Positions 1 through 64,000 of a stretch of DNA of 64,000 bases are shown piece after piece. Location of the stretch: assembly GCA_026693085.1 (NCBI GenBank), contig JAPLNB010000147.1, positions 1 through 64,000 of the forward strand, written 5' to 3'. Within the stretch, counting starts at the first letter, position 1, and each line of letters opens with the position of its first letter. A program made the translations under genes and the position numbers. This stretch comes from Planctomycetota bacterium. Its GTDB lineage: Bacteria; Planctomycetota; Phycisphaerae; Tepidisphaerales; Tepidisphaeraceae. Below the pieces are notes generated by a model. It did not search any database. It was not told the origin of the DNA and saw only the letters and a list, made by a program, of their open reading frames with translations.

Positions 1-838
1 GATCGCCGGGAGTACAGGTCACTTTTGTGATCGTCGGCGGGAGGTTCTCGCTGTAACAGGAGTTGCGCGCCCCTGGCGTGCCCGAGGGCTTCGCCACGTT
101 GGCAGGCAAAGGCGAGGGGGCCCAGTTCTCGGCCTTCTCGCCCGAAGCTGTGGGACAGATGCGCTCTACCGAAGAGGAGTATCCGTCGGGGCTCAAGGGC
201 CACGGGTCGCGGTCCTTGTAGCGCGCCATGTCAATCACCTGGCCCTTGGCATCGAGCAGTTCAATGTAGGAAGCGCCGTGCTTGAGCGCCGAATCGAATC
301 CGCCGATGGCCTGCACCCTATAGTGCTGCCCGAACAAGGTCGGTTTGCGCGCGACGACCAGGTAGCCATCTGGCTTGATCTCAGTCCCCGCCGGAATGGC
401 GAAGGTGACGCCACGGGCCAGCGACCAGCCGCTCAGATCGACGGCCTCTTTGCCCGAATTGTACAACTCGATCCATTGCAGGTCTTCGAGGTCCACAATG
501 ATCACGTTGCCTATTGTCGCTCCACGATATCGATTTCGCAATATGGGGCATGAGACAGTTGGGCTGCCCACATAGAAGCCAGCCCGCCTCTGCTTCAGTG
601 CCTTGCCTTCCGGTGTTCGGTCCCATTTCTGTGCATAGCGATGCCTCTCACCTTCCGTCATGCTCGTCCAGTTGGCGGGCAGAGGCATCACTGGCTCCGG
701 CACGTTCAGGTGTCCGAGGTAGACCAACGATCCGTCCGATGCCGGAGGCTTGAGCACGCCCGTCACTGGCCGGCCCATCCCGCCGACCTCGGCCTGCACG
801 GTCTGGCCGAAACCCGATCGAGGTATGAATGACAGCAT
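1..838 (-). CDS. Lamin-tail-domain (LTD) protein, 3' part cut by window edge
   Basis: The reverse strand is open from an ATG at 838 to the window edge, about 279 codons, so the C-terminus lies outside. I translated it by hand. Residues ~100-210 show the LTD pattern: a WIELYNSG strand, a VDLSGW turn, an AIPAGTEI strand and a SYIELLDAKG repeat, followed by a DGYSSSVERICP segment and a SGTPGARN tail. These are typical of LTD domains on secreted planctomycete proteins, thought to aid surface or extracellular adhesion. The first ~100 residues (GQTVQAEVGG, LPANWTSMTEGER) are not recognised. No signal peptide is visible at this ATG and the frame stays open upstream through 839-905, so the real start may lie further up or the gene may have lost its 5' end beside the HerA remnant. 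Confidence 0.6.
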   Translation of the reverse strand, partial: MLSFIPRSGFGQTVQAEVGGMGRPVTGVLKPPASDGSLVYLGHLNVPEPVMPLPANWTSMTEGERHRYAQKWDRTPEGKALKQRRAGFYVGSPTVSCPILRNRYRGATIGNVIIVDLEDLQWIELYNSGKEAVDLSGWSLARGVTFAIPAGTEIKPDGYLVVARKPTLFGQHYRVQAIGGFDSALKHGASYIELLDAKGQVIDMARYKDRDPWPLSPDGYSSSVERICPTASGEKAENWAPSPLPANVAKPSGTPGARNSCYSENLPPTITKVTCTPGD

Positions 839-929
839 CTGCTCGGAGCGAGATGCTGTTCGAGTCGAGAAGCAGTGGAAGTCATTGAGCCCTTGGCACC
901 TGGGGTGACGGCGGAGCGACGAGCGGGGT

Positions 930-1419
930 TGATGTCGAAGATGAGGCGAACCGGAACGCTCGTTCCCTCTCCGACCACCAATGCCTCCTTGGACCGCAAT
1001 GCTGGCAAGACGTCGACCATACTACGCACGGTATCGGGGAGGGCACGCCTAACGAAGTTCTGGTCCTGTTCGTTGCTCATCCTGAGCGCAATGATGGTGT
1101 TGCATTGTGAGAGGATCGTTTCGGAGAGTTCGGAGGGACGTTGGGTGACCAGCATTCACCCGACACCGTATTTCCGTCCCTCTTTGGCCATCCTGGCAAT
1201 GGCTCGTTTGGTCGGCTGAAATGCGGCCTCATTGCCCCGCGGCGCATATCTGTGCGTTTCTTCGCACACAAAGAGAATCGGTAAAGACTCTCGTTCAGGG
1301 TTCCACAAAGTGAAGTCGAAGATTGTACGGCACAGCACGGAACCGCGCGATTCTTGTTGCGGGAACGAGCGTTTATGGTATAATGTCATCTTGAGGATTC
1401 TGGGCCTTTTCGTATCCAA
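930..1419 (-). pseudogene. HerA-type ATPase remnant with in-frame TGA
   Basis: Two blocks in the same reverse frame match the C-terminal half of HerA/DUF87 hexameric DNA translocases. The first block carries a Walker-B-like strand (LPILFVCEETHRYAP) and the KRAIARMAKEGRKYGVG segment. The second carries LVTQRPSELSETILSQCNT (sensor/arginine-finger region) and ends near VPVRLIFD. A TGA at 1158-1156 separates them exactly where intact homologues read through with one residue. Upstream of about 1365 the frame loses HerA similarity, so the Walker A half is missing, and past 930 the frame degenerates. Known HerA partners with NurA nuclease or SIR2 in repair and defence. Neither is visible here, so this is a decayed gene. 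Confidence 0.7.
1357..1384 (+). promoter_or_regulatory. Possible sigma-70-like promoter for the giant exported protein gene
   Basis: A perfect TATAAT at 1379-1384 is preceded at 16 bp by TTGCGG (1357-1362). It points toward the gene at 1736 and would give a leader of about 345 nt. It lies inside the decayed HerA region, so a chance match is possible. The rest of 1420-1735 shows no credible gene. Confidence 0.3.
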
Positions 1420-1735
1420 GCGGTTGCGGATTGCAGACTCAAGTGCCTTGTGATTTCATCGCGCGGGACCGTGAGGATCCGATCGCGCGAACAACCGTTG
1501 GCGTTGCCATGGCGCCGTCGGGTTCTCCGCAACCATTGATCTTCTGCAGACGATATATCCTGCACGTGATGTTGCCGCGTAACATCTTTCGAGGTAGTGA
1601 CTTAGGGCCAATGGGCCACGAGGATTCTGCTGGAGGCGGCAGATGCTGGAGCTGCTGCAAGGGACGGACAGGGCTGCAAGCGGCACCTCGTCTTTAACGC
1701 TGACCTGTGCCCACGCGGGACACGAGGGAGATGAT

Positions 1736-4700
1736 ATGCGACATCATTCCGCCACGCAGAGGACGGTTCGAAAACTTCAATCTGCAATCGAATCCAGCCA
1801 CTTGCAGTTGCTGGAGCCGCGGCGGCTGCTGGCGGCGGACGTGATCATCACTGAGATCATGCATCACCCGATCCCGTATGACCCTGGGGCGGAGTACATC
1901 GAGCTGCACAATCGCGGGGATGCCCCGGCGAATCTGAACGGCTGGAGATTCTCCAAGGGCGTGGATTACACGTTCGGAGACGTGGTTCTTGGGGCGGGGG
2001 ACTATGTTGTGGTTGCCGGGGATCTTGCGCGATTCCAGGCCAAGTACCCCGGAGTCGCCAACGCGGTAGGGGGGTGGACTGGCCGATTGAGCAATTCCCA
2101 GGAGGAGATTGAGCTGGAAGACTCGCCGGGTCAGGCGATGGACAGCGTCACGTATGCTGACGAAGGCGATTGGGCCGTCCGGCGGCGTGGACCTGTGGAT
2201 CGGGGGCATCAGGGCTGGGTGTGGGAGCAGGCCGCCGACGGGGGAGGGAACTCGCTGGAACTGGTGAATCTTCGGCTGACCAACAACGAGGGACAAAACT
2301 GGCGATCGAGTTCGGTGGTGAATGGCACGCCGGGCCAGCCCAATTCCGTCGCGGCCAGCGACATCCCGCCGATGATTCTGGATCTTCGCCAGACGCCGAT
2401 CATCCCCAGGTCCACCGATCCGGTGACCATCACCACGCGCATCATTGATGAGCTCGGCACCGCAAAGACCGCCAGGCTCTATTATCGCGTGGATGCCGCC
2501 AGCCCGCCTCCTTTCACCAGCATTGCCATGCGCGACGACGGCGCCGGGGGCGATGGCGTGGCCGGGGATGGCGTATGGATCGGTGTCCTCCCTCCCCAGG
2601 CCGATCGCGCGGCCGTGGAGTTCTACGTCTGGGCATCTGATGGAACCAACACGCGCACCTGGCCGGGACCCACCGACAGCGCGGGGATCATCCAGGGCGC
2701 CAATCTGCTCTACCAGGTGGACAACTCGACCTACAACGGCACTCAGCCGGTCTATCGCATCATCATGAGCGAGGCGGAGCGCGCCGAGCTGGCCGACATC
2801 GGCTCCGATCCGGGCGACGGCGTCAGCGAAGAGGATTCCGGAGCGCAGATGAACGCGACGTTCATCAGTGCCGATTCGGTATCCACGCAGATCCGCTACA
2901 ACGCGGGCGTGCGAAATCGTGGGCACGGCACGCGTCACGGCCCGCCCAACAACTTCCGCGTCAATATTCCCAGCGACCGAACCTGGAATGATCTGAGTGC
3001 ACTGAACTTCAACTGCCGCTACACGCCTTCGCAGGTCATCGGCAGCGCCGTGTATCGCATGGCCGGACTGGCGGCGTCCGATACCCTCCCCGTCCAGCTC
3101 CGCGTCAACGGCGCGGATCTGGCGGCGGGCCAGGCCAACATGTACGGCTCGTATGCCCTCGTCGAGGAAACCAACTCCGACTTTGCCGACAACCATTTCC
3201 CGCAGGACTCGCAGGGGAACCTTTACTCGGCTTTTCGACTCGATCCCGCTGGCGTGCCCGAGGCCGACCTCCGCTATGAGGGCACCAACCCCGACACCTA
3301 CCGCAACCGCTACTTCAAGGACACCAACACCGAGGCCGACGACTTCTCTGACCTCATCCACATGACCGATGTCCTGAATAATGCGCCCGATGCCGCTTAT
3401 CTTCAGGAGGTCAGCAAGGTCATCAATGTCGAACAGTGGCTGCGATATCTCGCGGTCGATGCTCTGCTCCTGAATTGGGAGACCGGGCTCGACCGCGGCA
3501 TCGGCGACGATTACACCTTATATCGCGGGGTGAAAGATCCGCGCTTTATCTTGCTTCCCCGCGACCTGGACACCGTGATGGGTCAGGGCAACAGCGTCCC
3601 AGCCACCACCACCAGCATCTTCAACTTCACTGGCGTGGATGGACTGAGCCGTTTTCTGAATCATCCTGACATCGTTCCGCTCTTCTATCAGGCCTTCATT
3701 GAGGTCATTGATGCTACATTCAACCCGCAGGTCCTCAATCCGCTGATCGATCAGATGCTGGGGGGCTGGGCTGCGGCGGACCGGGTTGTTTCGGTCAAGC
3801 AATTCGTCGTCGATCGGACCAGGGACGTGCTTCTACAGATCCCTCGGCAGTTCACGATCGCCAGTTCGCTGCCCATGGTCAGCGGCTTCCGCCGAACGAC
3901 CACGGCCACTGCGATACTCACCGGAACGGCCGACGTCGTGCGAACGCGCTCAGTGCGGGTGAACGGCCAAGTGGCGGCGTGGTCCGGGCGCGCCGGGACG
4001 TGGTCCGCCGACGGCATTTCACTCAACCCCGGCATCAATCGCGTGCTCGTTGGCGCCTATGACGGGCCTGGCGGCGCCGGCGCGGTCGTCCACGAAGGCT
4101 TCATCGACATTCTTTACGACGGCAGCGGGATTCCCTGGGCGCCGCCGCAGCCGCAGGTGCAGAGCCTTGGCCTCTTTGTCCCCGACAGCTATCGCCCGGG
4201 GACGCCGATCCTGATTCAGGTTTCCGCGATCGATAGCGCGGGGCACGTCCAGCGCGACCTGTGGAACGCCATCGTCACGCTTGCGACCGATCGCACGGAT
4301 ATCACGCTCTCAGCGACGCAAGTGACGTTGCGCAACGGCCTGGGCAGCGTCCTGGCGAATGTCACGGGCACTGGCACGGGGTCGGTTACGATCACGGCAA
4401 CGTTGGGCGCGGTCAAGGCGACGCGGACGCTGGCCAGCCTCGCGGGCACCACCATTGCGAACGTCTCCGGGACACTTTCCGGCCCTTCAACGACCTGGAC
4501 CGGCATCATCCACGTCACCGGCGACCTGCGAATCCCCGTCGGCCATATCCTTACCCTCCAGCCGGGCACCCTGGTGCTGATCGATGGTGTCGCATCCGGC
4601 GACACGGGGATCGACATCGACGTCGAAGGCTCCATCCAGTCGCTGGGATCGACTGATCACCCCGTTGTGTTTACCGCCTACGATCCAGCCAGGCGATGGG

Positions 4701-7700
4701 GGGAAATTCACCACAACAACGCCGCCGCCTCACTCTATCAGAACACGATTCTCACGCTGGCAGGCAATTCGCCTCGCGGGGGGCATTCCAACACCGGCCC
4801 GCTGATCCGCACGAACAACTCCAAGATCACTTTCGACCATGCCGCCCTGACCGACAATGCCGGCAAGATCATGCAGGCCGACAATTCCGACCTGACCTTC
4901 CTGGGCGCACACTTTGCGCGATCGGTCATGGGTCCGGAGATCGCCGGCTCCTCGCTGCTCTTCCAGGATTCGTTCATCTTCGAGATGCGCAACCCCGATG
5001 ACGGCGACGGCATCTACATTCACAGCCAGAAGGCCGGGCAGACCGTGTTGCTCAAGGGCGGCATGATCGGCCTGGTGGATGATGACGGCATCGACACGCT
5101 GGCCTCGACGGTGACGATCGACGATGTCATCGTCCGCGACACCAAGGACAAGGGGTTGAGTGCCTACGATGGGACCGTCTACGTCAAAGGCTCGCTGTTC
5201 GTGGACAATGGCCTGATGCCCGAGGACGGCGCCAGCACCGCCATCTCCGCCAAGTCCACCGCCGGCAATGTTGCCACCGTCAACATCGATCACACGACGA
5301 TCGTCTCTGCCACCATCGGCATCCAGGCCAAGGACAAGTACAACACCGACAACGACACAGTCAACTACGTCGTCACCAATTCCATTATCAGCGCGACCGA
5401 TCCGATCCAGATTGATCCGACCTATCCGATCACGGCCAATTTCGCGATCACCTACACGAACACATTCGGCGAGAACGTCACCGGCCAGGGCAACCTCAAC
5501 ACCGACCCGCTCTTTGCTGACCGCGTCAAGTACAACTTCTATCTCCAGCCGGGTTCGCCGGGCGTCAATGCCGGAAACCCGGCCTCGGTGAATGACCCGG
5601 ACGGCTCGCGCGCCGACCAGGGCCGGTATCTGAACGGCCTGTCCGGCTCCCTTGCCGGCCCGACGATCCCCGGAGGGTCTATCAGCAATGACATGATATT
5701 GACGCCGGGGGGCGGTCCTTACCACGTGACCGGCGTCGTCCAGGTTGGGCCCGGCAAGACGCTCACCATCCTGCCCGGCACCACTCTCTTTTTCGATGCC
5801 AGTGCCGGAATCACCATCGACGGCGGCCGGTTGCTGGCCGAGGGCACCGAGTTTGCGCAGATCCGCTTTACCCGCACCATTGGCAGTACGAACCCGTGGG
5901 CAGGCATTCAACTGCTCAATACGATGCTCGACAACCGCATCGCCTATGCGATTGTCGAATACGGCGGCTTGACGACCAACAATGGCATGGTCGGCTTGAC
6001 CGGGTCCAATCTCGTGCTCGACCAGGTCACCTTCGACCACACCGACCGCCGCCGCATCCGCTCTGAGAACTCGTCGCTGATCGTCCGGAATTCGGTGTTC
6101 ACGGAGATCTTCCCGGGCACGCAGGCGCCCACCACCGACAATCTGTCGGAGCACATCTGGGGCGGCGGCATCCCTGCCGGCGGGCATTTCATCGTCGAGA
6201 ACAACGTCTTCGGTGCGGTGAAGGGCCACAATGACGCCATCGACTTCGACACGGCCGCCGGCACCGTCCCGATCCCGCAGATTCTCAACAATCGCTTCGA
6301 GGGTTCCGGGGATGATGCCCTGGATCTCGAAACCGATGCCTACATCGAAGGCAACACGTTCCTGCACATCCGCAAGGACCAGTACAACACCGCCGCCGGC
6401 AATTCCAACGGCATGTCCCTGGGCAGCGGGCGAAACTACAGCGTGTTCCGCAACGTGTTCCTCGATGTGGACCACGTCGCCCAGGTCAAGGACAATGCGT
6501 TCCTCACCTTCGAGAACAACACGGTGGTCGGCGCCGCCTATCCCGCCATCTATTTCCTTCGGCCGGACGGGGCGGGCACCCATGGCCGCGGTGCTGCTCT
6601 GGATGGCAACATCTTCGAAGATGTTCCGGTGCTTTTTGCGAGTTTCACCGCCCAGACGCAGATTACCGTCAACCGTTCGATCGTTCTGGCCGCGGATGTG
6701 AGCCGCGGCGTGGGGAATCTCGCCCTCGATCCGCGCCTGGTGGACCCGGCCAACGGTGATTTTGGCCTTCGCCCCGGATCGCCGGCTGGCGGCGCCGGCT
6801 TCAATGGCTTGGACATGGGCGCAACGGTTCCCGCGGGCGTTTCCATCTTCGGCGAACCGCCCGTCCTGACCAATCGCAACGGCGCATCGCTCGCGGTTGC
6901 CGGGCCGGGCATTACGCATTACAGGTACCGCGTCAACAGTGGCCCGTGGAGCGCCGAACGTCCCGTCAGCACCCTCATCGAGCTAACCGACCTCGCCGAT
7001 GGCGATTACACGGTCTATGTCCTGGGCAAGAACATCGCGAGGGTCTGGCAGGAGGAGTCGCGCGCCACCGCCTCGCGCACCTGGACCGTCAATGCCGCGA
7101 GAAGCGGTCTGCGCATCAACGAGATTCTCGCCATCAACAACACTGCCGTCGCCTACAACGGCAATTACCCGGACCTTATTGAGCTTTACAACGAGGGCCC
7201 TGGCCCGATCGACCTGGCGGGGATGAGCATCTCCGATGATCCGCTGGACCCCAAAAAGTTTGTCTTTGCCGATATCACGCTGGACGTGGGCCAATACCTG
7301 GTTCTTCTGGCCGACGACCGCGCCGGCAACGACGCGATTCACCTCGGTTTTGCGCTGAGTGCCAGCGGCGAAGGCGTGTATTTGTTTGACCCCGACGGCA
7401 ACCGGATTGACTCGATTGCCTTCGGCCGTCAGATTCCCGATCGGTCCATCGGCCGCCTTCTCGACGGCGGCTGGGCGCTCACGCAGCCGACGTTCGGCTC
7501 TGCCAACATCCTCCAGAGAGCCGGCGATCCTGCTTTGCTCAAGATCAACGAATGGCTTGCCTCGGGAGTACCGCCCTTCAGCAACGATTTTATCGAGATC
7601 TACAACCCCGAACCGCTGCCCGTGGACCTCTCGGGCCTCTATCTGACCGACAACCCCAACGGCTGGCCAGATCGTTATGCCATCCCTTCGCTGAGTTTCG

Positions 7701-10700
7701 TGCCCGCTGGCGGCTTCATGGCGTTCCAGGCCGACAGCGATCCGGAGCAGGGCGCCGATCACACCAACTTCCGCCTGGCTTACGAGCAGGGCATGATCGG
7801 CCTGTTCGACCGCGACGGCGATCGCACCGACGCGGTTCTCTATCGCTCGCAGCGCCTGGGGAGCTCGGAAGGCCGCGCTCCCGACGGCGCCGGCGCGTTC
7901 GTATTCTTCACGCAACCCAGCCCCGGCGTCAGCAATCCGTATGCGTCCAGCGAAACGCAGGTCGTGCACCTGATTGCCATCGACGCCGCCCAGTGGTTCT
8001 ACAACTCCACCGTCGCTTTCACCACCGACGCTTGGGCGCAGAGCAGTGCCGGCGAAGCCGGCTGGTCCAGCGGCGGGCGAGCCGCCTTCTATACCGACGC
8101 CGACCCGTTCCCCGCCGGCATCCCACGGAACACGAACCTCGGCGTGAACCGCACCACCCACTACTTCCGAAAACATTTCACAATCGCAGACCCCGCGCAG
8201 GTCGTGTTGCTCACACTGTCCACGGCGGTAGACGATGGCGCGGTCGTCTACCTCAATGGCCATCCCGTCCAGTGGATCGCCATGGCCCAAGGTGCGATCA
8301 CCTACTCCACCCTCTCCAACCGACCGGGCACATGGGAAACCACCCTTGAGGGTCCCTTCACCATCGACAAGAGCTTCCTGGTGCCTGGCGAAAATGTCCT
8401 GGCGGTCGAGGTGCATCAAAAATCGGGGAGTAACGACGCCGGATTTGCGGTGATACTCGATGCGACGATTCGCACCGCGCCGCTGCCTCCGCCGTTGCGG
8501 ATCACCGAGATCAACTACAATCCGCTCGGTGGCGACGATTATCAGTTCGTCGAGATCAGCAATACGGGCTCCGCAGCGGTTAATCTGAAGGGCGTTCGGT
8601 TTGCCGCCGGCATTACCTTCACCTTCCCCGACATCACCCTGGCGCCCGGCGAACGCATCGCCGTCGTCAAGAACCCGGCGGCCTTCACCGCCCGCTATGG
8701 CAGCGGGGTCCGCATTGCTGGCCCCTACATCGATGCACTGAGCAATGATGGCGAGGAGCTTCGACTGGTCGATTCCGCCGGCTCGATCATGCAGGATTTT
8801 GCCTACAGCGACACGTGGTACCCGACGACCGATGGCGGCGGCTACACGCTGGCGATCGTCAACCCATACGCCGACCCATCCACATGGAGCAGCTCCGCCA
8901 GTTGGGTTCCCAGTCGCTTTATTCTGGGCAGTCCCGGCATGACCGAGCCGCAGATTGCCGCGGATACCGTTGTCATCAACGAGGTTCTCAGCCACAGCCA
9001 TGCCCCCGCCGCGGATTGGATCGAGCTGTACAACACCACCCGACAACCGATCGACATCGGCGGCTGGTATCTGAGCGATTCGCCCGACAACCTCCGCAAA
9101 TTCCGCATTCCCGCCGGCGTCAGCATCGCCGCGAACGCCTATGTTGTCTTTGACGAGGCCGAGCACTTCGGAAACCTTGCCAATCCCAACGCCATCGTCC
9201 CCTTTGCCCTGAGCGAGCTGGGCGATGAGGTCTATCTCTCGGCCACCGATTCCGCCGGCAATTTCACCGGCTACCGCCACCGCATCGTATTCGGCGCTGC
9301 CGCCACCGGGGTCTCGTTCGGCCGGTTCACCAACAGCACCGGCCTTGTGGAATACCCCGCGATGAGCTTCCCCACGCCCGCCGAGCCCAATGCCTACCCC
9401 CTCATCGGTCCCGTTGTCATCAGCGAGATCATGTACCATCCCTTCGACAACAAGGGTGCCGAGTACCTGGAGCTGAGGAACATCACCGGCGTGCCCGTGC
9501 CTCTCTTCGACACGCTTCACCCGCAGAACAACTGGCGCTTCAGCGGCGGCATCGAGTTCGCTTTCCCGCCCCGGAGCATGATCCCTGCCTTCGGCTACGC
9601 CCTGGTCGTCTCGATCGATCCGGCGGATTTCCGTAGCGCGTACAACATCCCCGACGCGGTGCCCGTCTTCGGGCCTTTCGCCAACGGCAGCGCGCTGAGC
9701 AATGGCGGCGAAGAGATCATTCTCAGCAGGCCCGGCGGTCCCGACCCCGACGGCACCATCCCCTGGATCGTCGTCGATCGTGTGGATTACGGCCCCACTA
9801 CACCGTGGCCCGCCAACCCCGACGGCGGCGGACCGTCCCTTGTGCATCCTTTCCTGCTCCGCTACGGCAACGACCCCGCCGCTTGGATCACCGGACCCGC
9901 CACCGGCTCGCCTGGCGCCGGACCAGAGGTCCTGCTTGGAACCTCCTCCCCCGACGATTACCAGTTGATCCGCGACGCGGGCGGAGCCATCCAGTTGATC
10001 CTCAACGGCCAAGCCATCAGCATCCCGACGCTCCAGAGCGAATCCGTTGCCCTGAACGGACTGGCCGGCGACGATGAACTCCGCATTGACTTCTCCAACA
10101 GCAACCCCATCCCCGCGGCCGGGTTCCTTTTTGCCGGCGGCGAGGGGGATAATCTTCTGAAGATCGTCGGCACAAGCTCTGCTGACAATCTTCTCTTCAG
10201 CGATGGGCAATTGACGTCCGGCACCCGCTCCATCGGCTTCGGCAACACTCGCATCGAGCTTGGCGAAGCCGGGAACGTCGCCGAATTCGGCGATCTGACG
10301 CTCGCCGGTGCTGCCAGCGTGGCACTGCACCGCGACGGCGGCACACTGCTGAACCTGCGAAAGCTCAGCATCGCGCCGCTGGCGACGCTGGACCTGGCCG
10401 ACAATACACTCATCCTCCAGACCAGTCCCTACACCCAGTCGGCGGACCTGGCCACGCTGTTTGCTTACGTCAAGTCCGGCCGCGCCAACGGCGACTGGAC
10501 CGGCCCGGGCCTGGTCAGCACCACCGCCAAGTCACAACCCTTTACTGGCCTGGCGCTGCTCGCTGCCGGGGATTCCATCCGTGTAAAGTACACCTGGGAC
10601 GGCGACGCCAATGGTGACGGCGTTGTGAACGCCGACGACTATTTCCTGATCGACTCCGGCTACATCACCCAGGTCGCCGCCTATCAGAACGGGGACTTCA

Positions 10701-10891
10701 ACTATGACGGCGTCATCAACGCCGACGACTATTTCCTGATCGACTCCGCGTTCATTGGCCAGACCGGCCCCCTGGCCGTTGGGCAGCCGGCCGACGATCC
10801 GGCCATGGCCGCTGTCCGCCAGCCGCAGCCGAAACGCGATGCCGAGCCGTCGGTCCTGGCCCAGTTGTTCTCGACCGACCCCGTGTTCTAG
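1736..10891 (+). CDS. Giant exported CotH / beta-helix / multi-LTD / dockerin-type protein
   Basis: The 3051-residue protein is likely secreted or surface-attached. I chose ATG 1736 because GAGGGAG lies just upstream and the planctomycete LEPRRLLA motif then falls at residues 26-33. Order of domains: LTD at ~35-150; CotH-like kinase fold at ~340-705 (NNFRVNIP, YGSYALVEE and LLPRDLDT segments); an Ig-like stretch; two right-handed beta-helix blocks at ~910-1680, rich in NNTVV/IYFL-type coils; LTD repeats beginning near 1790, 1935, 2255, 2410 and 2560; a galactose-binding-like domain at ~2075-2250; and two dockerin/EF-hand-like loops near 2957 and 2988 (DANGDGVVNADDYF, DFNYDGVINADDYF). The chain ends in a short SVLAQLFSTDPVF tail. 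The CotH fold is known to phosphorylate spore-coat protein in Bacillus; here the substrate is unknown. It is a single gene with its own terminator. Confidence 0.9.
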   Translation: MRHHSATQRTVRKLQSAIESSHLQLLEPRRLLAADVIITEIMHHPIPYDPGAEYIELHNRGDAPANLNGWRFSKGVDYTFGDVVLGAGDYVVVAGDLARFQAKYPGVANAVGGWTGRLSNSQEEIELEDSPGQAMDSVTYADEGDWAVRRRGPVDRGHQGWVWEQAADGGGNSLELVNLRLTNNEGQNWRSSSVVNGTPGQPNSVAASDIPPMILDLRQTPIIPRSTDPVTITTRIIDELGTAKTARLYYRVDAASPPPFTSIAMRDDGAGGDGVAGDGVWIGVLPPQADRAAVEFYVWASDGTNTRTWPGPTDSAGIIQGANLLYQVDNSTYNGTQPVYRIIMSEAERAELADIGSDPGDGVSEEDSGAQMNATFISADSVSTQIRYNAGVRNRGHGTRHGPPNNFRVNIPSDRTWNDLSALNFNCRYTPSQVIGSAVYRMAGLAASDTLPVQLRVNGADLAAGQANMYGSYALVEETNSDFADNHFPQDSQGNLYSAFRLDPAGVPEADLRYEGTNPDTYRNRYFKDTNTEADDFSDLIHMTDVLNNAPDAAYLQEVSKVINVEQWLRYLAVDALLLNWETGLDRGIGDDYTLYRGVKDPRFILLPRDLDTVMGQGNSVPATTTSIFNFTGVDGLSRFLNHPDIVPLFYQAFIEVIDATFNPQVLNPLIDQMLGGWAAADRVVSVKQFVVDRTRDVLLQIPRQFTIASSLPMVSGFRRTTTATAILTGTADVVRTRSVRVNGQVAAWSGRAGTWSADGISLNPGINRVLVGAYDGPGGAGAVVHEGFIDILYDGSGIPWAPPQPQVQSLGLFVPDSYRPGTPILIQVSAIDSAGHVQRDLWNAIVTLATDRTDITLSATQVTLRNGLGSVLANVTGTGTGSVTITATLGAVKATRTLASLAGTTIANVSGTLSGPSTTWTGIIHVTGDLRIPVGHILTLQPGTLVLIDGVASGDTGIDIDVEGSIQSLGSTDHPVVFTAYDPARRWGEIHHNNAAASLYQNTILTLAGNSPRGGHSNTGPLIRTNNSKITFDHAALTDNAGKIMQADNSDLTFLGAHFARSVMGPEIAGSSLLFQDSFIFEMRNPDDGDGIYIHSQKAGQTVLLKGGMIGLVDDDGIDTLASTVTIDDVIVRDTKDKGLSAYDGTVYVKGSLFVDNGLMPEDGASTAISAKSTAGNVATVNIDHTTIVSATIGIQAKDKYNTDNDTVNYVVTNSIISATDPIQIDPTYPITANFAITYTNTFGENVTGQGNLNTDPLFADRVKYNFYLQPGSPGVNAGNPASVNDPDGSRADQGRYLNGLSGSLAGPTIPGGSISNDMILTPGGGPYHVTGVVQVGPGKTLTILPGTTLFFDASAGITIDGGRLLAEGTEFAQIRFTRTIGSTNPWAGIQLLNTMLDNRIAYAIVEYGGLTTNNGMVGLTGSNLVLDQVTFDHTDRRRIRSENSSLIVRNSVFTEIFPGTQAPTTDNLSEHIWGGGIPAGGHFIVENNVFGAVKGHNDAIDFDTAAGTVPIPQILNNRFEGSGDDALDLETDAYIEGNTFLHIRKDQYNTAAGNSNGMSLGSGRNYSVFRNVFLDVDHVAQVKDNAFLTFENNTVVGAAYPAIYFLRPDGAGTHGRGAALDGNIFEDVPVLFASFTAQTQITVNRSIVLAADVSRGVGNLALDPRLVDPANGDFGLRPGSPAGGAGFNGLDMGATVPAGVSIFGEPPVLTNRNGASLAVAGPGITHYRYRVNSGPWSAERPVSTLIELTDLADGDYTVYVLGKNIARVWQEESRATASRTWTVNAARSGLRINEILAINNTAVAYNGNYPDLIELYNEGPGPIDLAGMSISDDPLDPKKFVFADITLDVGQYLVLLADDRAGNDAIHLGFALSASGEGVYLFDPDGNRIDSIAFGRQIPDRSIGRLLDGGWALTQPTFGSANILQRAGDPALLKINEWLASGVPPFSNDFIEIYNPEPLPVDLSGLYLTDNPNGWPDRYAIPSLSFVPAGGFMAFQADSDPEQGADHTNFRLAYEQGMIGLFDRDGDRTDAVLYRSQRLGSSEGRAPDGAGAFVFFTQPSPGVSNPYASSETQVVHLIAIDAAQWFYNSTVAFTTDAWAQSSAGEAGWSSGGRAAFYTDADPFPAGIPRNTNLGVNRTTHYFRKHFTIADPAQVVLLTLSTAVDDGAVVYLNGHPVQWIAMAQGAITYSTLSNRPGTWETTLEGPFTIDKSFLVPGENVLAVEVHQKSGSNDAGFAVILDATIRTAPLPPPLRITEINYNPLGGDDYQFVEISNTGSAAVNLKGVRFAAGITFTFPDITLAPGERIAVVKNPAAFTARYGSGVRIAGPYIDALSNDGEELRLVDSAGSIMQDFAYSDTWYPTTDGGGYTLAIVNPYADPSTWSSSASWVPSRFILGSPGMTEPQIAADTVVINEVLSHSHAPAADWIELYNTTRQPIDIGGWYLSDSPDNLRKFRIPAGVSIAANAYVVFDEAEHFGNLANPNAIVPFALSELGDEVYLSATDSAGNFTGYRHRIVFGAAATGVSFGRFTNSTGLVEYPAMSFPTPAEPNAYPLIGPVVISEIMYHPFDNKGAEYLELRNITGVPVPLFDTLHPQNNWRFSGGIEFAFPPRSMIPAFGYALVVSIDPADFRSAYNIPDAVPVFGPFANGSALSNGGEEIILSRPGGPDPDGTIPWIVVDRVDYGPTTPWPANPDGGGPSLVHPFLLRYGNDPAAWITGPATGSPGAGPEVLLGTSSPDDYQLIRDAGGAIQLILNGQAISIPTLQSESVALNGLAGDDELRIDFSNSNPIPAAGFLFAGGEGDNLLKIVGTSSADNLLFSDGQLTSGTRSIGFGNTRIELGEAGNVAEFGDLTLAGAASVALHRDGGTLLNLRKLSIAPLATLDLADNTLILQTSPYTQSADLATLFAYVKSGRANGDWTGPGLVSTTAKSQPFTGLALLAAGDSIRVKYTWDGDANGDGVVNADDYFLIDSGYITQVAAYQNGDFNYDGVINADDYFLIDSAFIGQTGPLAVGQPADDPAMAAVRQPQPKRDAEPSVLAQLFSTDPVF

Positions 10892-10965
10892 CCGCACCGG
10901 ATCGATCGATCCTGGAGCGGTTCGAGTTCTGTGTTCGGAATAGAACGAGTCTTGTGCTCGGAATA

Positions 10966-10997
10966 GAACTGGAGGCACTGGAAAGTGCCTCCAGTTC
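10966..10997 (+). terminator. Strong hairpin after the giant gene
   Basis: A perfect 14-bp stem (10966-10979 with 10984-10997) closes a GGAA tetraloop 75 bp after the stop codon. There is no U-tract, so it may end transcription only partly or protect the 3' end. Just before it, the sequence TCGGAATAGAAC occurs twice (about 10935 and 10958). Confidence 0.6.
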
Positions 10998-11155
10998 ATG
11001 TTCATGACACGACCGATTGGCTACGATGACGCGCATCGCCTGCGCCTGCTTGACCAAGACTGGCGCCAGCCCCACCACGCCGGCCCTGAAAAAGAAACGG
11101 AAGTATCTACTTAGCGTAAGGATGGCAAGATGGGGAACTTGACGCAATGGGCGGA

Positions 11156-11308
11156 CTAGTGACCCTTCCCAAGCTTCTTCTTCGACGGCTTTGCTGTCAG
11201 CCCCTTTTTGACGGCGTCCTCCCAGTTACCCTTAGGCTTGAGGACTTCTGGTTTTGGGCCGGGCTTGGTCTTGGACTTCGCGGGTTTAGGTTTGGTCTTC
11301 TTCGGCAT
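11156..11308 (-). CDS. Small Lys/Pro-rich basic protein (50 aa)
   Basis: A 50-residue frame begins MPKKTKPKPAKS and ends SKKKLGKGH. Its N-terminal half is a K/P/T tail like histone-H1 or nucleic-acid-binding tails, followed by one folded-looking patch (GNWEDAVKKGLTAK). The composition is far from a random antisense frame. No strong Shine-Dalgarno is visible. It is convergent with the giant gene and divergent from the tRNA. Function unknown; RNA or DNA binding is a guess from charge alone. Confidence 0.5.
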   Translation of the reverse strand: MPKKTKPKPAKSKTKPGPKPEVLKPKGNWEDAVKKGLTAKPSKKKLGKGH

Positions 11309-11348
11309 AAAGCGATTCTAGCACAGAAAGAAGGCCCATGGGTAGTTT

Positions 11349-11378
11349 TTGACATGATGGGTGCCGTAGGGGTATGAT
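11349..11378 (+). promoter_or_regulatory. Near-consensus sigma-70 promoter upstream of the tRNA
   Basis: TTGACA (11349-11354, perfect) and TATGAT (11373-11378, five of six) are separated by 18 bp. The first base of the tRNA is 101 bp downstream of the -10 box, so the primary transcript would carry a leader of about 95 nt. It is one of the best promoter matches in the window. Confidence 0.65.
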
Positions 11379-11478
11379 CCTGTCAGCTCACGCGAGCCAC
11401 GCAAGGCGTATCAGCGCGAAGCGTCCGATAGTTTTCCGCCCGAGAGGTTGGAACTGGCTTCAAAGTGAAGGGTTCCGC

Positions 11479-11566
11479 GCGGCGGTGGTGGAAATCGGAA
11501 GACGCGAGGGATTTCGAATCCCTTAACACTGAGCGTGTTGTGCGGGTTCGAGACCCGTCCGCCGCA
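11479..11566 (+). tRNA. Class II tRNA, Leu-like body with UCG anticodon
   Basis: A full cloverleaf can be drawn. The acceptor stem is GCGGCGG (11479-11485) with CCGCCGC (11559-11565). The D arm has GTG/CGC and a leucine-style loop (GGAAATCGGAAGA). The anticodon stem is AGGGA/TCCCT with loop TTTCGAA (11512-11518), giving anticodon UCG at 34-36 after U33. A long variable arm has stem AACAC/GTGTT (11525-11539). The T arm is GCGGG/CCCGT with loop TTCGAGA. The discriminator is A73; CC follows but the final A is not encoded. Body, variable arm and A73 resemble tRNA-Leu, yet UCG would read CGA (Arg), and tRNA-Arg is normally class I. It may be a diverged, recoded or non-translational tRNA. Confidence 0.8.
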
Positions 11567-11635
11567 CCTTCTCTAAATGATTCCGGTTGGTTCCCCGGGC
11601 GCGCCGGTCGATATCAACTGTACACGCTCAGTGTT
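11525..11635 (+). repeat. 14-nt inverted repeat: tRNA variable arm and downstream complement
   Basis: Bases 11525-11538, the variable arm of the tRNA, are exactly complementary to 11622-11635, which lies between the tRNA and the ATPase gene. In a shared transcript the downstream copy could pair with the variable arm. Confidence 0.7.
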
Positions 11636-11638
11636 GTG

Positions 11639-11680
11639 GGGCGTATGCCCTAGAGGGCCACCGCATTTAGTGCGGTGGCC
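11639..11680 (+). terminator. Two consecutive hairpins between tRNA and ATPase gene
   Basis: The first hairpin has stem GGGC/GCCC with loop GTAT (11639-11650). The second has a perfect 10-bp stem (11656-11665 with 11671-11680) and loop TTTAG, followed by TATAT. They sit 26 bp before the ATPase start, so they could terminate the tRNA transcript or attenuate the operon. Confidence 0.5.
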
Positions 11681-11706
11681 TATATCGCCTTGAATAGAGT
11701 ATCACA

Positions 11707-12885
11707 ATGAGATTGCAGTCTATCAAATTCATACAGTATGAGGGCGGGCCCCGTGTCTGGACCTTGGAGGAATTGGCCCTTGGGGAAACCAATCTAGTGG
11801 TAGGTCGTAACGCTTGCGGCAAGACGCGGACCCTGAACATCATCCACAATCTGGCGAGATTGATTTCTGGTCGCATTCGTGAACTGTTTGACTCTGGAGA
11901 TTATGTCGCGAAGTTTCGGGATGGGAGCGATTCATACGAGTACCGGCTGAAATACGCGGGGTTTAAGGTCACTCAGGAATCATTCATCAAGAACAACAAG
12001 GTATTGTTAGAGAGGGGTGCTGAAGGGAGAGGGAAGATCGCCTTTGAGAAGGCGAGCGGGGAGATGCAAGAGTTTCAGCACGAAGACTCGGTTCTTGCTG
12101 TGTGTGCGCGCAAAGGGGACACGATCCAGCACAGTTTTCTTGAGCCGCTACATAGCTGGGCGAGATCCCTCTATCACTATTCATTCGGCGGTAACCTGGG
12201 GCAGAGTTCTTATGCTGGGGTCGTGAAGAAAGAGGATGTTGCGGATGAAGTGATGTCGTGGCAGACGGATAGAGTTGTAGTTATCTGGGTTGATGGTGAG
12301 AAGCGTTTTCCCGGGGAATTCGAGAGGATGATCCTTAGTGACATGGCGCGATTAGATTATCCAATCGACAAAATCACCGTTGCGCCGCCGATAGCGATCA
12401 GGTTTCAAGGTGTTCCTGTAGCGGGCATTGTCGGTCTAAGTGCCAAGGAGAGTGACCTCATTGCGCCGACGGAGCAGTTTGAAATGTCGGACGGGATGTT
12501 TTGCGCCCTCTCACTTCTCATCCAAGTGAACTATGCGATCATGACTGGAAGGGCCGCCTGTGTTGTAATTGATGATAGTGGCGAGGGTCTGGACTTCGAG
12601 CGATCATGCAAACTGATCGAACTCTTGATGGAAAAAACCTCGTGCAGCAAGGTTCAACTAATCATGTCTACGAACGACCGCTTTGTGATGAACGCGGTTC
12701 CCTTGAAAGCGTGGACGATTCTGAAGAGAAGGGGGCATCTAGTTAAGGTCTTCAACTACATCAACTCAAAGTCTATCTTTGATGAATTCCAGTACATGGG
12801 ACTTAACAACTTCGACTTTCTGGCGATGGATTTCGTCGAAGGGGAGGGCAGTGGCGAGAAGACCGAGGAGGAGGCGGAGGGATGA
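11707..12885 (+). CDS. AAA/ABC-type ATPase of a two-gene defence-like module
   Basis: The 392-residue protein has a Walker A motif GRNACGKT at residues ~33-40, after the N-terminal strand typical of OLD/AAA_21-type ATPases (LQSIKFIQYEGG). A Walker-B-like VVIDDSGEGLDFER lies near ~285, after an ABC-signature-like region (EMSDGMFCALSLLIQ), with a late STNDRFVMNAV segment. No nuclease domain is fused. The stop overlaps the next gene's start (ATGA), so translation is coupled. This architecture (small ATPase plus TOPRIM-like partner) matches PARIS AriA or RloA/AbiLi-type anti-phage systems. Base composition is less GC-rich than the flanks, which suggests horizontal transfer. The family is inferred from motifs; the exact system type is uncertain. 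Confidence 0.75.
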   Translation: MRLQSIKFIQYEGGPRVWTLEELALGETNLVVGRNACGKTRTLNIIHNLARLISGRIRELFDSGDYVAKFRDGSDSYEYRLKYAGFKVTQESFIKNNKVLLERGAEGRGKIAFEKASGEMQEFQHEDSVLAVCARKGDTIQHSFLEPLHSWARSLYHYSFGGNLGQSSYAGVVKKEDVADEVMSWQTDRVVVIWVDGEKRFPGEFERMILSDMARLDYPIDKITVAPPIAIRFQGVPVAGIVGLSAKESDLIAPTEQFEMSDGMFCALSLLIQVNYAIMTGRAACVVIDDSGEGLDFERSCKLIELLMEKTSCSKVQLIMSTNDRFVMNAVPLKAWTILKRRGHLVKVFNYINSKSIFDEFQYMGLNNFDFLAMDFVEGEGSGEKTEEEAEG

Positions 12886-13595
12886 AGAAATTGGCGATCT
12901 TTGCCGAGGGAGGTACGGAACAGGCTTTTGCAGAGAAGTTGTTGTTGGCGGTAGGGGGTGAACGGCGGATACAGATTCGGAAACAGAGATTCCGAGGCGG
13001 GCGACGTGGCGGCCCTCGAACTAGATCGGCATCCACATGGGTTGGCATTCCTCATGGTTCGGCTGACGCGAAGTATTACGCCCAGATCATTGATTGCGGA
13101 CAAGATGAACGAGTAAAGGGAGACCTTATTGAGAATTACAAATCGCTGACTCAGCATGGGTTTGATGCAGTCATCGGAATTCAGGATGTGATTCCGAAGA
13201 CGCATGCTGAGCTTCATTTGGTCAAGCTGCACCTGAGAGATCGCTTGCCCACAAAGCCAATCAATCCGGTGATGGTGCTCGCAATCATGGAGACGGAGGC
13301 GTGGTTCTTGGCTGAGCATACGCATTTTCCCCGCGTCCATCCGGGACTGACACCCACGACAGTATCAAAGGCCGCTGGTTTCGATCCGATTAAAGACGAT
13401 ATGGAGGCACGCGTACGCCCCGCCGAAGATTTGCACAGAATCTATCAGGCGGTGGGTTGTGTGTACGAGAAGAAGCCGCAGTGCATTCAGCGGACTGTTG
13501 ATGCACTGGATTACGAATCGGTGTATCTTGAACTCGGTGATCGTGTTCCGGCAATCAGGCCGCTGATCGAAGCAATTGACGCATTCCTCTCATGA
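12882..13595 (+). CDS. TOPRIM-like (DUF4276/RloB/AriB-like) putative nuclease partner
   Basis: The 237-residue protein opens with LAIFAEGGTEQAF, the acidic-glycine E..TE signature of OLD-type TOPRIM and DUF4276/RloB proteins. A second acidic strand (AVIGIQDVIPK, ~residue 100) sits where the TOPRIM DxD would be but is degenerate. A METEAWFLAEH block (~130) resembles the DUF4276 E-A-W motif. A basic stretch near residues 30-47 (RKQRFRGGRRGGPRTR) could contact nucleic acid. Start ATG 12882 overlaps the ATPase stop by four bases. In PARIS the TOPRIM subunit is a tRNA-cleaving effector released by the ATPase. A similar role is an inference strengthened by the tRNA upstream. No third gene follows before 14308. 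Confidence 0.7.
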   Translation: MKKLAIFAEGGTEQAFAEKLLLAVGGERRIQIRKQRFRGGRRGGPRTRSASTWVGIPHGSADAKYYAQIIDCGQDERVKGDLIENYKSLTQHGFDAVIGIQDVIPKTHAELHLVKLHLRDRLPTKPINPVMVLAIMETEAWFLAEHTHFPRVHPGLTPTTVSKAAGFDPIKDDMEARVRPAEDLHRIYQAVGCVYEKKPQCIQRTVDALDYESVYLELGDRVPAIRPLIEAIDAFLS

Positions 13596-14307
13596 CTCGA
13601 TATTGGTTGATACCTCATTCAATGGGGTCTTGTACATCAGTCGTTTCCCTTCTGCGGCCTTAATCGCCGCAACCGTGCGCTCCCCAGGAAAAAGAAAAGG
13701 GGTCACTCCTCATTAATCGACAACTACCGCGCGGACCGCCCCCGACTTCACCCCACCGCCGGCGCTTCATCCCCCATCGCCCGCCAACCCAACTCCCCCC
13801 TCTGGCCCACTTGGTCTCTGCTCACCTATCACGCCAGCTCCTACGCCCACCTCCCCCCCCTCCCCTCCGCCCCCAACAACCAACCCCCCGCCCATCTCGC
13901 CAAACTCCTCGACCTCCCCCCCGCCGCCGCCTGGGGCGGCTTGGTGCTGCTGGCCGGGCTCCCCCTGCGTCAATTCCGTTCCGCCCGCCCCCTCAAGGCT
14001 TGATGGGCATCGCCAGCACATTTGCGAAACAGTCGAATCTGCCAGCACACCATCCTATCGTCGCCAACCCAACCGGCCGGTCCTTCGGGATCGGCCGCTT
14101 GCTTGGAGTCACAAACTAACCCGAAGTTCTTGGAAAACCGCGTTTTTACGCCGATAATGGGGTTGTACCCATGTAAGAACCCCGTTTTTTGCACTGAAAA
14201 TGGGAGTTGCCAAAACTTCGGACTAACCTCTCGTGGCCAACCTGTAGGTGAGTTAACAGTAGAGCCGCATGACAGTGGCCCCGGTAGTCTGATAGAATCA
14301 CCTCACG
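13596..14307 (+). other. Intergenic tract with first copy of the ~240-bp repeat
   Basis: About 710 bp separate the TOPRIM-like gene from the PIN gene. Positions 13688-13930 hold a C-rich sequence repeated at 14935-15170. From 14000 to 14300 I see no convincing gene. That stretch is relatively AT-rich and may hold the PIN promoter. Confidence 0.5.
13688..13930 (+). repeat. Direct repeat, copy A (C-rich gene fragment)
   Basis: It matches 14935-15170 over nearly its whole length with scattered differences. Both copies begin with AAAGAAAAG then GGTCACTCCTCATTAAT. In one forward frame both read as the same degraded peptide (SPLWxTWSLLTYHA followed by PAHLAKLL), so this is a duplicated fragment of a former gene. 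Confidence 0.7.
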
Positions 14308-14751
14308 ATGCGGGTCTACCTTGATGCATGTTGCTTCAACCGCCCTTTCGACGATCCCGGCATTGACCGGAATCATCTGGAAGCGGAGGCGGTTGTGGCA
14401 ATCCTAAGCCATGTGCAGCAAAGACAGTGGTTCCTTATAGGCAGCAGCGCACTGCGGCAGGAATTGAGTGCGGGCCGGGACAGCGAACGCCGTGAAGCGG
14501 TGCTTGGTATGCTTGCCGCTCATTGCGAGTCGATCGAAGTAGGTCAGGCGGAATATGATAGATATAAGGAACTGGTTCAACTCGGCTTCAGACGTATGGA
14601 CTCGTTGCACATAGCCTGTGCCGAGGCGGCGCAATGCGATGTGTTGTTAACGACAGATGACCAGCTCCTGCGTAAGGGCGCCAAGTACGCCGCCCGCCTG
14701 CGTGTGGAAGTTCGAAACCCGGTGGATTGGTTGCTGGAGCAAAAGCCATGA
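14308..14751 (+). CDS. PIN-domain toxin/ribonuclease (VapC-like)
   Basis: The 147-residue PIN fold starts MRVYLDACCFNRPFDD, giving the first catalytic Asp at position 6. A central acidic patch (ELSAG, residues ~55-59), RMDSLHIACAEAA near ~95 and the late LLTTDDQLL supply the remaining metal-binding acids. PIN proteins of this size are usually RNase toxins of type II systems. The stop codon overlaps the next gene's start by four bases, so the small downstream protein is the likely antitoxin in the less common toxin-first order. The module is bracketed by two direct repeats. Confidence 0.85.
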   Translation: MRVYLDACCFNRPFDDPGIDRNHLEAEAVVAILSHVQQRQWFLIGSSALRQELSAGRDSERREAVLGMLAAHCESIEVGQAEYDRYKELVQLGFRRMDSLHIACAEAAQCDVLLTTDDQLLRKGAKYAARLRVEVRNPVDWLLEQKP

Positions 14752-14963
14752 GCCCAATGCAGATGACAATCGCAGAGATCAAGAAGAAGGGATTCGCCGC
14801 ACTGATGAGGGAACTGGGTCCAGTGGGCTATGTCCGCTTCATGCAGCAGTTTGTCGGCCGCAAAGGCGACTACACCAGGGAGCGGGCCAAGTGGATCGAC
14901 AAGGTGGACCTCTCCGACCTCGACAGCAAATTTGGCAAAAGAAAAGTGGTCACTCCTCATTAA
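14748..14963 (+). CDS. Small putative antitoxin partner of the PIN protein (C-terminus replaced)
   Basis: This 71-residue protein begins MSPMQMTIAEIKKKG and contains VGYVRFMQQF and GDYTRERAKWIDK, a pattern I recall from small proteins next to PIN genes. ATG 14748 overlaps the PIN stop (ATGA) and is favoured over the in-frame start at 14727, which lies inside the PIN gene. The last ~9 residues (GKRKVVTPH) are encoded by the start of repeat copy B, so the original C-terminus was probably lost when that repeat arrived. Confidence 0.65.
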   Translation: MSPMQMTIAEIKKKGFAALMRELGPVGYVRFMQQFVGRKGDYTRERAKWIDKVDLSDLDSKFGKRKVVTPH

Positions 14964-15170
14964 TTGACAACCACCGCGCGGACCGCCCCCAACTTCACCC
15001 CACCGCCGGCGCTTCCTCCCCCATCCCCCACCGAACCAACTCCCCCCTTTGGTCCACCTGGTCTCTGCTCACCTATCACGCCAACCCCTACACCCACCTG
15101 CCCCACGCCCCCAACAGCCAACCCCCCGCCCATCTCGCCAAACTCCTCAATCTCACCCCCGCCGTCGATC
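14935..15170 (+). repeat. Direct repeat, copy B
   Basis: This is the second copy of the sequence at 13688-13930, about 1.25 kb downstream in the same orientation. It supplies the stop codon of the small antitoxin-like gene. The two copies bracket the PIN module. Confidence 0.7.
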
Positions 15171-15330
15171 GCTGCTACCGCTCTTAGCCCTTTTCCTCCG
15201 AACGCCAATGCGTCGAATTCCTCTTCGCACTCTACGAAAAACTCTCCGCCCCCCTCACCGCCCAACCCAAACCCCGCCGCCGCCCCCAGCGCCCCCTCGG
15301 CAACCGTTACCCTGCCCCACCCCACACTCC
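14965..15330 (+). pseudogene. Degraded gene fragment downstream of repeat B
   Basis: A forward frame reads LHPTAGASS, SPLWSTWSLLTYHA and LAKLLNLTPAVDRCYR, meets TAG at 15185-15187, then continues in frame with ERQCVEFLFALYEKLSAPLTAQPKPRRRPQRPLG. The continuous protein-like signal on both sides of one stop indicates a decayed gene of unknown family; copy A carries only its first part. From 15330 to 15678 the sequence is C-rich with no gene that I can support. Confidence 0.5.
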
Positions 15331-15678
15331 CCACCCCATCAACCCACCCCCTCTCTGCCCCCAAGTCCCCACGCCGACACTCCGACACTCTTACACTCCG
15401 ACACCCGCCCCCCGCCCCGCCCAACCCCAACAAAATCCCGCCATTTTCCCGCCAACAAAACCCTAACTAATCCGTAGTACTCTACGTGGATACTGTCTCG
15501 TCCAATTTCGCCGTCCGCCGTTTCACCCCCGCCTCGCCCTTGGCCCGCCCGCCAGCCCCCTCTCCCTCCGCCCCCCCATTTCTACAAAACGAACCCATTT
15601 CCCCCATTCGAAAATCGCCATTCGAAACTCAAAACTCCCCCAACCCCTTGTCAATCCAAAGGCCCCCCAAAACCACCA

Positions 15679-15766
15679 GGGGGTCCGGCGGGGGGGAAAA
15701 GGGGGGTCCACGGGGGGTCTACGGGGGTTCTACGGGGGTCCGCCGGGGGTGCTGCGGGGGGACGCC
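15679..15766 (+). repeat. 11-bp G-rich tandem array (8 units)
   Basis: Runs of five to seven G begin at 15679, 15690, 15701, 15712, 15723, 15734, 15745 and 15756, every 11 bp exactly, with variable 4-6 bp spacers such as TCTAC. The array ends one base before the hom stop codon. Several adjacent G-runs could form G-quadruplexes on the plus strand. Confidence 0.85.
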
Positions 15767-15767
15767 T

Positions 15768-17090
15768 TTATCTCCCCCCAAACTCCTTCGGCTGATCCAC
15801 AATCCGCAAGCACACCGTCCGCGACGCCGTCGTCGGCAACCCGTCGATCTCCTTCAACGCCGCCTGCATCGCACCCTCCCGCGCCACATGCGTCGTAATC
15901 ACCACCGGAACATGCTCGGTGCCCACCGCCTCGTGCTGCAGAATCGACGACAAACTGATCCCCTGCCGCCCCAACGCCGCTGTGATCTGCGCCAACACTC
16001 CCGGCTGATCCATCGCCGCCAGCCGAATGTAATACCGCGATTGCAACTCCTGGAATGGCAACACATTCGCCTTGCTCGTCATATCCGGCAACGTACGCAA
16101 CTGCCTGAACGAAAGCGCCGTCGTTCCCATCCCAACCCCCACCAAATCCGAAACCACCGCACTCGCCGTCGGCGTCCGCCCCGCACCTCGCCCATACCAC
16201 AACGCATGCCCCAACGCATGCCCGAAAACGCTGATCGCATTGAATGGCCCACCCACATCCGCCAACACATCATCCTTATGCACCAGCGTCGGATGCACCC
16301 GCAGCGAAATCCAATCCCCGTTCGCCCGCTCCGCAATCGCCAGCAGCTTAATCACATACCCCATCTCCTTGGCAAACTGAATGTCCGCCCCCTCAACCTT
16401 GTCGATCCCTTCCACATGAATGTCGCTCTCCACCACCCGCGCGTTAAATGCAAGCCCGGACAGAATTGCCAGCTTCTGCGCCGCATCCCGCCCCGACACG
16501 TCCAGCGTTGGATTCGCCTCAGCAAACCCCTGCTTCTGCGCCTCCTTCAATGCTTGGTCATACGTCCACCCCTTGGCTGTCATCTGGGTCAGGATGAAAT
16601 TGCAGGTGCCGTTCACGATCCCCAGGATCGCGTCAATCCGGTTGGCAACCAGCCCGCGCAGGACCGCGTCGATGATCGGAATCCCCCCGCCCACCGATGC
16701 CTCAAATGCGATGCACGTATCGTGCTGCCTGGCCAGAGCAAACAGCTCCGGCCCACGCAACGCCAGCAAGCTCTTGTTCGCCGTCACCACCGGCTTGCCG
16801 AGCCCCAACGCCCGCTCGATCAACGTCCCCGCGATCGTCGTCCCGCCGATCAGCTCCAAAACCACTTCGCTTGCCGGATCGTCAATCGCGGCGTTGGCAT
16901 CCGTCGACATCGGCAACTCAGCCGCGTTCGGCGGGTACTCCGACCGGTCCTTGACGACGACATGCCGGAGCTGGAAATCGATCCCCGTACGCCCCAGCAG
17001 CATGTCATGGTTATCACGCAGGATGTTCACCACCCCGCCGCCGACCGTTCCACAGCCCAATATCGCAACGCCTACAGTTTTGTCTGGCAT
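15768..17090 (-). CDS. hom: Homoserine dehydrogenase with ACT domain
   Basis: It reduces aspartate semialdehyde to homoserine in Thr/Met biosynthesis. The 440-residue protein has the NAD(P)-binding GCGTVGGGV loop at ~12-20, NKSLLA near 105, the catalytic-domain signatures EASVGGGIPII and NGTCNFILTQM, GFAEANPTLDVSGRDAAQK, and a C-terminal ACT domain (~355-430, DQPGVLAQITAALGRQGISL) that usually senses threonine. Length and domain order are normal for the monofunctional enzyme. It stands alone; its 3' end abuts the G-rich array. Confidence 0.95.
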   Translation of the reverse strand: MPDKTVGVAILGCGTVGGGVVNILRDNHDMLLGRTGIDFQLRHVVVKDRSEYPPNAAELPMSTDANAAIDDPASEVVLELIGGTTIAGTLIERALGLGKPVVTANKSLLALRGPELFALARQHDTCIAFEASVGGGIPIIDAVLRGLVANRIDAILGIVNGTCNFILTQMTAKGWTYDQALKEAQKQGFAEANPTLDVSGRDAAQKLAILSGLAFNARVVESDIHVEGIDKVEGADIQFAKEMGYVIKLLAIAERANGDWISLRVHPTLVHKDDVLADVGGPFNAISVFGHALGHALWYGRGAGRTPTASAVVSDLVGVGMGTTALSFRQLRTLPDMTSKANVLPFQELQSRYYIRLAAMDQPGVLAQITAALGRQGISLSSILQHEAVGTEHVPVVITTHVAREGAMQAALKEIDGLPTTASRTVCLRIVDQPKEFGGR

Positions 17091-17328
17091 GCCAATCTGT
17101 CCGGTTAAAACTCGTGGCAGACTTTAAAGGGGGGGGGGTACAGAATCAAGCGAGGCAATCGCAATCGCCCGGTCGAGCCGCCCCGCCCAGCCGGCCCGGC
17201 GATAGCGCATCGCCAGACGGCTGTTTGTTGACGCTGCCCCTCCCTCCTCTTAACATCGGTTGACTTCTCCGCGATCGGGAGAGGTTTTGCTTTATTGGGC
17301 AAGGTAAAATCCAACGTCCGGCCTGAAG

Positions 17329-18078
17329 ATGATTGCATTCGTCAGTGATATTCACTCCAATCTGGAAGCCCTTACGGCTGTTTTCGCAGAAATCGAACGC
17401 CGCGGCATCCAGGACATCGTGTGCCTCGGCGACATCGTCGGCTATGGCCCCAACCCCATCGAATGCATCGACATGGTCGCCCAACGATGCAAAGTCGCGC
17501 TGATGGGCAACCACGACTTCGCCGTTTTCTATGAGCCCTATAACTTCAATACCGGAGCGGAGCAGGCATCGTACTGGACGCGCAATCGCTTCGAAACCGA
17601 CCCCGACCCCGTCCGCCGCGGCCAGCGATGGAAATACCTCGGCAACCTGCCCGTACGCGTCAAGACGCCCCAGTTCATTGGCGTCCATGCCTCGCCGCGG
17701 CGGCCGATCAATGAGTACCTTTTCCCAGACGACATCTATACGAACCCCGGGAAGTTCGTCAGTATTTTCGAGCGTTTTGAGCGGCTTTGCTTCGTAGGTC
17801 ACACGCATGTGCCCGGTGTATTTCTCGAAGGCCCCGATTTCTACAGCCCCGATGAGCTGGACGGCAAGTTCGAAATCACCGACGAGAAGGCCATCATCAA
17901 TGTAGGCAGCGTTGGCCAGCCACGCGACCGCGATCCGCGGAGCAGCCTGGTGATCCTCGACGACCATTATGTCGAGTTCGTCCGCGTGCCTTACGACGCG
18001 GAAACCACCATTCAGAAAGTAGAAGCGATCCCTGACCTGGATGACTTCCTGGGGACGCGTTTGCGGGACGGAAGATAA
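17329..18078 (+). CDS. Calcineurin-like metallophosphoesterase (YfcE/MJ0936 type)
   Basis: The 249-residue protein carries the dimetal motifs in order: SDIHSNLEAL (D-x-H), CLGDIVGYGPNP (GD), MGNHDFAV (GNHD), FVGHTHVPG (GHTH). These define the small cytoplasmic phosphodiesterase family. The substrate is unknown (cyclic nucleotides or phosphodiesters in relatives). It is two bases upstream of yidC, so co-transcription is likely. Confidence 0.9.
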   Translation: MIAFVSDIHSNLEALTAVFAEIERRGIQDIVCLGDIVGYGPNPIECIDMVAQRCKVALMGNHDFAVFYEPYNFNTGAEQASYWTRNRFETDPDPVRRGQRWKYLGNLPVRVKTPQFIGVHASPRRPINEYLFPDDIYTNPGKFVSIFERFERLCFVGHTHVPGVFLEGPDFYSPDELDGKFEITDEKAIINVGSVGQPRDRDPRSSLVILDDHYVEFVRVPYDAETTIQKVEAIPDLDDFLGTRLRDGR

Positions 18079-18080
18079 TC

Positions 18081-20174
18081 ATGAACAACAAGCGGATGGT
18101 CATCGTGATTGTTCTATCGATGGCCGTGGTATTCATCTGGACTCTCGCCGCCAACAAGCTGCGTGAGGCACACCCCGAGTGGTTCCCCCCCCCCGATCAG
18201 AACGTCGCAACCACGCAACCGGCCTCGCCCACTACGACCATTGTCGAGGCGACCACCTTGCCAGCCACGCGCCCGGCTCCCGCCATGGCAGCGGCAACGG
18301 GTCTTCAGGTCGTCGGCGGTAACACTGCGGGAAAGCCCTATACCAGCAGAATGGGCTATCCCACGTACGATCCGGGCGGCAAGAGCCCGTTTCCAATTGC
18401 CCTGACGGTTACGCCCCGCGGCGCGGCCGTTCAATCCGTCATACTCAACCGTTTTACCCAGACCGTCGGCAACGACGCTCCCTACGTCTTTCAGCAGCCG
18501 TATGAGCAGGGCGACCCTGCCCTCCGCCACGCGCTGGCCACTCGCCAGCTCGTCGTCAACGGCGTCAGCCGGGATGTGGCGGATTTGGACTGGACCCATG
18601 GCCTGGACACGTCGGGCATGATCACCTATGGCGTGCAGGTGAAGGACTCCGCCGGCCAATCGCTTTTGGCCGTCGATAAGGAATACAGGCTCCAGCCGGT
18701 CAGCGAAAAGAGCGAGGGCTACGAGATCCAACTGACGTACAAGTTCAGGAATCCGACGACCCGGCCGGTGAAGGTCAAGACCGTCTTCAACGGGCCGAAC
18801 GTTCCGCCGGTTGAGAACAACCGCGATATGCCGGAGATTGTCGTCGGCTACAACGACGACATGGACGTCAGGCTCGCGCATCATCCCGGCAGCGGCTTTG
18901 CCCCCGAAAAGCCGCCAACAAATCTGCGCGATCCCAAGGGCATGCCGCTGCTCTGGTCCGGCGTTGCCAGCGCGTATTTCAATGGGATTGTCCGTCCCCA
19001 GATCACCCAGGACAGCAAGGTGCCTTTGCTGGCGGATGTGATGGCCCAGGCGATCGCCAAACGCGATCCCGACACCGGCCAGGAGTACATCACCCAGACC
19101 TTCGAGACCGCCGAACTGATCGTGCCCCCGGGCAAGGAAATCACGGTTCCGTTCTATGTCTACTTCGGGCCACGCCAGCGCGCGGTCCTCAACAGCCCTT
19201 ATTACCTGGCGTTTCCGCTGGGCTACGACAAGACCCTGGTCCTCACCAGCGGCATCTGCGCCAAGTGCACCTTCCAGTGGCTGATCAACATCCTCGTCTG
19301 GATGCTCACCGGGTTCCACTGGCTCTTCGGGGGCTTCGCCGGCAAGGGTGACTGGGGCCTGGCGATCATCGCGCTGGTGCTCGTCGTCCGGCTGCTGCTC
19401 CATCCGATCACCAAGAAGTCCCAGATTTCGATGAGCAAGATGTCGAAGATGGGCCCGGAGATGGAGCGCCTCAAGAAGAAGCACGGCGAGAACAAGGAAG
19501 AGCTCAACAAGGCGATGATGGTCTTCTACAAGGAGCAAGGCATCACCCCCATTCTCGGGTGCCTGCCGATGTTCCTTCAGATGCCGATCTGGATCGCACT
19601 CTGGAGCTCCTTGCAGAGCACGTTCGAGCTGCGCCACGCCCCGTTTCTCTGGGGCCTTACCTGGATCAAGGATCTGGCCCAGCCGGACCGGCTGCTGTTT
19701 TTCCCGAAGACCCCGATCAACCTCTATTTCACCTCGGTCGATGCGATCAACCTGTTGCCGATCCTCATGGGGTTGGTCTTCTATATTCAGCAGAAGATGA
19801 CCCCCAAGCCGGCCGCGATGACTCCGGAACAGGCGCAGCAGCAAAAAATGATGCAGTGGATGTCGCTGCTGTTCCCGGTTCTGCTGTACACGGGCCCCAG
19901 CGGGCTGAATCTGTACATTCTGACGAGCACCGCGATCGGCATCTGGGAAAGCAAGCGCGTTCGCGACCACATCCAGGCCCATGAAGAGGCCGAGAAGGCC
20001 GGCAAAGTCATCGTCGATGCCAAAGCCACCCGCGCCTCCCGCCGCCATGCCAAGGAAGAGCACGCCGATGACGCCAAGAAGACCGGCGGGATCATGGGCT
20101 GGATCGGGAGTCTCCAGAAGAAGGCCGAAGAGGTTCGCGACGCCAGCGACCGGCGTGACAAAGGCAAGAAGTAG
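18081..20174 (+). CDS. yidC: Membrane protein insertase YidC
   Basis: It inserts and folds inner-membrane proteins with or without SecYEG. The 697-residue layout is that of Gram-negative YidC: N-terminal TM (residues ~5-25), a Pro/Thr-rich linker, a large periplasmic beta-sandwich (~80-390), then the conserved C-terminal TM core (GLAIIALVLVVRLLLHPITKK at ~427-447, ILGCLPMFLQMPIWIALW, LLPILMGLVFYIQQKM, LFPVLLYTGPSGLNLYI). The basic tail carries ribosome-contact residues (RASRRHAKEEH). It sits two bases after the phosphoesterase stop and precedes mnmE, a common bacterial order. Confidence 0.96.
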   Translation: MNNKRMVIVIVLSMAVVFIWTLAANKLREAHPEWFPPPDQNVATTQPASPTTTIVEATTLPATRPAPAMAAATGLQVVGGNTAGKPYTSRMGYPTYDPGGKSPFPIALTVTPRGAAVQSVILNRFTQTVGNDAPYVFQQPYEQGDPALRHALATRQLVVNGVSRDVADLDWTHGLDTSGMITYGVQVKDSAGQSLLAVDKEYRLQPVSEKSEGYEIQLTYKFRNPTTRPVKVKTVFNGPNVPPVENNRDMPEIVVGYNDDMDVRLAHHPGSGFAPEKPPTNLRDPKGMPLLWSGVASAYFNGIVRPQITQDSKVPLLADVMAQAIAKRDPDTGQEYITQTFETAELIVPPGKEITVPFYVYFGPRQRAVLNSPYYLAFPLGYDKTLVLTSGICAKCTFQWLINILVWMLTGFHWLFGGFAGKGDWGLAIIALVLVVRLLLHPITKKSQISMSKMSKMGPEMERLKKKHGENKEELNKAMMVFYKEQGITPILGCLPMFLQMPIWIALWSSLQSTFELRHAPFLWGLTWIKDLAQPDRLLFFPKTPINLYFTSVDAINLLPILMGLVFYIQQKMTPKPAAMTPEQAQQQKMMQWMSLLFPVLLYTGPSGLNLYILTSTAIGIWESKRVRDHIQAHEEAEKAGKVIVDAKATRASRRHAKEEHADDAKKTGGIMGWIGSLQKKAEEVRDASDRRDKGKK

Positions 20175-20231
20175 CCGTGCCGCATTCTTGCATTGGACGG
20201 ACGAGGTTCTCGCCGAGCCGACTTCATCGCC

Positions 20232-21566
20232 ATGATCTCCGGCGATACGATCGTCGCCATCAGTTCCGCCAGCGGCGAGGCCGCCAGGATGATCCTCCGG
20301 CTCAGCGGCCCACAGTCGTTGCAGATCGCCGGCGCAATCTGCTCGCCGCCGATCGGTAGGGGGGGTATGGCGGATCGTATTACCGTTTGCGTTGGCGGAC
20401 TCACGATTCCCGCGTGGATCTACTCGTTCATTTCACCTCACAGCTACACGGGTGAAGATCTGGTCGAGCTGCATGTGCCGGGGAATCCGCTGCTGGTTCG
20501 CATGATCCTGACCGAGCTGATCCGGCGAGGTGCGCGACCGGCAGAAGCGGGGGAGTTCACCGCCAGGGCGTACTTCAACGGCCGGATCGACCTGACCGAA
20601 GCGGAGGGCGTCGCCGCAACCATCGCCGCACATGGCCAGCAGGAACTGCTCGCGGCACGGCAATTGCTCTCCGGCGAACTGTCTCGCCGGCTGCGGCCGA
20701 TGATGGACGAGTTGGCCGACCTGCTTGCACTCACCGAAGCCGGGATCGATTTCTCGGATGAAGAGGTAACGTTCGTTAGTGTCGATCACGTACGGCAGCG
20801 AGTCTTGGCGATCGATGGTTTGCTGGCTACGCTTGTCGAACAGAGCGCGCGTTTCGAGCGGCTTAGCCATCAGCCGCAACTGGTGCTCGTTGGCCGTCCC
20901 AATGCCGGCAAGAGTACGCTGCTGAACGCGCTGGCCGGGTTGGATCGGGCGGTGGTTTCGCCCATCGCCGGCACCACCCGCGATGTGATCTGGGCAGACA
21001 TTGGATTGGATCGCGGAATCGTCCGGCTGGCGGACGCCGCTGGCCTGGCCGAGACGCTCCCGGAGCCTGGCGACGCTTCGCCCCGGGCGTCGATCGCCCG
21101 GCAGATGCACGCTCACGCGCTGGTCGCCGTGGAAGCCGCCGACGTGGTCCTGCTGGTTCACGACGCAACCGATCCGCGTCCCATGCTCACGCTGACGCGT
21201 TCGCCAGACCTGATCATCCTGAGCAAAGCGGATCTGTTTCACGCCGACGCAGCGGACGATCGCCAGATCTGCGTCTCGGCCAGAACCGGCTCCAACCTCG
21301 ACGCACTACGACGCCGGCTCAGCGAGATGGCTTTCGGGCGCCCTTCCGAAGGCTCCGCTCTGGCGCTGAACACCCGGCATCTTCAGGCGATCGACGAAGC
21401 TCGCGCGGCTTTGGAACGGGTTGCCGATGCGACTGCCCGATCGGCCGACGAGGTGCTTGCGATGGAACTCCGGCAGGCGCTCGATGCCCTGGGCCGGATT
21501 CTCGGTCAGATCACCCCCGACGACGTCCTCGGACGCGTCTTCGCCACGTTCTGCATTGGCAAGTGA
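20232..21566 (+). CDS. mnmE: tRNA modification GTPase MnmE
   Basis: With MnmG it installs (carboxymethyl)aminomethyl groups on U34. I chose ATG 20232 because the next residues (ISGDTIVAISSASGEAA) match the family N-terminus; upstream in-frame codons look non-homologous. The 444-residue protein has the tetrahydrofolate-binding N-domain, a G domain with G1 GRPNAGKST (~220), G2 GTTRD, G3 DAAGL, and an unusual G4 SKAD in place of NKxD. It ends in the diagnostic FCIGK that carries the catalytic Cys. It follows yidC by 57 bp. Confidence 0.95.
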   Translation: MISGDTIVAISSASGEAARMILRLSGPQSLQIAGAICSPPIGRGGMADRITVCVGGLTIPAWIYSFISPHSYTGEDLVELHVPGNPLLVRMILTELIRRGARPAEAGEFTARAYFNGRIDLTEAEGVAATIAAHGQQELLAARQLLSGELSRRLRPMMDELADLLALTEAGIDFSDEEVTFVSVDHVRQRVLAIDGLLATLVEQSARFERLSHQPQLVLVGRPNAGKSTLLNALAGLDRAVVSPIAGTTRDVIWADIGLDRGIVRLADAAGLAETLPEPGDASPRASIARQMHAHALVAVEAADVVLLVHDATDPRPMLTLTRSPDLIILSKADLFHADAADDRQICVSARTGSNLDALRRRLSEMAFGRPSEGSALALNTRHLQAIDEARAALERVADATARSADEVLAMELRQALDALGRILGQITPDDVLGRVFATFCIGK

Positions 21567-21573
21567 AGCCCGA

Positions 21574-22560
21574 TCAGATCGCTTTGGCTGCCTCCGGCGC
21601 CGCCGCCCGCTCTCGCAGCAGCGCCATCTTCTCTTGCACTTCCTGCGCCATCCGCGAATTGGGAAACTCCGCCATGATCGCCTCGCCGAGCTTGACTGTC
21701 TCGCCCCAGTGGTGGTTCTTCATCGCTATGGCAAATTGTTGGCCAAGCTGCATCAGCTTGTCCTTGAAAATCTGCCTGGCCGTGTCCTGCAGCGCCTCCA
21801 CTTCCGCGGGCGTCAGGTATGTGTCAAGCTGTTTGAGGATCTCGATCGCCCCGTCGACATCGTGGCGAGTCACCGATTCGTTCCATGCTTCCAGCAACTG
21901 CCGCTTGAGGTTCTGCCGGCGAATCTCGACGTCCTGGGCCAGCCGCTGCGTCAGCGGATCGCCCGGAAATGCCAACATGAGTCGATCGGCTTCACGCAGC
22001 GCCAGGCTCCACTGCTCGCAGCGGCAGAACTTGTCAATCGCGGCCATCCCGTCGGACACGTGCGCTCGCACATCCGTCTCACGCTGCCTGCCGATCTCCT
22101 GGCGGATGCGCTCGGCCTCCTGCTTGTACCCAAAAACGGTTTCCATCTCGCTGACCAGGATCATCGCCGCGTCCCAGTCCTTGTGCGCCGTTTCCTCGGC
22201 GATCGCACGGCGTAAGGCCTCGCGTTCGCTCTCGCGGAATGCGATCGCCTTGGCTCGCTCGCTGATAAGCTGCTGCTCGCTGATTTGGTTGAGCACCGCG
22301 TGAACGTTTTGAAGCTTGGTTTCGATCGACCCGGCCAGCCCCTGGAGATGGGCGGCCTTCTCGTCCTGCGCCGCTTGAAGATTCAGCGCCAACACCCACG
22401 CCAACAAAACCCCCAGCACGCTGACCGATCCGGCAGCGAGGATCGTCTGCTGCTCGTGGTGGATCGCCATCAGGTAAATGCCCCACACCAGCAGGCCGAC
22501 GGCCAACAGTAGCATGACGGGGTATATCCACATCAAAGAGGGGCTGTTGCGCTGTTCCAC
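21574..22560 (-). CDS. Membrane-anchored helical-repeat protein, unknown function
   Basis: The 328-residue protein has two predicted TM helices near the N-terminus (YPVMLLLAVGLLVWGIYLM and AAGSVSVLGVLLAWVLAL), then a long coiled-coil and TPR-like helical region (~70-320) with repeated DWDAAMILVSE-, EQWSLALREADR- and HHWGETVKLGEA-type helices, suggesting a cytoplasmic protein-interaction arm. Start is GTG 22560 with GAGG upstream. It is convergent with mnmE, and its 3' end lies 7 bp from mnmE's. Confidence 0.7.
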   Translation of the reverse strand: MEQRNSPSLMWIYPVMLLLAVGLLVWGIYLMAIHHEQQTILAAGSVSVLGVLLAWVLALNLQAAQDEKAAHLQGLAGSIETKLQNVHAVLNQISEQQLISERAKAIAFRESEREALRRAIAEETAHKDWDAAMILVSEMETVFGYKQEAERIRQEIGRQRETDVRAHVSDGMAAIDKFCRCEQWSLALREADRLMLAFPGDPLTQRLAQDVEIRRQNLKRQLLEAWNESVTRHDVDGAIEILKQLDTYLTPAEVEALQDTARQIFKDKLMQLGQQFAIAMKNHHWGETVKLGEAIMAEFPNSRMAQEVQEKMALLRERAAAPEAAKAI

Positions 22561-22675
22561 GGACGCCTCAAGGTTGATATATCAAAGTGACCGATGAAAC
22601 CAGGATGAGTCTAAGTCTGCCGCTCGCCCGCGTCAACGCAAAAGCGGAGGCCAGTCGCTCCGAGGGCGCCCCGAG

Positions 22676-23971
22676 CTATTCCCGCTCGAGCACCGCGAAA
22701 TACCCGCCATCGCGATAGCACGTGGGATCGGCATCGAAGCTCGGCAGCGTCGTCTCCTCCTCGATCAAATGGTAATCCGGATGGCGTTTCACAAACTCGG
22801 CCATCCGCACCTGGTTTTCCTCGGGCCAGATGCTGCAGGTGCTGTAGACGAGCTGCCCGCCCTTCTTCAGGAACGGCGCCGTGTCTTCCAAAATGCGATT
22901 CTGCAGCTTGATCAGGGACGCGATGCCGCGGTCTTCCTGGAAATACCGCGCCTCCGGTCGCCGCGCCAGCACCCCGCTGTTGCTGCAGGGCGCGTCCACC
23001 AGGATCCGTTCAAACTCGCGCTGTTGCTCCGTGGGAATGTCCTTGAGCATGCCCAACTGAAACAAACGCACGTTCCCGATACGCCGGCGTTCCAGCAACT
23101 GCCGCAGCGTCCGCATCCGCTGCTCCGCTGGGTCCATCGCTACCACGCTGCCGTTGCCCACTCGCTCCTGCATCTGCAACGTCTTGGTCCCCAGGCCGCA
23201 ACAGCGGTCGAGCACCACCTGCCCCGGCTCGATCTGCAACTGCGGGACGACTTGGGCCGCCGTCGGGTCCTGAACCTGCGCAATGCCCCGCTGCGCCCAT
23301 TCTCGAAGAACCGTCGGCCTTGCCGGTGATACGATGAACATCCCCACTCGCTGGTGCGGCGATACGCTGATTTCCGGCGCCGTTAAGGCATCGGCCGATA
23401 TCCCGCGGTACAGCCGCACGATGGTCGGCGGCTCGAGGTTGTCGTGCTCACAGAATCGCAGCGCATCGGCTGCCCCGAGCAGTTTCTCGAGCCGGCCATA
23501 CAGCTCCTTTGGGTGCGACAACACCACTTGCGCATACCCCGTCGGATCGCCTGTGCGATCGGGCAGCGGCGGGTCGCTGTCTCGCGTCGCTTTGCGAAGG
23601 ACCGCGTTGATGAATCCCGCCGCGTGTGCGTGGCCCACACGCTTGGCCTGCTTTACCGCTTCGTCCACCACCGCCGACGGCGGCACGCGGCTCAGGAATC
23701 GCAATTGGTACAGGCCGATCGCAAGAACCTTCTGCGCCACCGGGTCCACACGTTTCAGCGAACGCTGAGTCATGTGTTCGGTCAGCCACTGGAGGTACAA
23801 CAGGTTCTTCAGCACCCCTTGAATGATCTGATCTCCCAACGCCCGGTCGCGGGGATCGGCGGGGGGGGTCGCCGCCGGCGCGGTACCCCGAGCCTTCAAC
23901 AAACCCGGCGGCCAACCCGGCAAGCGCTTGGCGTCCAACTCGGCCAGTGCATAGTCACGTGCGGTAATCAT
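22676..23971 (-). CDS. rsmB: 16S rRNA m5C967 methyltransferase RsmB
   Basis: The 431-residue protein fuses an N-terminal NusB-like RNA-binding domain (~1-140) to a Rossmann methyltransferase. Motifs seen: the SAM site VLDRCCGLGTKTLQM, then DPAEQRM, VDAPCSNSGVLARRPEARY (motif IV with Pro-Cys) and VYSTCSIWPEENQ (motif VI with the nucleophile Cys). The usual DxxAxPGGKT is DRCCGLGTKT here. It follows fmt on the same strand by ~80 bp, a typical fmt-rsmB order. Confidence 0.93.
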   Translation of the reverse strand: MITARDYALAELDAKRLPGWPPGLLKARGTAPAATPPADPRDRALGDQIIQGVLKNLLYLQWLTEHMTQRSLKRVDPVAQKVLAIGLYQLRFLSRVPPSAVVDEAVKQAKRVGHAHAAGFINAVLRKATRDSDPPLPDRTGDPTGYAQVVLSHPKELYGRLEKLLGAADALRFCEHDNLEPPTIVRLYRGISADALTAPEISVSPHQRVGMFIVSPARPTVLREWAQRGIAQVQDPTAAQVVPQLQIEPGQVVLDRCCGLGTKTLQMQERVGNGSVVAMDPAEQRMRTLRQLLERRRIGNVRLFQLGMLKDIPTEQQREFERILVDAPCSNSGVLARRPEARYFQEDRGIASLIKLQNRILEDTAPFLKKGGQLVYSTCSIWPEENQVRMAEFVKRHPDYHLIEEETTLPSFDADPTCYRDGGYFAVLERE

Positions 23972-24051
23972 ACAAACCCGTGCAGGGGCCTCTCCACGCC
24001 ACGGCCGGCGCGGCGGATTTCACCCCTTGTCTCCAAAAGAACCCAGTCCGT

Positions 24052-24975
24052 TCACATTGATTCCAGCCTCATTCGCGCGCCCCACGGATGCCCGTTGCAG
24101 TAAGCCGCCAACGACATCGGCCGCTTGCCCTCAGGCTGAACCTCCACAAGCTCAAGGCCCGTGCCGGCGCCGGCCGCAATCAATGCGCTGCTGTCGATCA
24201 CGCCGGGCGCGCTTCCTACGCTGCCTGCTGCCCGAGCACGGACGAGAGTCAGATGACCTCGATCGGCCCCTCCCTCGTCCACAATACGCACTCGACAACC
24301 CGGCCAAGGATAAAGCCCGCGGATCAGACACGCAACCTCCGCGGCAGGACGATTCCAATCAATGTACGCCGATTCGCGGCTGAGCTTTGGGGCCGCCGTC
24401 GCCAAGGTCTCGTCCTGCTCCTGTTCCTTCGCGGTCCCGTCCGCAAGCTTCCCCAGCACATCCAGCATCAGCCCAGCCCCGGCATCCGCCAGCCGGTCGT
24501 GCACCTCGCCGGCCGTTTCAAGCTCGTCGATCGCGAGCTGCGACTGCCCAAGTACATCGCCGGCATCCATTCTCTGGACCAGCCGGATCACCGAATTGCC
24601 CGTCGTCGTCTCGCCACGGATGATCGCCCAGTTGATCGGCCCCGCTCCGCGGTACTTCGGCAACAGCGACGCATGCAGATTCACACTCCCCAGACGCGGA
24701 TGGTCCACGATTTCCGGCGAGATCTTCTGCCCAAACGCGATCACCACGATTGCGTCCGCCTCGGGCAGGCGCTCGGCGTTGATGTTCTCCGTCCGAACCA
24801 GCGGCAGGCCATTGTCGGAGGCATATTGTCCGATCGGCGTGTGGGTGAGCTTCTTGCCTCGACCGGCCGGCCGATCCGGCTGCGTGTAGATCTGCACGAT
24901 CCGATATCCGGCTGCCACCAGCGCCCGCAGCGTCGGCAAGCCAAATTCCCCACTCCCGGCGAAAATGATATTCAT
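24052..24975 (-). CDS. fmt: Methionyl-tRNA formyltransferase
   Basis: It formylates initiator Met-tRNA. ATG 24975 is chosen because MNIIFAGSGEFGLPTL is the standard N-terminus; a longer in-frame extension to 25002 adds nothing conserved. The 307-residue protein has the formyl-THF pocket with HASLLPKYRGAGPI (~105-120, catalytic His in the NLHAS context), MDAGDVLGQ, and the C-terminal OB-like tRNA-binding domain (VRARAAGS, AYCNGHPWGARM). Confidence 0.95.
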   Translation of the reverse strand: MNIIFAGSGEFGLPTLRALVAAGYRIVQIYTQPDRPAGRGKKLTHTPIGQYASDNGLPLVRTENINAERLPEADAIVVIAFGQKISPEIVDHPRLGSVNLHASLLPKYRGAGPINWAIIRGETTTGNSVIRLVQRMDAGDVLGQSQLAIDELETAGEVHDRLADAGAGLMLDVLGKLADGTAKEQEQDETLATAAPKLSRESAYIDWNRPAAEVACLIRGLYPWPGCRVRIVDEGGADRGHLTLVRARAAGSVGSAPGVIDSSALIAAGAGTGLELVEVQPEGKRPMSLAAYCNGHPWGARMRLESM

Positions 24976-25066
24976 ACCCACCACGTTCACTTGAGCTTGC
25001 ACATTATCGCGTCCAATGTCAATCCCGTTTTTCGGGCCCAGCCATCCCCGAAATCACTGTATCCCG

Positions 25067-26248
25067 CTATTTCGCTCCGTCGCGGCGGGCAAAACGCTGT
25101 TCGATTGACGGGGCAACCGCCCCCGCCAACGCCAACGCCAGGTACGCTGCGTACGCCGCCGAAAGGTACAACTGGCACGCGGTCGTCAGCAAGCCCACGA
25201 CCATCGCAAATACGACGCGGCTCCTTCGGCCAACCGGGCAGACCGATTTGCTGCTGGCGATGAAAAACGCCATCAGCAGCACCGGCGAAGCCATCATCTC
25301 ATAGCTCGCAAAGGTGATTGCGGCTGCCCAGTCAACGTGGGCCCCCGGCATCAGCACCCCCGGCAGAACCGCGAACCCCGCAAATGCCACCAGCACGATG
25401 ATCAGCGGCACCCGATAGTCGATCAGCCCGCGATACAGCAGGACCAACCCGCCGACGATCACCGCGATGCTCGAGCTGGCGCCGATCGGCCCCGGATGCC
25501 CGCCCACCACCAGGTTCTCCAGCGGCGGCATGTGGTCCCGCAACATCGCTTCCATCGGCATCGCCGCGCGATGCATCGGCCGCCCTTGCGTGTAGTTCGA
25601 CAGCCGCTGCGACGCCGGCGACTCAACGTACAACGCGTCGTATTCCGACTTGCCCGACAGCGAGATCCACGGCTGCTGCGGCGATTCGCTTTCGCTGCCG
25701 GGCGGCCCGACGTCCGCCAAGTCTCCGGTGAACATATGTGACCGATGCAGGACCACATGCGGCGCCATCGCATATCCGAAGCACGCCGCCAGCAGTAGAT
25801 ACGTCAACAGAAGCGGGTGCATCCGCGAAAACCCGATGCCCCCCTGCGCCCAAAGCAGCATCGCCAGCAGCAGCCCCGCTGCCGGCGCCAGCGGCCAGAT
25901 CGCCGGGCTCCCCATCGATCCAAAACCGCTGCTCAGGAGCAGGTGCGGCGGAAGCATCATCCCCAGCAGCATCGCCAGCCACATCGCGTGCGGCCAATGC
26001 AGCGATGCGCCCCTCGCGCCGGTCTGCCGCCAGATCAACACGCCCAACGCCGCCGATGCCATCACCAGCGCCACCACCTCAATCCCCCGCCATCCGTACA
26101 GCCACAGCCCCGAGCACAGCGGAAATGCCAGCCCCAGCATGTGAAGCAGGTAATACTCCGCCAAACGGTTGCGGCGGGGGACTGGCGTACGCCTGGCCTT
26201 GGCCAAGCGGGCGCCGGAACGGCCGAACTTCGGTAAAATCAGCTTCAC
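25067..26248 (-). CDS. RnfD-like membrane subunit lacking the covalent-flavin motif
   Basis: The 393-residue polytopic protein has about ten hydrophobic helices arranged as in the RnfD/NqrB family. The hallmark GGHPGPIGASSSIAVIVGGLVLLYRG (family form G.hpGS.GE.s..aiLiGg) lies near residue 250. The preceding SGAT segment, where RnfD carries covalent FMN on Thr, is absent. The GE of the family motif is also changed (GPIGAS). It overlaps the RnfC-like gene by four bases, so the two are one operon. No rnfA, B, E or G lies nearby. Function as an ion pump is therefore doubtful. Confidence 0.8.
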   Translation of the reverse strand: MKLILPKFGRSGARLAKARRTPVPRRNRLAEYYLLHMLGLAFPLCSGLWLYGWRGIEVVALVMASAALGVLIWRQTGARGASLHWPHAMWLAMLLGMMLPPHLLLSSGFGSMGSPAIWPLAPAAGLLLAMLLWAQGGIGFSRMHPLLLTYLLLAACFGYAMAPHVVLHRSHMFTGDLADVGPPGSESESPQQPWISLSGKSEYDALYVESPASQRLSNYTQGRPMHRAAMPMEAMLRDHMPPLENLVVGGHPGPIGASSSIAVIVGGLVLLYRGLIDYRVPLIIVLVAFAGFAVLPGVLMPGAHVDWAAAITFASYEMMASPVLLMAFFIASSKSVCPVGRRSRVVFAMVVGLLTTACQLYLSAAYAAYLALALAGAVAPSIEQRFARRDGAK

Positions 26249-27555
26249 GCGTTCTTCAACCTACGGATCGCAAGCAACAGTGGCAACTGCGACGGGCATA
26301 CAGAACGGCAGATTCCACATTCGATGCACCACCCGATCCCGGCCCGCTCCGCCTGTTGCGGGTCCTCTTGGTGTGCCGCCTCGGCAATCCACGCCGGCTC
26401 CACGCCCATCGGGCAGTGCTCGGCGCACCACCAGCAGCGCGTGCACGGCCCGCAGATTGACCCAGGTTCCATCGGCATCACCTGTAGTTGCAGCTCTGCG
26501 GCAGCAATCACCGCGTCGGCCGGCAGCTCGATCTGCCGCAACATGTGCCCCGCACAGATCACCAGCCCCTCCGCCTTGATCCCCAGCCAGTTCAGAACTT
26601 CCCGGATGCTCATGCCCACCGTTGCCAGGAGGTAATGCGTTCGCCCCTGCACTCGATCATGCACCGCCAGCGGCACGCGCAGCATCGCGCGACGGTGCAC
26701 CATGAATTCGCCCATTGAAAACGCCGCCGCACCGTCCAGCAGCAGCACGCCCTTCTCCACCGGCGATTGCCCAGGACGCAGCGGTCGCCTGAACAATGCC
26801 CGCAGCAGCAGCGCGGGCGCCGTCTGCGGGTAATACTCGGCGACTGCAACGATCCGCCCGTTGATATGCCCCACAGCCTGCTCCAGCGGCTGCCGAAGCG
26901 CCGCCGACCAACCCTGGCCGATCGCGAACACCGGCTGCCTTGCCGACAGCAGCTTCGCCAATCGCCCAACCGCTGCCGCGATCAGATCCGCCCCATGTTG
27001 CACCAGCACCGCGTTCAGCCGCAACTGCGCGTCATCATCAACCAGATTGCACACCACGGTGTCCGCCGAACGCCGCGCAAGCTGCGTGAACTGGCCCAAC
27101 AGATCCGGGCAAACCATCCGATCCGCCCACACTCCGCCCTGGCGCATCAGACTCGTCCAATGCGCAATATCCTCGGCTTCCCGTGCCGCCGCAGCCGGTA
27201 GGGGGGTGACACCAAGGCTCAATTGCGGCTCCGCTCCGTCTTCATTGTCGTCAATCGTCGGCAATACCTCGATGCTGACCGCCGGCACCTGACGCCCGTT
27301 CGTCAGCGTTGCCTGCACCACGCCAAGCACCCGCCCGTCCGCTGGCGCCACCGCCACTGCATCGCCATCCACCAGCGACTCGCCCATCGCCACCCGCGTC
27401 CCCGCCGCCTTCGCGCGCACGCTCCCCGCGTCGCAACCGACCACTGGCACGTCCAGACGCACCCCCAGCGGCACCACCTCCAGGCTCCCCAATGGGTCTG
27501 GCGGCTGCGATTCACACACGGAAGTCCCGCGGCTTGTGGGTTGGGTTCGTGTCAT
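26245..27555 (-). CDS. RnfC-like ferredoxin-domain subunit without GGAGFPT flavin motif
   Basis: The 436-residue protein starts with the RnfC-N barrel-like region. A sandwich-hybrid segment (DAGSVRAKAAGTRVAMGESLVDGDAVAVAPADG) follows. The C-terminus carries two [4Fe-4S] motifs: CTRCWWCAEHCP (with an extra upstream Cys) and CIECGICRSVCP. In canonical RnfC the NADH/FMN site includes GGAGFPT and a GAECEPY strand; both are replaced here (RQGGVWADRM, VVCNLVDDDAQ). The iron-sulfur wiring is kept but the hydride site seems lost, so its electron donor is unknown. Four-base overlap with the RnfD-like gene. Confidence 0.8.
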   Translation of the reverse strand: MTRTQPTSRGTSVCESQPPDPLGSLEVVPLGVRLDVPVVGCDAGSVRAKAAGTRVAMGESLVDGDAVAVAPADGRVLGVVQATLTNGRQVPAVSIEVLPTIDDNEDGAEPQLSLGVTPLPAAAAREAEDIAHWTSLMRQGGVWADRMVCPDLLGQFTQLARRSADTVVCNLVDDDAQLRLNAVLVQHGADLIAAAVGRLAKLLSARQPVFAIGQGWSAALRQPLEQAVGHINGRIVAVAEYYPQTAPALLLRALFRRPLRPGQSPVEKGVLLLDGAAAFSMGEFMVHRRAMLRVPLAVHDRVQGRTHYLLATVGMSIREVLNWLGIKAEGLVICAGHMLRQIELPADAVIAAAELQLQVMPMEPGSICGPCTRCWWCAEHCPMGVEPAWIAEAAHQEDPQQAERAGIGWCIECGICRSVCPSQLPLLLAIRRLKNA

Positions 27556-27600
27556 CCGAACGACTCTGATCCAGCCAATCGCCCGATCGCCGCCAGAGCA

Positions 27601-28431
27601 TCACACTCCCAGCGGAATGGCATTCCTCTGACAGATCGCCTTGAGCGCATCGGCGGCCACTTTGAACATCCCCGGCCCGCTGAACCCGCTGAACTGGCCC
27701 GCTGCCGCCAAATGCGGCTCGAGCGTCAGGAATCCGCGGTAACCGCTCTTGTATGCATCCGCGACAATCGGCTCGATTTGCCCATCGCCCTTGCCCGCCG
27801 GCACCATTCCGCCGTCCGACATCCGCGCGTCCTTCACATGGATATGCACCGTGAATGGCTTCAACTGCGGCCAGTTATCGAGCGGATGCTGCTTCGCCAC
27901 GACAAAGTTCGCAAAGTCAAACGCGTTGCGCAGCTTCGGCGAGTTGATCGTCTTCAACAGATCCAGGCACTCCGCGGCTCGCTCGCCGTAGATGTCGGCC
28001 TCATTCTCATGCACCAGCGTGACATTCCGCCCGTTCACGTAATCCGCCTTCGCCTGCATCCGCCGCATCACCTCGTCCCGGTGCTGCCGCATCTGCTGCC
28101 CCTTTTCTGGCGGATAATAGCTGAAAATCCGCAGCAGCCCGGCCCCGAAAAACTCCGCCAGGTCCACCGCATGCTTGAACCGGTCGAAATGCGCCGGCCA
28201 CGCATCGTTGATCTTCACCTTCCCGATCGGGCTGCCGATGCACGCCACCGCCATCCCGTTCGCGGACAGCCTGGTGCGGATCTCATTGCACATCGCCTTG
28301 TCGAAATCCATCACGTTCTTGTTGCTCACCCCGCGCAGCTCGAAATAGTGGATGTCGTTCTCTTTGCAGACCCGAATCTGCTCGTCGAGGTCTGGCGAAA
28401 TCTCATCGGCGAACGCGGCCAATTTCAACAT
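27601..28431 (-). CDS. Sugar phosphate isomerase/epimerase (xylose isomerase-like TIM barrel)
   Basis: The 276-residue AP-endonuclease-2-like barrel shows the metal ligands expected for the family: an early FELRGVSNKN, VHENEADIYG (Glu ~144), FDFANF (Asp ~170), HIHVKDA (His ~200) and TLEPHL (Glu ~240), with PAGKGDG preceding. Start has AGGAG upstream. Many planctomycete paralogues act on inositol- or sugar-acid-type substrates; the substrate here is unknown. It lies 45 bp upstream of the rnfC-like gene on the same strand but shows no functional tie to it. Confidence 0.88.
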   Translation of the reverse strand: MLKLAAFADEISPDLDEQIRVCKENDIHYFELRGVSNKNVMDFDKAMCNEIRTRLSANGMAVACIGSPIGKVKINDAWPAHFDRFKHAVDLAEFFGAGLLRIFSYYPPEKGQQMRQHRDEVMRRMQAKADYVNGRNVTLVHENEADIYGERAAECLDLLKTINSPKLRNAFDFANFVVAKQHPLDNWPQLKPFTVHIHVKDARMSDGGMVPAGKGDGQIEPIVADAYKSGYRGFLTLEPHLAAAGQFSGFSGPGMFKVAADALKAICQRNAIPLGV

Positions 28432-28510
28432 GAATTCTCCTGTGAATGCGATGGTGCCCGCATTGTAGATCCCGACCGGATTGCGTCAATCCAAAGCCCG
28501 GCCCCGAACC

Positions 28511-28732
28511 CTATCCGATGAACGGCAGTGCCACCACCGTGCCCACGCGCATCGCCCCTTCCGCCGGGATACGCACCTTGCTGGCCAGTGAGCAGAACGG
28601 CTTCTTCACATGCCCCAGACCGATCTCCGCATACTCCGCCTGCGGCTGGCCAAACGTGCTGACAATCACAATGTCCCCGTAAGACTGTCGCTCAGCGCCA
28701 ACCTGTTCATGCGGGGCGTGAAGGGGGTCCAT
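28511..28732 (-). CDS. Small hypothetical protein downstream of metallothionein
   Basis: A 73-residue frame with coherent high-GC codon use begins MDPLHAPHEQ and ends GTVVALPFIG. It starts 18 bp after the metallothionein stop on the same strand. It has one Cys and no recognised domain. No Shine-Dalgarno is visible, so translation might depend on the upstream gene. Confidence 0.45.
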   Translation of the reverse strand: MDPLHAPHEQVGAERQSYGDIVIVSTFGQPQAEYAEIGLGHVKKPFCSLASKVRIPAEGAMRVGTVVALPFIG

Positions 28733-28750
28733 AACGGATTGGCTGATCGC

Positions 28751-28915
28751 CTATTCCTCGTCGTCGCAACGGTCATGAACGCAAACGCATGTCGTTTCAG
28801 TGCATTCATAAGCGCAGGTCTCACCGCAATAGATCTTGCCACCACGCTCAATGCCACTGCCCGCCGCGACCATGCAGAAACAACTCGGACAAGCACATTT
28901 CACCGGCTCGGCCAT
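28751..28915 (-). CDS. Bacterial metallothionein (54 aa)
   Basis: The 54-residue Cys-rich protein has 11 Cys spaced as in the SmtA/BmtA family: CACPSCFC near the N-terminus, KIYCGETCAYECTE in the middle, and TTCVCVHDRC at the end, with aromatic/His residues beside the middle cluster. These sequester Zn, Cd or Cu as thiolate clusters in the cytoplasm. ATG 28915 has TGAGGTGA just upstream. The first cluster CxCxxCxC and the GK.YC..tCA core are diagnostic. No SmtB/ArsR regulator gene adjoins it. Confidence 0.9.
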   Translation of the reverse strand: MAEPVKCACPSCFCMVAAGSGIERGGKIYCGETCAYECTETTCVCVHDRCDDEE

Positions 28916-29049
28916 ACGTCACCTCAGGTAACACATTCTCCGGTTGCCGCCAGGAAGGGTCAAATGGAAATCGCAGATTCCGCAGTCTCCAACCTCTTGG
29001 CATTTCCCCCAAAGTCAAAGGTAGGCTAGAATGGGTATAGTTAGGGATT

Positions 29050-29070
29050 GGCCGATCCCTATAATCGGCC
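29050..29070. promoter_or_regulatory. Inverted repeat over a TATAAT box upstream of the UVR gene
   Basis: GGCCGAT (29050-29056) and ATCGGCC (29064-29070) are perfect inverted arms around a TATAAT at 29060-29065. A good -35 box is not visible. It could be an operator-covered promoter for the gene at 29155. Confidence 0.35.
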
Positions 29071-29154
29071 GGGCAAGCTGGGGCTAAACCCCTCAGAGAG
29101 CCAGGGATATCGGTTACAGCTTGCCCCGAAGTGGCATTGAACGGAACATGGTTT

Positions 29155-29967
29155 ATGCACGAAGAAAAAAAACCATCGGAGAGAGGCTATGCCAGGTATC
29201 TGAGCAAGGATATCACTCCGATCCTCAAGGACTGGGAGCACGAACCGGGCACCATCAACGTACGCAGGATCGTCGGTCTCGACGGGGTGCCCAAACTCCA
29301 GATGCGCCTCGATCTGGGCCTCATGCAGATGGAAATGGATGGCCGCCCCGATGGCCGCCGTCCGCACGGCTGCGAGTCGCTCCTTGAGTACTTCGAAAAA
29401 CGCCTGCGCGAATACCGCCGTAAGAACGGCAACGAAATGGCCTTTCACCTCACGCCCGCTCAGTGCCAATCCCTCCGCGAAGAGGCCCTGATGTACTTCC
29501 ACCGCTACCTCGGCCTCTTCGTCCTCGGCGAATACCCCGCCGTTGCCCGCGATACCCAGCGAAACCTCCGCGTCCTCGACCTCTGCAGCAGATACGCCGT
29601 CGATGACCAGGACCGCCTCGTCCTCGAACAATACCGCCCTTACATCCTCATGATGCACACCCGGTCGCTTGCCTCCATCGACTACAACTCCGGCAATTAC
29701 AGAGAGGCCATGGCCATCGTCAAGAATGGCCTTAAGGATCTGAAGAGTTTCTTCCACCGCTTCGGCCAAGACCAAGCCTACAAGCATGCCAGCGAAGTCA
29801 GAATGCTCAAGCGTTTCGGCCGAGAAATCTGCGACAAACTGCCCATCGACCCCGTCCGAAAACTGAGCCGCGAACTTGAGCGGGCCGTCAAATTCGAGCG
29901 TTATGAAGAAGCCGCCCGCCTCCGCGACGAAATCGAACGCCTCAAGCCGGGCGAGCAGCAGGCCTGA
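29155..29967 (+). CDS. UVR-motif protein, planctomycete hypothetical
   Basis: The 270-residue mostly helical protein ends in a UvrB/UvrC interaction motif (ELERAVKFERYEEAARLRDEIERLK, ~240-264). The rest (FHLTPAQCQSLREEALMYFHRYLGLFVLGEY, TRSLASIDYNSGNYREAMAIVKNG) reads as helical pairs and resembles no enzyme I know. ATG 29155 is preferred over GTG 29131, which adds eight non-conserved residues. The UVR motif also occurs in McsA and Clp partners, so a role in DNA repair is only one option. A large hairpin follows. Confidence 0.7.
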   Translation: MHEEKKPSERGYARYLSKDITPILKDWEHEPGTINVRRIVGLDGVPKLQMRLDLGLMQMEMDGRPDGRRPHGCESLLEYFEKRLREYRRKNGNEMAFHLTPAQCQSLREEALMYFHRYLGLFVLGEYPAVARDTQRNLRVLDLCSRYAVDDQDRLVLEQYRPYILMMHTRSLASIDYNSGNYREAMAIVKNGLKDLKSFFHRFGQDQAYKHASEVRMLKRFGREICDKLPIDPVRKLSRELERAVKFERYEEAARLRDEIERLKPGEQQA

Positions 29968-29979
29968 ACAGAACCCAAG

Positions 29980-30037
29980 AGCGAGGAACGATGAACGATG
30001 AATAAAGCGCATCGCTCCCTGTTCATCGTTCCTCGCT
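29980..30037. repeat. Long inverted repeat between UVR gene and kinase-like gene
   Basis: A perfect 17-bp stem (29980-29996 with 30021-30037) encloses a 24-nt loop. The arm contains the tandem unit CGATGAACGATGAA, and its right side runs on into TTATCGTTTATCGTT. It may act as a terminator or belong to a dispersed palindromic family. Confidence 0.7.
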
Positions 30038-30058
30038 TATCGTTTATCGTTATGCCTT

Positions 30059-31144
30059 ATGAGAGTCATCGTCACCGGACAAGTCGGCGTAGACAAAGGG
30101 CCGTATCTCGAGCATCTGGCAGAGATCGCCCGCCAAGACCACCACGAGGTAAAAGTTTTCCACGTCGGCCAGATGATGTATGAGGAAGCGCCCGATGTCC
30201 CGCCCGGCCGCATCCTCAATCTTCCCATCACTCGCCTGACCACGCTCCGCCGCGCCGTTTTCAAGGAAATCCTCCGCCAGTCACAGAACCACGAGCACAT
30301 CGTCGTCAACACCCACGCCACCTTCCGCTGGCGCCACGGCCTCTTCGCCGCTTTCGATTTCGACCAGATCACCGCCTTCAACGCCGACCTCTACATCACC
30401 CTCGTCGATAATGCCGAAAGCGTCCACCAACGCCTCGCCCGCGATCACGACATCGAGCACACCCTCAAGGACATCATGGTCTGGCGAGAAGAGGAACTCC
30501 TTGCCACTGAAATCCTCGCCAACATCGCCAAAGGCTACGGCCATTTCTACATGATCAGCCGCGGCCGAAGCATCCTCACCGCGCCCACCATCCACCGCCT
30601 CATGTTCGAACCCCAGCGAAAAAGGGTCTACCTCTCCTTCCCCATGAGCCACGTCATGGAACTGCCCAACACCCTGGCCGAGATCGAAAGCTTCAAGACC
30701 GCCGTCCACCAGCACTTCACCTGCTTCGACCCCGGCGACGTGGACGAATATCTGCTCTACATCGCCGCTGACAGAGCCGAGCAACAGGGCAAAACCACCA
30801 TCGATGTCCAGGCCGCCGACGGCCCCATCACCCTCAAGACCGCCGACGTCCTCCAGATTTCCGGCGACATCATGGGCCAGATCTATGCCCGCGATTTCAA
30901 GATGATCGACCAGTCCGACATGATCATCAGCCTCATCCCCGAGCTGGCCCAAGGCCGCCCCGCCCTCTCCAGCGGCGTCGAACGCGAGTTGCATCATGCC
31001 TACGAAGGCGGCAAAGAAGTCTACGTCGTCTGGGCCTGCAAAGCCTCCCCCTCGCCCTTCATCACCGAAACCGCTACCCGCGTGTTCCGCACGACGGCGG
31101 AGGCGATCGAGTATTTTAAGAGCAAAGGCTACATCGGTCACTGA
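30059..31144 (+). CDS. Degenerate P-loop kinase-like / nucleoside deoxyribosyltransferase-like fusion
   Basis: The 361-residue protein combines two parts. Residues 1-~190 look like an archaeal-type adenylate kinase (VIVTGQVGVDKG, IVVNTHATFRWRHG, YITLVDNAESVHQRL, with a LID-like EEELLATEI), but the P-loop reads GQVGVDKG, lacking the Ser/Thr after Lys. Residues ~195-361 resemble nucleoside 2-deoxyribosyltransferases (VYLSFPMSHV, then SDMIISLIPEL, LSSGVERELHHAYEGGKEVYVVW), where the Asp/Glu surround the sugar site. A nucleotide-binding or salvage role is inferred. It is one base upstream of a small membrane protein gene. Confidence 0.7.
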   Translation: MRVIVTGQVGVDKGPYLEHLAEIARQDHHEVKVFHVGQMMYEEAPDVPPGRILNLPITRLTTLRRAVFKEILRQSQNHEHIVVNTHATFRWRHGLFAAFDFDQITAFNADLYITLVDNAESVHQRLARDHDIEHTLKDIMVWREEELLATEILANIAKGYGHFYMISRGRSILTAPTIHRLMFEPQRKRVYLSFPMSHVMELPNTLAEIESFKTAVHQHFTCFDPGDVDEYLLYIAADRAEQQGKTTIDVQAADGPITLKTADVLQISGDIMGQIYARDFKMIDQSDMIISLIPELAQGRPALSSGVERELHHAYEGGKEVYVVWACKASPSPFITETATRVFRTTAEAIEYFKSKGYIGH

Positions 31145-31145
31145 T

Positions 31146-31514
31146 ATGGCCGAGAACCTCCCCATCCTCGACTATAGGGCGAACCCCACCGCGCAAGCGC
31201 GGCGCGGGCTCTATCACGCTGCGATGTGCTGCGTCGTCGTTCCTTTGGTGGCCGGTGTTGGGAGTCTTATTCTCACGGCCCTTTTTCCCGACATTTGGAT
31301 CTTTCGCCTGATCGTGTTATTCACCCTTGTCGCCGCCGGCCCCCTCTCCGTGGGCATCGGGGGCGTCTGCCTTTGGGCGTATCTGCGAGAAGCCCGCCGC
31401 TCCCCCTCTGCCGATCACGATCTACTTACACGACAGCGCCGGCTAGTGATCGAACTGATCGTCATCGACTTTGTCGCGGCCTTTGTTTGCACCGTGGTCG
31501 GGATCGTACTGTAG
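31146..31514 (+). CDS. Small membrane protein, unknown function
   Basis: The 122-residue protein starts MAENLPILDYRANP at ATG 31146, one base after the preceding stop. It has three hydrophobic segments (CCVVVPLVAGVGSLILTALF, FRLIVLFTLVAAGPLSVGIGGVCLW, LVIELIVIDFVAAFVCTVVGIVL). No family is recognised. It is probably co-transcribed with the kinase-like gene upstream and the LOG gene downstream. Confidence 0.7.
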   Translation: MAENLPILDYRANPTAQARRGLYHAAMCCVVVPLVAGVGSLILTALFPDIWIFRLIVLFTLVAAGPLSVGIGGVCLWAYLREARRSPSADHDLLTRQRRLVIELIVIDFVAAFVCTVVGIVL

Positions 31515-31566
31515 GGCCGGCATCGGTCCGACTGCCCGAGATCTTCTGGACATCAAAGGACGACCC

Positions 31567-32163
31567 GTGATCCGTTCTGTTACCGTCTACTGCTCCTCCA
31601 GCCGCCACGTCGATGGCGTGTACCTTGCCGCCGCCGATGCACTCGGCCGCGGCATCGCACGCTGCGGATGGTCACTCGTTTACGGCGGCAACTACATCGG
31701 CTGTATGGCTGCCCTGGCCGACGGCGCCCGCGCCGCCAACGGCAAAGTCGTCGGCATCACCCCCCAATTCCTCGCCGACAAGGGCCTTGCCGACCACCAG
31801 TGTGCCGAACTGCTCATCACCCCAGACATCTCCCAACGCAAAGTCCTCATGGCATTCCGCGGCGACGCGTTCATCGCACTTCCCGGCGGCATCGGAACAC
31901 TCGAAGAAGTCTTCGAGATCCTCGTCGGCCGATACCTCGGCTGCCACACCAAGCCCATCGTCCTGCTCAGCATCGAACGCTTCTACGAGCCGCTGCTGAG
32001 CCTGCTTCGGCACGGCCTCGACCTCAAATTCAACCGCGACGGACTCCTCGATCTGCTCCACGTCACCGACAACGTCGAATCCGCACTGACCTATCTCCAG
32101 CAGCAGAGCAACCTTCCTCAATCCCCGCCTCCGGCGCAGACGCGCCTGCCTCGTATCGAGTAG
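31567..32163 (+). CDS. LOG-family nucleotide phosphoribohydrolase
   Basis: The 198-residue protein carries the LOG/TIGR00730 signatures GGNYIGCMAALADGA (phosphate-binding loop) and PGGIGTLEEVFEIL (catalytic PGGxGTxxE). These enzymes hydrolyse nucleoside monophosphates such as AMP or cytokinin nucleotides to base and ribose phosphate. GTG 31567 is favoured by AAAGGA just upstream and by the family N-terminus (SVTVYCSSSRHVDGVY). The nearby deoxyribosyltransferase-like fusion suggests a small nucleotide-salvage neighbourhood. Confidence 0.88.
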   Translation: MIRSVTVYCSSSRHVDGVYLAAADALGRGIARCGWSLVYGGNYIGCMAALADGARAANGKVVGITPQFLADKGLADHQCAELLITPDISQRKVLMAFRGDAFIALPGGIGTLEEVFEILVGRYLGCHTKPIVLLSIERFYEPLLSLLRHGLDLKFNRDGLLDLLHVTDNVESALTYLQQQSNLPQSPPPAQTRLPRIE

Positions 32164-32178
32164 AATCACCCACTTGCT

Positions 32179-33357
32179 ATGTGGACCAGGGAAACGAGCG
32201 ACCGGCTGCCGTTCTATGCATCGCTGGTGGTGCATGCGCTGCTGCTCTTCGTATTGCTCAGGCACGAATTAAACATTCCGATCTACCTGCCTGCGCTGCC
32301 CGGCAACGAAGCTGGCAAACCCGGCCTTTTTTTCGTCATCCAACTGCCAGCCGACCTCATCAAGCCCTCAGCCGTCGAAGATGAGCGAAACCGCTTCGGC
32401 GAGCCGGATGGAAAAGGCATCGCCACCAGTTCCTCGCCCGGCGAACAGTTGATGATGGGCAAGGAGGCCGACCAAGACCAGCCCTGGCTCAGCCGCGATC
32501 CCGAAGGCCCCGGCCCGATGCCCGACGAACCCTCTTTCTCCACCGCGCTCCCCGGCGACGGCGGCTCCGGTGGCGCCCGCGGCGGTGGGGGGGGGAAACG
32601 CCAGATCGCAACAGCCCTGTCCGACCCCACGGACAGCGTCGCCCCTCTAGGCACCGGCCCCGACGAGTCGACCCGTCCACCCTCACCTCGCATCGTCCTG
32701 ATCCGCCCCGCGATTATCCTGGCACCCCCGCCTCCACCCCCGCCTCCGCCGCCAACGGTCGAGCCAATCGGTATCACTGTCGCCGACGCCACAACCCGCC
32801 CGACCGATCCCCCGCCTCCCACCACGCGCCCCGCCAACTCCGTTGCTGTCGCCGCCATCATTCCCCCCGCGGTCGCCGTCATTCCACCCTCGCCTCGACC
32901 GTCAGCAGCCCAATCGTCCCCCCCATCTCCGCCAAACCAACCCACCGCCCCGCCTGGCCCCGCTGGCTCCGGACGCCCAGGCCCCAGAGCCCCCGCTGCC
33001 GACCCCGCACCCATGAGCGATCGGGAATCCGACCCCTTCGCCCGCGTCGGCAGCGTCACCGTGCGGGCCGGCAAGGTCGACGCTCGTCTCGGCCGCGCCT
33101 CAAAGCTCATCAAGCCGCGTATCACCACCAAGGGCGAGTTGGACCTGATCTCCACCATCGACCCCAGTGTCATCCTCAAGGTCACTCTCGACGCCACCGG
33201 CAAAGTGACCGACGTTGATGTCCTCAAATCCAGCGGCAGCAACGAAATTGACCTCCCCGCCAAACTCGCCCTCTACAAATCCTGGATCGAGCCCGGCAAA
33301 GACAAAGCCGGCAAGCCGGCGCCGGATGTGATCGTCGTCCGTTTCAACTGGAAATAG
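32179..33357 (+). CDS. TonB-like periplasm-spanning protein
   Basis: The 392-residue protein has one N-terminal TM (FYASLVVHALLLFVLLRH, ~12-29), a long Pro/Thr/Ala-rich spacer (~170-290, including an eight-proline run) and a C-terminal domain (~315-392) with SVILKVTLDATGKVTDVDVLKSSGSNEID and VIVVRFNWK, the fold pattern of TonB C-termini. It would couple inner-membrane energy to outer-membrane receptors, but no ExbB/ExbD or receptor gene is nearby. Confidence 0.75.
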   Translation: MWTRETSDRLPFYASLVVHALLLFVLLRHELNIPIYLPALPGNEAGKPGLFFVIQLPADLIKPSAVEDERNRFGEPDGKGIATSSSPGEQLMMGKEADQDQPWLSRDPEGPGPMPDEPSFSTALPGDGGSGGARGGGGGKRQIATALSDPTDSVAPLGTGPDESTRPPSPRIVLIRPAIILAPPPPPPPPPPTVEPIGITVADATTRPTDPPPPTTRPANSVAVAAIIPPAVAVIPPSPRPSAAQSSPPSPPNQPTAPPGPAGSGRPGPRAPAADPAPMSDRESDPFARVGSVTVRAGKVDARLGRASKLIKPRITTKGELDLISTIDPSVILKVTLDATGKVTDVDVLKSSGSNEIDLPAKLALYKSWIEPGKDKAGKPAPDVIVVRFNWK

Positions 33358-33380
33358 CCCCGCCAACGCGCCCGATCCCC

Positions 33381-33746
33381 TCACCCTTCACGCTCACCCG
33401 ATTTCGATTCTTTCCGCCGCATATACTCTCGATGCCGCCCACTCAGATAATGCCGAGTAGTCATCAACGCATACCAGGCGCCAAACAGAACCAGCAACCC
33501 GCAAAACGCCCAGCCGATCCACTTCCACAGGTTCATTTCAGGAGGGCGAAACTGCTGCACGAACGGTGCCCCCGCGATCAACAGCACCACCCCCATCAGC
33601 CCGATCAGCAGGATGATCGCCACCACCCCCTTCACCCCATCAATCTCCGTCGGCCGCTCTTCCTCAGCGCATCGGTACTCCAACAGCACCGGCTGACCCG
33701 TCGTCTGCTCCTCGTCCGGCCGCGGATTATTACCGGATGTGTCCAT
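33381..33746 (-). CDS. Small two-TM membrane protein overlapping proA
   Basis: The 121-residue protein has a charged N-terminus and two TM helices (GVVAIILLIGLMGVVLLIAGAPF, WIGWAFCGLLVLFGAWYAL), then a basic tail (HREYMRRKESKSGE). Its start lies inside the last 17 bases of proA, so translation is probably coupled. No family recognised. Confidence 0.7.
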   Translation of the reverse strand: MDTSGNNPRPDEEQTTGQPVLLEYRCAEEERPTEIDGVKGVVAIILLIGLMGVVLLIAGAPFVQQFRPPEMNLWKWIGWAFCGLLVLFGAWYALMTTRHYLSGRHREYMRRKESKSGEREG

Positions 33747-34998
33747 CGCCCCTCACCACCCATTTATACGTCGTCAGATCCATCGCCCCCATCGGCCCGC
33801 GCGCGTGGAGCTTGTCGGTGCTGATGCCGACCTCCGCACCTAATCCATACTCCCCGCCGTCCGAGAATCGCGTCGATGCGTTGACCATCACGCTTCCGCT
33901 GTCCACGCCCCGCACGAACTTCTCGGCCGCCGCCAGCGATTCCGTCACAATCGCATCCGTATGGTGGCTGCCATACTGATTGATGTGCTCGATCGCCTCC
34001 TCCTCCGAATCCACCACCTTGATCGCGATCTTCATCGCCAGATACTCCGTGTACCAGTCCTGCTCGTCCGCCGCGATGGCCTTTGGATACATCGCCCGCG
34101 CCCGCTCATCCCCGCGGATCTCGACGCCCTTCGCCGCCAAATCCTCGCAAACCTTCACCAGGTGGTGCGGAGCCGCGTCCTTGTGAAACAGGATTTTCTC
34201 CGCCGCATTACAAGCCGCCCCGCCCGGATAGCCCGTCTTGGAATTAACGCAGATCTCCCGCACCTCTTTCTCCATCGCGTCCGTATGCGAATCCACATAG
34301 ACATGGCAGTTGCCCGTGAAATGCTTCAGCACCGGAATCGTCGATTCCTCGACCACCGCCCGGATCAAACTCTCCCCGCCGCGCGGAATCACCACGTCAA
34401 TATACTGATCCAGTTTCAACAACGGCGGCAGCAGCGCCCGATCCGTCGATTCCACCAACTGCACCGCCGCCGGATTGATCTTCGCCTCCCGTAGCGCTTC
34501 TGCAAAGATCCCTGCGATCGCGAGATTCGAGTGAATCGCCTCTTTCCCTCCGCGCAGGATGATCGCATTCCCGCTCTTCAGGCACAGCGCCGCCGCGTCG
34601 CTCGTGACATTCGGCCGGCTCTCGTAAATAAAAAGGATCACGCCGATCGGCACGCGCATCTTCTCAATCCGCAGCCCGTTCGGCCGGACATAGCCCTCAA
34701 TGATCTGCCCCACCGGATCGACCTGCCCGGCGATCTGATCCACCGCATCCGCCATCGCCCCCACACGCTTCTCGTTCAGCTTCAGCCGCTCGACCAGGTT
34801 CGCCGCCAGCCCCGCCTGGCTCGCCGCCTCTATATCCGCGCCGTTCGCCTCGATCAGGTTGCCCCGCTGCTGGCGGATCGCGGCCGCCACTCGCTTCAGC
34901 GCTGCGGTCTTGCTCGCCCCGCCCAGTTCCGCCAGCTCACGCGACGCCCGCCGCGCTTGCCGACCCAGTTCCTCGACATAGTTCTTCCAATCGCTCAT
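33730..34998 (-). CDS. proA: Glutamate-5-semialdehyde dehydrogenase
   Basis: It makes glutamate semialdehyde for proline synthesis. The 422-residue aldehyde-dehydrogenase fold has VPIGVILFIYESRPNVTSDAAALCLKSGNAIILRGGKEA (NADP region), IPRGG, and NSKTGYPGGAACNAAEKIL, which contains the catalytic Cys (~265). Length is typical. No proB is adjacent. It follows ybbR by 29 bp and so ends the folP-cdaA-ybbR-proA array. Confidence 0.95.
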   Translation of the reverse strand: MSDWKNYVEELGRQARRASRELAELGGASKTAALKRVAAAIRQQRGNLIEANGADIEAASQAGLAANLVERLKLNEKRVGAMADAVDQIAGQVDPVGQIIEGYVRPNGLRIEKMRVPIGVILFIYESRPNVTSDAAALCLKSGNAIILRGGKEAIHSNLAIAGIFAEALREAKINPAAVQLVESTDRALLPPLLKLDQYIDVVIPRGGESLIRAVVEESTIPVLKHFTGNCHVYVDSHTDAMEKEVREICVNSKTGYPGGAACNAAEKILFHKDAAPHHLVKVCEDLAAKGVEIRGDERARAMYPKAIAADEQDWYTEYLAMKIAIKVVDSEEEAIEHINQYGSHHTDAIVTESLAAAEKFVRGVDSGSVMVNASTRFSDGGEYGLGAEVGISTDKLHARGPMGAMDLTTYKWVVRGDGHIR

Positions 34999-35027
34999 CC
35001 CCCCATTGTAACACGCGCCCGCCGGCC

Positions 35028-36188
35028 TTACAGGCCCGACTTCGGCACCACCGTGATCTTCACCTCCAGGTCCGTATTGGTCACCGCCACCCCCTTGGGC
35101 ATGCGGAAATTATCCGGCCCCAGCTTCCGCAGAATTGGCTTCTCGATCCCTTCGATCACATCACGCGGCGCCAGGTCCACAATCGCCGCCGGAAATAGCC
35201 GATCGTCTTTGAACCGCTTGTCCAGTTCCTCCATCGCGACGGGCGGCCCCACAACCTTGATGCCCGGCAGCGTCTTCGGCTCAACCTTGAACTGGTAATC
35301 CCCCGACTCCAACGTCGCCCCGTTGATCAGCACCAGCACCGGAATCGACTGCGGCAGTGTCCTCTCCTCCGGTGGCTTGATGTTCACCACCGCCTTGACC
35401 ATCGCCGGTCGCGGCGTCATCGACGCCGACCCGCTCCCCACCACCTCCACAGGGATATCCACCGTATGCGGCCCGGGCGCAAGGTCCAGCACCTTCTTCA
35501 TGTTCGCAAAAACCTCCGGCTTCGGCCCCTCCAGCACCGATGCAGGCCCCTCCACCACCACCCGGTCCGTCACAAACTCAACCGTGCCCCCGATCCTCGC
35601 CAGATCCTCCGACCGGATCTGCACCGGCACCGTGATGCTCTCCTTCTTCTCAATCAGCACCGTCACCGTCGCCGGACGAACACGCGACACCGTCACCGCT
35701 TCCTTCACCAATAGCGGGTTCCGTTCGATCGATTCCGCAATCCCCACCGGACCCCGGTACGGCAACTGCACGTCGTCCGGTATCGTCACATCCAGCGTGT
35801 TCCGGCTGTCCGCCAGCCCGTCCCGAACCGCCTCCAGGCTGTTCAACGGACCTTTCAGATCCACCAACACCTGCCGGTTCTCCGGCGTCAGCATCGTCAC
35901 CACCCGGTCCGGCGAATTCGTCCGCAGCCGAATCGTCACCGGCACCTCCGGCTGCGTTGTGATCTGCTCCCGCTCCGCATAAACCCAGATCAACGCCGTC
36001 AGCGGCAAAACCCACAAGAATGTCTTGACCCCTTCCTTCACCTTCAATCGCCGCGTCGGCTTTGGTTCCAGTCCACCGCGCCGCACCGGCTTCGGCCTGG
36101 CAGCGCCATCCGGCGCAGATAGCCCCACCGATCCGATCACTCCGGATTGGGAGCCGCCTTCAGTCATTGATCTGTCTTGAGCCTTCAT
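35028..36188 (-). CDS. YbbR/CdaR-domain protein
   Basis: A basic N-terminus and one TM (TFLWVLPLTALIWVYAE) are followed by three to four YbbR beta domains (~85-385) with VPVTIRLRTNSPDRV, ITVPVQIRSEDLARI and HTVDIPVEVVGSG repeats. CdaR modulates the diadenylate cyclase CdaA, whose gene lies directly upstream. ATG 36188 is chosen because the N-terminal residues then begin near the TM; a GTG at 36263 overlapping the cdaA end is an alternative. Confidence 0.85.
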   Translation of the reverse strand: MKAQDRSMTEGGSQSGVIGSVGLSAPDGAARPKPVRRGGLEPKPTRRLKVKEGVKTFLWVLPLTALIWVYAEREQITTQPEVPVTIRLRTNSPDRVVTMLTPENRQVLVDLKGPLNSLEAVRDGLADSRNTLDVTIPDDVQLPYRGPVGIAESIERNPLLVKEAVTVSRVRPATVTVLIEKKESITVPVQIRSEDLARIGGTVEFVTDRVVVEGPASVLEGPKPEVFANMKKVLDLAPGPHTVDIPVEVVGSGSASMTPRPAMVKAVVNIKPPEERTLPQSIPVLVLINGATLESGDYQFKVEPKTLPGIKVVGPPVAMEELDKRFKDDRLFPAAIVDLAPRDVIEGIEKPILRKLGPDNFRMPKGVAVTNTDLEVKITVVPKSGL

Positions 36189-36255
36189 ACGTCCAGTTCC
36201 ATCACGCAATCCACCGATCAACCTTGCCAGCCGCCATGCAACCCCGCTGATAATG

Positions 36256-37119
36256 CTACGCACTCGCCCCCGCCTTCTCGGCCGCTTCTTCCATTGGTCC
36301 GCGCCCCAGCAATTCCCGTAGCAGCCACCTCAAGGCCTCCGGCGTCAGCTTCCGCATCAGCCGGCCGTGCTCCGCTACGCTGATGTCCCCCGTCTCCTCC
36401 GATACCACCACCACCACCGCGTCGCTCTCCTGGCTCATCCCTACCGCCGCGCGGTGCCGGCTTCCCAACTCCTGCGCCAACTCCCCACTCTCCGCCAGCG
36501 GAAACTGCACCGCCGCATACTGGATCCGCCCGTTGCCAACGATCACACCCAAGTCGTGCAGCGGCGAGTTCGGCCAGAAAATCGTGTTCAACAACGCCGC
36601 CGACAACTCCGCATTGAGGTGCGTCCCGTTCTCGGCGAATGACAGCAACCCCACCTGCCGCTCGATCGCCACGATCGCCCCGATCCGCCGCCGCGACAGA
36701 AACGCTGCCGACTCCACGATCGCCTCGATGTCCTCATCCATCTCGACAGACCAGCTCTTGAACAGTCGCGTCTCGCCGAGCTGCATCAGCGCCCGGCGAA
36801 TCTCCGGCTGAAACACCACGATCGCCGCGAACGACGCCATGATCAGCAGCTTGCTATAAAGAAACTCGATCCGCTCCAGTTTCAGTTCCCGCCCGATCAA
36901 CGCCACGATCAGGTACGTCACCACCAGCAGCACGCCGATTCCCTTGAGCATGCGCACGCCGCGCGTCCCCCGCACGAATCGGATCACGCCGTAAACGAAC
37001 AGCCCGATCAACAGCCATTCGGTCCCCACGCGCAATGGCCCGTAGAATCGGATCGCGTTCCAGAAGTTGTGCAGGGTCTGCCAGTACATTTGCCAATATG
37101 CCAAGTGAACACCCGGCAA
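36256..37119 (-). CDS. cdaA: Diadenylate cyclase CdaA with altered DGA motif
   Basis: This 287-residue membrane cyclase would make c-di-AMP. Three N-terminal TM helices (~29-95) precede the DAC domain: LLSFAENGTHLNAELSAALLNTIF, the first active-site motif region SPLHDLGVIV (~185), and GSRHRAAVG with the RHR motif (~220), then VVVVSEETGDISV. In known enzymes the first motif is DGA; here it reads DLG, keeping the Asp but losing the Gly-Ala step. Neighbours folP upstream and ybbR downstream are the usual cda context. Confidence 0.9.
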   Translation of the reverse strand: MPGVHLAYWQMYWQTLHNFWNAIRFYGPLRVGTEWLLIGLFVYGVIRFVRGTRGVRMLKGIGVLLVVTYLIVALIGRELKLERIEFLYSKLLIMASFAAIVVFQPEIRRALMQLGETRLFKSWSVEMDEDIEAIVESAAFLSRRRIGAIVAIERQVGLLSFAENGTHLNAELSAALLNTIFWPNSPLHDLGVIVGNGRIQYAAVQFPLAESGELAQELGSRHRAAVGMSQESDAVVVVVSEETGDISVAEHGRLMRKLTPEALRWLLRELLGRGPMEEAAEKAGASA

Positions 37120-37400
37120 TAACCGTCGCCGGGCACACTCACCGCTTGATCGCTATCAATATATAGCCTGCGAGTCCGATCGACCACCACCACAGCCGGA
37201 AAACCCCGGTATTTCCCGGATCTTTTTACGATTTCAGCCGCCGACCGCGCCGAACGTTCCTGCACTCGACGCCTCGTACAACCAGGCCTCGAAATGACAC
37301 CTGCTGCCCGCGCCACAACGATGAACAACCCAATGCACCCGCGGTGGTCACGTCAGTGACTACCGGTCTGATGATCCCTGGCACTTTTGCCTCCAACCCG

Positions 37401-38252
37401 TCACGGATCCACTCGTCCCATCTGGATCGCCTGTACCACTCGCACCACCTGCACCATTTCTCCCACATCATGTACGCGCACCACCGCCGCTCCGTTTATC
37501 ACGCTCCACGCAACACTGGCCGCCGTTCCCATCATCCGCCGCGACGGTTCGCGTTCTCCCGTGAGCTGCCCGATAAAGCCCTTTCGGCTCGTGCCGACAA
37601 CCACCGGCCGCCCGAGTGCCCTCAGACGCCTCAACTGGCGCAAAAGTTCCAGGTTGTGTTGTAGCGTCTTGCCAAACCCAATCCCCGGGTCCAGCAGAAT
37701 CCGCTCCAAGTTCACCCCGGCCGCCAGCGCCGCCTCCATCCGCTGCTCCAGGAATCGCGTTACATCCTCTACTACGTTCTCGTATTGCGGGTTCGTCTGC
37801 ATCGTCGCCGGCTCCCCCTGCATATGCATCAGCACCAGGCCCGCCCCACGCTTCCCCACCACGCCCAACATCTCCCCGTCGTCTCTGCCCGCCGATATGT
37901 CATTCACGATGCTTGCCCCCGCGTCCAGCGCCGCCTCCGCCACCGCCGCCCTCGTGGTATCCACCGACAACACCGCCCCAACCCTCCCACCGATTGCCTT
38001 GAACACCGGCATGATCCGCCGGATCTGCTCCGCGACATCCACACGCCCCGCCCCAGGCCGCGTCGATTCCCCCCCGATGTCGATGATCTCCGCCCCCTCC
38101 TGGCACATTCGCTCCGCCGCCTCGCGCGCAGCTCCAGCATCAAAGAACCGCCCCCCATCGCTGAAACTGTCCGGCGTCACATTCAACACCCCCATCACCA
38201 AACACCGCCGCCCCTCGTCCCCCATCCATGCTCTAAACTCCGCCTCAGTCAT
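37401..38252 (-). CDS. folP: Dihydropteroate synthase
   Basis: It joins p-aminobenzoate to dihydropterin pyrophosphate in folate synthesis. The 283-residue TIM barrel has VMGVLNVTPDSFSDGG, IIDIGGESTRPGA, LSVDTTRAAVAEAAL, IVNDISAG, LMHMQGEPATMQ, ILLDPGIGFGKT and VVGTSRKGFIG. ATG 38252 (MTEAEFRAWMG) with AAGGA upstream is preferred to an in-frame start at 38297 that would lie in the spacer after the GNAT gene. The following 280 bp before cdaA hold no gene. Confidence 0.94.
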   Translation of the reverse strand: MTEAEFRAWMGDEGRRCLVMGVLNVTPDSFSDGGRFFDAGAAREAAERMCQEGAEIIDIGGESTRPGAGRVDVAEQIRRIMPVFKAIGGRVGAVLSVDTTRAAVAEAALDAGASIVNDISAGRDDGEMLGVVGKRGAGLVLMHMQGEPATMQTNPQYENVVEDVTRFLEQRMEAALAAGVNLERILLDPGIGFGKTLQHNLELLRQLRRLRALGRPVVVGTSRKGFIGQLTGEREPSRRMMGTAASVAWSVINGAAVVRVHDVGEMVQVVRVVQAIQMGRVDP

Positions 38253-38297
38253 ATGCCCATCCTTGGCCACTGACAACTGGCAAACAACCGCTACCAA

Positions 38298-38747
38298 CTA
38301 ATCCAGGAGGTTCTTCTCAAAAACAATCAAATTGTCCGCGTGCGTCGAATCCCACCGAATGCCCACGATGTCATACCCCAGTTCGATCGCAAAGTGGATA
38401 AACTCCCGCTGGTTGTTCATGCATTCCCCCCGCAGGTACTCATACCCATGCTCTTTCGCCCACGACTGCTGCGCCTCCGCCAGTTGCTTGGCGATCCCCT
38501 GCCGCCGAAAGTCCGGCAGCACTCCCCCCAGCCAGTGATAAAACATCCCCGGCTTCAGCTCAAACCCGATCCAGAAACCCACCGGCCGCTCGCTTAACCG
38601 GGCCAGCAGCGTCAGCACTTTGTACCGCCCCATAAACCGCCGCTTGAAAAAATCTACCTCACGCTTCGGCCGGAAAACCGAGTTATAAATCTGCACTGCC
38701 TGCGGCAGCAGCCGGTCGTCTGCGATGATGATCTCAGCCTGTGCCAC
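38298..38747 (-). CDS. GNAT N-acetyltransferase
   Basis: The 149-residue GNAT fold shows the acetyl-CoA loop VLPDFRRQGIAKQLAEAQQSWAKEHG (R/Q-x-x-G-x-A) and a late IHFAIELGYDIVG strand. The Shine-Dalgarno AGGAGGT abuts a first GTG at 38756 and lies eight bases before a second GTG at 38747, so the second is the likely start. Substrate unknown. It sits between ftsH and folP. Confidence 0.85.
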   Translation of the reverse strand: MAQAEIIIADDRLLPQAVQIYNSVFRPKREVDFFKRRFMGRYKVLTLLARLSERPVGFWIGFELKPGMFYHWLGGVLPDFRRQGIAKQLAEAQQSWAKEHGYEYLRGECMNNQREFIHFAIELGYDIVGIRWDSTHADNLIVFEKNLLD

Positions 38748-38928
38748 GCGACTCACACCTCCTGGTACTCTGGCATTTGTCCCTGGTCGGTTGTCCTTTG
38801 TTCTCTGCGGGTTGTCCTACACCGCGAATCGCGAAGAATGACAGAGGACACAGAACCACTGACAAACCAGCAGCAATTTCCTCACCGAATTGTAGCGACC
38901 TCAACCTTCTCATAACAGTGCAAATGAA

Positions 38929-38963
38929 AAACGCCTGCCAGAATCCAAATTCTCCAGGCGTTT
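38929..38963 (-). terminator. Rho-independent terminator after ftsH
   Basis: Read on the minus strand, AAACGCCTG pairs with CAGGCGTTT (9 bp), extended by AGAAT/ATTCT across a small bulge, and the stem runs into TTTTTC. It starts 28 bp past the ftsH stop. Confidence 0.8.
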
Positions 38964-38990
38964 GTCAATTCTATCCCTGTGCTTGCAGCC

Positions 38991-41039
<2,049 letters not shown>

Positions 41040-41219
41040 AGACTGCTTCCTGTCATCACCGGTCCGCGATAACCACTAACCTTAACCTTCCGCCGCCGCG
41101 GGTCCTGTCTACTGCCACGCTTGATCATACGTAAGCCACCGCTGCTTTTTCCATGACAAAAACGCACCGGCCGCTTGCACATTCCAGCCCGATCCTAACC
41201 GTGACCCGTTGTCCTTCCT

Positions 41220-41795
41220 TTACCAATCCGCCTGCAGTTCCTGCACGATCGCCAGTGCAAACCGCTCAATCGCCTCTTGCGCCCCGACGAATTCACCTTC
41301 ACCAAGGTTCTCAATATACACCCCCGACTGCGTCAGACCCTTCCTCTGACACAATATCCGGCCGTTCCGCAAATCCTTCCAGATCAAGTCCACCGTCAGC
41401 GTTATCATCTGCTCCCGCGGCAACGCCGTCCGGTAGTCCCTGCTCAGCGTCAAGCTCCGAATTTCCGTGATCTGCCCTTCCAAGACCGTGTCTGCCCGCT
41501 CCCGGTCCACAACTTTATATGGCGCGTGCAGCTCCAACTGTTTCTGCACCGCCTCCGTCAATCGAAACTCCACGCCACGCCGGAAGTCCTTGTTCGTGAA
41601 TATCGGCACCGCCACCGTCTGCACATCTTCCCGGTACAGCGAGTTCCACCGATATCCACCCTCCAGCTTGTTCCTGTCGCTCCCCTGTTGGTTATATCCA
41701 CAACCCGACAACAACAGCGTAAATCCAACCACAACCACCGCCCCACAAAGCCCACAGCGCCGCCGTGGATTCTTGTCGTCTCCCAATCGTTTCAT
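41220..41795 (-). CDS. lptE: LptE-like LPS-assembly lipoprotein
   Basis: The 191-residue protein has a lipobox (LLLSGCG) after a hydrophobic signal, then the LptE/DUF pattern: VQTVAVPIFTNKDFRRGVEFRLTEAVQKQLEL, DTVLEGQITEI, and LTVDLIWKDLRNGRIL. It would plug the LptD barrel in the outer membrane. AGGAG precedes the start. It overlaps the BamD-like gene by four bases, giving an envelope-assembly pair. Confidence 0.85.
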   Translation of the reverse strand: MKRLGDDKNPRRRCGLCGAVVVVGFTLLLSGCGYNQQGSDRNKLEGGYRWNSLYREDVQTVAVPIFTNKDFRRGVEFRLTEAVQKQLELHAPYKVVDRERADTVLEGQITEIRSLTLSRDYRTALPREQMITLTVDLIWKDLRNGRILCQRKGLTQSGVYIENLGEGEFVGAQEAIERFALAIVQELQADW

Positions 41796-42838
41796 CGGCT
41801 CTCCTGCTTGCTGGGTGAAGCGGGCTGTGTGGTCGGCCGCGTCGCCCCTTTGCCCTTGCGCAACTCCGGCGCCCGCTGCGCCTCCGCTGGCATCCTCTCC
41901 AGCTTCTCCGCCGCCTCCTTCGCCTCAACCGAATCCGGCCAGGTCTTGACCAGGTACTGATAATAAAACACCGCTGCCGCCGGCTTATCGGTCCTTTGAT
42001 AGAAATCCGCCGTCACCCACAACTTCTTCGCCAGCGCTGAATCGATCCGCCTCACGATCGCCGGTATGTTCTCCTCGTCCGCGATCGTCGGCTCCGCCGC
42101 CGCCAGATCCAGAAGCTGCTGCCTGGCATCAATGATCGGCGTCGCGTCAAACCTCACCCCCCGAAACTGCGCCAGCGCCGAAAACGCCTGCCTCAGCCTC
42201 ACTCGCGGAATCAGCGGGCTACGCGGATACGACCTCACATACGCCGCGTACGCATCCGCCGCCAGGTCAAAGTCCGAATCCGCATAGTAATAGTCCGCCG
42301 CCCGCAGCAGCGACTTCTCCGCGATCGGCGACCCCGGCGACCTCTGCTGAATACGGTACAGCATCTCCGTTGCTTCGCCGGTCGCACTCAAAATCGGCAT
42401 CCCGAAAAACCGGTTTTTGTATCCCCGCAGATACTGGTCCGCGATGTCATACTGCCGATCCAATGCCGGATAGAAATAGCGGCTCCCCGCATACTTATCC
42501 AGCAACTCGTCAAAGTTGTAGAACGCCATCAGCCGGTTGCCGTTGATGAAGTTCGCCTGACCCAGCAGATACAACCCCCGATCGCGCAGCGGCGACTCCT
42601 TGTTGATCTTCAGCCACGCCACCACGATTTTCTTCGCGGGCGTCCCCTGCTTGGCCTTGATCATCTCCTCGACGTGGTCCAGCGTCTCGTCCGTCGCGGG
42701 CGTCGCGGTCGGCTCTGACACCTTCAGCCAACGCCCCCCATCCCGCAGTTCCCACGCCGGCGCCGTCGTCGGCTGCTCCGCAGCCACGCACACCGCCACC
42801 CATCCCATCGCCAGCAAAAACCAGCATCCATTACGCAT
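41792..42838 (-). CDS. BamD-like outer-membrane assembly TPR protein
   Basis: The 348-residue protein has a signal peptide (MRNGCWFLLAMGWVAVCVAA) and TPR-like helices through the chain: FNFDELLDKYAGSRYFYPAL, YRIQQRSPGSPIAEKSLLRAADYYYADSDFDLAADAY, VFYYQYLVKTWPDSVEAKEAAEKL. This is the pattern of BamD/YfiO-type proteins. There is no lipobox after the signal, unlike BamD itself, so it may be periplasmic. ATG 42838 places the signal at the N-terminus. Coupled to lptE. Confidence 0.75.
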   Translation of the reverse strand: MRNGCWFLLAMGWVAVCVAAEQPTTAPAWELRDGGRWLKVSEPTATPATDETLDHVEEMIKAKQGTPAKKIVVAWLKINKESPLRDRGLYLLGQANFINGNRLMAFYNFDELLDKYAGSRYFYPALDRQYDIADQYLRGYKNRFFGMPILSATGEATEMLYRIQQRSPGSPIAEKSLLRAADYYYADSDFDLAADAYAAYVRSYPRSPLIPRVRLRQAFSALAQFRGVRFDATPIIDARQQLLDLAAAEPTIADEENIPAIVRRIDSALAKKLWVTADFYQRTDKPAAAVFYYQYLVKTWPDSVEAKEAAEKLERMPAEAQRAPELRKGKGATRPTTQPASPSKQESR

Positions 42839-42922
42839 AGGTCTGCGATTGTACACCCCGCCCTCACCCCCATCAACCAAACCGCCGACCCCTGTCCCCC
42901 AACCTCTTGCCCTTCTATATTA

Positions 42923-44068
42923 ATGTCCATGAACGAACGCCAACGCTTTGCCGCCACCATGCACTACCAGCCCCGCGATCGCGCCCCCCTCTGCGATTTC
43001 GGTTTCTGGGCCGAAACCATCATCGAATGGCACAAACAAGGCCTCCCCGGCAACGTCCGCTACGACAACTACGATGGCCTCCACACCGATACCTACTTCG
43101 GCATGGATCGCTTCTCCGCCGGACCCACCGCCAACCCCGGCCTCTGCCCTGCCTTCGAATTCCTCAAAATCGAAGACCGCGGCGACCATGAAGTCGTCCA
43201 GCAATCCGACGGCGTCCGCGTTCTCCGAAAAAAATACATGTCCTCCATCCCCCATCACGAATCCCACCTCCTCACCGACCGCGAATCCTGGGAAAAACAC
43301 TACAAACCCCGCCTCGACCCCGACAACCCCGACCGCCTCCCCCAAATCTGGCGCGAAGCTGCCCGCATCTGGACCGACCCCAACCGCGACTACCCCGTCA
43401 ACCTCTGGTGCGGCAGCCTCTTTGGCTGGCTCCGCGACTGGATGGGCCTCGAAAACATCGCCCTCACCGTCTACGACGACCCCGCCTTCTTCGAGGAAAT
43501 GGTCACGTCCCTGGCCGACTGTTCTATCGCTACCCTCACGCGCCTGCTTTCCACCGGCGGCCACTTCGATTGTGCCAACTTCTGGGAAGACATGTGCTAC
43601 AACGCCGGCCCCCTCCTTTCCCCCACCCATTTCAAACGCTACCTCGTCCCCCACTACAAACGCATCACCTCCCTCCTCCGCAGCCACGGCGTCGATGTCA
43701 TCTACCTCGACTGCGACGGCAACATCGAACAGCTCATGCCCCTCTGGCTCGACGCCGGCGTCAACTGCATGTTCCCCATCGAAATCGGCACCTGGGGCGC
43801 CGACCCGATTAAATACCGCCACCAATATGGCAAAAACCTCCTCATGATCGGCGGCGTCGACAAACACATCCTCGCCCGCACCCCCCGCGACATCGAAAAA
43901 GAAGTCCATCGCCTCGCCCCCCTCGTCGAAGAAGGCGGCTTCATCCCCACCCCCGACCACCGCGTCCCCCCCGACGTCCCGTACACCAACTATCTCCACT
44001 ACGTCAAAACCGCCCGCCAAATCTGGGGCAAAGACACCAACCTGAAACCCGCCCCCGCTCTTTCGTAA
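42923..44068 (+). CDS. Uroporphyrinogen-decarboxylase-like family protein
   Basis: The 381-residue TIM barrel resembles the URO-D/MtaA/CmuA superfamily rather than HemE: RFAATMHYQPRDRAPLCDFGFW at the N-terminus, then a Cys-containing FWEDMCYNAGPLLSPTHFKRYLVPHYKRI, VIYLDCDGNIEQLMPLWLDAG and GGVDKHILA. Relatives include methyltransferases in corrinoid pathways. No corrinoid protein is adjacent, so its substrate is unknown. It diverges from the BamD-like gene. Confidence 0.8.
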   Translation: MSMNERQRFAATMHYQPRDRAPLCDFGFWAETIIEWHKQGLPGNVRYDNYDGLHTDTYFGMDRFSAGPTANPGLCPAFEFLKIEDRGDHEVVQQSDGVRVLRKKYMSSIPHHESHLLTDRESWEKHYKPRLDPDNPDRLPQIWREAARIWTDPNRDYPVNLWCGSLFGWLRDWMGLENIALTVYDDPAFFEEMVTSLADCSIATLTRLLSTGGHFDCANFWEDMCYNAGPLLSPTHFKRYLVPHYKRITSLLRSHGVDVIYLDCDGNIEQLMPLWLDAGVNCMFPIEIGTWGADPIKYRHQYGKNLLMIGGVDKHILARTPRDIEKEVHRLAPLVEEGGFIPTPDHRVPPDVPYTNYLHYVKTARQIWGKDTNLKPAPALS

Positions 44069-44300
44069 AGTCCGCACCGCGGACCACACATTGTGTACGA
44101 TAACCACACGGAACCCCCAACTATGAACCGCTCCTTCTACCTCAATCTCGCCGCCTTCATGTCCTGCTCATGCCCCAACCATTCACCTGATCTGGAATAA
44201 CCATGACCCCCAACCCGCCAATCTCGCCTCCGAATCTACACGTCTCGGCAGGCGCGATGGAAGACGCGGCTTGTATAGCGAACCCGAACCCTTGAACCCA

Positions 44301-46385
44301 TTATTTCGCCCGCGGCTCCACCCCCAGCAAATGCCGCACAAAAAAATCCTGCCGCCGCCGCTGCCCATACGGGCTCTCGCACGATCCATGCCCCGATCCC
44401 GCCATCACCAGCAGGTCAAAATCTTTGTTCGCCTTGATCAACGCATTCACCACCTGCATCGTCGACGCCGGATCAACATTCTGATCCATCTCCCCAACCA
44501 CCAGCATCAGTTTCCCCTGCAGCCGATGCGCCTGCGTCACATTCGACTGCTCCGCATAGTGCGGCCCGATCGGCCAACCCATCCACAGCTCGTTCCACCA
44601 GATTTTGTCCATCCGGTTGTCATGGCAGCCGCAATCCGACACCGCCGCATGATAAAAATCCCCATGCGCCAGCACCGCCCGCGTCGCACTCTGCCCGCCT
44701 GCCGATCCCCCATAGATGCCCACGTGGTTCAGATCCATATACGGATACTTCGCCGCCGCCGCCCTGATCCACAGAATCCGATCCGGCAAACCACTGTCTC
44801 CAAGGTTCCTCCAACACACATCATGGAATCTCTTCGACCGGCTCGACGTCCCCATCCCGTCGATCTGCACCAGGATGAACCCCAACTCCGCCATCACCTG
44901 CGACGAATGCATCGGCCGAAATGACTTCGGCACAAACGCCCCCTGCGGCCCCGCGTAAATCTGCTCAATCACCGGATATTTCCGATTCGGATCGAAGTGG
45001 GTGGGCCGGAAAATGACGCCATGGATGTCCGTGACCCCATCTCGCCCCTTCGCCACAAATCGCTCCGGAACCTGCCACCCCACCTTCAACAACTCCGACC
45101 AATCCGCCTTCTCCAGCACACAAATCAGTTTCCCATCCTCGCTCCGCCGCAGCTCCATCACCGGCGGCAAATCCACCCGCGACCACGTATCAATAAAAAA
45201 CCTCCGGTCCGGCGAAAACTGAACCGAGTGCGTCCCATCCCCTTCCGTCAAAAGGGTCAGCCCGCTGCCATCAAAATTCACTCGGCAATAATGAACCAAA
45301 TACGGGTCCTGCCCCGCCCGAATGCCCCCCGCCCGGAACCAGATCCGCTTCTTCTGCTCATCCACCAGATCCACCCGCAGAACCACCCACTCGCCCTTCG
45401 TGATCTGATTCTTCACGCTCCCGCTCTTTGCATCGTACAGGTACAAATGGTTCCACCCATCCCGCTCCGACATCCAGATGATCTCACCCGTCTGCTCCAC
45501 GTTCCGCATGAAAAACTTCCCCGCATAGTCGATGAACGTCTGGCTCAGCTCGTCGATGATCGGCCTGGCCCTGCCGCTCACCGCATCCACCGCGACCACG
45601 CGCAGCACCTGGTGCCCACGCTGATTGTACAAAAACGTGAATCGCGATGAGTCCCGCTCCCACCGAACCTCGTCCACGCTCCATGGATTCCCAAACAGTT
45701 CGTCGTTCACCTCGATCTGCTTCGCATTCGCCACATCGAACAAATGCGGCTTGCTCTGCGGAATCCGATCCCCAGGCTTCAAATAATCATACGAGTGCAG
45801 CTTCGGCTGCAACTGGTCCTTCGGCGATGATTCCACGTAGTAAACCTTCCGCTCATCGCCCTTCTTCGTACGCAGCACCACAAGCCTCGCCGAATCCGGC
45901 GACCAGTAAAACGGACCGCCATATGCGTCCTCGACCGTCCCGTCCGTGCTGAACGCCAACTCCTTCCCATCCGCCACCTGCCGAACGTACACATTGTTGT
46001 TCTTGATAAACGCGAGCCATTTGCCGTCCGGCGACAGGTCTCGCCCACGCTCGCCTCTTCGCCCTCGCCGCTCCACAGGCGTCGTCGTCGGCTGCGTCGT
46101 CGCCGCCGGCAGCTTCGAAGCGTCCGCCACGATCTGCCGAACCCCCTTCTCTGCATCCACCAGGACCAACTCCTGACCGCCGCCACCCAACTCGTTGCGG
46201 TACCAGAACTGCACCCCATCCGCCGCCCATCGCGGCTCCACACGCGTCCGGCCAACCTTGCCGTTCGTCAAATCGCGCAGCTTGTTCGCCCGCTCATAGT
46301 CCGCGCGCGTCCCCTGCGCATGAACAGATCCAACACACGCATGCAATACAAACAACAGCACCCAGCCCGCATGTCTGACCGTCAT
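44301..46385 (-). CDS. Prolyl oligopeptidase/DPP-IV family (S9B) serine peptidase
   Basis: The 694-residue secreted peptidase has a signal peptide (AGWVLLFVLHACVGSVHA) and an N-terminal beta-propeller (~40-430) with SPDGKWLAFIKNNNVYV- and WSPDSARLVVLRTKK-type blades. The C-terminal alpha/beta-hydrolase carries the catalytic Ser in GIYGGSAGG, Asp in GEMDQNVDPAST and His in GSGHGSCESPYG. Its start overlaps the metallopeptidase gene by four bases, so it is the third gene of an operon with GH127. Confidence 0.9.
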   Translation of the reverse strand: MTVRHAGWVLLFVLHACVGSVHAQGTRADYERANKLRDLTNGKVGRTRVEPRWAADGVQFWYRNELGGGGQELVLVDAEKGVRQIVADASKLPAATTQPTTTPVERRGRRGERGRDLSPDGKWLAFIKNNNVYVRQVADGKELAFSTDGTVEDAYGGPFYWSPDSARLVVLRTKKGDERKVYYVESSPKDQLQPKLHSYDYLKPGDRIPQSKPHLFDVANAKQIEVNDELFGNPWSVDEVRWERDSSRFTFLYNQRGHQVLRVVAVDAVSGRARPIIDELSQTFIDYAGKFFMRNVEQTGEIIWMSERDGWNHLYLYDAKSGSVKNQITKGEWVVLRVDLVDEQKKRIWFRAGGIRAGQDPYLVHYCRVNFDGSGLTLLTEGDGTHSVQFSPDRRFFIDTWSRVDLPPVMELRRSEDGKLICVLEKADWSELLKVGWQVPERFVAKGRDGVTDIHGVIFRPTHFDPNRKYPVIEQIYAGPQGAFVPKSFRPMHSSQVMAELGFILVQIDGMGTSSRSKRFHDVCWRNLGDSGLPDRILWIRAAAAKYPYMDLNHVGIYGGSAGGQSATRAVLAHGDFYHAAVSDCGCHDNRMDKIWWNELWMGWPIGPHYAEQSNVTQAHRLQGKLMLVVGEMDQNVDPASTMQVVNALIKANKDFDLLVMAGSGHGSCESPYGQRRRQDFFVRHLLGVEPRAK

Positions 46386-47179
46386 TTTCCGGTTCCCTTC
46401 ATACTCGGGACATCCATCTTGCCGCTATAAAAATCCTCGAACAGCGCGCACGCCTCCGCGTCGTACTCCCGCAACCCCTCCCGCCCATTGCCGGGCTTCC
46501 TGCCCTTCATGTGCAGGTCTCCGTGCGTGCCGAAATACCACATCGTCAGCTCCGCGAAGAACTCGTGGTCATTGCTCCCCGCATACGAATCCACCCACAG
46601 CCCCTTCTCCATCGACCGCTTCATCTGCTCCCGAAACCGCTGCCGCATGGCCCGCGGAATACCACTGCCATAGATGCAATGCGCAAACTCATGCACGCAG
46701 ATATCCCGCCCCCGGTACCGATCCTTCTCCAATCGCAGCAGATTCTCCTCGCCACACGAAACCAGAATGCCCCCAAGCCCCCGCGTCCGTTCATCCACGG
46801 TCAGATTCCCATCAAATGGCTTGCCCTTCAGGTGCCGATGCTCCGGCAGATCACTGGTCACCTGATCCTTCCCGATAATATGCAACTCCGCCCCCGCCGC
46901 CCGCAGGTTCTCCCGCACCGTCGGCAGCTTTTCCATCATCATCCCCAATCGCTGCCGTCCCTGCACGAACGCCTCATCCGCCACATCCCCATGCGCCTTG
47001 ATCGGAATCCCCTCATAGTCAAACAGCTTCGCGTAAAACCCCTTCTCCGGCGGATCGATGCGGCGAATCGCCGGCTGAGTCCCCGGCGGATCAGCCCCCC
47101 GTGTCCAGACCGCCAACACCAGAACCAACCCCACCTCAACCCACCCACGCACTCGCCTCACATTCCTCTCCATCACCAT
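46382..47179 (-). CDS. Secreted HExxH zinc metallopeptidase-like protein
   Basis: The 265-residue protein has a signal-like N-terminus (WVEVGLVLVLAVWTRGA) and DICVHEFAHCIYGSG with the HEFAH zinc motif near ~165, followed by SNDHEFFAELTMWYFGTHGDL, where a Glu could be the third ligand (gluzincin-like). Start ATG 47179 follows GGAGGAAGG. It lies between a GH127 gene and the S9 peptidase gene, overlapping the latter by four bases. The substrate is unknown. Confidence 0.75.
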   Translation of the reverse strand: MVMERNVRRVRGWVEVGLVLVLAVWTRGADPPGTQPAIRRIDPPEKGFYAKLFDYEGIPIKAHGDVADEAFVQGRQRLGMMMEKLPTVRENLRAAGAELHIIGKDQVTSDLPEHRHLKGKPFDGNLTVDERTRGLGGILVSCGEENLLRLEKDRYRGRDICVHEFAHCIYGSGIPRAMRQRFREQMKRSMEKGLWVDSYAGSNDHEFFAELTMWYFGTHGDLHMKGRKPGNGREGLREYDAEACALFEDFYSGKMDVPSMKGTGK

Positions 47180-47234
47180 CTGCCTTCCTCCCAACTGACC
47201 CCTGACCCCTGCCCCTGACCCCTCTGGCAAACCC

Positions 47235-49625
47235 TTACTCTTTCTTCATCACCCGCGCGCCAAACACCCCGCCCGCCCAGCCATTCGGCTGCGCCGAAAA
47301 CTTCACCGTCATCTTCTGCTTCCCCTTAAGCATCTCCGCCGGTATCGCATACACCTCGTCATAGAACTGGTTCGGCTTGTTGTTCGCCAGCCTCTGCGTC
47401 GCCAGCTTCTGCCCGTCAATCATCACATCAAACACCCGCCCCGCGTCGCTCCCCCAATACGTCACCCAAAGCTCCTGCGCCCCCTCAGCCAGCACCTTCA
47501 TCTCCCACTGGAACGACCCGCCGTCCGTGGCGTGACGGTACTTTCGATCGCCAAAATCACCGGATGACGTATTCTCCCCTTTGAGCTTGTGGTCCCGCTC
47601 GTTCTGCTCAAATCCTGGATTCACCACGTCCACCGTCCGCGCCTCAAGCGCCTTCTCTCTCACCATCTGTGCCTGATACGCCTGCTGCTTCGCCTGCCAT
47701 TGCTCCGGCGTAAACGAGTCAAAGTAAACCATGTACCGCCGCCCCCCGTGCATCTTGTAGAACGGCTCCAGCGTCACGCTGTCCCCACCGCTCACCCCGG
47801 GAATCCGAAACACATCCGCCGGCCCCGCAAACGTCGACGCCTTCCCCGCCACCGGCTTCAGGATCCCCGGCGGTACTCCACGTGGCGCAGATTGCGGCGA
47901 TGGCCACAGGACCTTGCCCTGCTCTGCCACGATTGCCGGGAACGGCTTCTTCGTATCCACCTGCGCGCTCAGCACCAGCGGCCCATGCATGAACGCAAAC
48001 CGCTTCGGATTGTCCTTGAATCCCTCCGTCCGCAGCCCAAACGGCATCACAACCTCAACCACATCGTCCGTCTTCCATGTCCGCGCGATCGAAACATAGC
48101 TGCCCGGCTGCCCCACATCGCTCTGCTTCTGCCCATTCACCCGAATCTCAAATCCCGCCGTCAATCCCGCCGTCGCCCAGTACGGCCGGCGAACGCTCAC
48201 GCTCAGCTCCGTCGCCTTCTCACACGCAAACACCAGCTTTGTCCCCTGCTCTTCCGGATAGTTCGTCTCCTGCCGCACCTTCACCCCCTTCGCCTTCCAG
48301 TTCAATTCAGACGCAATGAACAGATTCACCCAAAGCGTCTTCCCGCCATCGTGGAAGTAAATACTGTCCCCATATTTCGCGTGATTCTCCACGCCCGTCC
48401 CCGTGCAGCACCAGAACGCGTTCAACCGCCCGCCATAGACCTTGTGCGACCCCGACCGCAGCGGCACGTAGTAGCACGTCATCCCATCTTCCGGATTTTG
48501 CGAAGACAAAATGTGGTTGTACAACGCCCGCTCATAATAATCCGCGTACTCCGCCTTCGGCTCCCACGCATACAAATGCCGCGTCAGCTTCAGCACGTTG
48601 TACGTATTGCACGTCTCCGTCGTGCTCGGCCCCAACGCCTCCGACAGCCTTTCCTTGGCTGAAAACATCTCCCCATCACTATGCCCCCCGATCACATACG
48701 ACCGCTCATTCACCACCGTATCCCAGAAAAAGATCGACGCCGTCTTCAACGGCTCCTCGCCCGTCAACTCATACTGCACCGCCGTCCCCACAAACTTCGG
48801 AATCTGCGTATTCGCGTGCAGCCCGGTGAGCTTGTCCTGCTTCTGCATGGCCGGCCCGATCACCGCCATATGGTTGAACCGCTTTGAGATTGCCAGATAC
48901 TTCGCCTCCCCCGTCAACGCATACAAATTCGCCAGCGTCTCATTCATTCCCCCATGCTCGATCCCCAGCATCCGCTGCATCTGCTCATCCGTCAGTTTGC
49001 TGTTCCGTGCGATGACCCAGTCGGCGAACTTCTTGCACACCTCCAGCGCCTGCGGGTTGTCGCAGTAAACGTACATGTCCTCCAACCCCGCGTAGATCTT
49101 GTGCAACGTGTAATACGGGGCCCACACCTGCTTCCTCGCCTCCGCACGATCGAAGAACTCCTCCGGATACGCGCTCAAATACCCATTCCCCATCTTCGCC
49201 TGGCACTCCGCCAGCCCCTTCACCACCGCAGTCCCCTTCGCCTTCACCTGCTCATTTCCCGTGCTCGCATACATCAGCGCGCACGCCGTCAAATAATGCC
49301 CCACAAAATGCCCCCGCAATTCGCCCTTTGGCTCCTCCCATCCCCCCAACGGTTTCGCATTCGACGCAATCCCCGCATTTACCCTGAAATTGTGCAAAAG
49401 CTGATCCACGTCCAGCGACAGCAGGTATTTCTCATCCAACTCCATCGCATGCTTGAATGGCCCATCCAGCAGCTTTACATCCTGCAACGCGAACCCCTCC
49501 GCCCGGATCGGCACCACCGGACTTACCTTGTTCTTGCCGCTCGCTTCCGCCGCGCTACTCTGCGATGCACAACCCATAGCCAAGAACACGCCGATTACTG
49601 CCAGAAATTCGGGGAGGTGTTTCAT
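47235..49625 (-). CDS. GH127-like beta-L-arabinofuranosidase (DUF1680)
   Basis: The 796-residue lipoprotein (lipobox-like LAMGCAS) has the GH127 (alpha/alpha)6 barrel: LRGHFVGHYLTACALMYASTG, APYYTLHKIYAGLEDMY, ETCNTYNVLKLTRHLYAWEP, NHILSSQNPEDGMTCYYVPLRSG and AFWCCTGTGVENHAKYGDSIYF. The Glu and Cys of the ETCNTYN and CCTGTG motifs form the Zn-thiolate catalytic site in characterised members. It removes arabinofuranose from plant glycans. It leads the three-gene operon. Confidence 0.9.
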   Translation of the reverse strand: MKHLPEFLAVIGVFLAMGCASQSSAAEASGKNKVSPVVPIRAEGFALQDVKLLDGPFKHAMELDEKYLLSLDVDQLLHNFRVNAGIASNAKPLGGWEEPKGELRGHFVGHYLTACALMYASTGNEQVKAKGTAVVKGLAECQAKMGNGYLSAYPEEFFDRAEARKQVWAPYYTLHKIYAGLEDMYVYCDNPQALEVCKKFADWVIARNSKLTDEQMQRMLGIEHGGMNETLANLYALTGEAKYLAISKRFNHMAVIGPAMQKQDKLTGLHANTQIPKFVGTAVQYELTGEEPLKTASIFFWDTVVNERSYVIGGHSDGEMFSAKERLSEALGPSTTETCNTYNVLKLTRHLYAWEPKAEYADYYERALYNHILSSQNPEDGMTCYYVPLRSGSHKVYGGRLNAFWCCTGTGVENHAKYGDSIYFHDGGKTLWVNLFIASELNWKAKGVKVRQETNYPEEQGTKLVFACEKATELSVSVRRPYWATAGLTAGFEIRVNGQKQSDVGQPGSYVSIARTWKTDDVVEVVMPFGLRTEGFKDNPKRFAFMHGPLVLSAQVDTKKPFPAIVAEQGKVLWPSPQSAPRGVPPGILKPVAGKASTFAGPADVFRIPGVSGGDSVTLEPFYKMHGGRRYMVYFDSFTPEQWQAKQQAYQAQMVREKALEARTVDVVNPGFEQNERDHKLKGENTSSGDFGDRKYRHATDGGSFQWEMKVLAEGAQELWVTYWGSDAGRVFDVMIDGQKLATQRLANNKPNQFYDEVYAIPAEMLKGKQKMTVKFSAQPNGWAGGVFGARVMKKE

Positions 49626-50072
49626 ATGCTTCTTCGCCTTCCTTCTAAGTTGACGGACCGATGACGATTCTGCTCAAATCGCTGGCCATTGTCCAGTATG
49701 ATCCGCGTTGCGTGCGTTGTTTCAAGCCGATCCAGAAGACCAACCATGACCCTCAAGCTCGTCGCATCCGCCGCTGTCCTCGCGCCCGCCCGATAGGGGC
49801 GGACCCATCGAGGTGCAGTCAGCATCGGGTTGCGTTAGGTATTGAACGGGACAATCGGTCCGTCATCGGGCTTCCGCGCATTGATGAAGCAGTGGTGAAA
49901 TGTGAATCAGTGGCTAACATGAGTCCCCAGTTTCAGGCTCTTTGAACGCCAGGCACCCCGGGAAGAGAGACGGCCATGAGCATGATCGGGCTTGTCCGTA
50001 CGACCACGCCGAAAATGGCCGGGACGCAGAACTCAAAACTTCCGCAAAACGGCGGAGAGAACGGAGCAAGGT
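49626..50072. other. Divergent intergenic region, 447 bp
   Basis: It separates the divergent GH127 operon and the Gfo/Idh gene. A 16-codon frame at 49746 begins like a signal peptide (MTLKLVASAAVLAPAR) and stops at TAG, possibly the remnant of an exported protein. I see no other gene; regulatory sites for both flanks probably lie here. Confidence 0.4.
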
Positions 50073-51362
50073 ATGCAACGGATAACACGACGTCGTTTCA
50101 TCGGGGGAGCTTCCGCCGTGGCCGGCTCAGCGCTGGTCTTTCCATCCATCGTCCCGTCTTCGGTGTTCGGCGCCAGCGCCCCGAGCCGGCGAGCGACGCT
50201 GGGGCATATCGGGTTGGGCGGCCAGGGCGGTGGCCTGCTGCAGGGATTCCTTGGCGTCACGCAAAGCCAGAGCGTTGCCGTCTGCGATCCGATCAAGGAG
50301 CGGCGAGAAGGGACGGTAAAGGCGATTGACAGCTACTATGCCGCCGAACGCGATCAGGGCACCTACAAAGGCTGCCAAGCCTTTAACGACTTCCGGGAAC
50401 TGCTCGCCCGCAAGGACATCGACGCCGTGGTGGTCGCTACGCCGGACCATTGGCATGTTCCCATTGCGATGGCGGCCGTGCGCGCGGGCAAAGACGTATA
50501 CGTGGAGAAGCCGCTGGGGATCAGTATGGAACAGGACAAGGCCATGCGCGCCGCCGTGCGTCGCCATGCCGCGATCTTCCAGTACGGCACCCAGCAGCGA
50601 TCGTTCAACCAGCACTGCGGCTTTGCCTGCGAGCTGGTCCGCAATGGCTACATCGGGGAACTGAAGGCGATCCATGTCGTGGCGCCGAATGGCGAAACCG
50701 GCGGCATCCCCACGCTCCAACCGGTGCCGGCGGGCTTGGACTACGATCTCTGGCTCGGCCCGGCGCCGGTCGCACCCTATACCCACGACCGCGTGTTCGG
50801 CGTCGGGCGATGGCACATCTACGATTATGCCCTGGGCTTCATTGCCGGCTGGGGCGCTCATCCGCTGGACATCGCCCACTGGGGCTATCCGCACATTCCC
50901 GTCCAGTACGCGGGCACCGGCCGGATCCCCACCGAAGGGCTCTTTGATACAGTCGTGGACTGGGACATTCGCGGCCGATATGCCACCGGGATCGAGTTCA
51001 CGATGAAAACCGGTGGCGACAAGACGACCTTTGTCGGGACCAAGGGCTGGGTGGCCGCCTCACGCGGTGGAATCGCAGCGGAACCGGCTTCGCTGCTGAA
51101 GGTGGCGATCAAGCCCGACGAGGTTCGCCTGCTCCAGAACAAGCATCATTATCGCGATTTTGCCGATTGCGTGCTGACCCGTCGTACGCCGGTCAGCAAC
51201 ATTGACTCGGCCGTGCAGTCCGATTTCATCAGCCATCTGGGCGACATCGCCATTCGCACCGGCCGCAAGATCAATTGGGACCCGGCCAAGGAAACGATCG
51301 TTGGCGACGAGGCGGCGGCCCGTATGATGGGCAGAGCGATGCGCCAACCCTGGACCCTGTGA
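50073..51362 (+). CDS. Gfo/Idh/MocA-family oxidoreductase with Tat signal
   Basis: The 429-residue protein starts with a twin-arginine signal (ITRRRFIGGASAVAGSALVFPS), so it is exported folded. A Rossmann GHIGLGGQGGG loop follows, then VVVATPDHWHVPIAMAAVRAGKDVYVEKPLGIS with the family's Glu-Lys-Pro catalytic motif, and GWGAHPLDIAHWG. It oxidises or reduces sugar derivatives with NAD(P). ATG 50073 preserves the Tat motif at residues 4-8. Divergent from the GH127 operon, so a role in the same saccharide pathway is inferred. Confidence 0.9.
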   Translation: MQRITRRRFIGGASAVAGSALVFPSIVPSSVFGASAPSRRATLGHIGLGGQGGGLLQGFLGVTQSQSVAVCDPIKERREGTVKAIDSYYAAERDQGTYKGCQAFNDFRELLARKDIDAVVVATPDHWHVPIAMAAVRAGKDVYVEKPLGISMEQDKAMRAAVRRHAAIFQYGTQQRSFNQHCGFACELVRNGYIGELKAIHVVAPNGETGGIPTLQPVPAGLDYDLWLGPAPVAPYTHDRVFGVGRWHIYDYALGFIAGWGAHPLDIAHWGYPHIPVQYAGTGRIPTEGLFDTVVDWDIRGRYATGIEFTMKTGGDKTTFVGTKGWVAASRGGIAAEPASLLKVAIKPDEVRLLQNKHHYRDFADCVLTRRTPVSNIDSAVQSDFISHLGDIAIRTGRKINWDPAKETIVGDEAAARMMGRAMRQPWTL

Positions 51363-51406
51363 GGCCAACCTGTCAGCTCACCGGCGGACCACAAGGCTGC
51401 CCCGCT

Positions 51407-52345
51407 TCAGTGCATTTCGGCGGCGACGGTGCCGATGGCTTTGGTGTAGTAGTGGAAATGAACGTTGGGGTGATCGGCCAGCAAGGACATTGGGGTGGAG
51501 GTGTCCGGGAGGTGTTTGGAGATCATGAGGGCGGTGAGGCGGAGGCCGAAAGGGTTGTCGTGGGTGCCGGGGTGCCAGATGGAGACGCGATCGGCTTTCC
51601 AGGTTTCGACGGGGCCTACGGAGCAGGCGCGGGAGGGGACTTGGGGGACGTAACCGCCGCCGGACGTGCGGGCGTTTTGGATCACCGTCATGGGGTGCAG
51701 ATCAACGACTCTTGTCGTTAGTTTGCGGTACTCTTCCGGCGGTGGGGGGGTGTTTCTGTACTTGCCGGTTCGTTTTGGGGGGTCGTTGAAGGCCCAGTGC
51801 TTCACTTCCCCTTGGCCGCCTTGCATGATGAGGCAACGGACTGGGTCGTAGGACTTGGAGTAGGCGGCGAGGTCGCCGGCGGGGAAGTGGATGTTCTGTG
51901 GCGGCATCACGAGCTTGCTATCGATACGGTTGAAGCAGAGATCCATGTCGGCTTTGGCGAACGAGAGGGGATGAGTGGTGGAGACGGGTTGGCTGTCGGG
52001 GCCGACCCATTCGTCCATGCCCCAGAAGTGGGCGTCGAGTTTCTGGAGGTCCAGTTCGAGCGAGTTGACGATGCGGGCCACGAGGGGGAGCTGTTCGGTG
52101 GGGCCGATGGGGCCACAGATGCCGCCGGGGTTGTCGGGCGTGGATTGGCCCCACGCTTCGATGTATTCGAGTGCTTCGGCGAGGTAGAAATCCTCGAGGG
52201 TCTCGTAGAAGTGGGTTTGGAAGCCGGGGCGGGAGAGCTCTTTAAGGTCTTTGGGGGTGAGTTTGGCCGCGTCTTCGAGGAGTTCAATGTCCAAGGTGGT
52301 GTAATCCCACCAATCGGGGGCGACTTTGCTGATGGCGCGGGGCAC
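51407..52345 (-). CDS. Glucosamine-6-phosphate deaminase-like protein
   Basis: The 312-residue NagB/SIS-like protein reads [38 protein letters not shown] (Asp-Glu catalytic region), [13 protein letters not shown] and [46 protein letters not shown]. It would convert an amino-sugar phosphate to ketose and ammonia. GTG 52345 follows GAGGAG. It directly follows the PIG-L gene, a pairing that suggests deacetylation then deamination of GlcNAc-type substrates. Confidence 0.8.
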
Positions 52346-52357
52346 GCGTGCTCCTCT

Positions 52358-52385
52358 ATCAGTTGTCAGTTGCCAGTTGCCAGAG
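52358..52385. repeat. GTCAGTTG-type octamer repeat at PIG-L/deaminase junction
   Basis: Three near-identical units (CAGTTGTC, CAGTTGCC, CAGTTGCC) sit in tandem. They encode the last residues and the stop of the PIG-L gene (LATGN) and set its spacing to the deaminase start. The same unit recurs at 60073-60115, and single or paired units at about 38269-38290. Confidence 0.7.
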
Positions 52386-53057
52386 GGAAGAGGGTGGCCA
52401 GGAGGTCATCGGCAGGGTAGGCGTGGCCGCGGTGTTGGGTGAAGGCCTCGGCGTATTGGGTGTTGATGTGTTTTCCTCTTGTGGCGTCGTGGCGTTTCAT
52501 CGATTCGATATATTCGTCCATGCCGTGGTGGGCGCGGAGCCATTCACGTTGCGAGGCGTGGCAGGCGAGCATTTGGGATTTGAGTTGGGCGACGGGGGTG
52601 ATGTCGATGAGTGTGGTGGGGCGGATTGGGGCAGTCGCCGGAAGGGGGAGGCATTGGGGGCGCCGTAGAGAAAGCTGGCGGCGCGGGCGAGGGCGGCGGT
52701 CATCTCGTGGTCCATCATGTAGTCTTTGAGAGGATGCGTCAAGACGAGCGACGGAGCGATCTGGCGGAAGAGGTCGATGGATTTGTGGAGGGCCGGTTGG
52801 TCGTAGACGACGAAGCCGTCGCGTTCGTCGAGGCAGTGGTAGGTGGCGTTGATGAGGGCGGCGGCTTTGCGGGCTTCGTTGGTGCGGATGGAGGCGATGT
52901 CGTGGGGCGTGTGGGTCATGGTGCCACAGTCGCCGGGGGTGACGGTCGCGATGTGGATGGTGTAGCCGAGGCGGGAGAGGAGGATGAGGACGCCGCCGCA
53001 GGCGAATTCGGCGTCGTCGGGGTGGGCCATGAAAGCGAGGGCGGTTTTGTTGCTCAT
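52366..53057 (-). CDS. PIG-L family deacetylase with apparent 1-nt frameshift
   Basis: The N-terminal frame (53057 to about 52640) carries [13 protein letters not shown] (Zn-binding HPDD), [16 protein letters not shown] and DHEMTAAL, then loses sense after [10 protein letters not shown]. The expected C-terminus ([26 protein letters not shown], ending [10 protein letters not shown]) lies in another frame that ends at 52366. One added C in the C5 run at 52644-52648 restores a single ~230-residue protein. This is either a sequencing error or a genuine slip site. PIG-L enzymes deacetylate GlcNAc moieties. Downstream is a NagB-like deaminase. Confidence 0.75.
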
Positions 53058-53174
53058 AGGTGAAGAGTCGTTGGACCGGAGAGCAGATTAGCGGATGGAG
53101 GGGCTGTGGACAAGGGGAGGGTTCAGGGTTTGGGGTTCGGGTGGGAGATGTGTGCAGCAGCGAGCATCAAAGAA

Positions 53175-53208
53175 GGGCATCCTTTTCCGTTGCGGGGAAA
53201 GGATGCCC
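53175..53208 (-). terminator. Terminator after PEP-CTERM gene
   Basis: Read on the minus strand, an 11-bp stem (53198-53208 with 53175-53185) closes a 12-nt loop and is followed by TTCTTTG, 25 bp past the stop. Confidence 0.75.
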
Positions 53209-53232
53209 GGTTAGCAAACTTGGCGAGGTTGA

Positions 53233-54159
53233 TCAGGCGGCCCGTTTGCGGATCAGTCGGATGACGGGGGCGGTAGCGAGGAGTGCCAGGCCGGACCAGA
53301 GGGCTGGGGGCAGGGGGATGGGGCTTTCGGAGACGGCCAGGTGGATCCAGCCGCCGGCGACGCCGTAGTTGGTTTCGAGGCGGCCGCTGATGGGGTCTTG
53401 CCAGAGGAAGCTAATGCCCTTGGCGCCAGTCAAGGGGTCAATGTAGTCGATGGTGGCGTTTTCGCCTCGTTGAATGACGCCGTCGGAGCCGTCGGTGCCG
53501 TCGGCTTTAATGGCGTCTCTCCAGTGGAAGCTGGCGAGGGTGAGCATGTGCCCGACATCAGTGGAGCCGAAGTACTGCAGACCGATCTCAACGTCTTCGC
53601 AGGAAACGAGTTCGTTCCAGAGGAATTGCCAAGTCGGGTTCATCTGATTGACCCAGGCAGGCTTGGCGATGGCTTGGCCATTGCGCTGAACGTTCCAGCC
53701 GAAGGAGTTCTGAGCTTCGTAGACGGTCAGGCCGGGGGCGTTTTGCTCGAGGTAGAGCCATTTGCCGTAGATGAAGTCGTCGTTAAAGGTTCCGCCGTTG
53801 GCGATCGTGTTCATGAAGGGGGCGGTGCCGAGAGTCTGGACGGCGGCGATCATGCCGGCCGGGGGGTTGTTGGGGTTGACGAGCTTGTTGTCGTAGATGG
53901 TGGGGTACTTGTTCTGAAGGTAGACGAAAGAGTTGACGGCGGCAATGGGCGCGCAGGCCACGTTGCCCCAACCGGGGACCAAATTCTGGTTCAATGTGCC
54001 GTACAGGACGTGGTTGGGGTCCTTGTCGATATTGTACTCGGAAACCGCGCCAGCGTAGGCAGATGTGGCCAATCCAACGAAGGCCAGCGCCCATGCCAGA
54101 ACCGGGGAAGCTCTGGTACTCTGCGTGCGGACGGTAAATGGAGCATTTGCGTGTCTCAT
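53233..54159 (-). CDS. PEP-CTERM-type exported protein with C39-like peptidase features
   Basis: The 308-residue protein has a signal peptide (VLAWALAFVGLATSAYAG) and a sorting tail: IPLPPALWSG, a hydrophobic helix, then RLIRKRAA. This tail is the PEP-CTERM/exosortase pattern in a variant lacking a strict PEP. The middle has WGNVACAPIAAVNSFVYLQ (a Cys in the GxCAPxA context of papain/C39 folds) and DVGHMLTLASFHW (His). The peptidase assignment is by motif only. ATG 54159 follows GGAGAA. A processing exosortase is not in the window. Confidence 0.75.
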   Translation of the reverse strand: MRHANAPFTVRTQSTRASPVLAWALAFVGLATSAYAGAVSEYNIDKDPNHVLYGTLNQNLVPGWGNVACAPIAAVNSFVYLQNKYPTIYDNKLVNPNNPPAGMIAAVQTLGTAPFMNTIANGGTFNDDFIYGKWLYLEQNAPGLTVYEAQNSFGWNVQRNGQAIAKPAWVNQMNPTWQFLWNELVSCEDVEIGLQYFGSTDVGHMLTLASFHWRDAIKADGTDGSDGVIQRGENATIDYIDPLTGAKGISFLWQDPISGRLETNYGVAGGWIHLAVSESPIPLPPALWSGLALLATAPVIRLIRKRAA

Positions 54160-54821
54160 AGCGTTTCTCCTTTTGCGGATGACGTGACGGAAGTCGTTTC
54201 GGCGATGACTGATGACTACAGTGTCTGACCGTGCCCGAACCGGGAACGGAACACCTCCTTGCCCGGGCTGAGAATAGGGCCGAGAACGCGACGTGCATCT
54301 CACAGGGCATGTTCATATCCGAAAGGCAGCGCCAGACGGGATCTGGCGGCCCTGAACAGAACTGCCCGCATGGCCCCAAGCAGCCCAACCCACGAACTGA
54401 AACCCAAGAGACCCATCCAAGCGGGGATGGCGAGCTCTTGCAAAATCACCTTATCAATATAGCACAATGCCAATGAATTGCCAGAGATATTTGCATCAGA
54501 TAACAGAGCGAGCGCCCCAGAATCGATGCAAGTTCAGGTGGGAGCAGCAGATCACTTCGATGTGTCTATTTTTGGTTTTTTTCGCGATTCTTAAGGGCCA
54601 CTTGACGTCCGGACATGTGTTTGAATTTTGGCCAGATCCACCCTCTGGCAAGCGCAGGAATTGCGCCTGATCAGGCCGATAGGAGGGGTGAGCGTGACGC
54701 GTGGATGGACAGATTCGTCGGCTGTTCGGGTGCTGGTGCGCACGCCGAGAACGTGCTTGAGAGCACAGGGGCGACTGCATCGCGCATCGCACGCGTAAAG
54801 AAGGCGAAAGTTAGCACGATA
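54160..54821. other. Intergenic region, 660 bp, with a candidate promoter
   Basis: No gene is supported. A minus-strand pair, CTGGCA (54479-54484) and TATATT (54456-54461) with 17-bp spacing, could drive the PEP-CTERM gene from ~300 bp upstream. The region is less GC-rich than its neighbours. Confidence 0.4.
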
Positions 54822-55892
54822 TCAGGTGATTTTCGGCGGTCTCATCCAAATCAACTGCTCGTTGAAGTTGTCGGCGAGTTTGTATTTCTTGATGTGGGGG
54901 GCGATTGGTTCGCCGAGGATCTCCATCTTGTTCAGGTCCCCTTGGCCGAGGTTGGCGGAGGCGGCGTAGTTGAGGTAGCCGACGTTGGCGTAGTCGATGC
55001 CCATGAGTTCGATCGCGACGCGGTCGGCGGCGAGCCAGTCGGGGGAGGCGACGCAGACGCGATGATCGACGGCCGAGCCACCGACGGGGCCGTTGCCTTG
55101 CATGCCCTGGAAGCCGTCGATGATAGCCAGGTGTGGGTGGAGGCGTTGGGCGAGGGCGAAAAGGTTATAGTTCGTCGAGCGGTGGCCGGAGCCGTGGATG
55201 AAGGGCTTGTCGTTTTTGGCGCCGGGTTTGCCACCGCCCCAGCGGAAGCCGGCGTCTTTGATGGCGGCGCCGACCACGATGTTCTTTAGCGAGAGGGTGG
55301 CGATGATGCGGTCGTGGGTTTTCATGCGGGCGGCGGAGATGATGTAGGAGTTGGGGTCGAGGAGGGTTTTGCACATGCGGACGGGTTGTGGGCGGAAGGT
55401 CTTTTCGTCGAAAACGTGGACGATTTGGACGCCGTCCTGGTCGAGGTCGAGGAGTTTGGCGTTGTATTTGTCGGCAACTTTGTTGTAGCCATAGTTTGCG
55501 AAGCCGTCGAGAGTGGGGCCATTGGCGGCGGACTCGGCGATGACGACGTTGTCGAGCTTATTGATCGATTTGAGGAACTCGAGGATGCCTTCGATGGTTT
55601 CGGCGTGGGTGGCGCAGAGTTGGACGTCGATGGCGACGTTGTTGGGCTTGATGACGATGCGGCGGGAGCCGATGGCTTGGGCGATTTCCTTGCCGAAGGG
55701 TTGGAGCGAGCGGAAGGCGATGTCGGCGCGGCTGTTGCCGTGCATGAGTGCGACGCGGGTAGGGGGGAGAGGGGTTGGGGAGTCGGCGGCGAAGGATGGG
55801 GTGGGAAGACGGAGGCCGGTGAATGTGGTGAGGCCGGCGAGGAGAGAGCCTTTGAGGAAACGGCGACGCGAAGCGAGTGGGTCGGCGTGCAT
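54822..55892 (-). CDS. DUF362 protein with Tat signal
   Basis: The 356-residue exported protein begins SRRRFLKGSLLAGLTTF (Tat). DUF362 features follow: VALMHGNSR, IVIKPNNVA, a long SAANGPTLDGFANYGYNKVADKYNAKLLDLD stretch, and ISAARMKTHDRIIATLSLKNIVVGAAIKDAG, then HLAIIDGFQGMQGNGPVGG. ATG 55892 has AAAGGAGA upstream; longer in-frame starts add a low-complexity extension. DUF362 proteins are often Fe-S-linked, but no Cys cluster is visible here. A 3' copy lies at 57739-58236. Confidence 0.88.
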   Translation of the reverse strand: MHADPLASRRRFLKGSLLAGLTTFTGLRLPTPSFAADSPTPLPPTRVALMHGNSRADIAFRSLQPFGKEIAQAIGSRRIVIKPNNVAIDVQLCATHAETIEGILEFLKSINKLDNVVIAESAANGPTLDGFANYGYNKVADKYNAKLLDLDQDGVQIVHVFDEKTFRPQPVRMCKTLLDPNSYIISAARMKTHDRIIATLSLKNIVVGAAIKDAGFRWGGGKPGAKNDKPFIHGSGHRSTNYNLFALAQRLHPHLAIIDGFQGMQGNGPVGGSAVDHRVCVASPDWLAADRVAIELMGIDYANVGYLNYAASANLGQGDLNKMEILGEPIAPHIKKYKLADNFNEQLIWMRPPKIT

Positions 55893-56117
55893 GAGAGGTC
55901 TCCTTTCGAGCCGGTTTGAGCGGGGGGTATTGTACTGGGGTATGGGGGGATTGGCTATGAGGAGGGGACTGCCGACGAAGAACAGGAAGAAACAAGAAGG
56001 GGGAGGGGAGGAGGGGGAATGGGGGGGGCGGTTTGCCGCCAAGCTGGCCACGAATGACACGAAGGGACACGAAGGAGGATCGGCGAGAGTGGTGTGCTTG
56101 GTGTGCTGAAGCACACC

Positions 56118-56324
56118 CTACAAAACTTTGCGGGCTTCGTTGGTGCGGATGGAGGCGATGTCGTGGGGGGTGTGGGTCATGGTGCCACAGTCGCCGGGGG
56201 TGACGGTGGCGATGTGGATGGTGTAGCCGAGGCGGGAGAGGCGGATGAGGGTTCCGCCGCAGGTGAATTCCGCGTCATCGGGGTGGGCCATGAAAGCGAG
56301 GGCGGTTTTGTTGGTCATGTGCAA
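56118..56324 (-). pseudogene. Truncated PIG-L 5' copy
   Basis: This 68-residue frame matches the first ~65 residues of the gene at 52366-53057 almost exactly, including HPDDAEF.CGG and [15 protein letters not shown], then ends early at [11 protein letters not shown]. Matching non-coding DNA continues upstream of the start (to about 56365). It lacks the rest of the fold and cannot be active. Confidence 0.85.
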
Positions 56325-56808
56325 AGTGGGTTGGACCGGAGCAGATTAACGGAGGGAGGGGGAGGGGGCAAGAGTGATGGGTTTGTAAAAAAAAGTCGGT
56401 TTGGGAGTTGACTTTTAGGCAACTGCTGGTACAGTGGTGGATAAAGAGGCAGCTGTTGCGTGGGACTCCTGGGAGGAGTATCGCAACAGCGGGCGACGGC
56501 AAGTCGCAGTGGCATTTCCCGAGGGTGTCACACTCAATGGCAAGCGCGGTGGCGACCGAGCCCGCGAGCTTGCTGATGGTCGGTCCAGGACGCTCCTGGG
56601 CTGGCAGTTGAATGATGGGCGTCCCGATACGGGGCGCGCTGAGATAGGTTCGTTCAGGCGCTTGTTATGTCGGCGTTTCTGCCTAGCAGACATGACGAGC
56701 TTGCGTTGGGCTCGGTCCATGCGTGGTTTTCCTGCATGTTTGCCGGCGCATCACATTTTATTGCCTGAGCGAGAGGTCTTGGCGCGCTGCAAATCGGAGA
56801 GACCCACC
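56325..56808 (+). other. Intergenic 480 bp before the small gene/XRE pair
   Basis: I see no convincing gene here apart from a weak GTG frame in phase with the gene at 56809. The first part still resembles the 5' flank of PIG-L; the rest has no recognised homology. Confidence 0.4.
56408..56435 (+). promoter_or_regulatory. Candidate promoter before the XRE unit
   Basis: TTGACT (56408-56413) and TACAGT (56430-56435) are spaced by 16 bp, about 375 bp upstream of the small gene. Confidence 0.45.
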
Positions 56809-57117
56809 ATGCCTCGGAAGCGGCCGGATTGGACGCGATGCCAGCGCGAGCAGTTCATGCACCTGGCGAATTATGTGGAGTATTTGGAGGAGAAAGTCGC
56901 CGGGTTCGTGGCTGCGAGGAAGCCGGTGCCGGAGTTGCTGCGCGAAGCGGTGCGGCTGTTGCCGGGCGTGAAGAGGCGGATTGAGAAGAACGACTTCGGG
57001 TCAGCCGGGGAGTTGTGGCGCGAAGTCGAGAACAGGATAGTCAAATGGTACATCGAGGAGTCAAAACAATGGAAGCCGAAGGGGGGCGCGCCTCCGCCAG
57101 GTTCTCGGCAGAGTTGA
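56809..57117 (+). CDS. Small helical protein paired with XRE regulator
   Basis: The 102-residue protein starts MPRKRPDWTRCQREQ and is mostly helical (FMHLANYVEYLEEKVAGFVA, ELLREAVRLLPGVKRRIE, ELWREVENRIVKWYIEES). It contains no known domain. The XRE gene begins within its last ~49 bases in another frame, so the two are co-expressed. A toxin or co-regulator role is a guess. Confidence 0.55.
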   Translation: MPRKRPDWTRCQREQFMHLANYVEYLEEKVAGFVAARKPVPELLREAVRLLPGVKRRIEKNDFGSAGELWREVENRIVKWYIEESKQWKPKGGAPPPGSRQS

Positions 57118-57647
57118 TTCGGCAACTGGTGGACAGCGGGCATACGCAAACGGAGATTGCTCATATGTTGGGGGTTGGCAAATCGTACATCAGTCGAGTG
57201 GCGGCGGGGCAGCGGGCGCTGACGATCGAGCATTTGGCGACGCTGGAGCGGGCGTTGAGGAAGCCGATGGCGCTGCTGTTGCTGGAAGGGTCGTCGAGGG
57301 CCGATGATGCACCGGAACGGGTGTGTGAGCGGGAGAGGATTCGGAAGCTACTGAATCGGCCGGTCAGCGCAGGCAAGGACGAACCCCTTGCGGCGGAAGA
57401 ACAGGCTGAGGTGGACAGGCTCAGGGCGGACATTGACCGAAAACTGAGCCTTGTCTCTCAGGCAATTGACTCTAACAAGGGACGGACTGCCTTGTCGGCA
57501 CGGCCGAAGGCGCCTCGGTTAAGCAAGTTGCGGGTCATCAAGCTTCTCGAGCGAGAGGCTGGGCTTTCGGCGGCGGCGGCTCGGCGCGCGTATGAGGTGC
57601 AATCGCGGTTTGCGGCGGCACAGGGGCTTTCGCTGTTTGGGACGTGA
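57069..57647 (+). CDS. XRE-family helix-turn-helix regulator
   Basis: The 192-residue protein has an HTH_3 domain at ~10-60 (LIRQLVDSGHTQTEIAHMLGVGKSYISRVAAGQRALTIEHL), then a charged linker and a helical C-terminus (LSKLRVIKLLEREAGLSAAAARRAYEVQSRF). ATG 57069 lies just before the HTH; an upstream in-frame start at 57015 is less likely. Overlaps the preceding small gene and is followed by a clear terminator. It sits between truncated PIG-L and DUF362 copies. Confidence 0.8.
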   Translation: MEAEGGRASARFSAELIRQLVDSGHTQTEIAHMLGVGKSYISRVAAGQRALTIEHLATLERALRKPMALLLLEGSSRADDAPERVCERERIRKLLNRPVSAGKDEPLAAEEQAEVDRLRADIDRKLSLVSQAIDSNKGRTALSARPKAPRLSKLRVIKLLEREAGLSAAAARRAYEVQSRFAAAQGLSLFGT

Positions 57648-57682
57648 TGCGGAGTTGCGCGGGGGGAGAGCGGGAAAGAGAA

Positions 57683-57706
57683 CCCACGGAGATTGTTATC
57701 CGTGGG
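57683..57706 (+). terminator. Rho-independent terminator after XRE gene
   Basis: An 8-bp stem (CCCACGGA at 57683-57690 with TCCGTGGG at 57699-57706) is followed by CTTTGCTTTTG. Confidence 0.75.
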
Positions 57707-57738
57707 CTTTGCTTTTGTGTGAGGGGGAAGGGGGGTTG

Positions 57739-58236
57739 TTATTGGATTTTCGGCGGTCTCATCCAGATCAACTGCTCGTTGAAGTTGTCGGCGAGTTTGT
57801 ATTTCTTGATGTGGGGGGCGATTGGTTCGCCGAGGATCTCCATCTTGTTCAGGTCCCCTTGGCCGAGGTTGGCGGACGCGGCGTAGTTGAGGTAGCCGAC
57901 GTTGGCGTAGTCGATGCCCATGAGTTCGATCGCGACGCGGTCGGCGGCGAGCCAGTCGGGGGAGGCGACGCAGACGCGATGATCGACGGCCGAGCCGCCG
58001 ACGGGGCCGTTGCCTTGCATGCCCCGGAAGCCGTCAATGACCGCGAGGTGTGGGTGGAGGCGTTGGGCGAGGGCGAAAAGGTTATAGTTCGTCGAGCGGT
58101 GGCCGGAGCCGTGGATGAAGGGCTTGTCGTTCTTTGCGCCGGGTTTGCCGCCGCCCCAGCGGAAGCCGGCGTCTTTGATGGGCGCGCCGACGACGATGTT
58201 CTCTAGCGAGAGGGTGGCAACAATGCGGTAGGTCAT
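57739..58236 (-). pseudogene. Truncated DUF362 3' copy fused to a foreign start
   Basis: This 165-residue frame repeats the last ~160 residues of the 54822 gene nearly identically (WGGGKPGAKNDKPFIHGSGH, QGDLNKMEILGEP). Homology stops near 58229. The first residues (MTYRI) lie beyond the junction, so the frame is a chimera started by the ATG that overlaps the antitoxin stop. The Tat signal and N-terminal half are missing. Confidence 0.85.
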
Positions 58237-58463
58237 GAGAGGCCCGCCTCATGTTTCACCTTGCCCCAAGGGATACGCTTTTCTTTGGGATCGCGCAGGA
58301 CGCGGATGGCGTGAGCCAGATCCTCCAGGTCTTCAGCACTGAGCTTGCGCAGGGGTAGGCCAGCTTTCTCACCGACTTTGGCACGGGCGGAAAGCTTTCG
58401 GAAATCCTCTTCAGCGAGAACGACAAACTTCCGGCCTCCCAGCCGCAGAGTCTGTACGGTCAT
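58233..58463 (-). CDS. Phd/YefM-like antitoxin
   Basis: This 76-residue protein starts MTVQTLRLGGRKFVVLAEEDFRKLSARA, a Phd/YefM-type N-terminus, followed by charged helices (DLEDLAHAIRVLRDPKEKRIPWG) that usually wrap the toxin. AAAGG precedes ATG 58463; 58478 and 58499 are longer alternatives. Its stop overlaps the ATG of the truncated DUF362 copy (ATGA), the spacing expected for a toxin, so the partner toxin seems to have been replaced. Confidence 0.7.
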   Translation of the reverse strand: MTVQTLRLGGRKFVVLAEEDFRKLSARAKVGEKAGLPLRKLSAEDLEDLAHAIRVLRDPKEKRIPWGKVKHEAGLS

Positions 58464-58534
58464 GGTTGTACCTTTCATGAACCATATTAGCGGCGGCAAC
58501 GCGGCAGTCGAGACGGGGACTCGTCAGGCAAGGA

Positions 58535-60073
58535 TCAGTACGCTTGGGCGAAGAGGACTTCGGTTGTCGTTTCTTCACCGGTGTAGATGCACTTTCCTGG
58601 CGTGTTGGATTGGTCGAAGGGGATGACTCTTACCGTGGCTTTGGTTTCGTCTTTGATCTTGGCTTCGTTGGCGCGGTTGGGGATGAAGTGGCAGCGGACG
58701 AAGCCGCCGTGGGTGGTTAATAGCTGCTTTAGTTCGTCGTAGGTATTCGCGTGGCGGGTGTTTTCGGTGCGGTAGGTCAGCGCTTTTTGGAACATGGCGT
58801 TGTGGACTTCCTGGAGTTTGTCGCGGAGCCAAGTGGGGGAGAGTTGGGAGAGTTGGACGGTTTCTTTGGCGCGGTCGAGGCGGCGTTTCATGAGGGCGGC
58901 GTTGGCTTGGACGTCGCGGGGTCCGACTTCGAAGCGGAAGGGGACGCCGCGTTGTTCCCAGTAGTATTGTTTGTCGCCGGGGCGGGTGTCGCGCCAATCG
59001 ACGACGATTTGCTGGTGGGTGATGGGGTCGAAGAAGTAGCCGGCGATGCGGTCGCGGGAGAGGCGGGTCTTGGCGGCTTCGAGTTCGCCGGGGCCGACGA
59101 GTTGGGCGAGAATCTTCTCGATGAAGGCGCGGACGAGTTGCTCTTCTTCGGGGGTTTTGAAGATGGGGACGATGGCCGAGACGACGTGGGCGACGTGCGG
59201 CGGCAGGATGAGGCCTTCGTCGTCGGAGTGGGCCATGATCATGGCGCCGATGAGGCGAGTGGAGACGCCCCAACTGGTGGTCCAGACATGTTCCTGGGCC
59301 TGGTTTCGGCCGAGGAATTTGATGTCGAAGGCTTTGGCGAAGTTTTGGCCGAGGAAGTGCGAGGTGCCGCACTGGAGGGCTTTGCCGTCCTGCATGAGGC
59401 CTTCGATGGCGTAGGTGGTGACGGCGCCGGGGAATTTTTCGGCGTCGCTTTTGGCGCCTTTGATGACGGGGATGGCGAGGATGTCCTCGGCGAAGGCGGC
59501 GTAGATGTCGAGGATGCTGAGGGTTTCCTTCTGGGCTTCGTCGGCGGTTTCGTGGGCGGTGTGGCCCTCTTGCCAGAGGAACTCGGCGGTGCGGAGGAAC
59601 AGTCGCGTGCGCATTTCCCAGCGCATGACGTTGCACCACTGGTTAATGAGAACGGGGAGGTCGCGGTAGGACTGGATCCATTCGGCGTACATGTGGCCGA
59701 TGATGGTTTCGGAGGTGGGGCGAATGATGAGGGGTTCTTCGATGGGCCCTGCGGGGGCGAGTTTGCCGTCGGGGCCTTTTTGGAGTTTGGAGTGGGTGAC
59801 GACGGCGCATTCCATGGCGAAGCCTTCGACGTGCTCGGCTTCTTTGGCGAGGAAGGACTGGGGGATGAGCAGTGGGAAGTACGCGTTGACGTGGCCGGTG
59901 TCTTTGAAACGGCGGTCGAGGTCGCGTTGGATGGCTTCCCAGACGGCGTAGCCCTCGGGGCGGATGACCATGCAGCCTTTCACCGGGGAATAGTCGGCGA
60001 GCTGGGCGGCCTTGATGACGTCGATGTACCACTGGGCGTAGTCGTCTTTGCGGGGTTTGATGTTTTTGGCCAT
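58535..60073 (-). CDS. proS: Prolyl-tRNA synthetase, archaeal/eukaryotic type
   Basis: It charges tRNA-Pro. The 512-residue class II enzyme lacks the editing insertion of E. coli ProRS and begins KNIKPRKDDYAQWYIDVIKAAQLADYSPVKGCMVIRPEGYAVWE, the archaeal-like form. Motif 2 reads RWEMRTRLFLRTAEFLWQEGHTAHET, motif 3 GVSTRLIGAMIMAHSDD. A C-terminal anticodon-binding and Zn-like tail ends TTEVLFAQAY. It stands among toxin-antitoxin-like genes. Confidence 0.95.
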   Translation of the reverse strand: MAKNIKPRKDDYAQWYIDVIKAAQLADYSPVKGCMVIRPEGYAVWEAIQRDLDRRFKDTGHVNAYFPLLIPQSFLAKEAEHVEGFAMECAVVTHSKLQKGPDGKLAPAGPIEEPLIIRPTSETIIGHMYAEWIQSYRDLPVLINQWCNVMRWEMRTRLFLRTAEFLWQEGHTAHETADEAQKETLSILDIYAAFAEDILAIPVIKGAKSDAEKFPGAVTTYAIEGLMQDGKALQCGTSHFLGQNFAKAFDIKFLGRNQAQEHVWTTSWGVSTRLIGAMIMAHSDDEGLILPPHVAHVVSAIVPIFKTPEEEQLVRAFIEKILAQLVGPGELEAAKTRLSRDRIAGYFFDPITHQQIVVDWRDTRPGDKQYYWEQRGVPFRFEVGPRDVQANAALMKRRLDRAKETVQLSQLSPTWLRDKLQEVHNAMFQKALTYRTENTRHANTYDELKQLLTTHGGFVRCHFIPNRANEAKIKDETKATVRVIPFDQSNTPGKCIYTGEETTTEVLFAQAY

Positions 60074-60115
60074 TTGTCAGTTGTCCGTTGTCAGTTGTTG
60101 GTTGTCAGTTGCCGG
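60073..60115. repeat. GTCAGTTG-type octamer repeat at proS 5' end
   Basis: CAGTTG and close variants recur about five times from the proS start codon upward (TTGTCAGTTGTCCGTTGTCAGTTGTTGG then GTCAGTTGCC). It is the same unit as at 52358-52385. Confidence 0.75.
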
Positions 60116-60133
60116 TGGTGGGCGGCGCCCAAA

Positions 60134-60529
60134 CTACGGCTGCTGGGGTGGCAGATCGCGGCGGCGGACTTTAAGCCTATTTCCGCGGCGGTCGGCCACC
60201 AGCAGGACTGGAGGTTGTACATCCAGATTGAGTTTAAGCAAAGTGAGAACAGAGGCGACGGTGAATTGGGGACGCAGATGTCCTGGGCGAAGATAGACGA
60301 TGCCGATTACGGGCTCGGTGGTGAAGACGGCGAGTCTGCCGAAGTCAGCATCGAAAGTGAGGATGATTCGGCCAGCACTGTAAGCGTGGCGGAGGAGGAC
60401 AAGATCATCTTGACCGCTGAGGCCGGCTTCTTGCGCAGAGCTGAGGTCAAGTCCGGCCTCGCGCAGGGCCAAGACGACCTGTGGGGGGATGCTTTCGTCG
60501 GCGAAAAAAGGAAACGAAGCGAGATTCAC
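60134..60529 (-). CDS. DUF5615 PIN-like toxin
   Basis: The 131-residue protein shows FFADESIPPQV (Asp in the first position), DLVLLRHAYSAGRIILTFDADFGRL (D-x-D) and VIGIVYLRPG, the DUF5615 PIN-like pattern. These are partners of DUF433 antitoxins in type II systems. Start overlaps the DUF433 stop by four bases. An RNase role is inferred from the family. Confidence 0.85.
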   Translation of the reverse strand: MNLASFPFFADESIPPQVVLALREAGLDLSSAQEAGLSGQDDLVLLRHAYSAGRIILTFDADFGRLAVFTTEPVIGIVYLRPGHLRPQFTVASVLTLLKLNLDVQPPVLLVADRRGNRLKVRRRDLPPQQP

Positions 60530-60759
60530 TGGGAGACCTCGACTTCGAGCATTGCCTCATGGCCAAAGTACTGGGCGGCATACCGAATGGCTTGCTCGAC
60601 ATCTTCACGGGTGAGGTGGGGGTAGGCCTTGGCGATCTCGTCGATGGAAGCGCCGCCGGCGATCAGTTCGAGGACGAGTTCGACGCTGATGCGGGTGCCG
60701 CGGATGCAGGGTTTTCCGGCGAGCACACCGGGGCGAGATACGATTCGGTCGAACGTCAT
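60526..60759 (-). CDS. DUF433 antitoxin
   Basis: The 77-residue protein reads ILAGKP-like GVLAGKPCIRGTRISVELVLELIAGGASIDEIAKAYPHLTREDVEQAIRYA, the DUF433 helix-turn-helix pattern. AGGAG precedes ATG 60759. It leads the coupled DUF433-DUF5615 pair. Confidence 0.9.
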   Translation of the reverse strand: MTFDRIVSRPGVLAGKPCIRGTRISVELVLELIAGGASIDEIAKAYPHLTREDVEQAIRYAAQYFGHEAMLEVEVSQ

Positions 60760-60782
60760 GGGGTTCTCCTTGCGGTACGGGG

Positions 60783-61670
60783 CTATGCTTCCGCATCCAG
60801 TAGCGACTGGAAAGCCCTGTCCACATCGGCGCGGAAAAGGTCAAAGCGGTACACGAGCTTTCGCCTTCTCAGCTTATCCTCGGCCGAGTCGATTGCCTTG
60901 GCAAGTTGAACGCGAAGGAATTCCGTTTGTTCTTGCGGATTCAGGCGGGCGAAGTCCTCCGGCAGGTACAACTCAGAGTAGAAACTGCGTGTCTTGGCAT
61001 TGAAAGATCCGATTTTGAGCCCTGGCCCTGAGTGCTGAGGGAAGCCCGGGCAAAGAACGCTGAAGTAGAAGTGCTCCAGCGGATCGCCGTAGAGGTCAGG
61101 GTGCATGATGTCGATGAGCAATTGGTGCAAGTCCCGTACGATTGCTGTCGCCATCTCAGATGCCTCGTTCATCGCGCAGTAGAGCGGGAATCCGAGTGGG
61201 CACTGGCGCTGGTAGTTTCGCTGGCTGAATAGGCGTGGGACTTGCTCGTCGTGATATGGGGCGGTGGTGTGGACGTAATCAGTGGGCACGACCTCTGGAA
61301 AGTCGGGGCTGCAGTAGACTCGCACGGTCAGTAGCCTCCAGCCGGCCTTTCGCTTGCCCCACCAGCCCCATTGCAGGTGGGGTTGGTGGCGACGATCGAT
61401 GAGGCTGGTAGCCCAGCCGTCGGTTCCATAGATGCAGACTGCATCCAGGCGGGTCAGTTTGCCCCATCCCACCTCGGCCAGCGCTTCACAGAGGCAAACC
61501 AACCGATTCCAGGAGCGGGCACCGGTGTATTGCCAGGTCTGGCGTAATTCGGCGATCAGCTCCTGGGAGAGCGTGTGGCGTGCATCCGGATCGAGACGGC
61601 GCGCGGCCTCTCGGAGGTTACCCAGTTCAGGCTGAACGTCGAGCGAAGAATGGACCCAATCACGGATCAT
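60783..61670 (-). CDS. Hypothetical protein (295 aa)
   Basis: This soluble protein begins MIRDWVHSSLDVQPELGNLREAARR and contains a Trp-rich stretch (LQWGWWGKRKAGWRLL), VYCSPDFPEVVPTDYV, MATAIVRDLHQLLIDIMHPDLYGDP, and a charged helical tail. No family recognised. It follows an orphan ParD-like gene by about 35 bp and precedes the DUF433 gene, so it may belong to this toxin-antitoxin cluster. Confidence 0.65.
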   Translation of the reverse strand: MIRDWVHSSLDVQPELGNLREAARRLDPDARHTLSQELIAELRQTWQYTGARSWNRLVCLCEALAEVGWGKLTRLDAVCIYGTDGWATSLIDRRHQPHLQWGWWGKRKAGWRLLTVRVYCSPDFPEVVPTDYVHTTAPYHDEQVPRLFSQRNYQRQCPLGFPLYCAMNEASEMATAIVRDLHQLLIDIMHPDLYGDPLEHFYFSVLCPGFPQHSGPGLKIGSFNAKTRSFYSELYLPEDFARLNPQEQTEFLRVQLAKAIDSAEDKLRRRKLVYRFDLFRADVDRAFQSLLDAEA

Positions 61671-61705
61671 TGCAGGGATATTGAATAGGTGTTGGCGGCG
61701 GTTGC

Positions 61706-61957
61706 TCAGGGTGTTTCACGACCATAAAGGGCCATTATTCTCCCCTTCATCTCATCAGGGTCCCAATCACCTACGTCGCCTCTATCAAGTTCATCGAGGC
61801 CAATCTGGAGCTCTCGTCGGAGCCATTCGAGCTTGATGTAATACTGCTTCAGAATCCGAATTCCATCGGCAACGGCGGCTTCGGGCGACTCATATCTCCC
61901 GTCACGGACCAGTTCTTCGATGATCGCCTGAAGGTCAGATCCAAGAGTGATCGTCAT
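61706..61957 (-). CDS. ParD-like antitoxin, no obvious toxin
   Basis: The 83-residue protein begins MTITLGSDLQAIIEELVRDGRYESPEAAVADGIRIL, an RHH/ParD (CC2985-type) fold, and ends with a charged GLDELDRGDVGDWDPDEMKGRI tail that normally binds ParE. ATG 61957 follows GGAGG. No ParE follows; the next gene is the 295-residue hypothetical protein. Confidence 0.8.
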   Translation of the reverse strand: MTITLGSDLQAIIEELVRDGRYESPEAAVADGIRILKQYYIKLEWLRRELQIGLDELDRGDVGDWDPDEMKGRIMALYGRETP

Positions 61958-62002
61958 GTGGGCCTCCGATTGCTGGATTCTATCCCGCATTGCGATCTGC
62001 CG

Positions 62003-63244
62003 CTAATGCGGCATGGGGAATTTGGCGGCGAAGGCGGCGACTTCGCCGCGGATTGCGGCCAGCGCGTCGGGGTTGTCCTTGTTCATCATGGCGCGGTCGA
62101 TGAAGTTGGCGACGGTTTCCATGTCGGATTCTTTCAGGCCACGAGTGGTGATGGCGGGGGTTCCCAGGCGGACGCCGGAGGTGAATTTCGGTGGGCGGGG
62201 GTCGTTTGGCACGCCGTTCTTGTTGGCGATGATGCCGGCAGCTTCGAGGGCGTTGGCGGCGTCGGCGCCCGTGAGCGATTCGGACTTGGCGCGGAGGTCG
62301 ACGAGCATGAGGTGGGTGTCGGTGCCGCCACTGGTGAGGCGATAGCCGCGTTGGGTGAGCGCGGCGGCGAGGGCGGAAGCGTTCTTGACGATCTGCTGGG
62401 CGTAGGTCTTGAAAGCCGGTTGGAGGGCTTCGTGGAAGGCGACGGCTTTGGCGGCGATGATGTGCATGAGTGGCCCCCCCTGCGACCCGGGGAAGACGGA
62501 GCGGTTGACGGCCTTGGCGAGGTGCTCGTCGTTGGTGAGGATGAGTCCGCCCCGGGGGCCGCGGAGGGTCTTGTGCGTGGTGGTGGTGACGACGTGGCAG
62601 TGGGGGAACGGGGAGGGATGAACGCCGGCGGAGACGAGGCCGGCGATGTGGGCGATGTCGGCCAGGAGGAACGCGCCGACTTCGTCGGCGATCTCGCGGA
62701 ACTTGGCGAAGTCGATCATGCGGGGGTAGGCGCTGTAGCCGCAGAGGATCATTTTGGGTTTGAGCTCTTTGGCCTTGGCGCGGACGGAGTTGAAGTCGAT
62801 GGTTTCGGTTTTGGGGTCGAGTTCGTAGTGGGCGGCCTTGTAAAAGATGGCGGAGGTGTTGAGCTTCATGCCGTGGGAGAGGTGGCCGCCGGAGGCCAGG
62901 TTCAGGCTGATGAACGGGTCGCCGGGCTGCATGAGGGCCATGAAGGCGGCAAGATTGGCGTTGGCGCCGGAGTGGGCTTGGACGTTGGCGAATTTGCAGT
63001 TGAAGAGCTGTTTGGCGCGTTCGATGGCCAGGGTCTCGACCTGATCGTAATAGCCACAGGCCTGGTAGTAGCGGGCGTTGGGGTAGCCTTCGGCGTATTT
63101 GTTGGTGAGGCAGGAGCCGGCGGCGGCCAGGACTGCGCGGGAGACGTGGTTTTCGGAGGCGATGAGTTCGAGTGTCGATTCCTGGCGCTTGGCCTCAAGC
63201 GCGATGAGTTCGGCGATCTGGGGGTCAGTCTGCTGCAAGTTCAT
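62003..63244 (-). CDS. glyA: Serine hydroxymethyltransferase
   Basis: It interconverts serine and glycine with tetrahydrofolate. The 413-residue PLP enzyme has LELIASENHVS, NKYAEGYPNARYY, VQAHSGANAN, the PLP Lys in VTTTTHKTLRGPRGG (~222-235), and a C-terminal TRGLKESDM segment. AGGAG precedes the start. Length is typical. Confidence 0.96.
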   Translation of the reverse strand: MNLQQTDPQIAELIALEAKRQESTLELIASENHVSRAVLAAAGSCLTNKYAEGYPNARYYQACGYYDQVETLAIERAKQLFNCKFANVQAHSGANANLAAFMALMQPGDPFISLNLASGGHLSHGMKLNTSAIFYKAAHYELDPKTETIDFNSVRAKAKELKPKMILCGYSAYPRMIDFAKFREIADEVGAFLLADIAHIAGLVSAGVHPSPFPHCHVVTTTTHKTLRGPRGGLILTNDEHLAKAVNRSVFPGSQGGPLMHIIAAKAVAFHEALQPAFKTYAQQIVKNASALAAALTQRGYRLTSGGTDTHLMLVDLRAKSESLTGADAANALEAAGIIANKNGVPNDPRPPKFTSGVRLGTPAITTRGLKESDMETVANFIDRAMMNKDNPDALAAIRGEVAAFAAKFPMPH

Positions 63245-63363
63245 ATACTCCTCTTTGAGATATCGAAGCGGGGGATTCTACAGAAGGGGGAGGAGAAAGG
63301 GAAAGTCGGGAGAGCGGATGGGGTCCAGATCCAGAGAGCAGACTTATCCCCTTCTTCGTGCTC

Positions 63364-64000
63364 CTAGCCGTGCCCGCGCAGAGTTAGGAACATGACGACC
63401 GTGGCGGTGGCGAGGGCGGCTAATGAAAGCACGGCGGCGGCGATCATGAGGATCGTAAATCGCTTGTTTTGGCCCTCGATGATCCGTTGGAGTTGGTCGT
63501 CGCGGTAGGTTTGGGTGTCGCGGAGCTGTTGGAGAACGTCGGAGCTGGATCGCGTGCTGTGGCCTACGGATTCCATGGCAGAAGAGACCTGCCGGAGGGA
63601 GTCGGAGATGGCTTGGTTGTGTTTGCCGGTCGTTTGGACCTGGGCGTGGAGGTTATCGAGGACTTCCTTTTGGCCGGTGCTGGTTTCGCTGACGGTGGCG
63701 AGGATTTCGGTGAGGCGGGATTGCTGGCCGATCTGCTGTTGAAGCTGCTGGCTGATGGCACGCAGGGTTTCGCCCTGGATACGCTGGGCTTCAGGCAGTG
63801 ATTGGAGGATCTCGGGCAGGTGCGAGAGATAGGAGAGCATTTCGTCCTGCCGGCGGCCTTGCTTTTCGAGGTTCTCGCGGATGGCCGACATGAGATCGGT
63901 CAGGGAAATGAAGCCTTGCTGAAGCGAGGCGATGGCGGCGTCCCGGCGGGCGAAGGGGCGGAACAGGCTGAGGGTCGGGCGAGGCGGCGACGCCGGAGGG
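63364..64000 (-). CDS. Coiled-coil protein with C-terminal TM, 5' end off window
   Basis: The reverse frame is open to the right edge. Its first visible residues (PPRPTLSLFRPFARRDAAIASLQQGFISLTDL) continue into MSAIRENLEKQ without a stop, so the ATG at 63891 is not necessarily the start. About 130 residues are Gln/Ser-rich coiled coil (LQQQIGQQSRLTEILATVSETST). One TM (FTILMIAAAVLSLAALATATVVMFL) sits near the C-terminus. It resembles methyl-accepting-chemotaxis-type helices but has no signalling motif. Confidence 0.65.
   Translation of the reverse strand, partial: PPASPPRPTLSLFRPFARRDAAIASLQQGFISLTDLMSAIRENLEKQGRRQDEMLSYLSHLPEILQSLPEAQRIQGETLRAISQQLQQQIGQQSRLTEILATVSETSTGQKEVLDNLHAQVQTTGKHNQAISDSLRQVSSAMESVGHSTRSSSDVLQQLRDTQTYRDDQLQRIIEGQNKRFTILMIAAAVLSLAALATATVVMFLTLRGHG

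Follow-up and report, generated by a model that had tools for sequence, protein, structure and literature searches.

Positions 11707-13595 of the window (the whole 64,000-nt stretch that was analysed, taken from contig C147 of a 6.24-Mb assembly that was 95% complete and, judging by gene content and general character, planctomycete) most likely encoded a two-gene ATPase/OLD-TOPRIM defence or toxin-antitoxin-like module, in which a guard ATPase would be combined with a toxic effector. In our reading, the tRNA gene upstream of this pair was a lineage-specific neighbour and not a component of the system, and we put the probability of this reading at about 0.8. Direct evidence covered the two genes, their conservation across phyla and their relatives. 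The defence activity was inferred by analogy only, the guarding, release and toxicity steps being taken from work on AbiL, PARIS and NetFlax.

All the features were located on the plus strand in the order promoter-like site, class II tRNA, two hairpins, ATPase gene and overlapping DUF4276 gene (Table 1). The original prediction had described a consensus-like promoter, a class II tRNA, two hairpins downstream of it, an ATPase with a Walker A motif and a base composition unlike that of the flanks, and each of these was recovered. Namely, the GC content was 0.49-0.57 across 11.2-13.6 kb, compared with 0.62-0.68 in the left flank and 0.60-0.66 beyond 14.8 kb. The region contained three promoter-like matches versus 1.8 +/- 1.4 in shuffled sequences, so that the promoter-like site was not above chance expectation. 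Although the hairpins were real, neither of them qualified as a canonical U-tailed terminator in a terminator scan of the region. The leader (11381-11700) had a fold energy 4.9 s.d. below that of shuffles, with the tRNA included in the fold.

Table 1. Features of the tRNA and ATPase/DUF4276 region, in window coordinates.
Feature	Position	Strand	Basis
Sigma-70-like promoter TTGACA-18-TATGAT	11349..11378	+	11/12 bases match
Class II tRNA with tRNA-Leu(UAA)-like body and UCG anticodon (called Arg-TCG)	11479..11568	+	ARAGORN; Rfam RF00005
Variable arm of the tRNA, left copy of an exact inverted repeat of 14 nt (89% over 19 nt)	11525..11538	+	Repeat search
Hairpin downstream of the tRNA, complementary to its variable arm	11622..11635	+	Repeat search
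Strong hairpin GGCCACCGCA-TTTAG-TGCGGTGGCC, lacking a clear U tail	11656..11680	+	Sequence, inverted repeat; absent from terminator listing
ABC/PtuA/Rad50-type ATPase, 392 aa, AbiLi/AriA/HEC-01A-like	11707..12885	+	ORF, profiles, Foldseek
DUF4276 protein, TOPRIM-like putative effector, 237 aa	12882..13595	+	DUF4276, OLD-like_TOPRIM and HEC-01B profiles in alignment members

The Walker A motif of the ATPase was GRNACGKT, and the GxNxxGK and DDxGEGLDF motifs were conserved in an alignment of nine homologues. Its best profile match was AbiLi (1.7e-16), with further matches to AriA (1.4e-8) and to several HEC-01A and GajA models. Moreover, Foldseek matched the AlphaFold model of this protein (pLDDT 79) to PtuA and Rad50 heads with E-values of about 1e-12 to 1e-11; PtuA was the closest PDB match, with a TM-score of only 0.43-0.49.

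The second ORF started within a 4-nt overlap with the end of the ATPase ORF. The original prediction of a TOPRIM-like gene was supported at the level of the family: in the partner alignment, the DUF4276 and HEC-01B profiles were each detected in 10/10 members and OLD-like_TOPRIM in 8/10. The window protein by itself, however, scored 15.8 bits, below the Pfam cut-off of 30.2. The AbiLii model matched one of the 10 members (at 0.0016) and did not match the window protein, and AriB was not among the profile matches of the partner proteins. The invariant residues of the alignment included E9, D102, E137 and E139, which would fit an acidic TOPRIM-type site. The AlphaFold model of the putative effector (pLDDT 84) yielded no convincing Foldseek relative and no TOPRIM match (best E-value 2e-3, with poor TM), so the TOPRIM assignment rests on the sequence profiles. 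Viral homologues of the effector were searched for and none was found.

The pair shared features with several known systems. Like AbiL, in which the AbiLi ATPase is encoded with AbiLii (RloB/TOPRIM_OLD), it consisted of two adjacent genes, its best ATPase match was AbiLi and its partner was probably TOPRIM-like; this partner was, however, a DUF4276 protein instead of AbiLii. The PADLOC candidate HEC-01 combines an ATPase with a DUF4276-like protein, and both HEC-01A and HEC-01B models matched members of our family. The window proteins themselves scored weakly (E-values of 1e-4 and 7e-4), which pointed to a divergent branch. Accordingly, the pair is, as judged from the profiles, a divergent planctomycete branch of the known ATPase/DUF4276 group, which is thereby extended. 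Separate ATPase and putative TOPRIM-type genes as well as the AriA profile match were shared with PARIS, where the second protein, AriB, is DUF4435. Thus, the earlier suggestion of a PARIS-type defence pair was partly retained: the pair was probably PARIS/AbiL-like according to the AbiLi, AriA and HEC-01 profiles, but its second gene encoded DUF4276 and not AriB. The likeness concerned the genes; cleavage of host tRNA is the activity described for PARIS. To our knowledge, a tRNA gene is not part of PARIS loci. The ATPase model was closest to PtuA of Septu and retrons, but the HNH protein PtuB was missing from the window pair.

By analogy with AbiL, PARIS and the AAA/TOPRIM_OLD pairs of NetFlax, the ABC-type ATPase would most likely keep the TOPRIM-like nuclease inactive and would sense a phage product. 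Such a trigger would make the ATPase release or activate the effector, which would then cleave nucleic acid and stop the cell. The tRNA would share the region, and perhaps the promoter, with the pair without being part of the system. In NetFlax tests, TOPRIM_OLD toxins were neutralised by AAA proteins, and AbiLii is an effector of this kind (PMC10440598).

The gene pair was kept wherever both genes were visible, namely in Planctomycetes, Bacteroidetes and on a Paraburkholderia plasmid. The 12 homologous loci came from two genomes of the same phylum, six Bacteroidetes loci, one truncated Saprospiraceae locus, the Paraburkholderia plasmid and two copies, at 42% identity, in one genome of the same class. 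In a search at E <= 1e-20, the pair was not found in the other 395 genomes of the class, and the family genomes searched had neither the leader nor the pair. The two same-class copies shared a 2.0-kb stretch with 86% DNA identity, its start being some 175 nt before the ATPase gene, suggesting a recent duplication or mobility of the pair in that genome.

The original prediction had proposed that the tRNA was a cleavage target, a decoy or an immunity tRNA, and a tRNA conserved upstream of the homologues was looked for with ARAGORN. There was none at any of the 12 homologous loci, including both same-class copies, although at two loci the contig started inside the pair and the upstream side was uninformative. 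The homologue leaders that were inspected also had no tRNA-like fold or structured leader. Additionally, an ATPase frame accompanied 29 of the best 30 DUF4276 loci fetched in the class, and none of these 30 had a tRNA within about 1.5 kb; nor did two further DUF4276 loci of the genome to which the window belongs. Since the homologues lacked a nearby tRNA, the window tRNA was probably a chance neighbour of the pair, and tRNA adjacency was not a feature of the group.

The genomic setting would provide the simplest reason for this adjacency. The genes of the next block (homoserine dehydrogenase-phosphoesterase-YidC) were arranged in the same order in a relative from the family, in which both the tRNA and the pair were missing. 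A PIN-domain gene at 14308-14751 (E-value 1.5e-5) overlapped a 71-codon ORF without a Pfam match, and together (14308-14963) they resembled a toxin-antitoxin pair of the VapC type in which the toxin gene comes first. This module lay between two copies (87-89% identical) of a C-rich repeat of about 240 nt, at 13687-13929 and 14934-15167. The repeat, which may be a small mobile element or repeat element, recurred as complete or partial copies at several further sites of the genome. It looks as if the ATPase/DUF4276 pair and the PIN-domain gene sit in a variable strip that holds this repeat. A strip collecting unrelated cargo would be sufficient to bring the tRNA and the pair together.

The tRNA itself was unusual. 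It matched Rfam RF00005 with 44 bits (E-value 4.5e-6), and at a lax threshold Rfam returned nothing beyond the tRNA and one chance match. Its cloverleaf was complete, with a variable arm of 5 bp and ordinary 7/5 acceptor/T stems. In pairwise comparisons, the nearest genes were tRNA-Leu(UAA) from a planctomycete (67/82) and from phages (65/81 and 65/84), whereas the tRNAs of the host were more distant (53/84 to 58/82 for Leu and 48-49/73 for Arg(TCG)). As judged from these alignments, it is derived from a tRNA-Leu(UAA) whose anticodon was turned from UAA into UCG. By hand numbering, it retained the E. coli Leu determinants A73, A14, A15-U48, G18G19 and A20a and also had the Arg determinants A20, C35 and A73, with G at position 36, where a reviewed Arg identity set lists U/C36 (PMC9976931). 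The tRNA thus carried the known Leu and most of the Arg identity bases, and it might be charged with Leu, with Arg or with neither. Allo-tRNAs and anticodon-shifted class II tRNAs similarly combine a class II body with an anticodon at odds with it, but allo-tRNAs have 8/4 or 9/3 acceptor/T stems (PMC7609411), and the window tRNA was 7/5 and Leu-like, not Ser-like. Of the 48 hits that passed the cut-off in the host genome, two were ordinary tRNA-Arg(TCG) genes and none was a tRNA-Leu(TAA); this absence means little because the assembly was incomplete and other isoacceptors were missing too.

Taken alone, the tRNA was more likely than not a working or decaying extra tRNA-Arg/Leu from a phage or another mobile element, with no regulatory role, which is compatible with our main reading. 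Its similarity to phage tRNA-Leu(UAA) and the position of the variable region next to genes of conserved order favoured this origin, but no att-like direct repeat was found in the window for the 3' end of this tRNA, and the inverted copy of the variable arm described below would be left unexplained. With this repeat lacking, use of the tRNA as an integration site was rejected. The same was true of codon supply for the pair: CGA accounted for 14% of its Arg codons versus 11% in the neighbours, and TTA for two codons. Searches for relatives of the tRNA returned only ordinary tRNA-Leu(UAA) genes, and searches for copies of the leader in the same genome, 60 relatives, 391 phylum genomes, phages and plasmids yielded nothing beyond the similarity common to tRNAs and short matches due to chance. 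Among the loci fetched (the viral matches listed and 392 phylum genomes), the window tRNA was the sole real tRNA with a Leu body and the TTTCGA loop pattern; 12 stretches in viral contigs matched the variable arm exactly. Elsewhere in the same genome (contig C16:1000-5000), there was a cluster of eight tRNAs resembling a phage tRNA array, some of them low scoring or odd (e.g., a 94-nt Arg-GCG).

The observation that counted against a chance neighbour was the antisense match within the leader, which mere coincidence did not explain. The exact complement of the variable arm lay 83 nt downstream of it, and a 14-nt match was reached by none of 5000 shuffles of the downstream region. Two alternative folds of the leader were possible: left unconstrained, the presumed transcript folded at -143.4 kcal/mol and paired the variable arm with the downstream hairpin, compared with -132.8 kcal/mol when the cloverleaf was forced. 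The leader might act as a cis-acting switch, with the two mutually exclusive folds determining read-through to the ATPase gene, for example depending on tRNA charging or processing. The promoter scan revealed no second plus-strand promoter-like site before the ATPase gene, which favoured such a switch, and if real the switch would directly link the state of a tRNA to defence gene expression. We gave it a low probability, however. The odd tRNA and its inverted copy were both unique to this genome, and with a single example no conservation evidence or covariation test was possible. Furthermore, a clear terminator was missing, and folding and processing of the tRNA would come first. Since the variable arm is itself a hairpin with a near-palindromic stem, its duplication with an inverted loop was conceivable and would also yield much of the 14-nt match.

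A slightly lower probability was assigned to the tRNA being a recent addition to this one copy of the system, namely a cleavage target, a decoy or a resistant tRNA by which the effector would be set or countered, in the way that phage tRNAs counteract PARIS. The tRNA was on the same strand, presumably under the same promoter, ended 138 nt before the ATPase gene and, in combining Leu and Arg features, was unlike the other tRNAs of the host. Related systems do act on tRNA (PMC12409363), and Septu is reported to cut a tRNA variable loop (PMC13096335). Against this stood the lack of a tRNA at the homologous and family loci and a partner that was neither AriB nor PtuB. Thus, tRNA-linked defence was possible but unlikely. 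Least probable of all was a bistable leader in which the Leu-bodied, Arg-anticodon tRNA and its built-in antisense hairpin would sense tRNA integrity or charging and gate the TOPRIM defence pair in this lineage.

To the left of the tRNA and divergently oriented to it, a 50-aa Lys/Pro-rich ORF without a Pfam match (MPKKTKPKPAKSKTKPGPKPEVLK...) was located at 11159-11308 on the minus strand. Further upstream, positions 1643-10891 encoded a 3082-aa protein that was apparently of the lamin-tail/surface repeat type and carried dockerin-like repeats at its C-terminus (GDGVVNADDYFLID).
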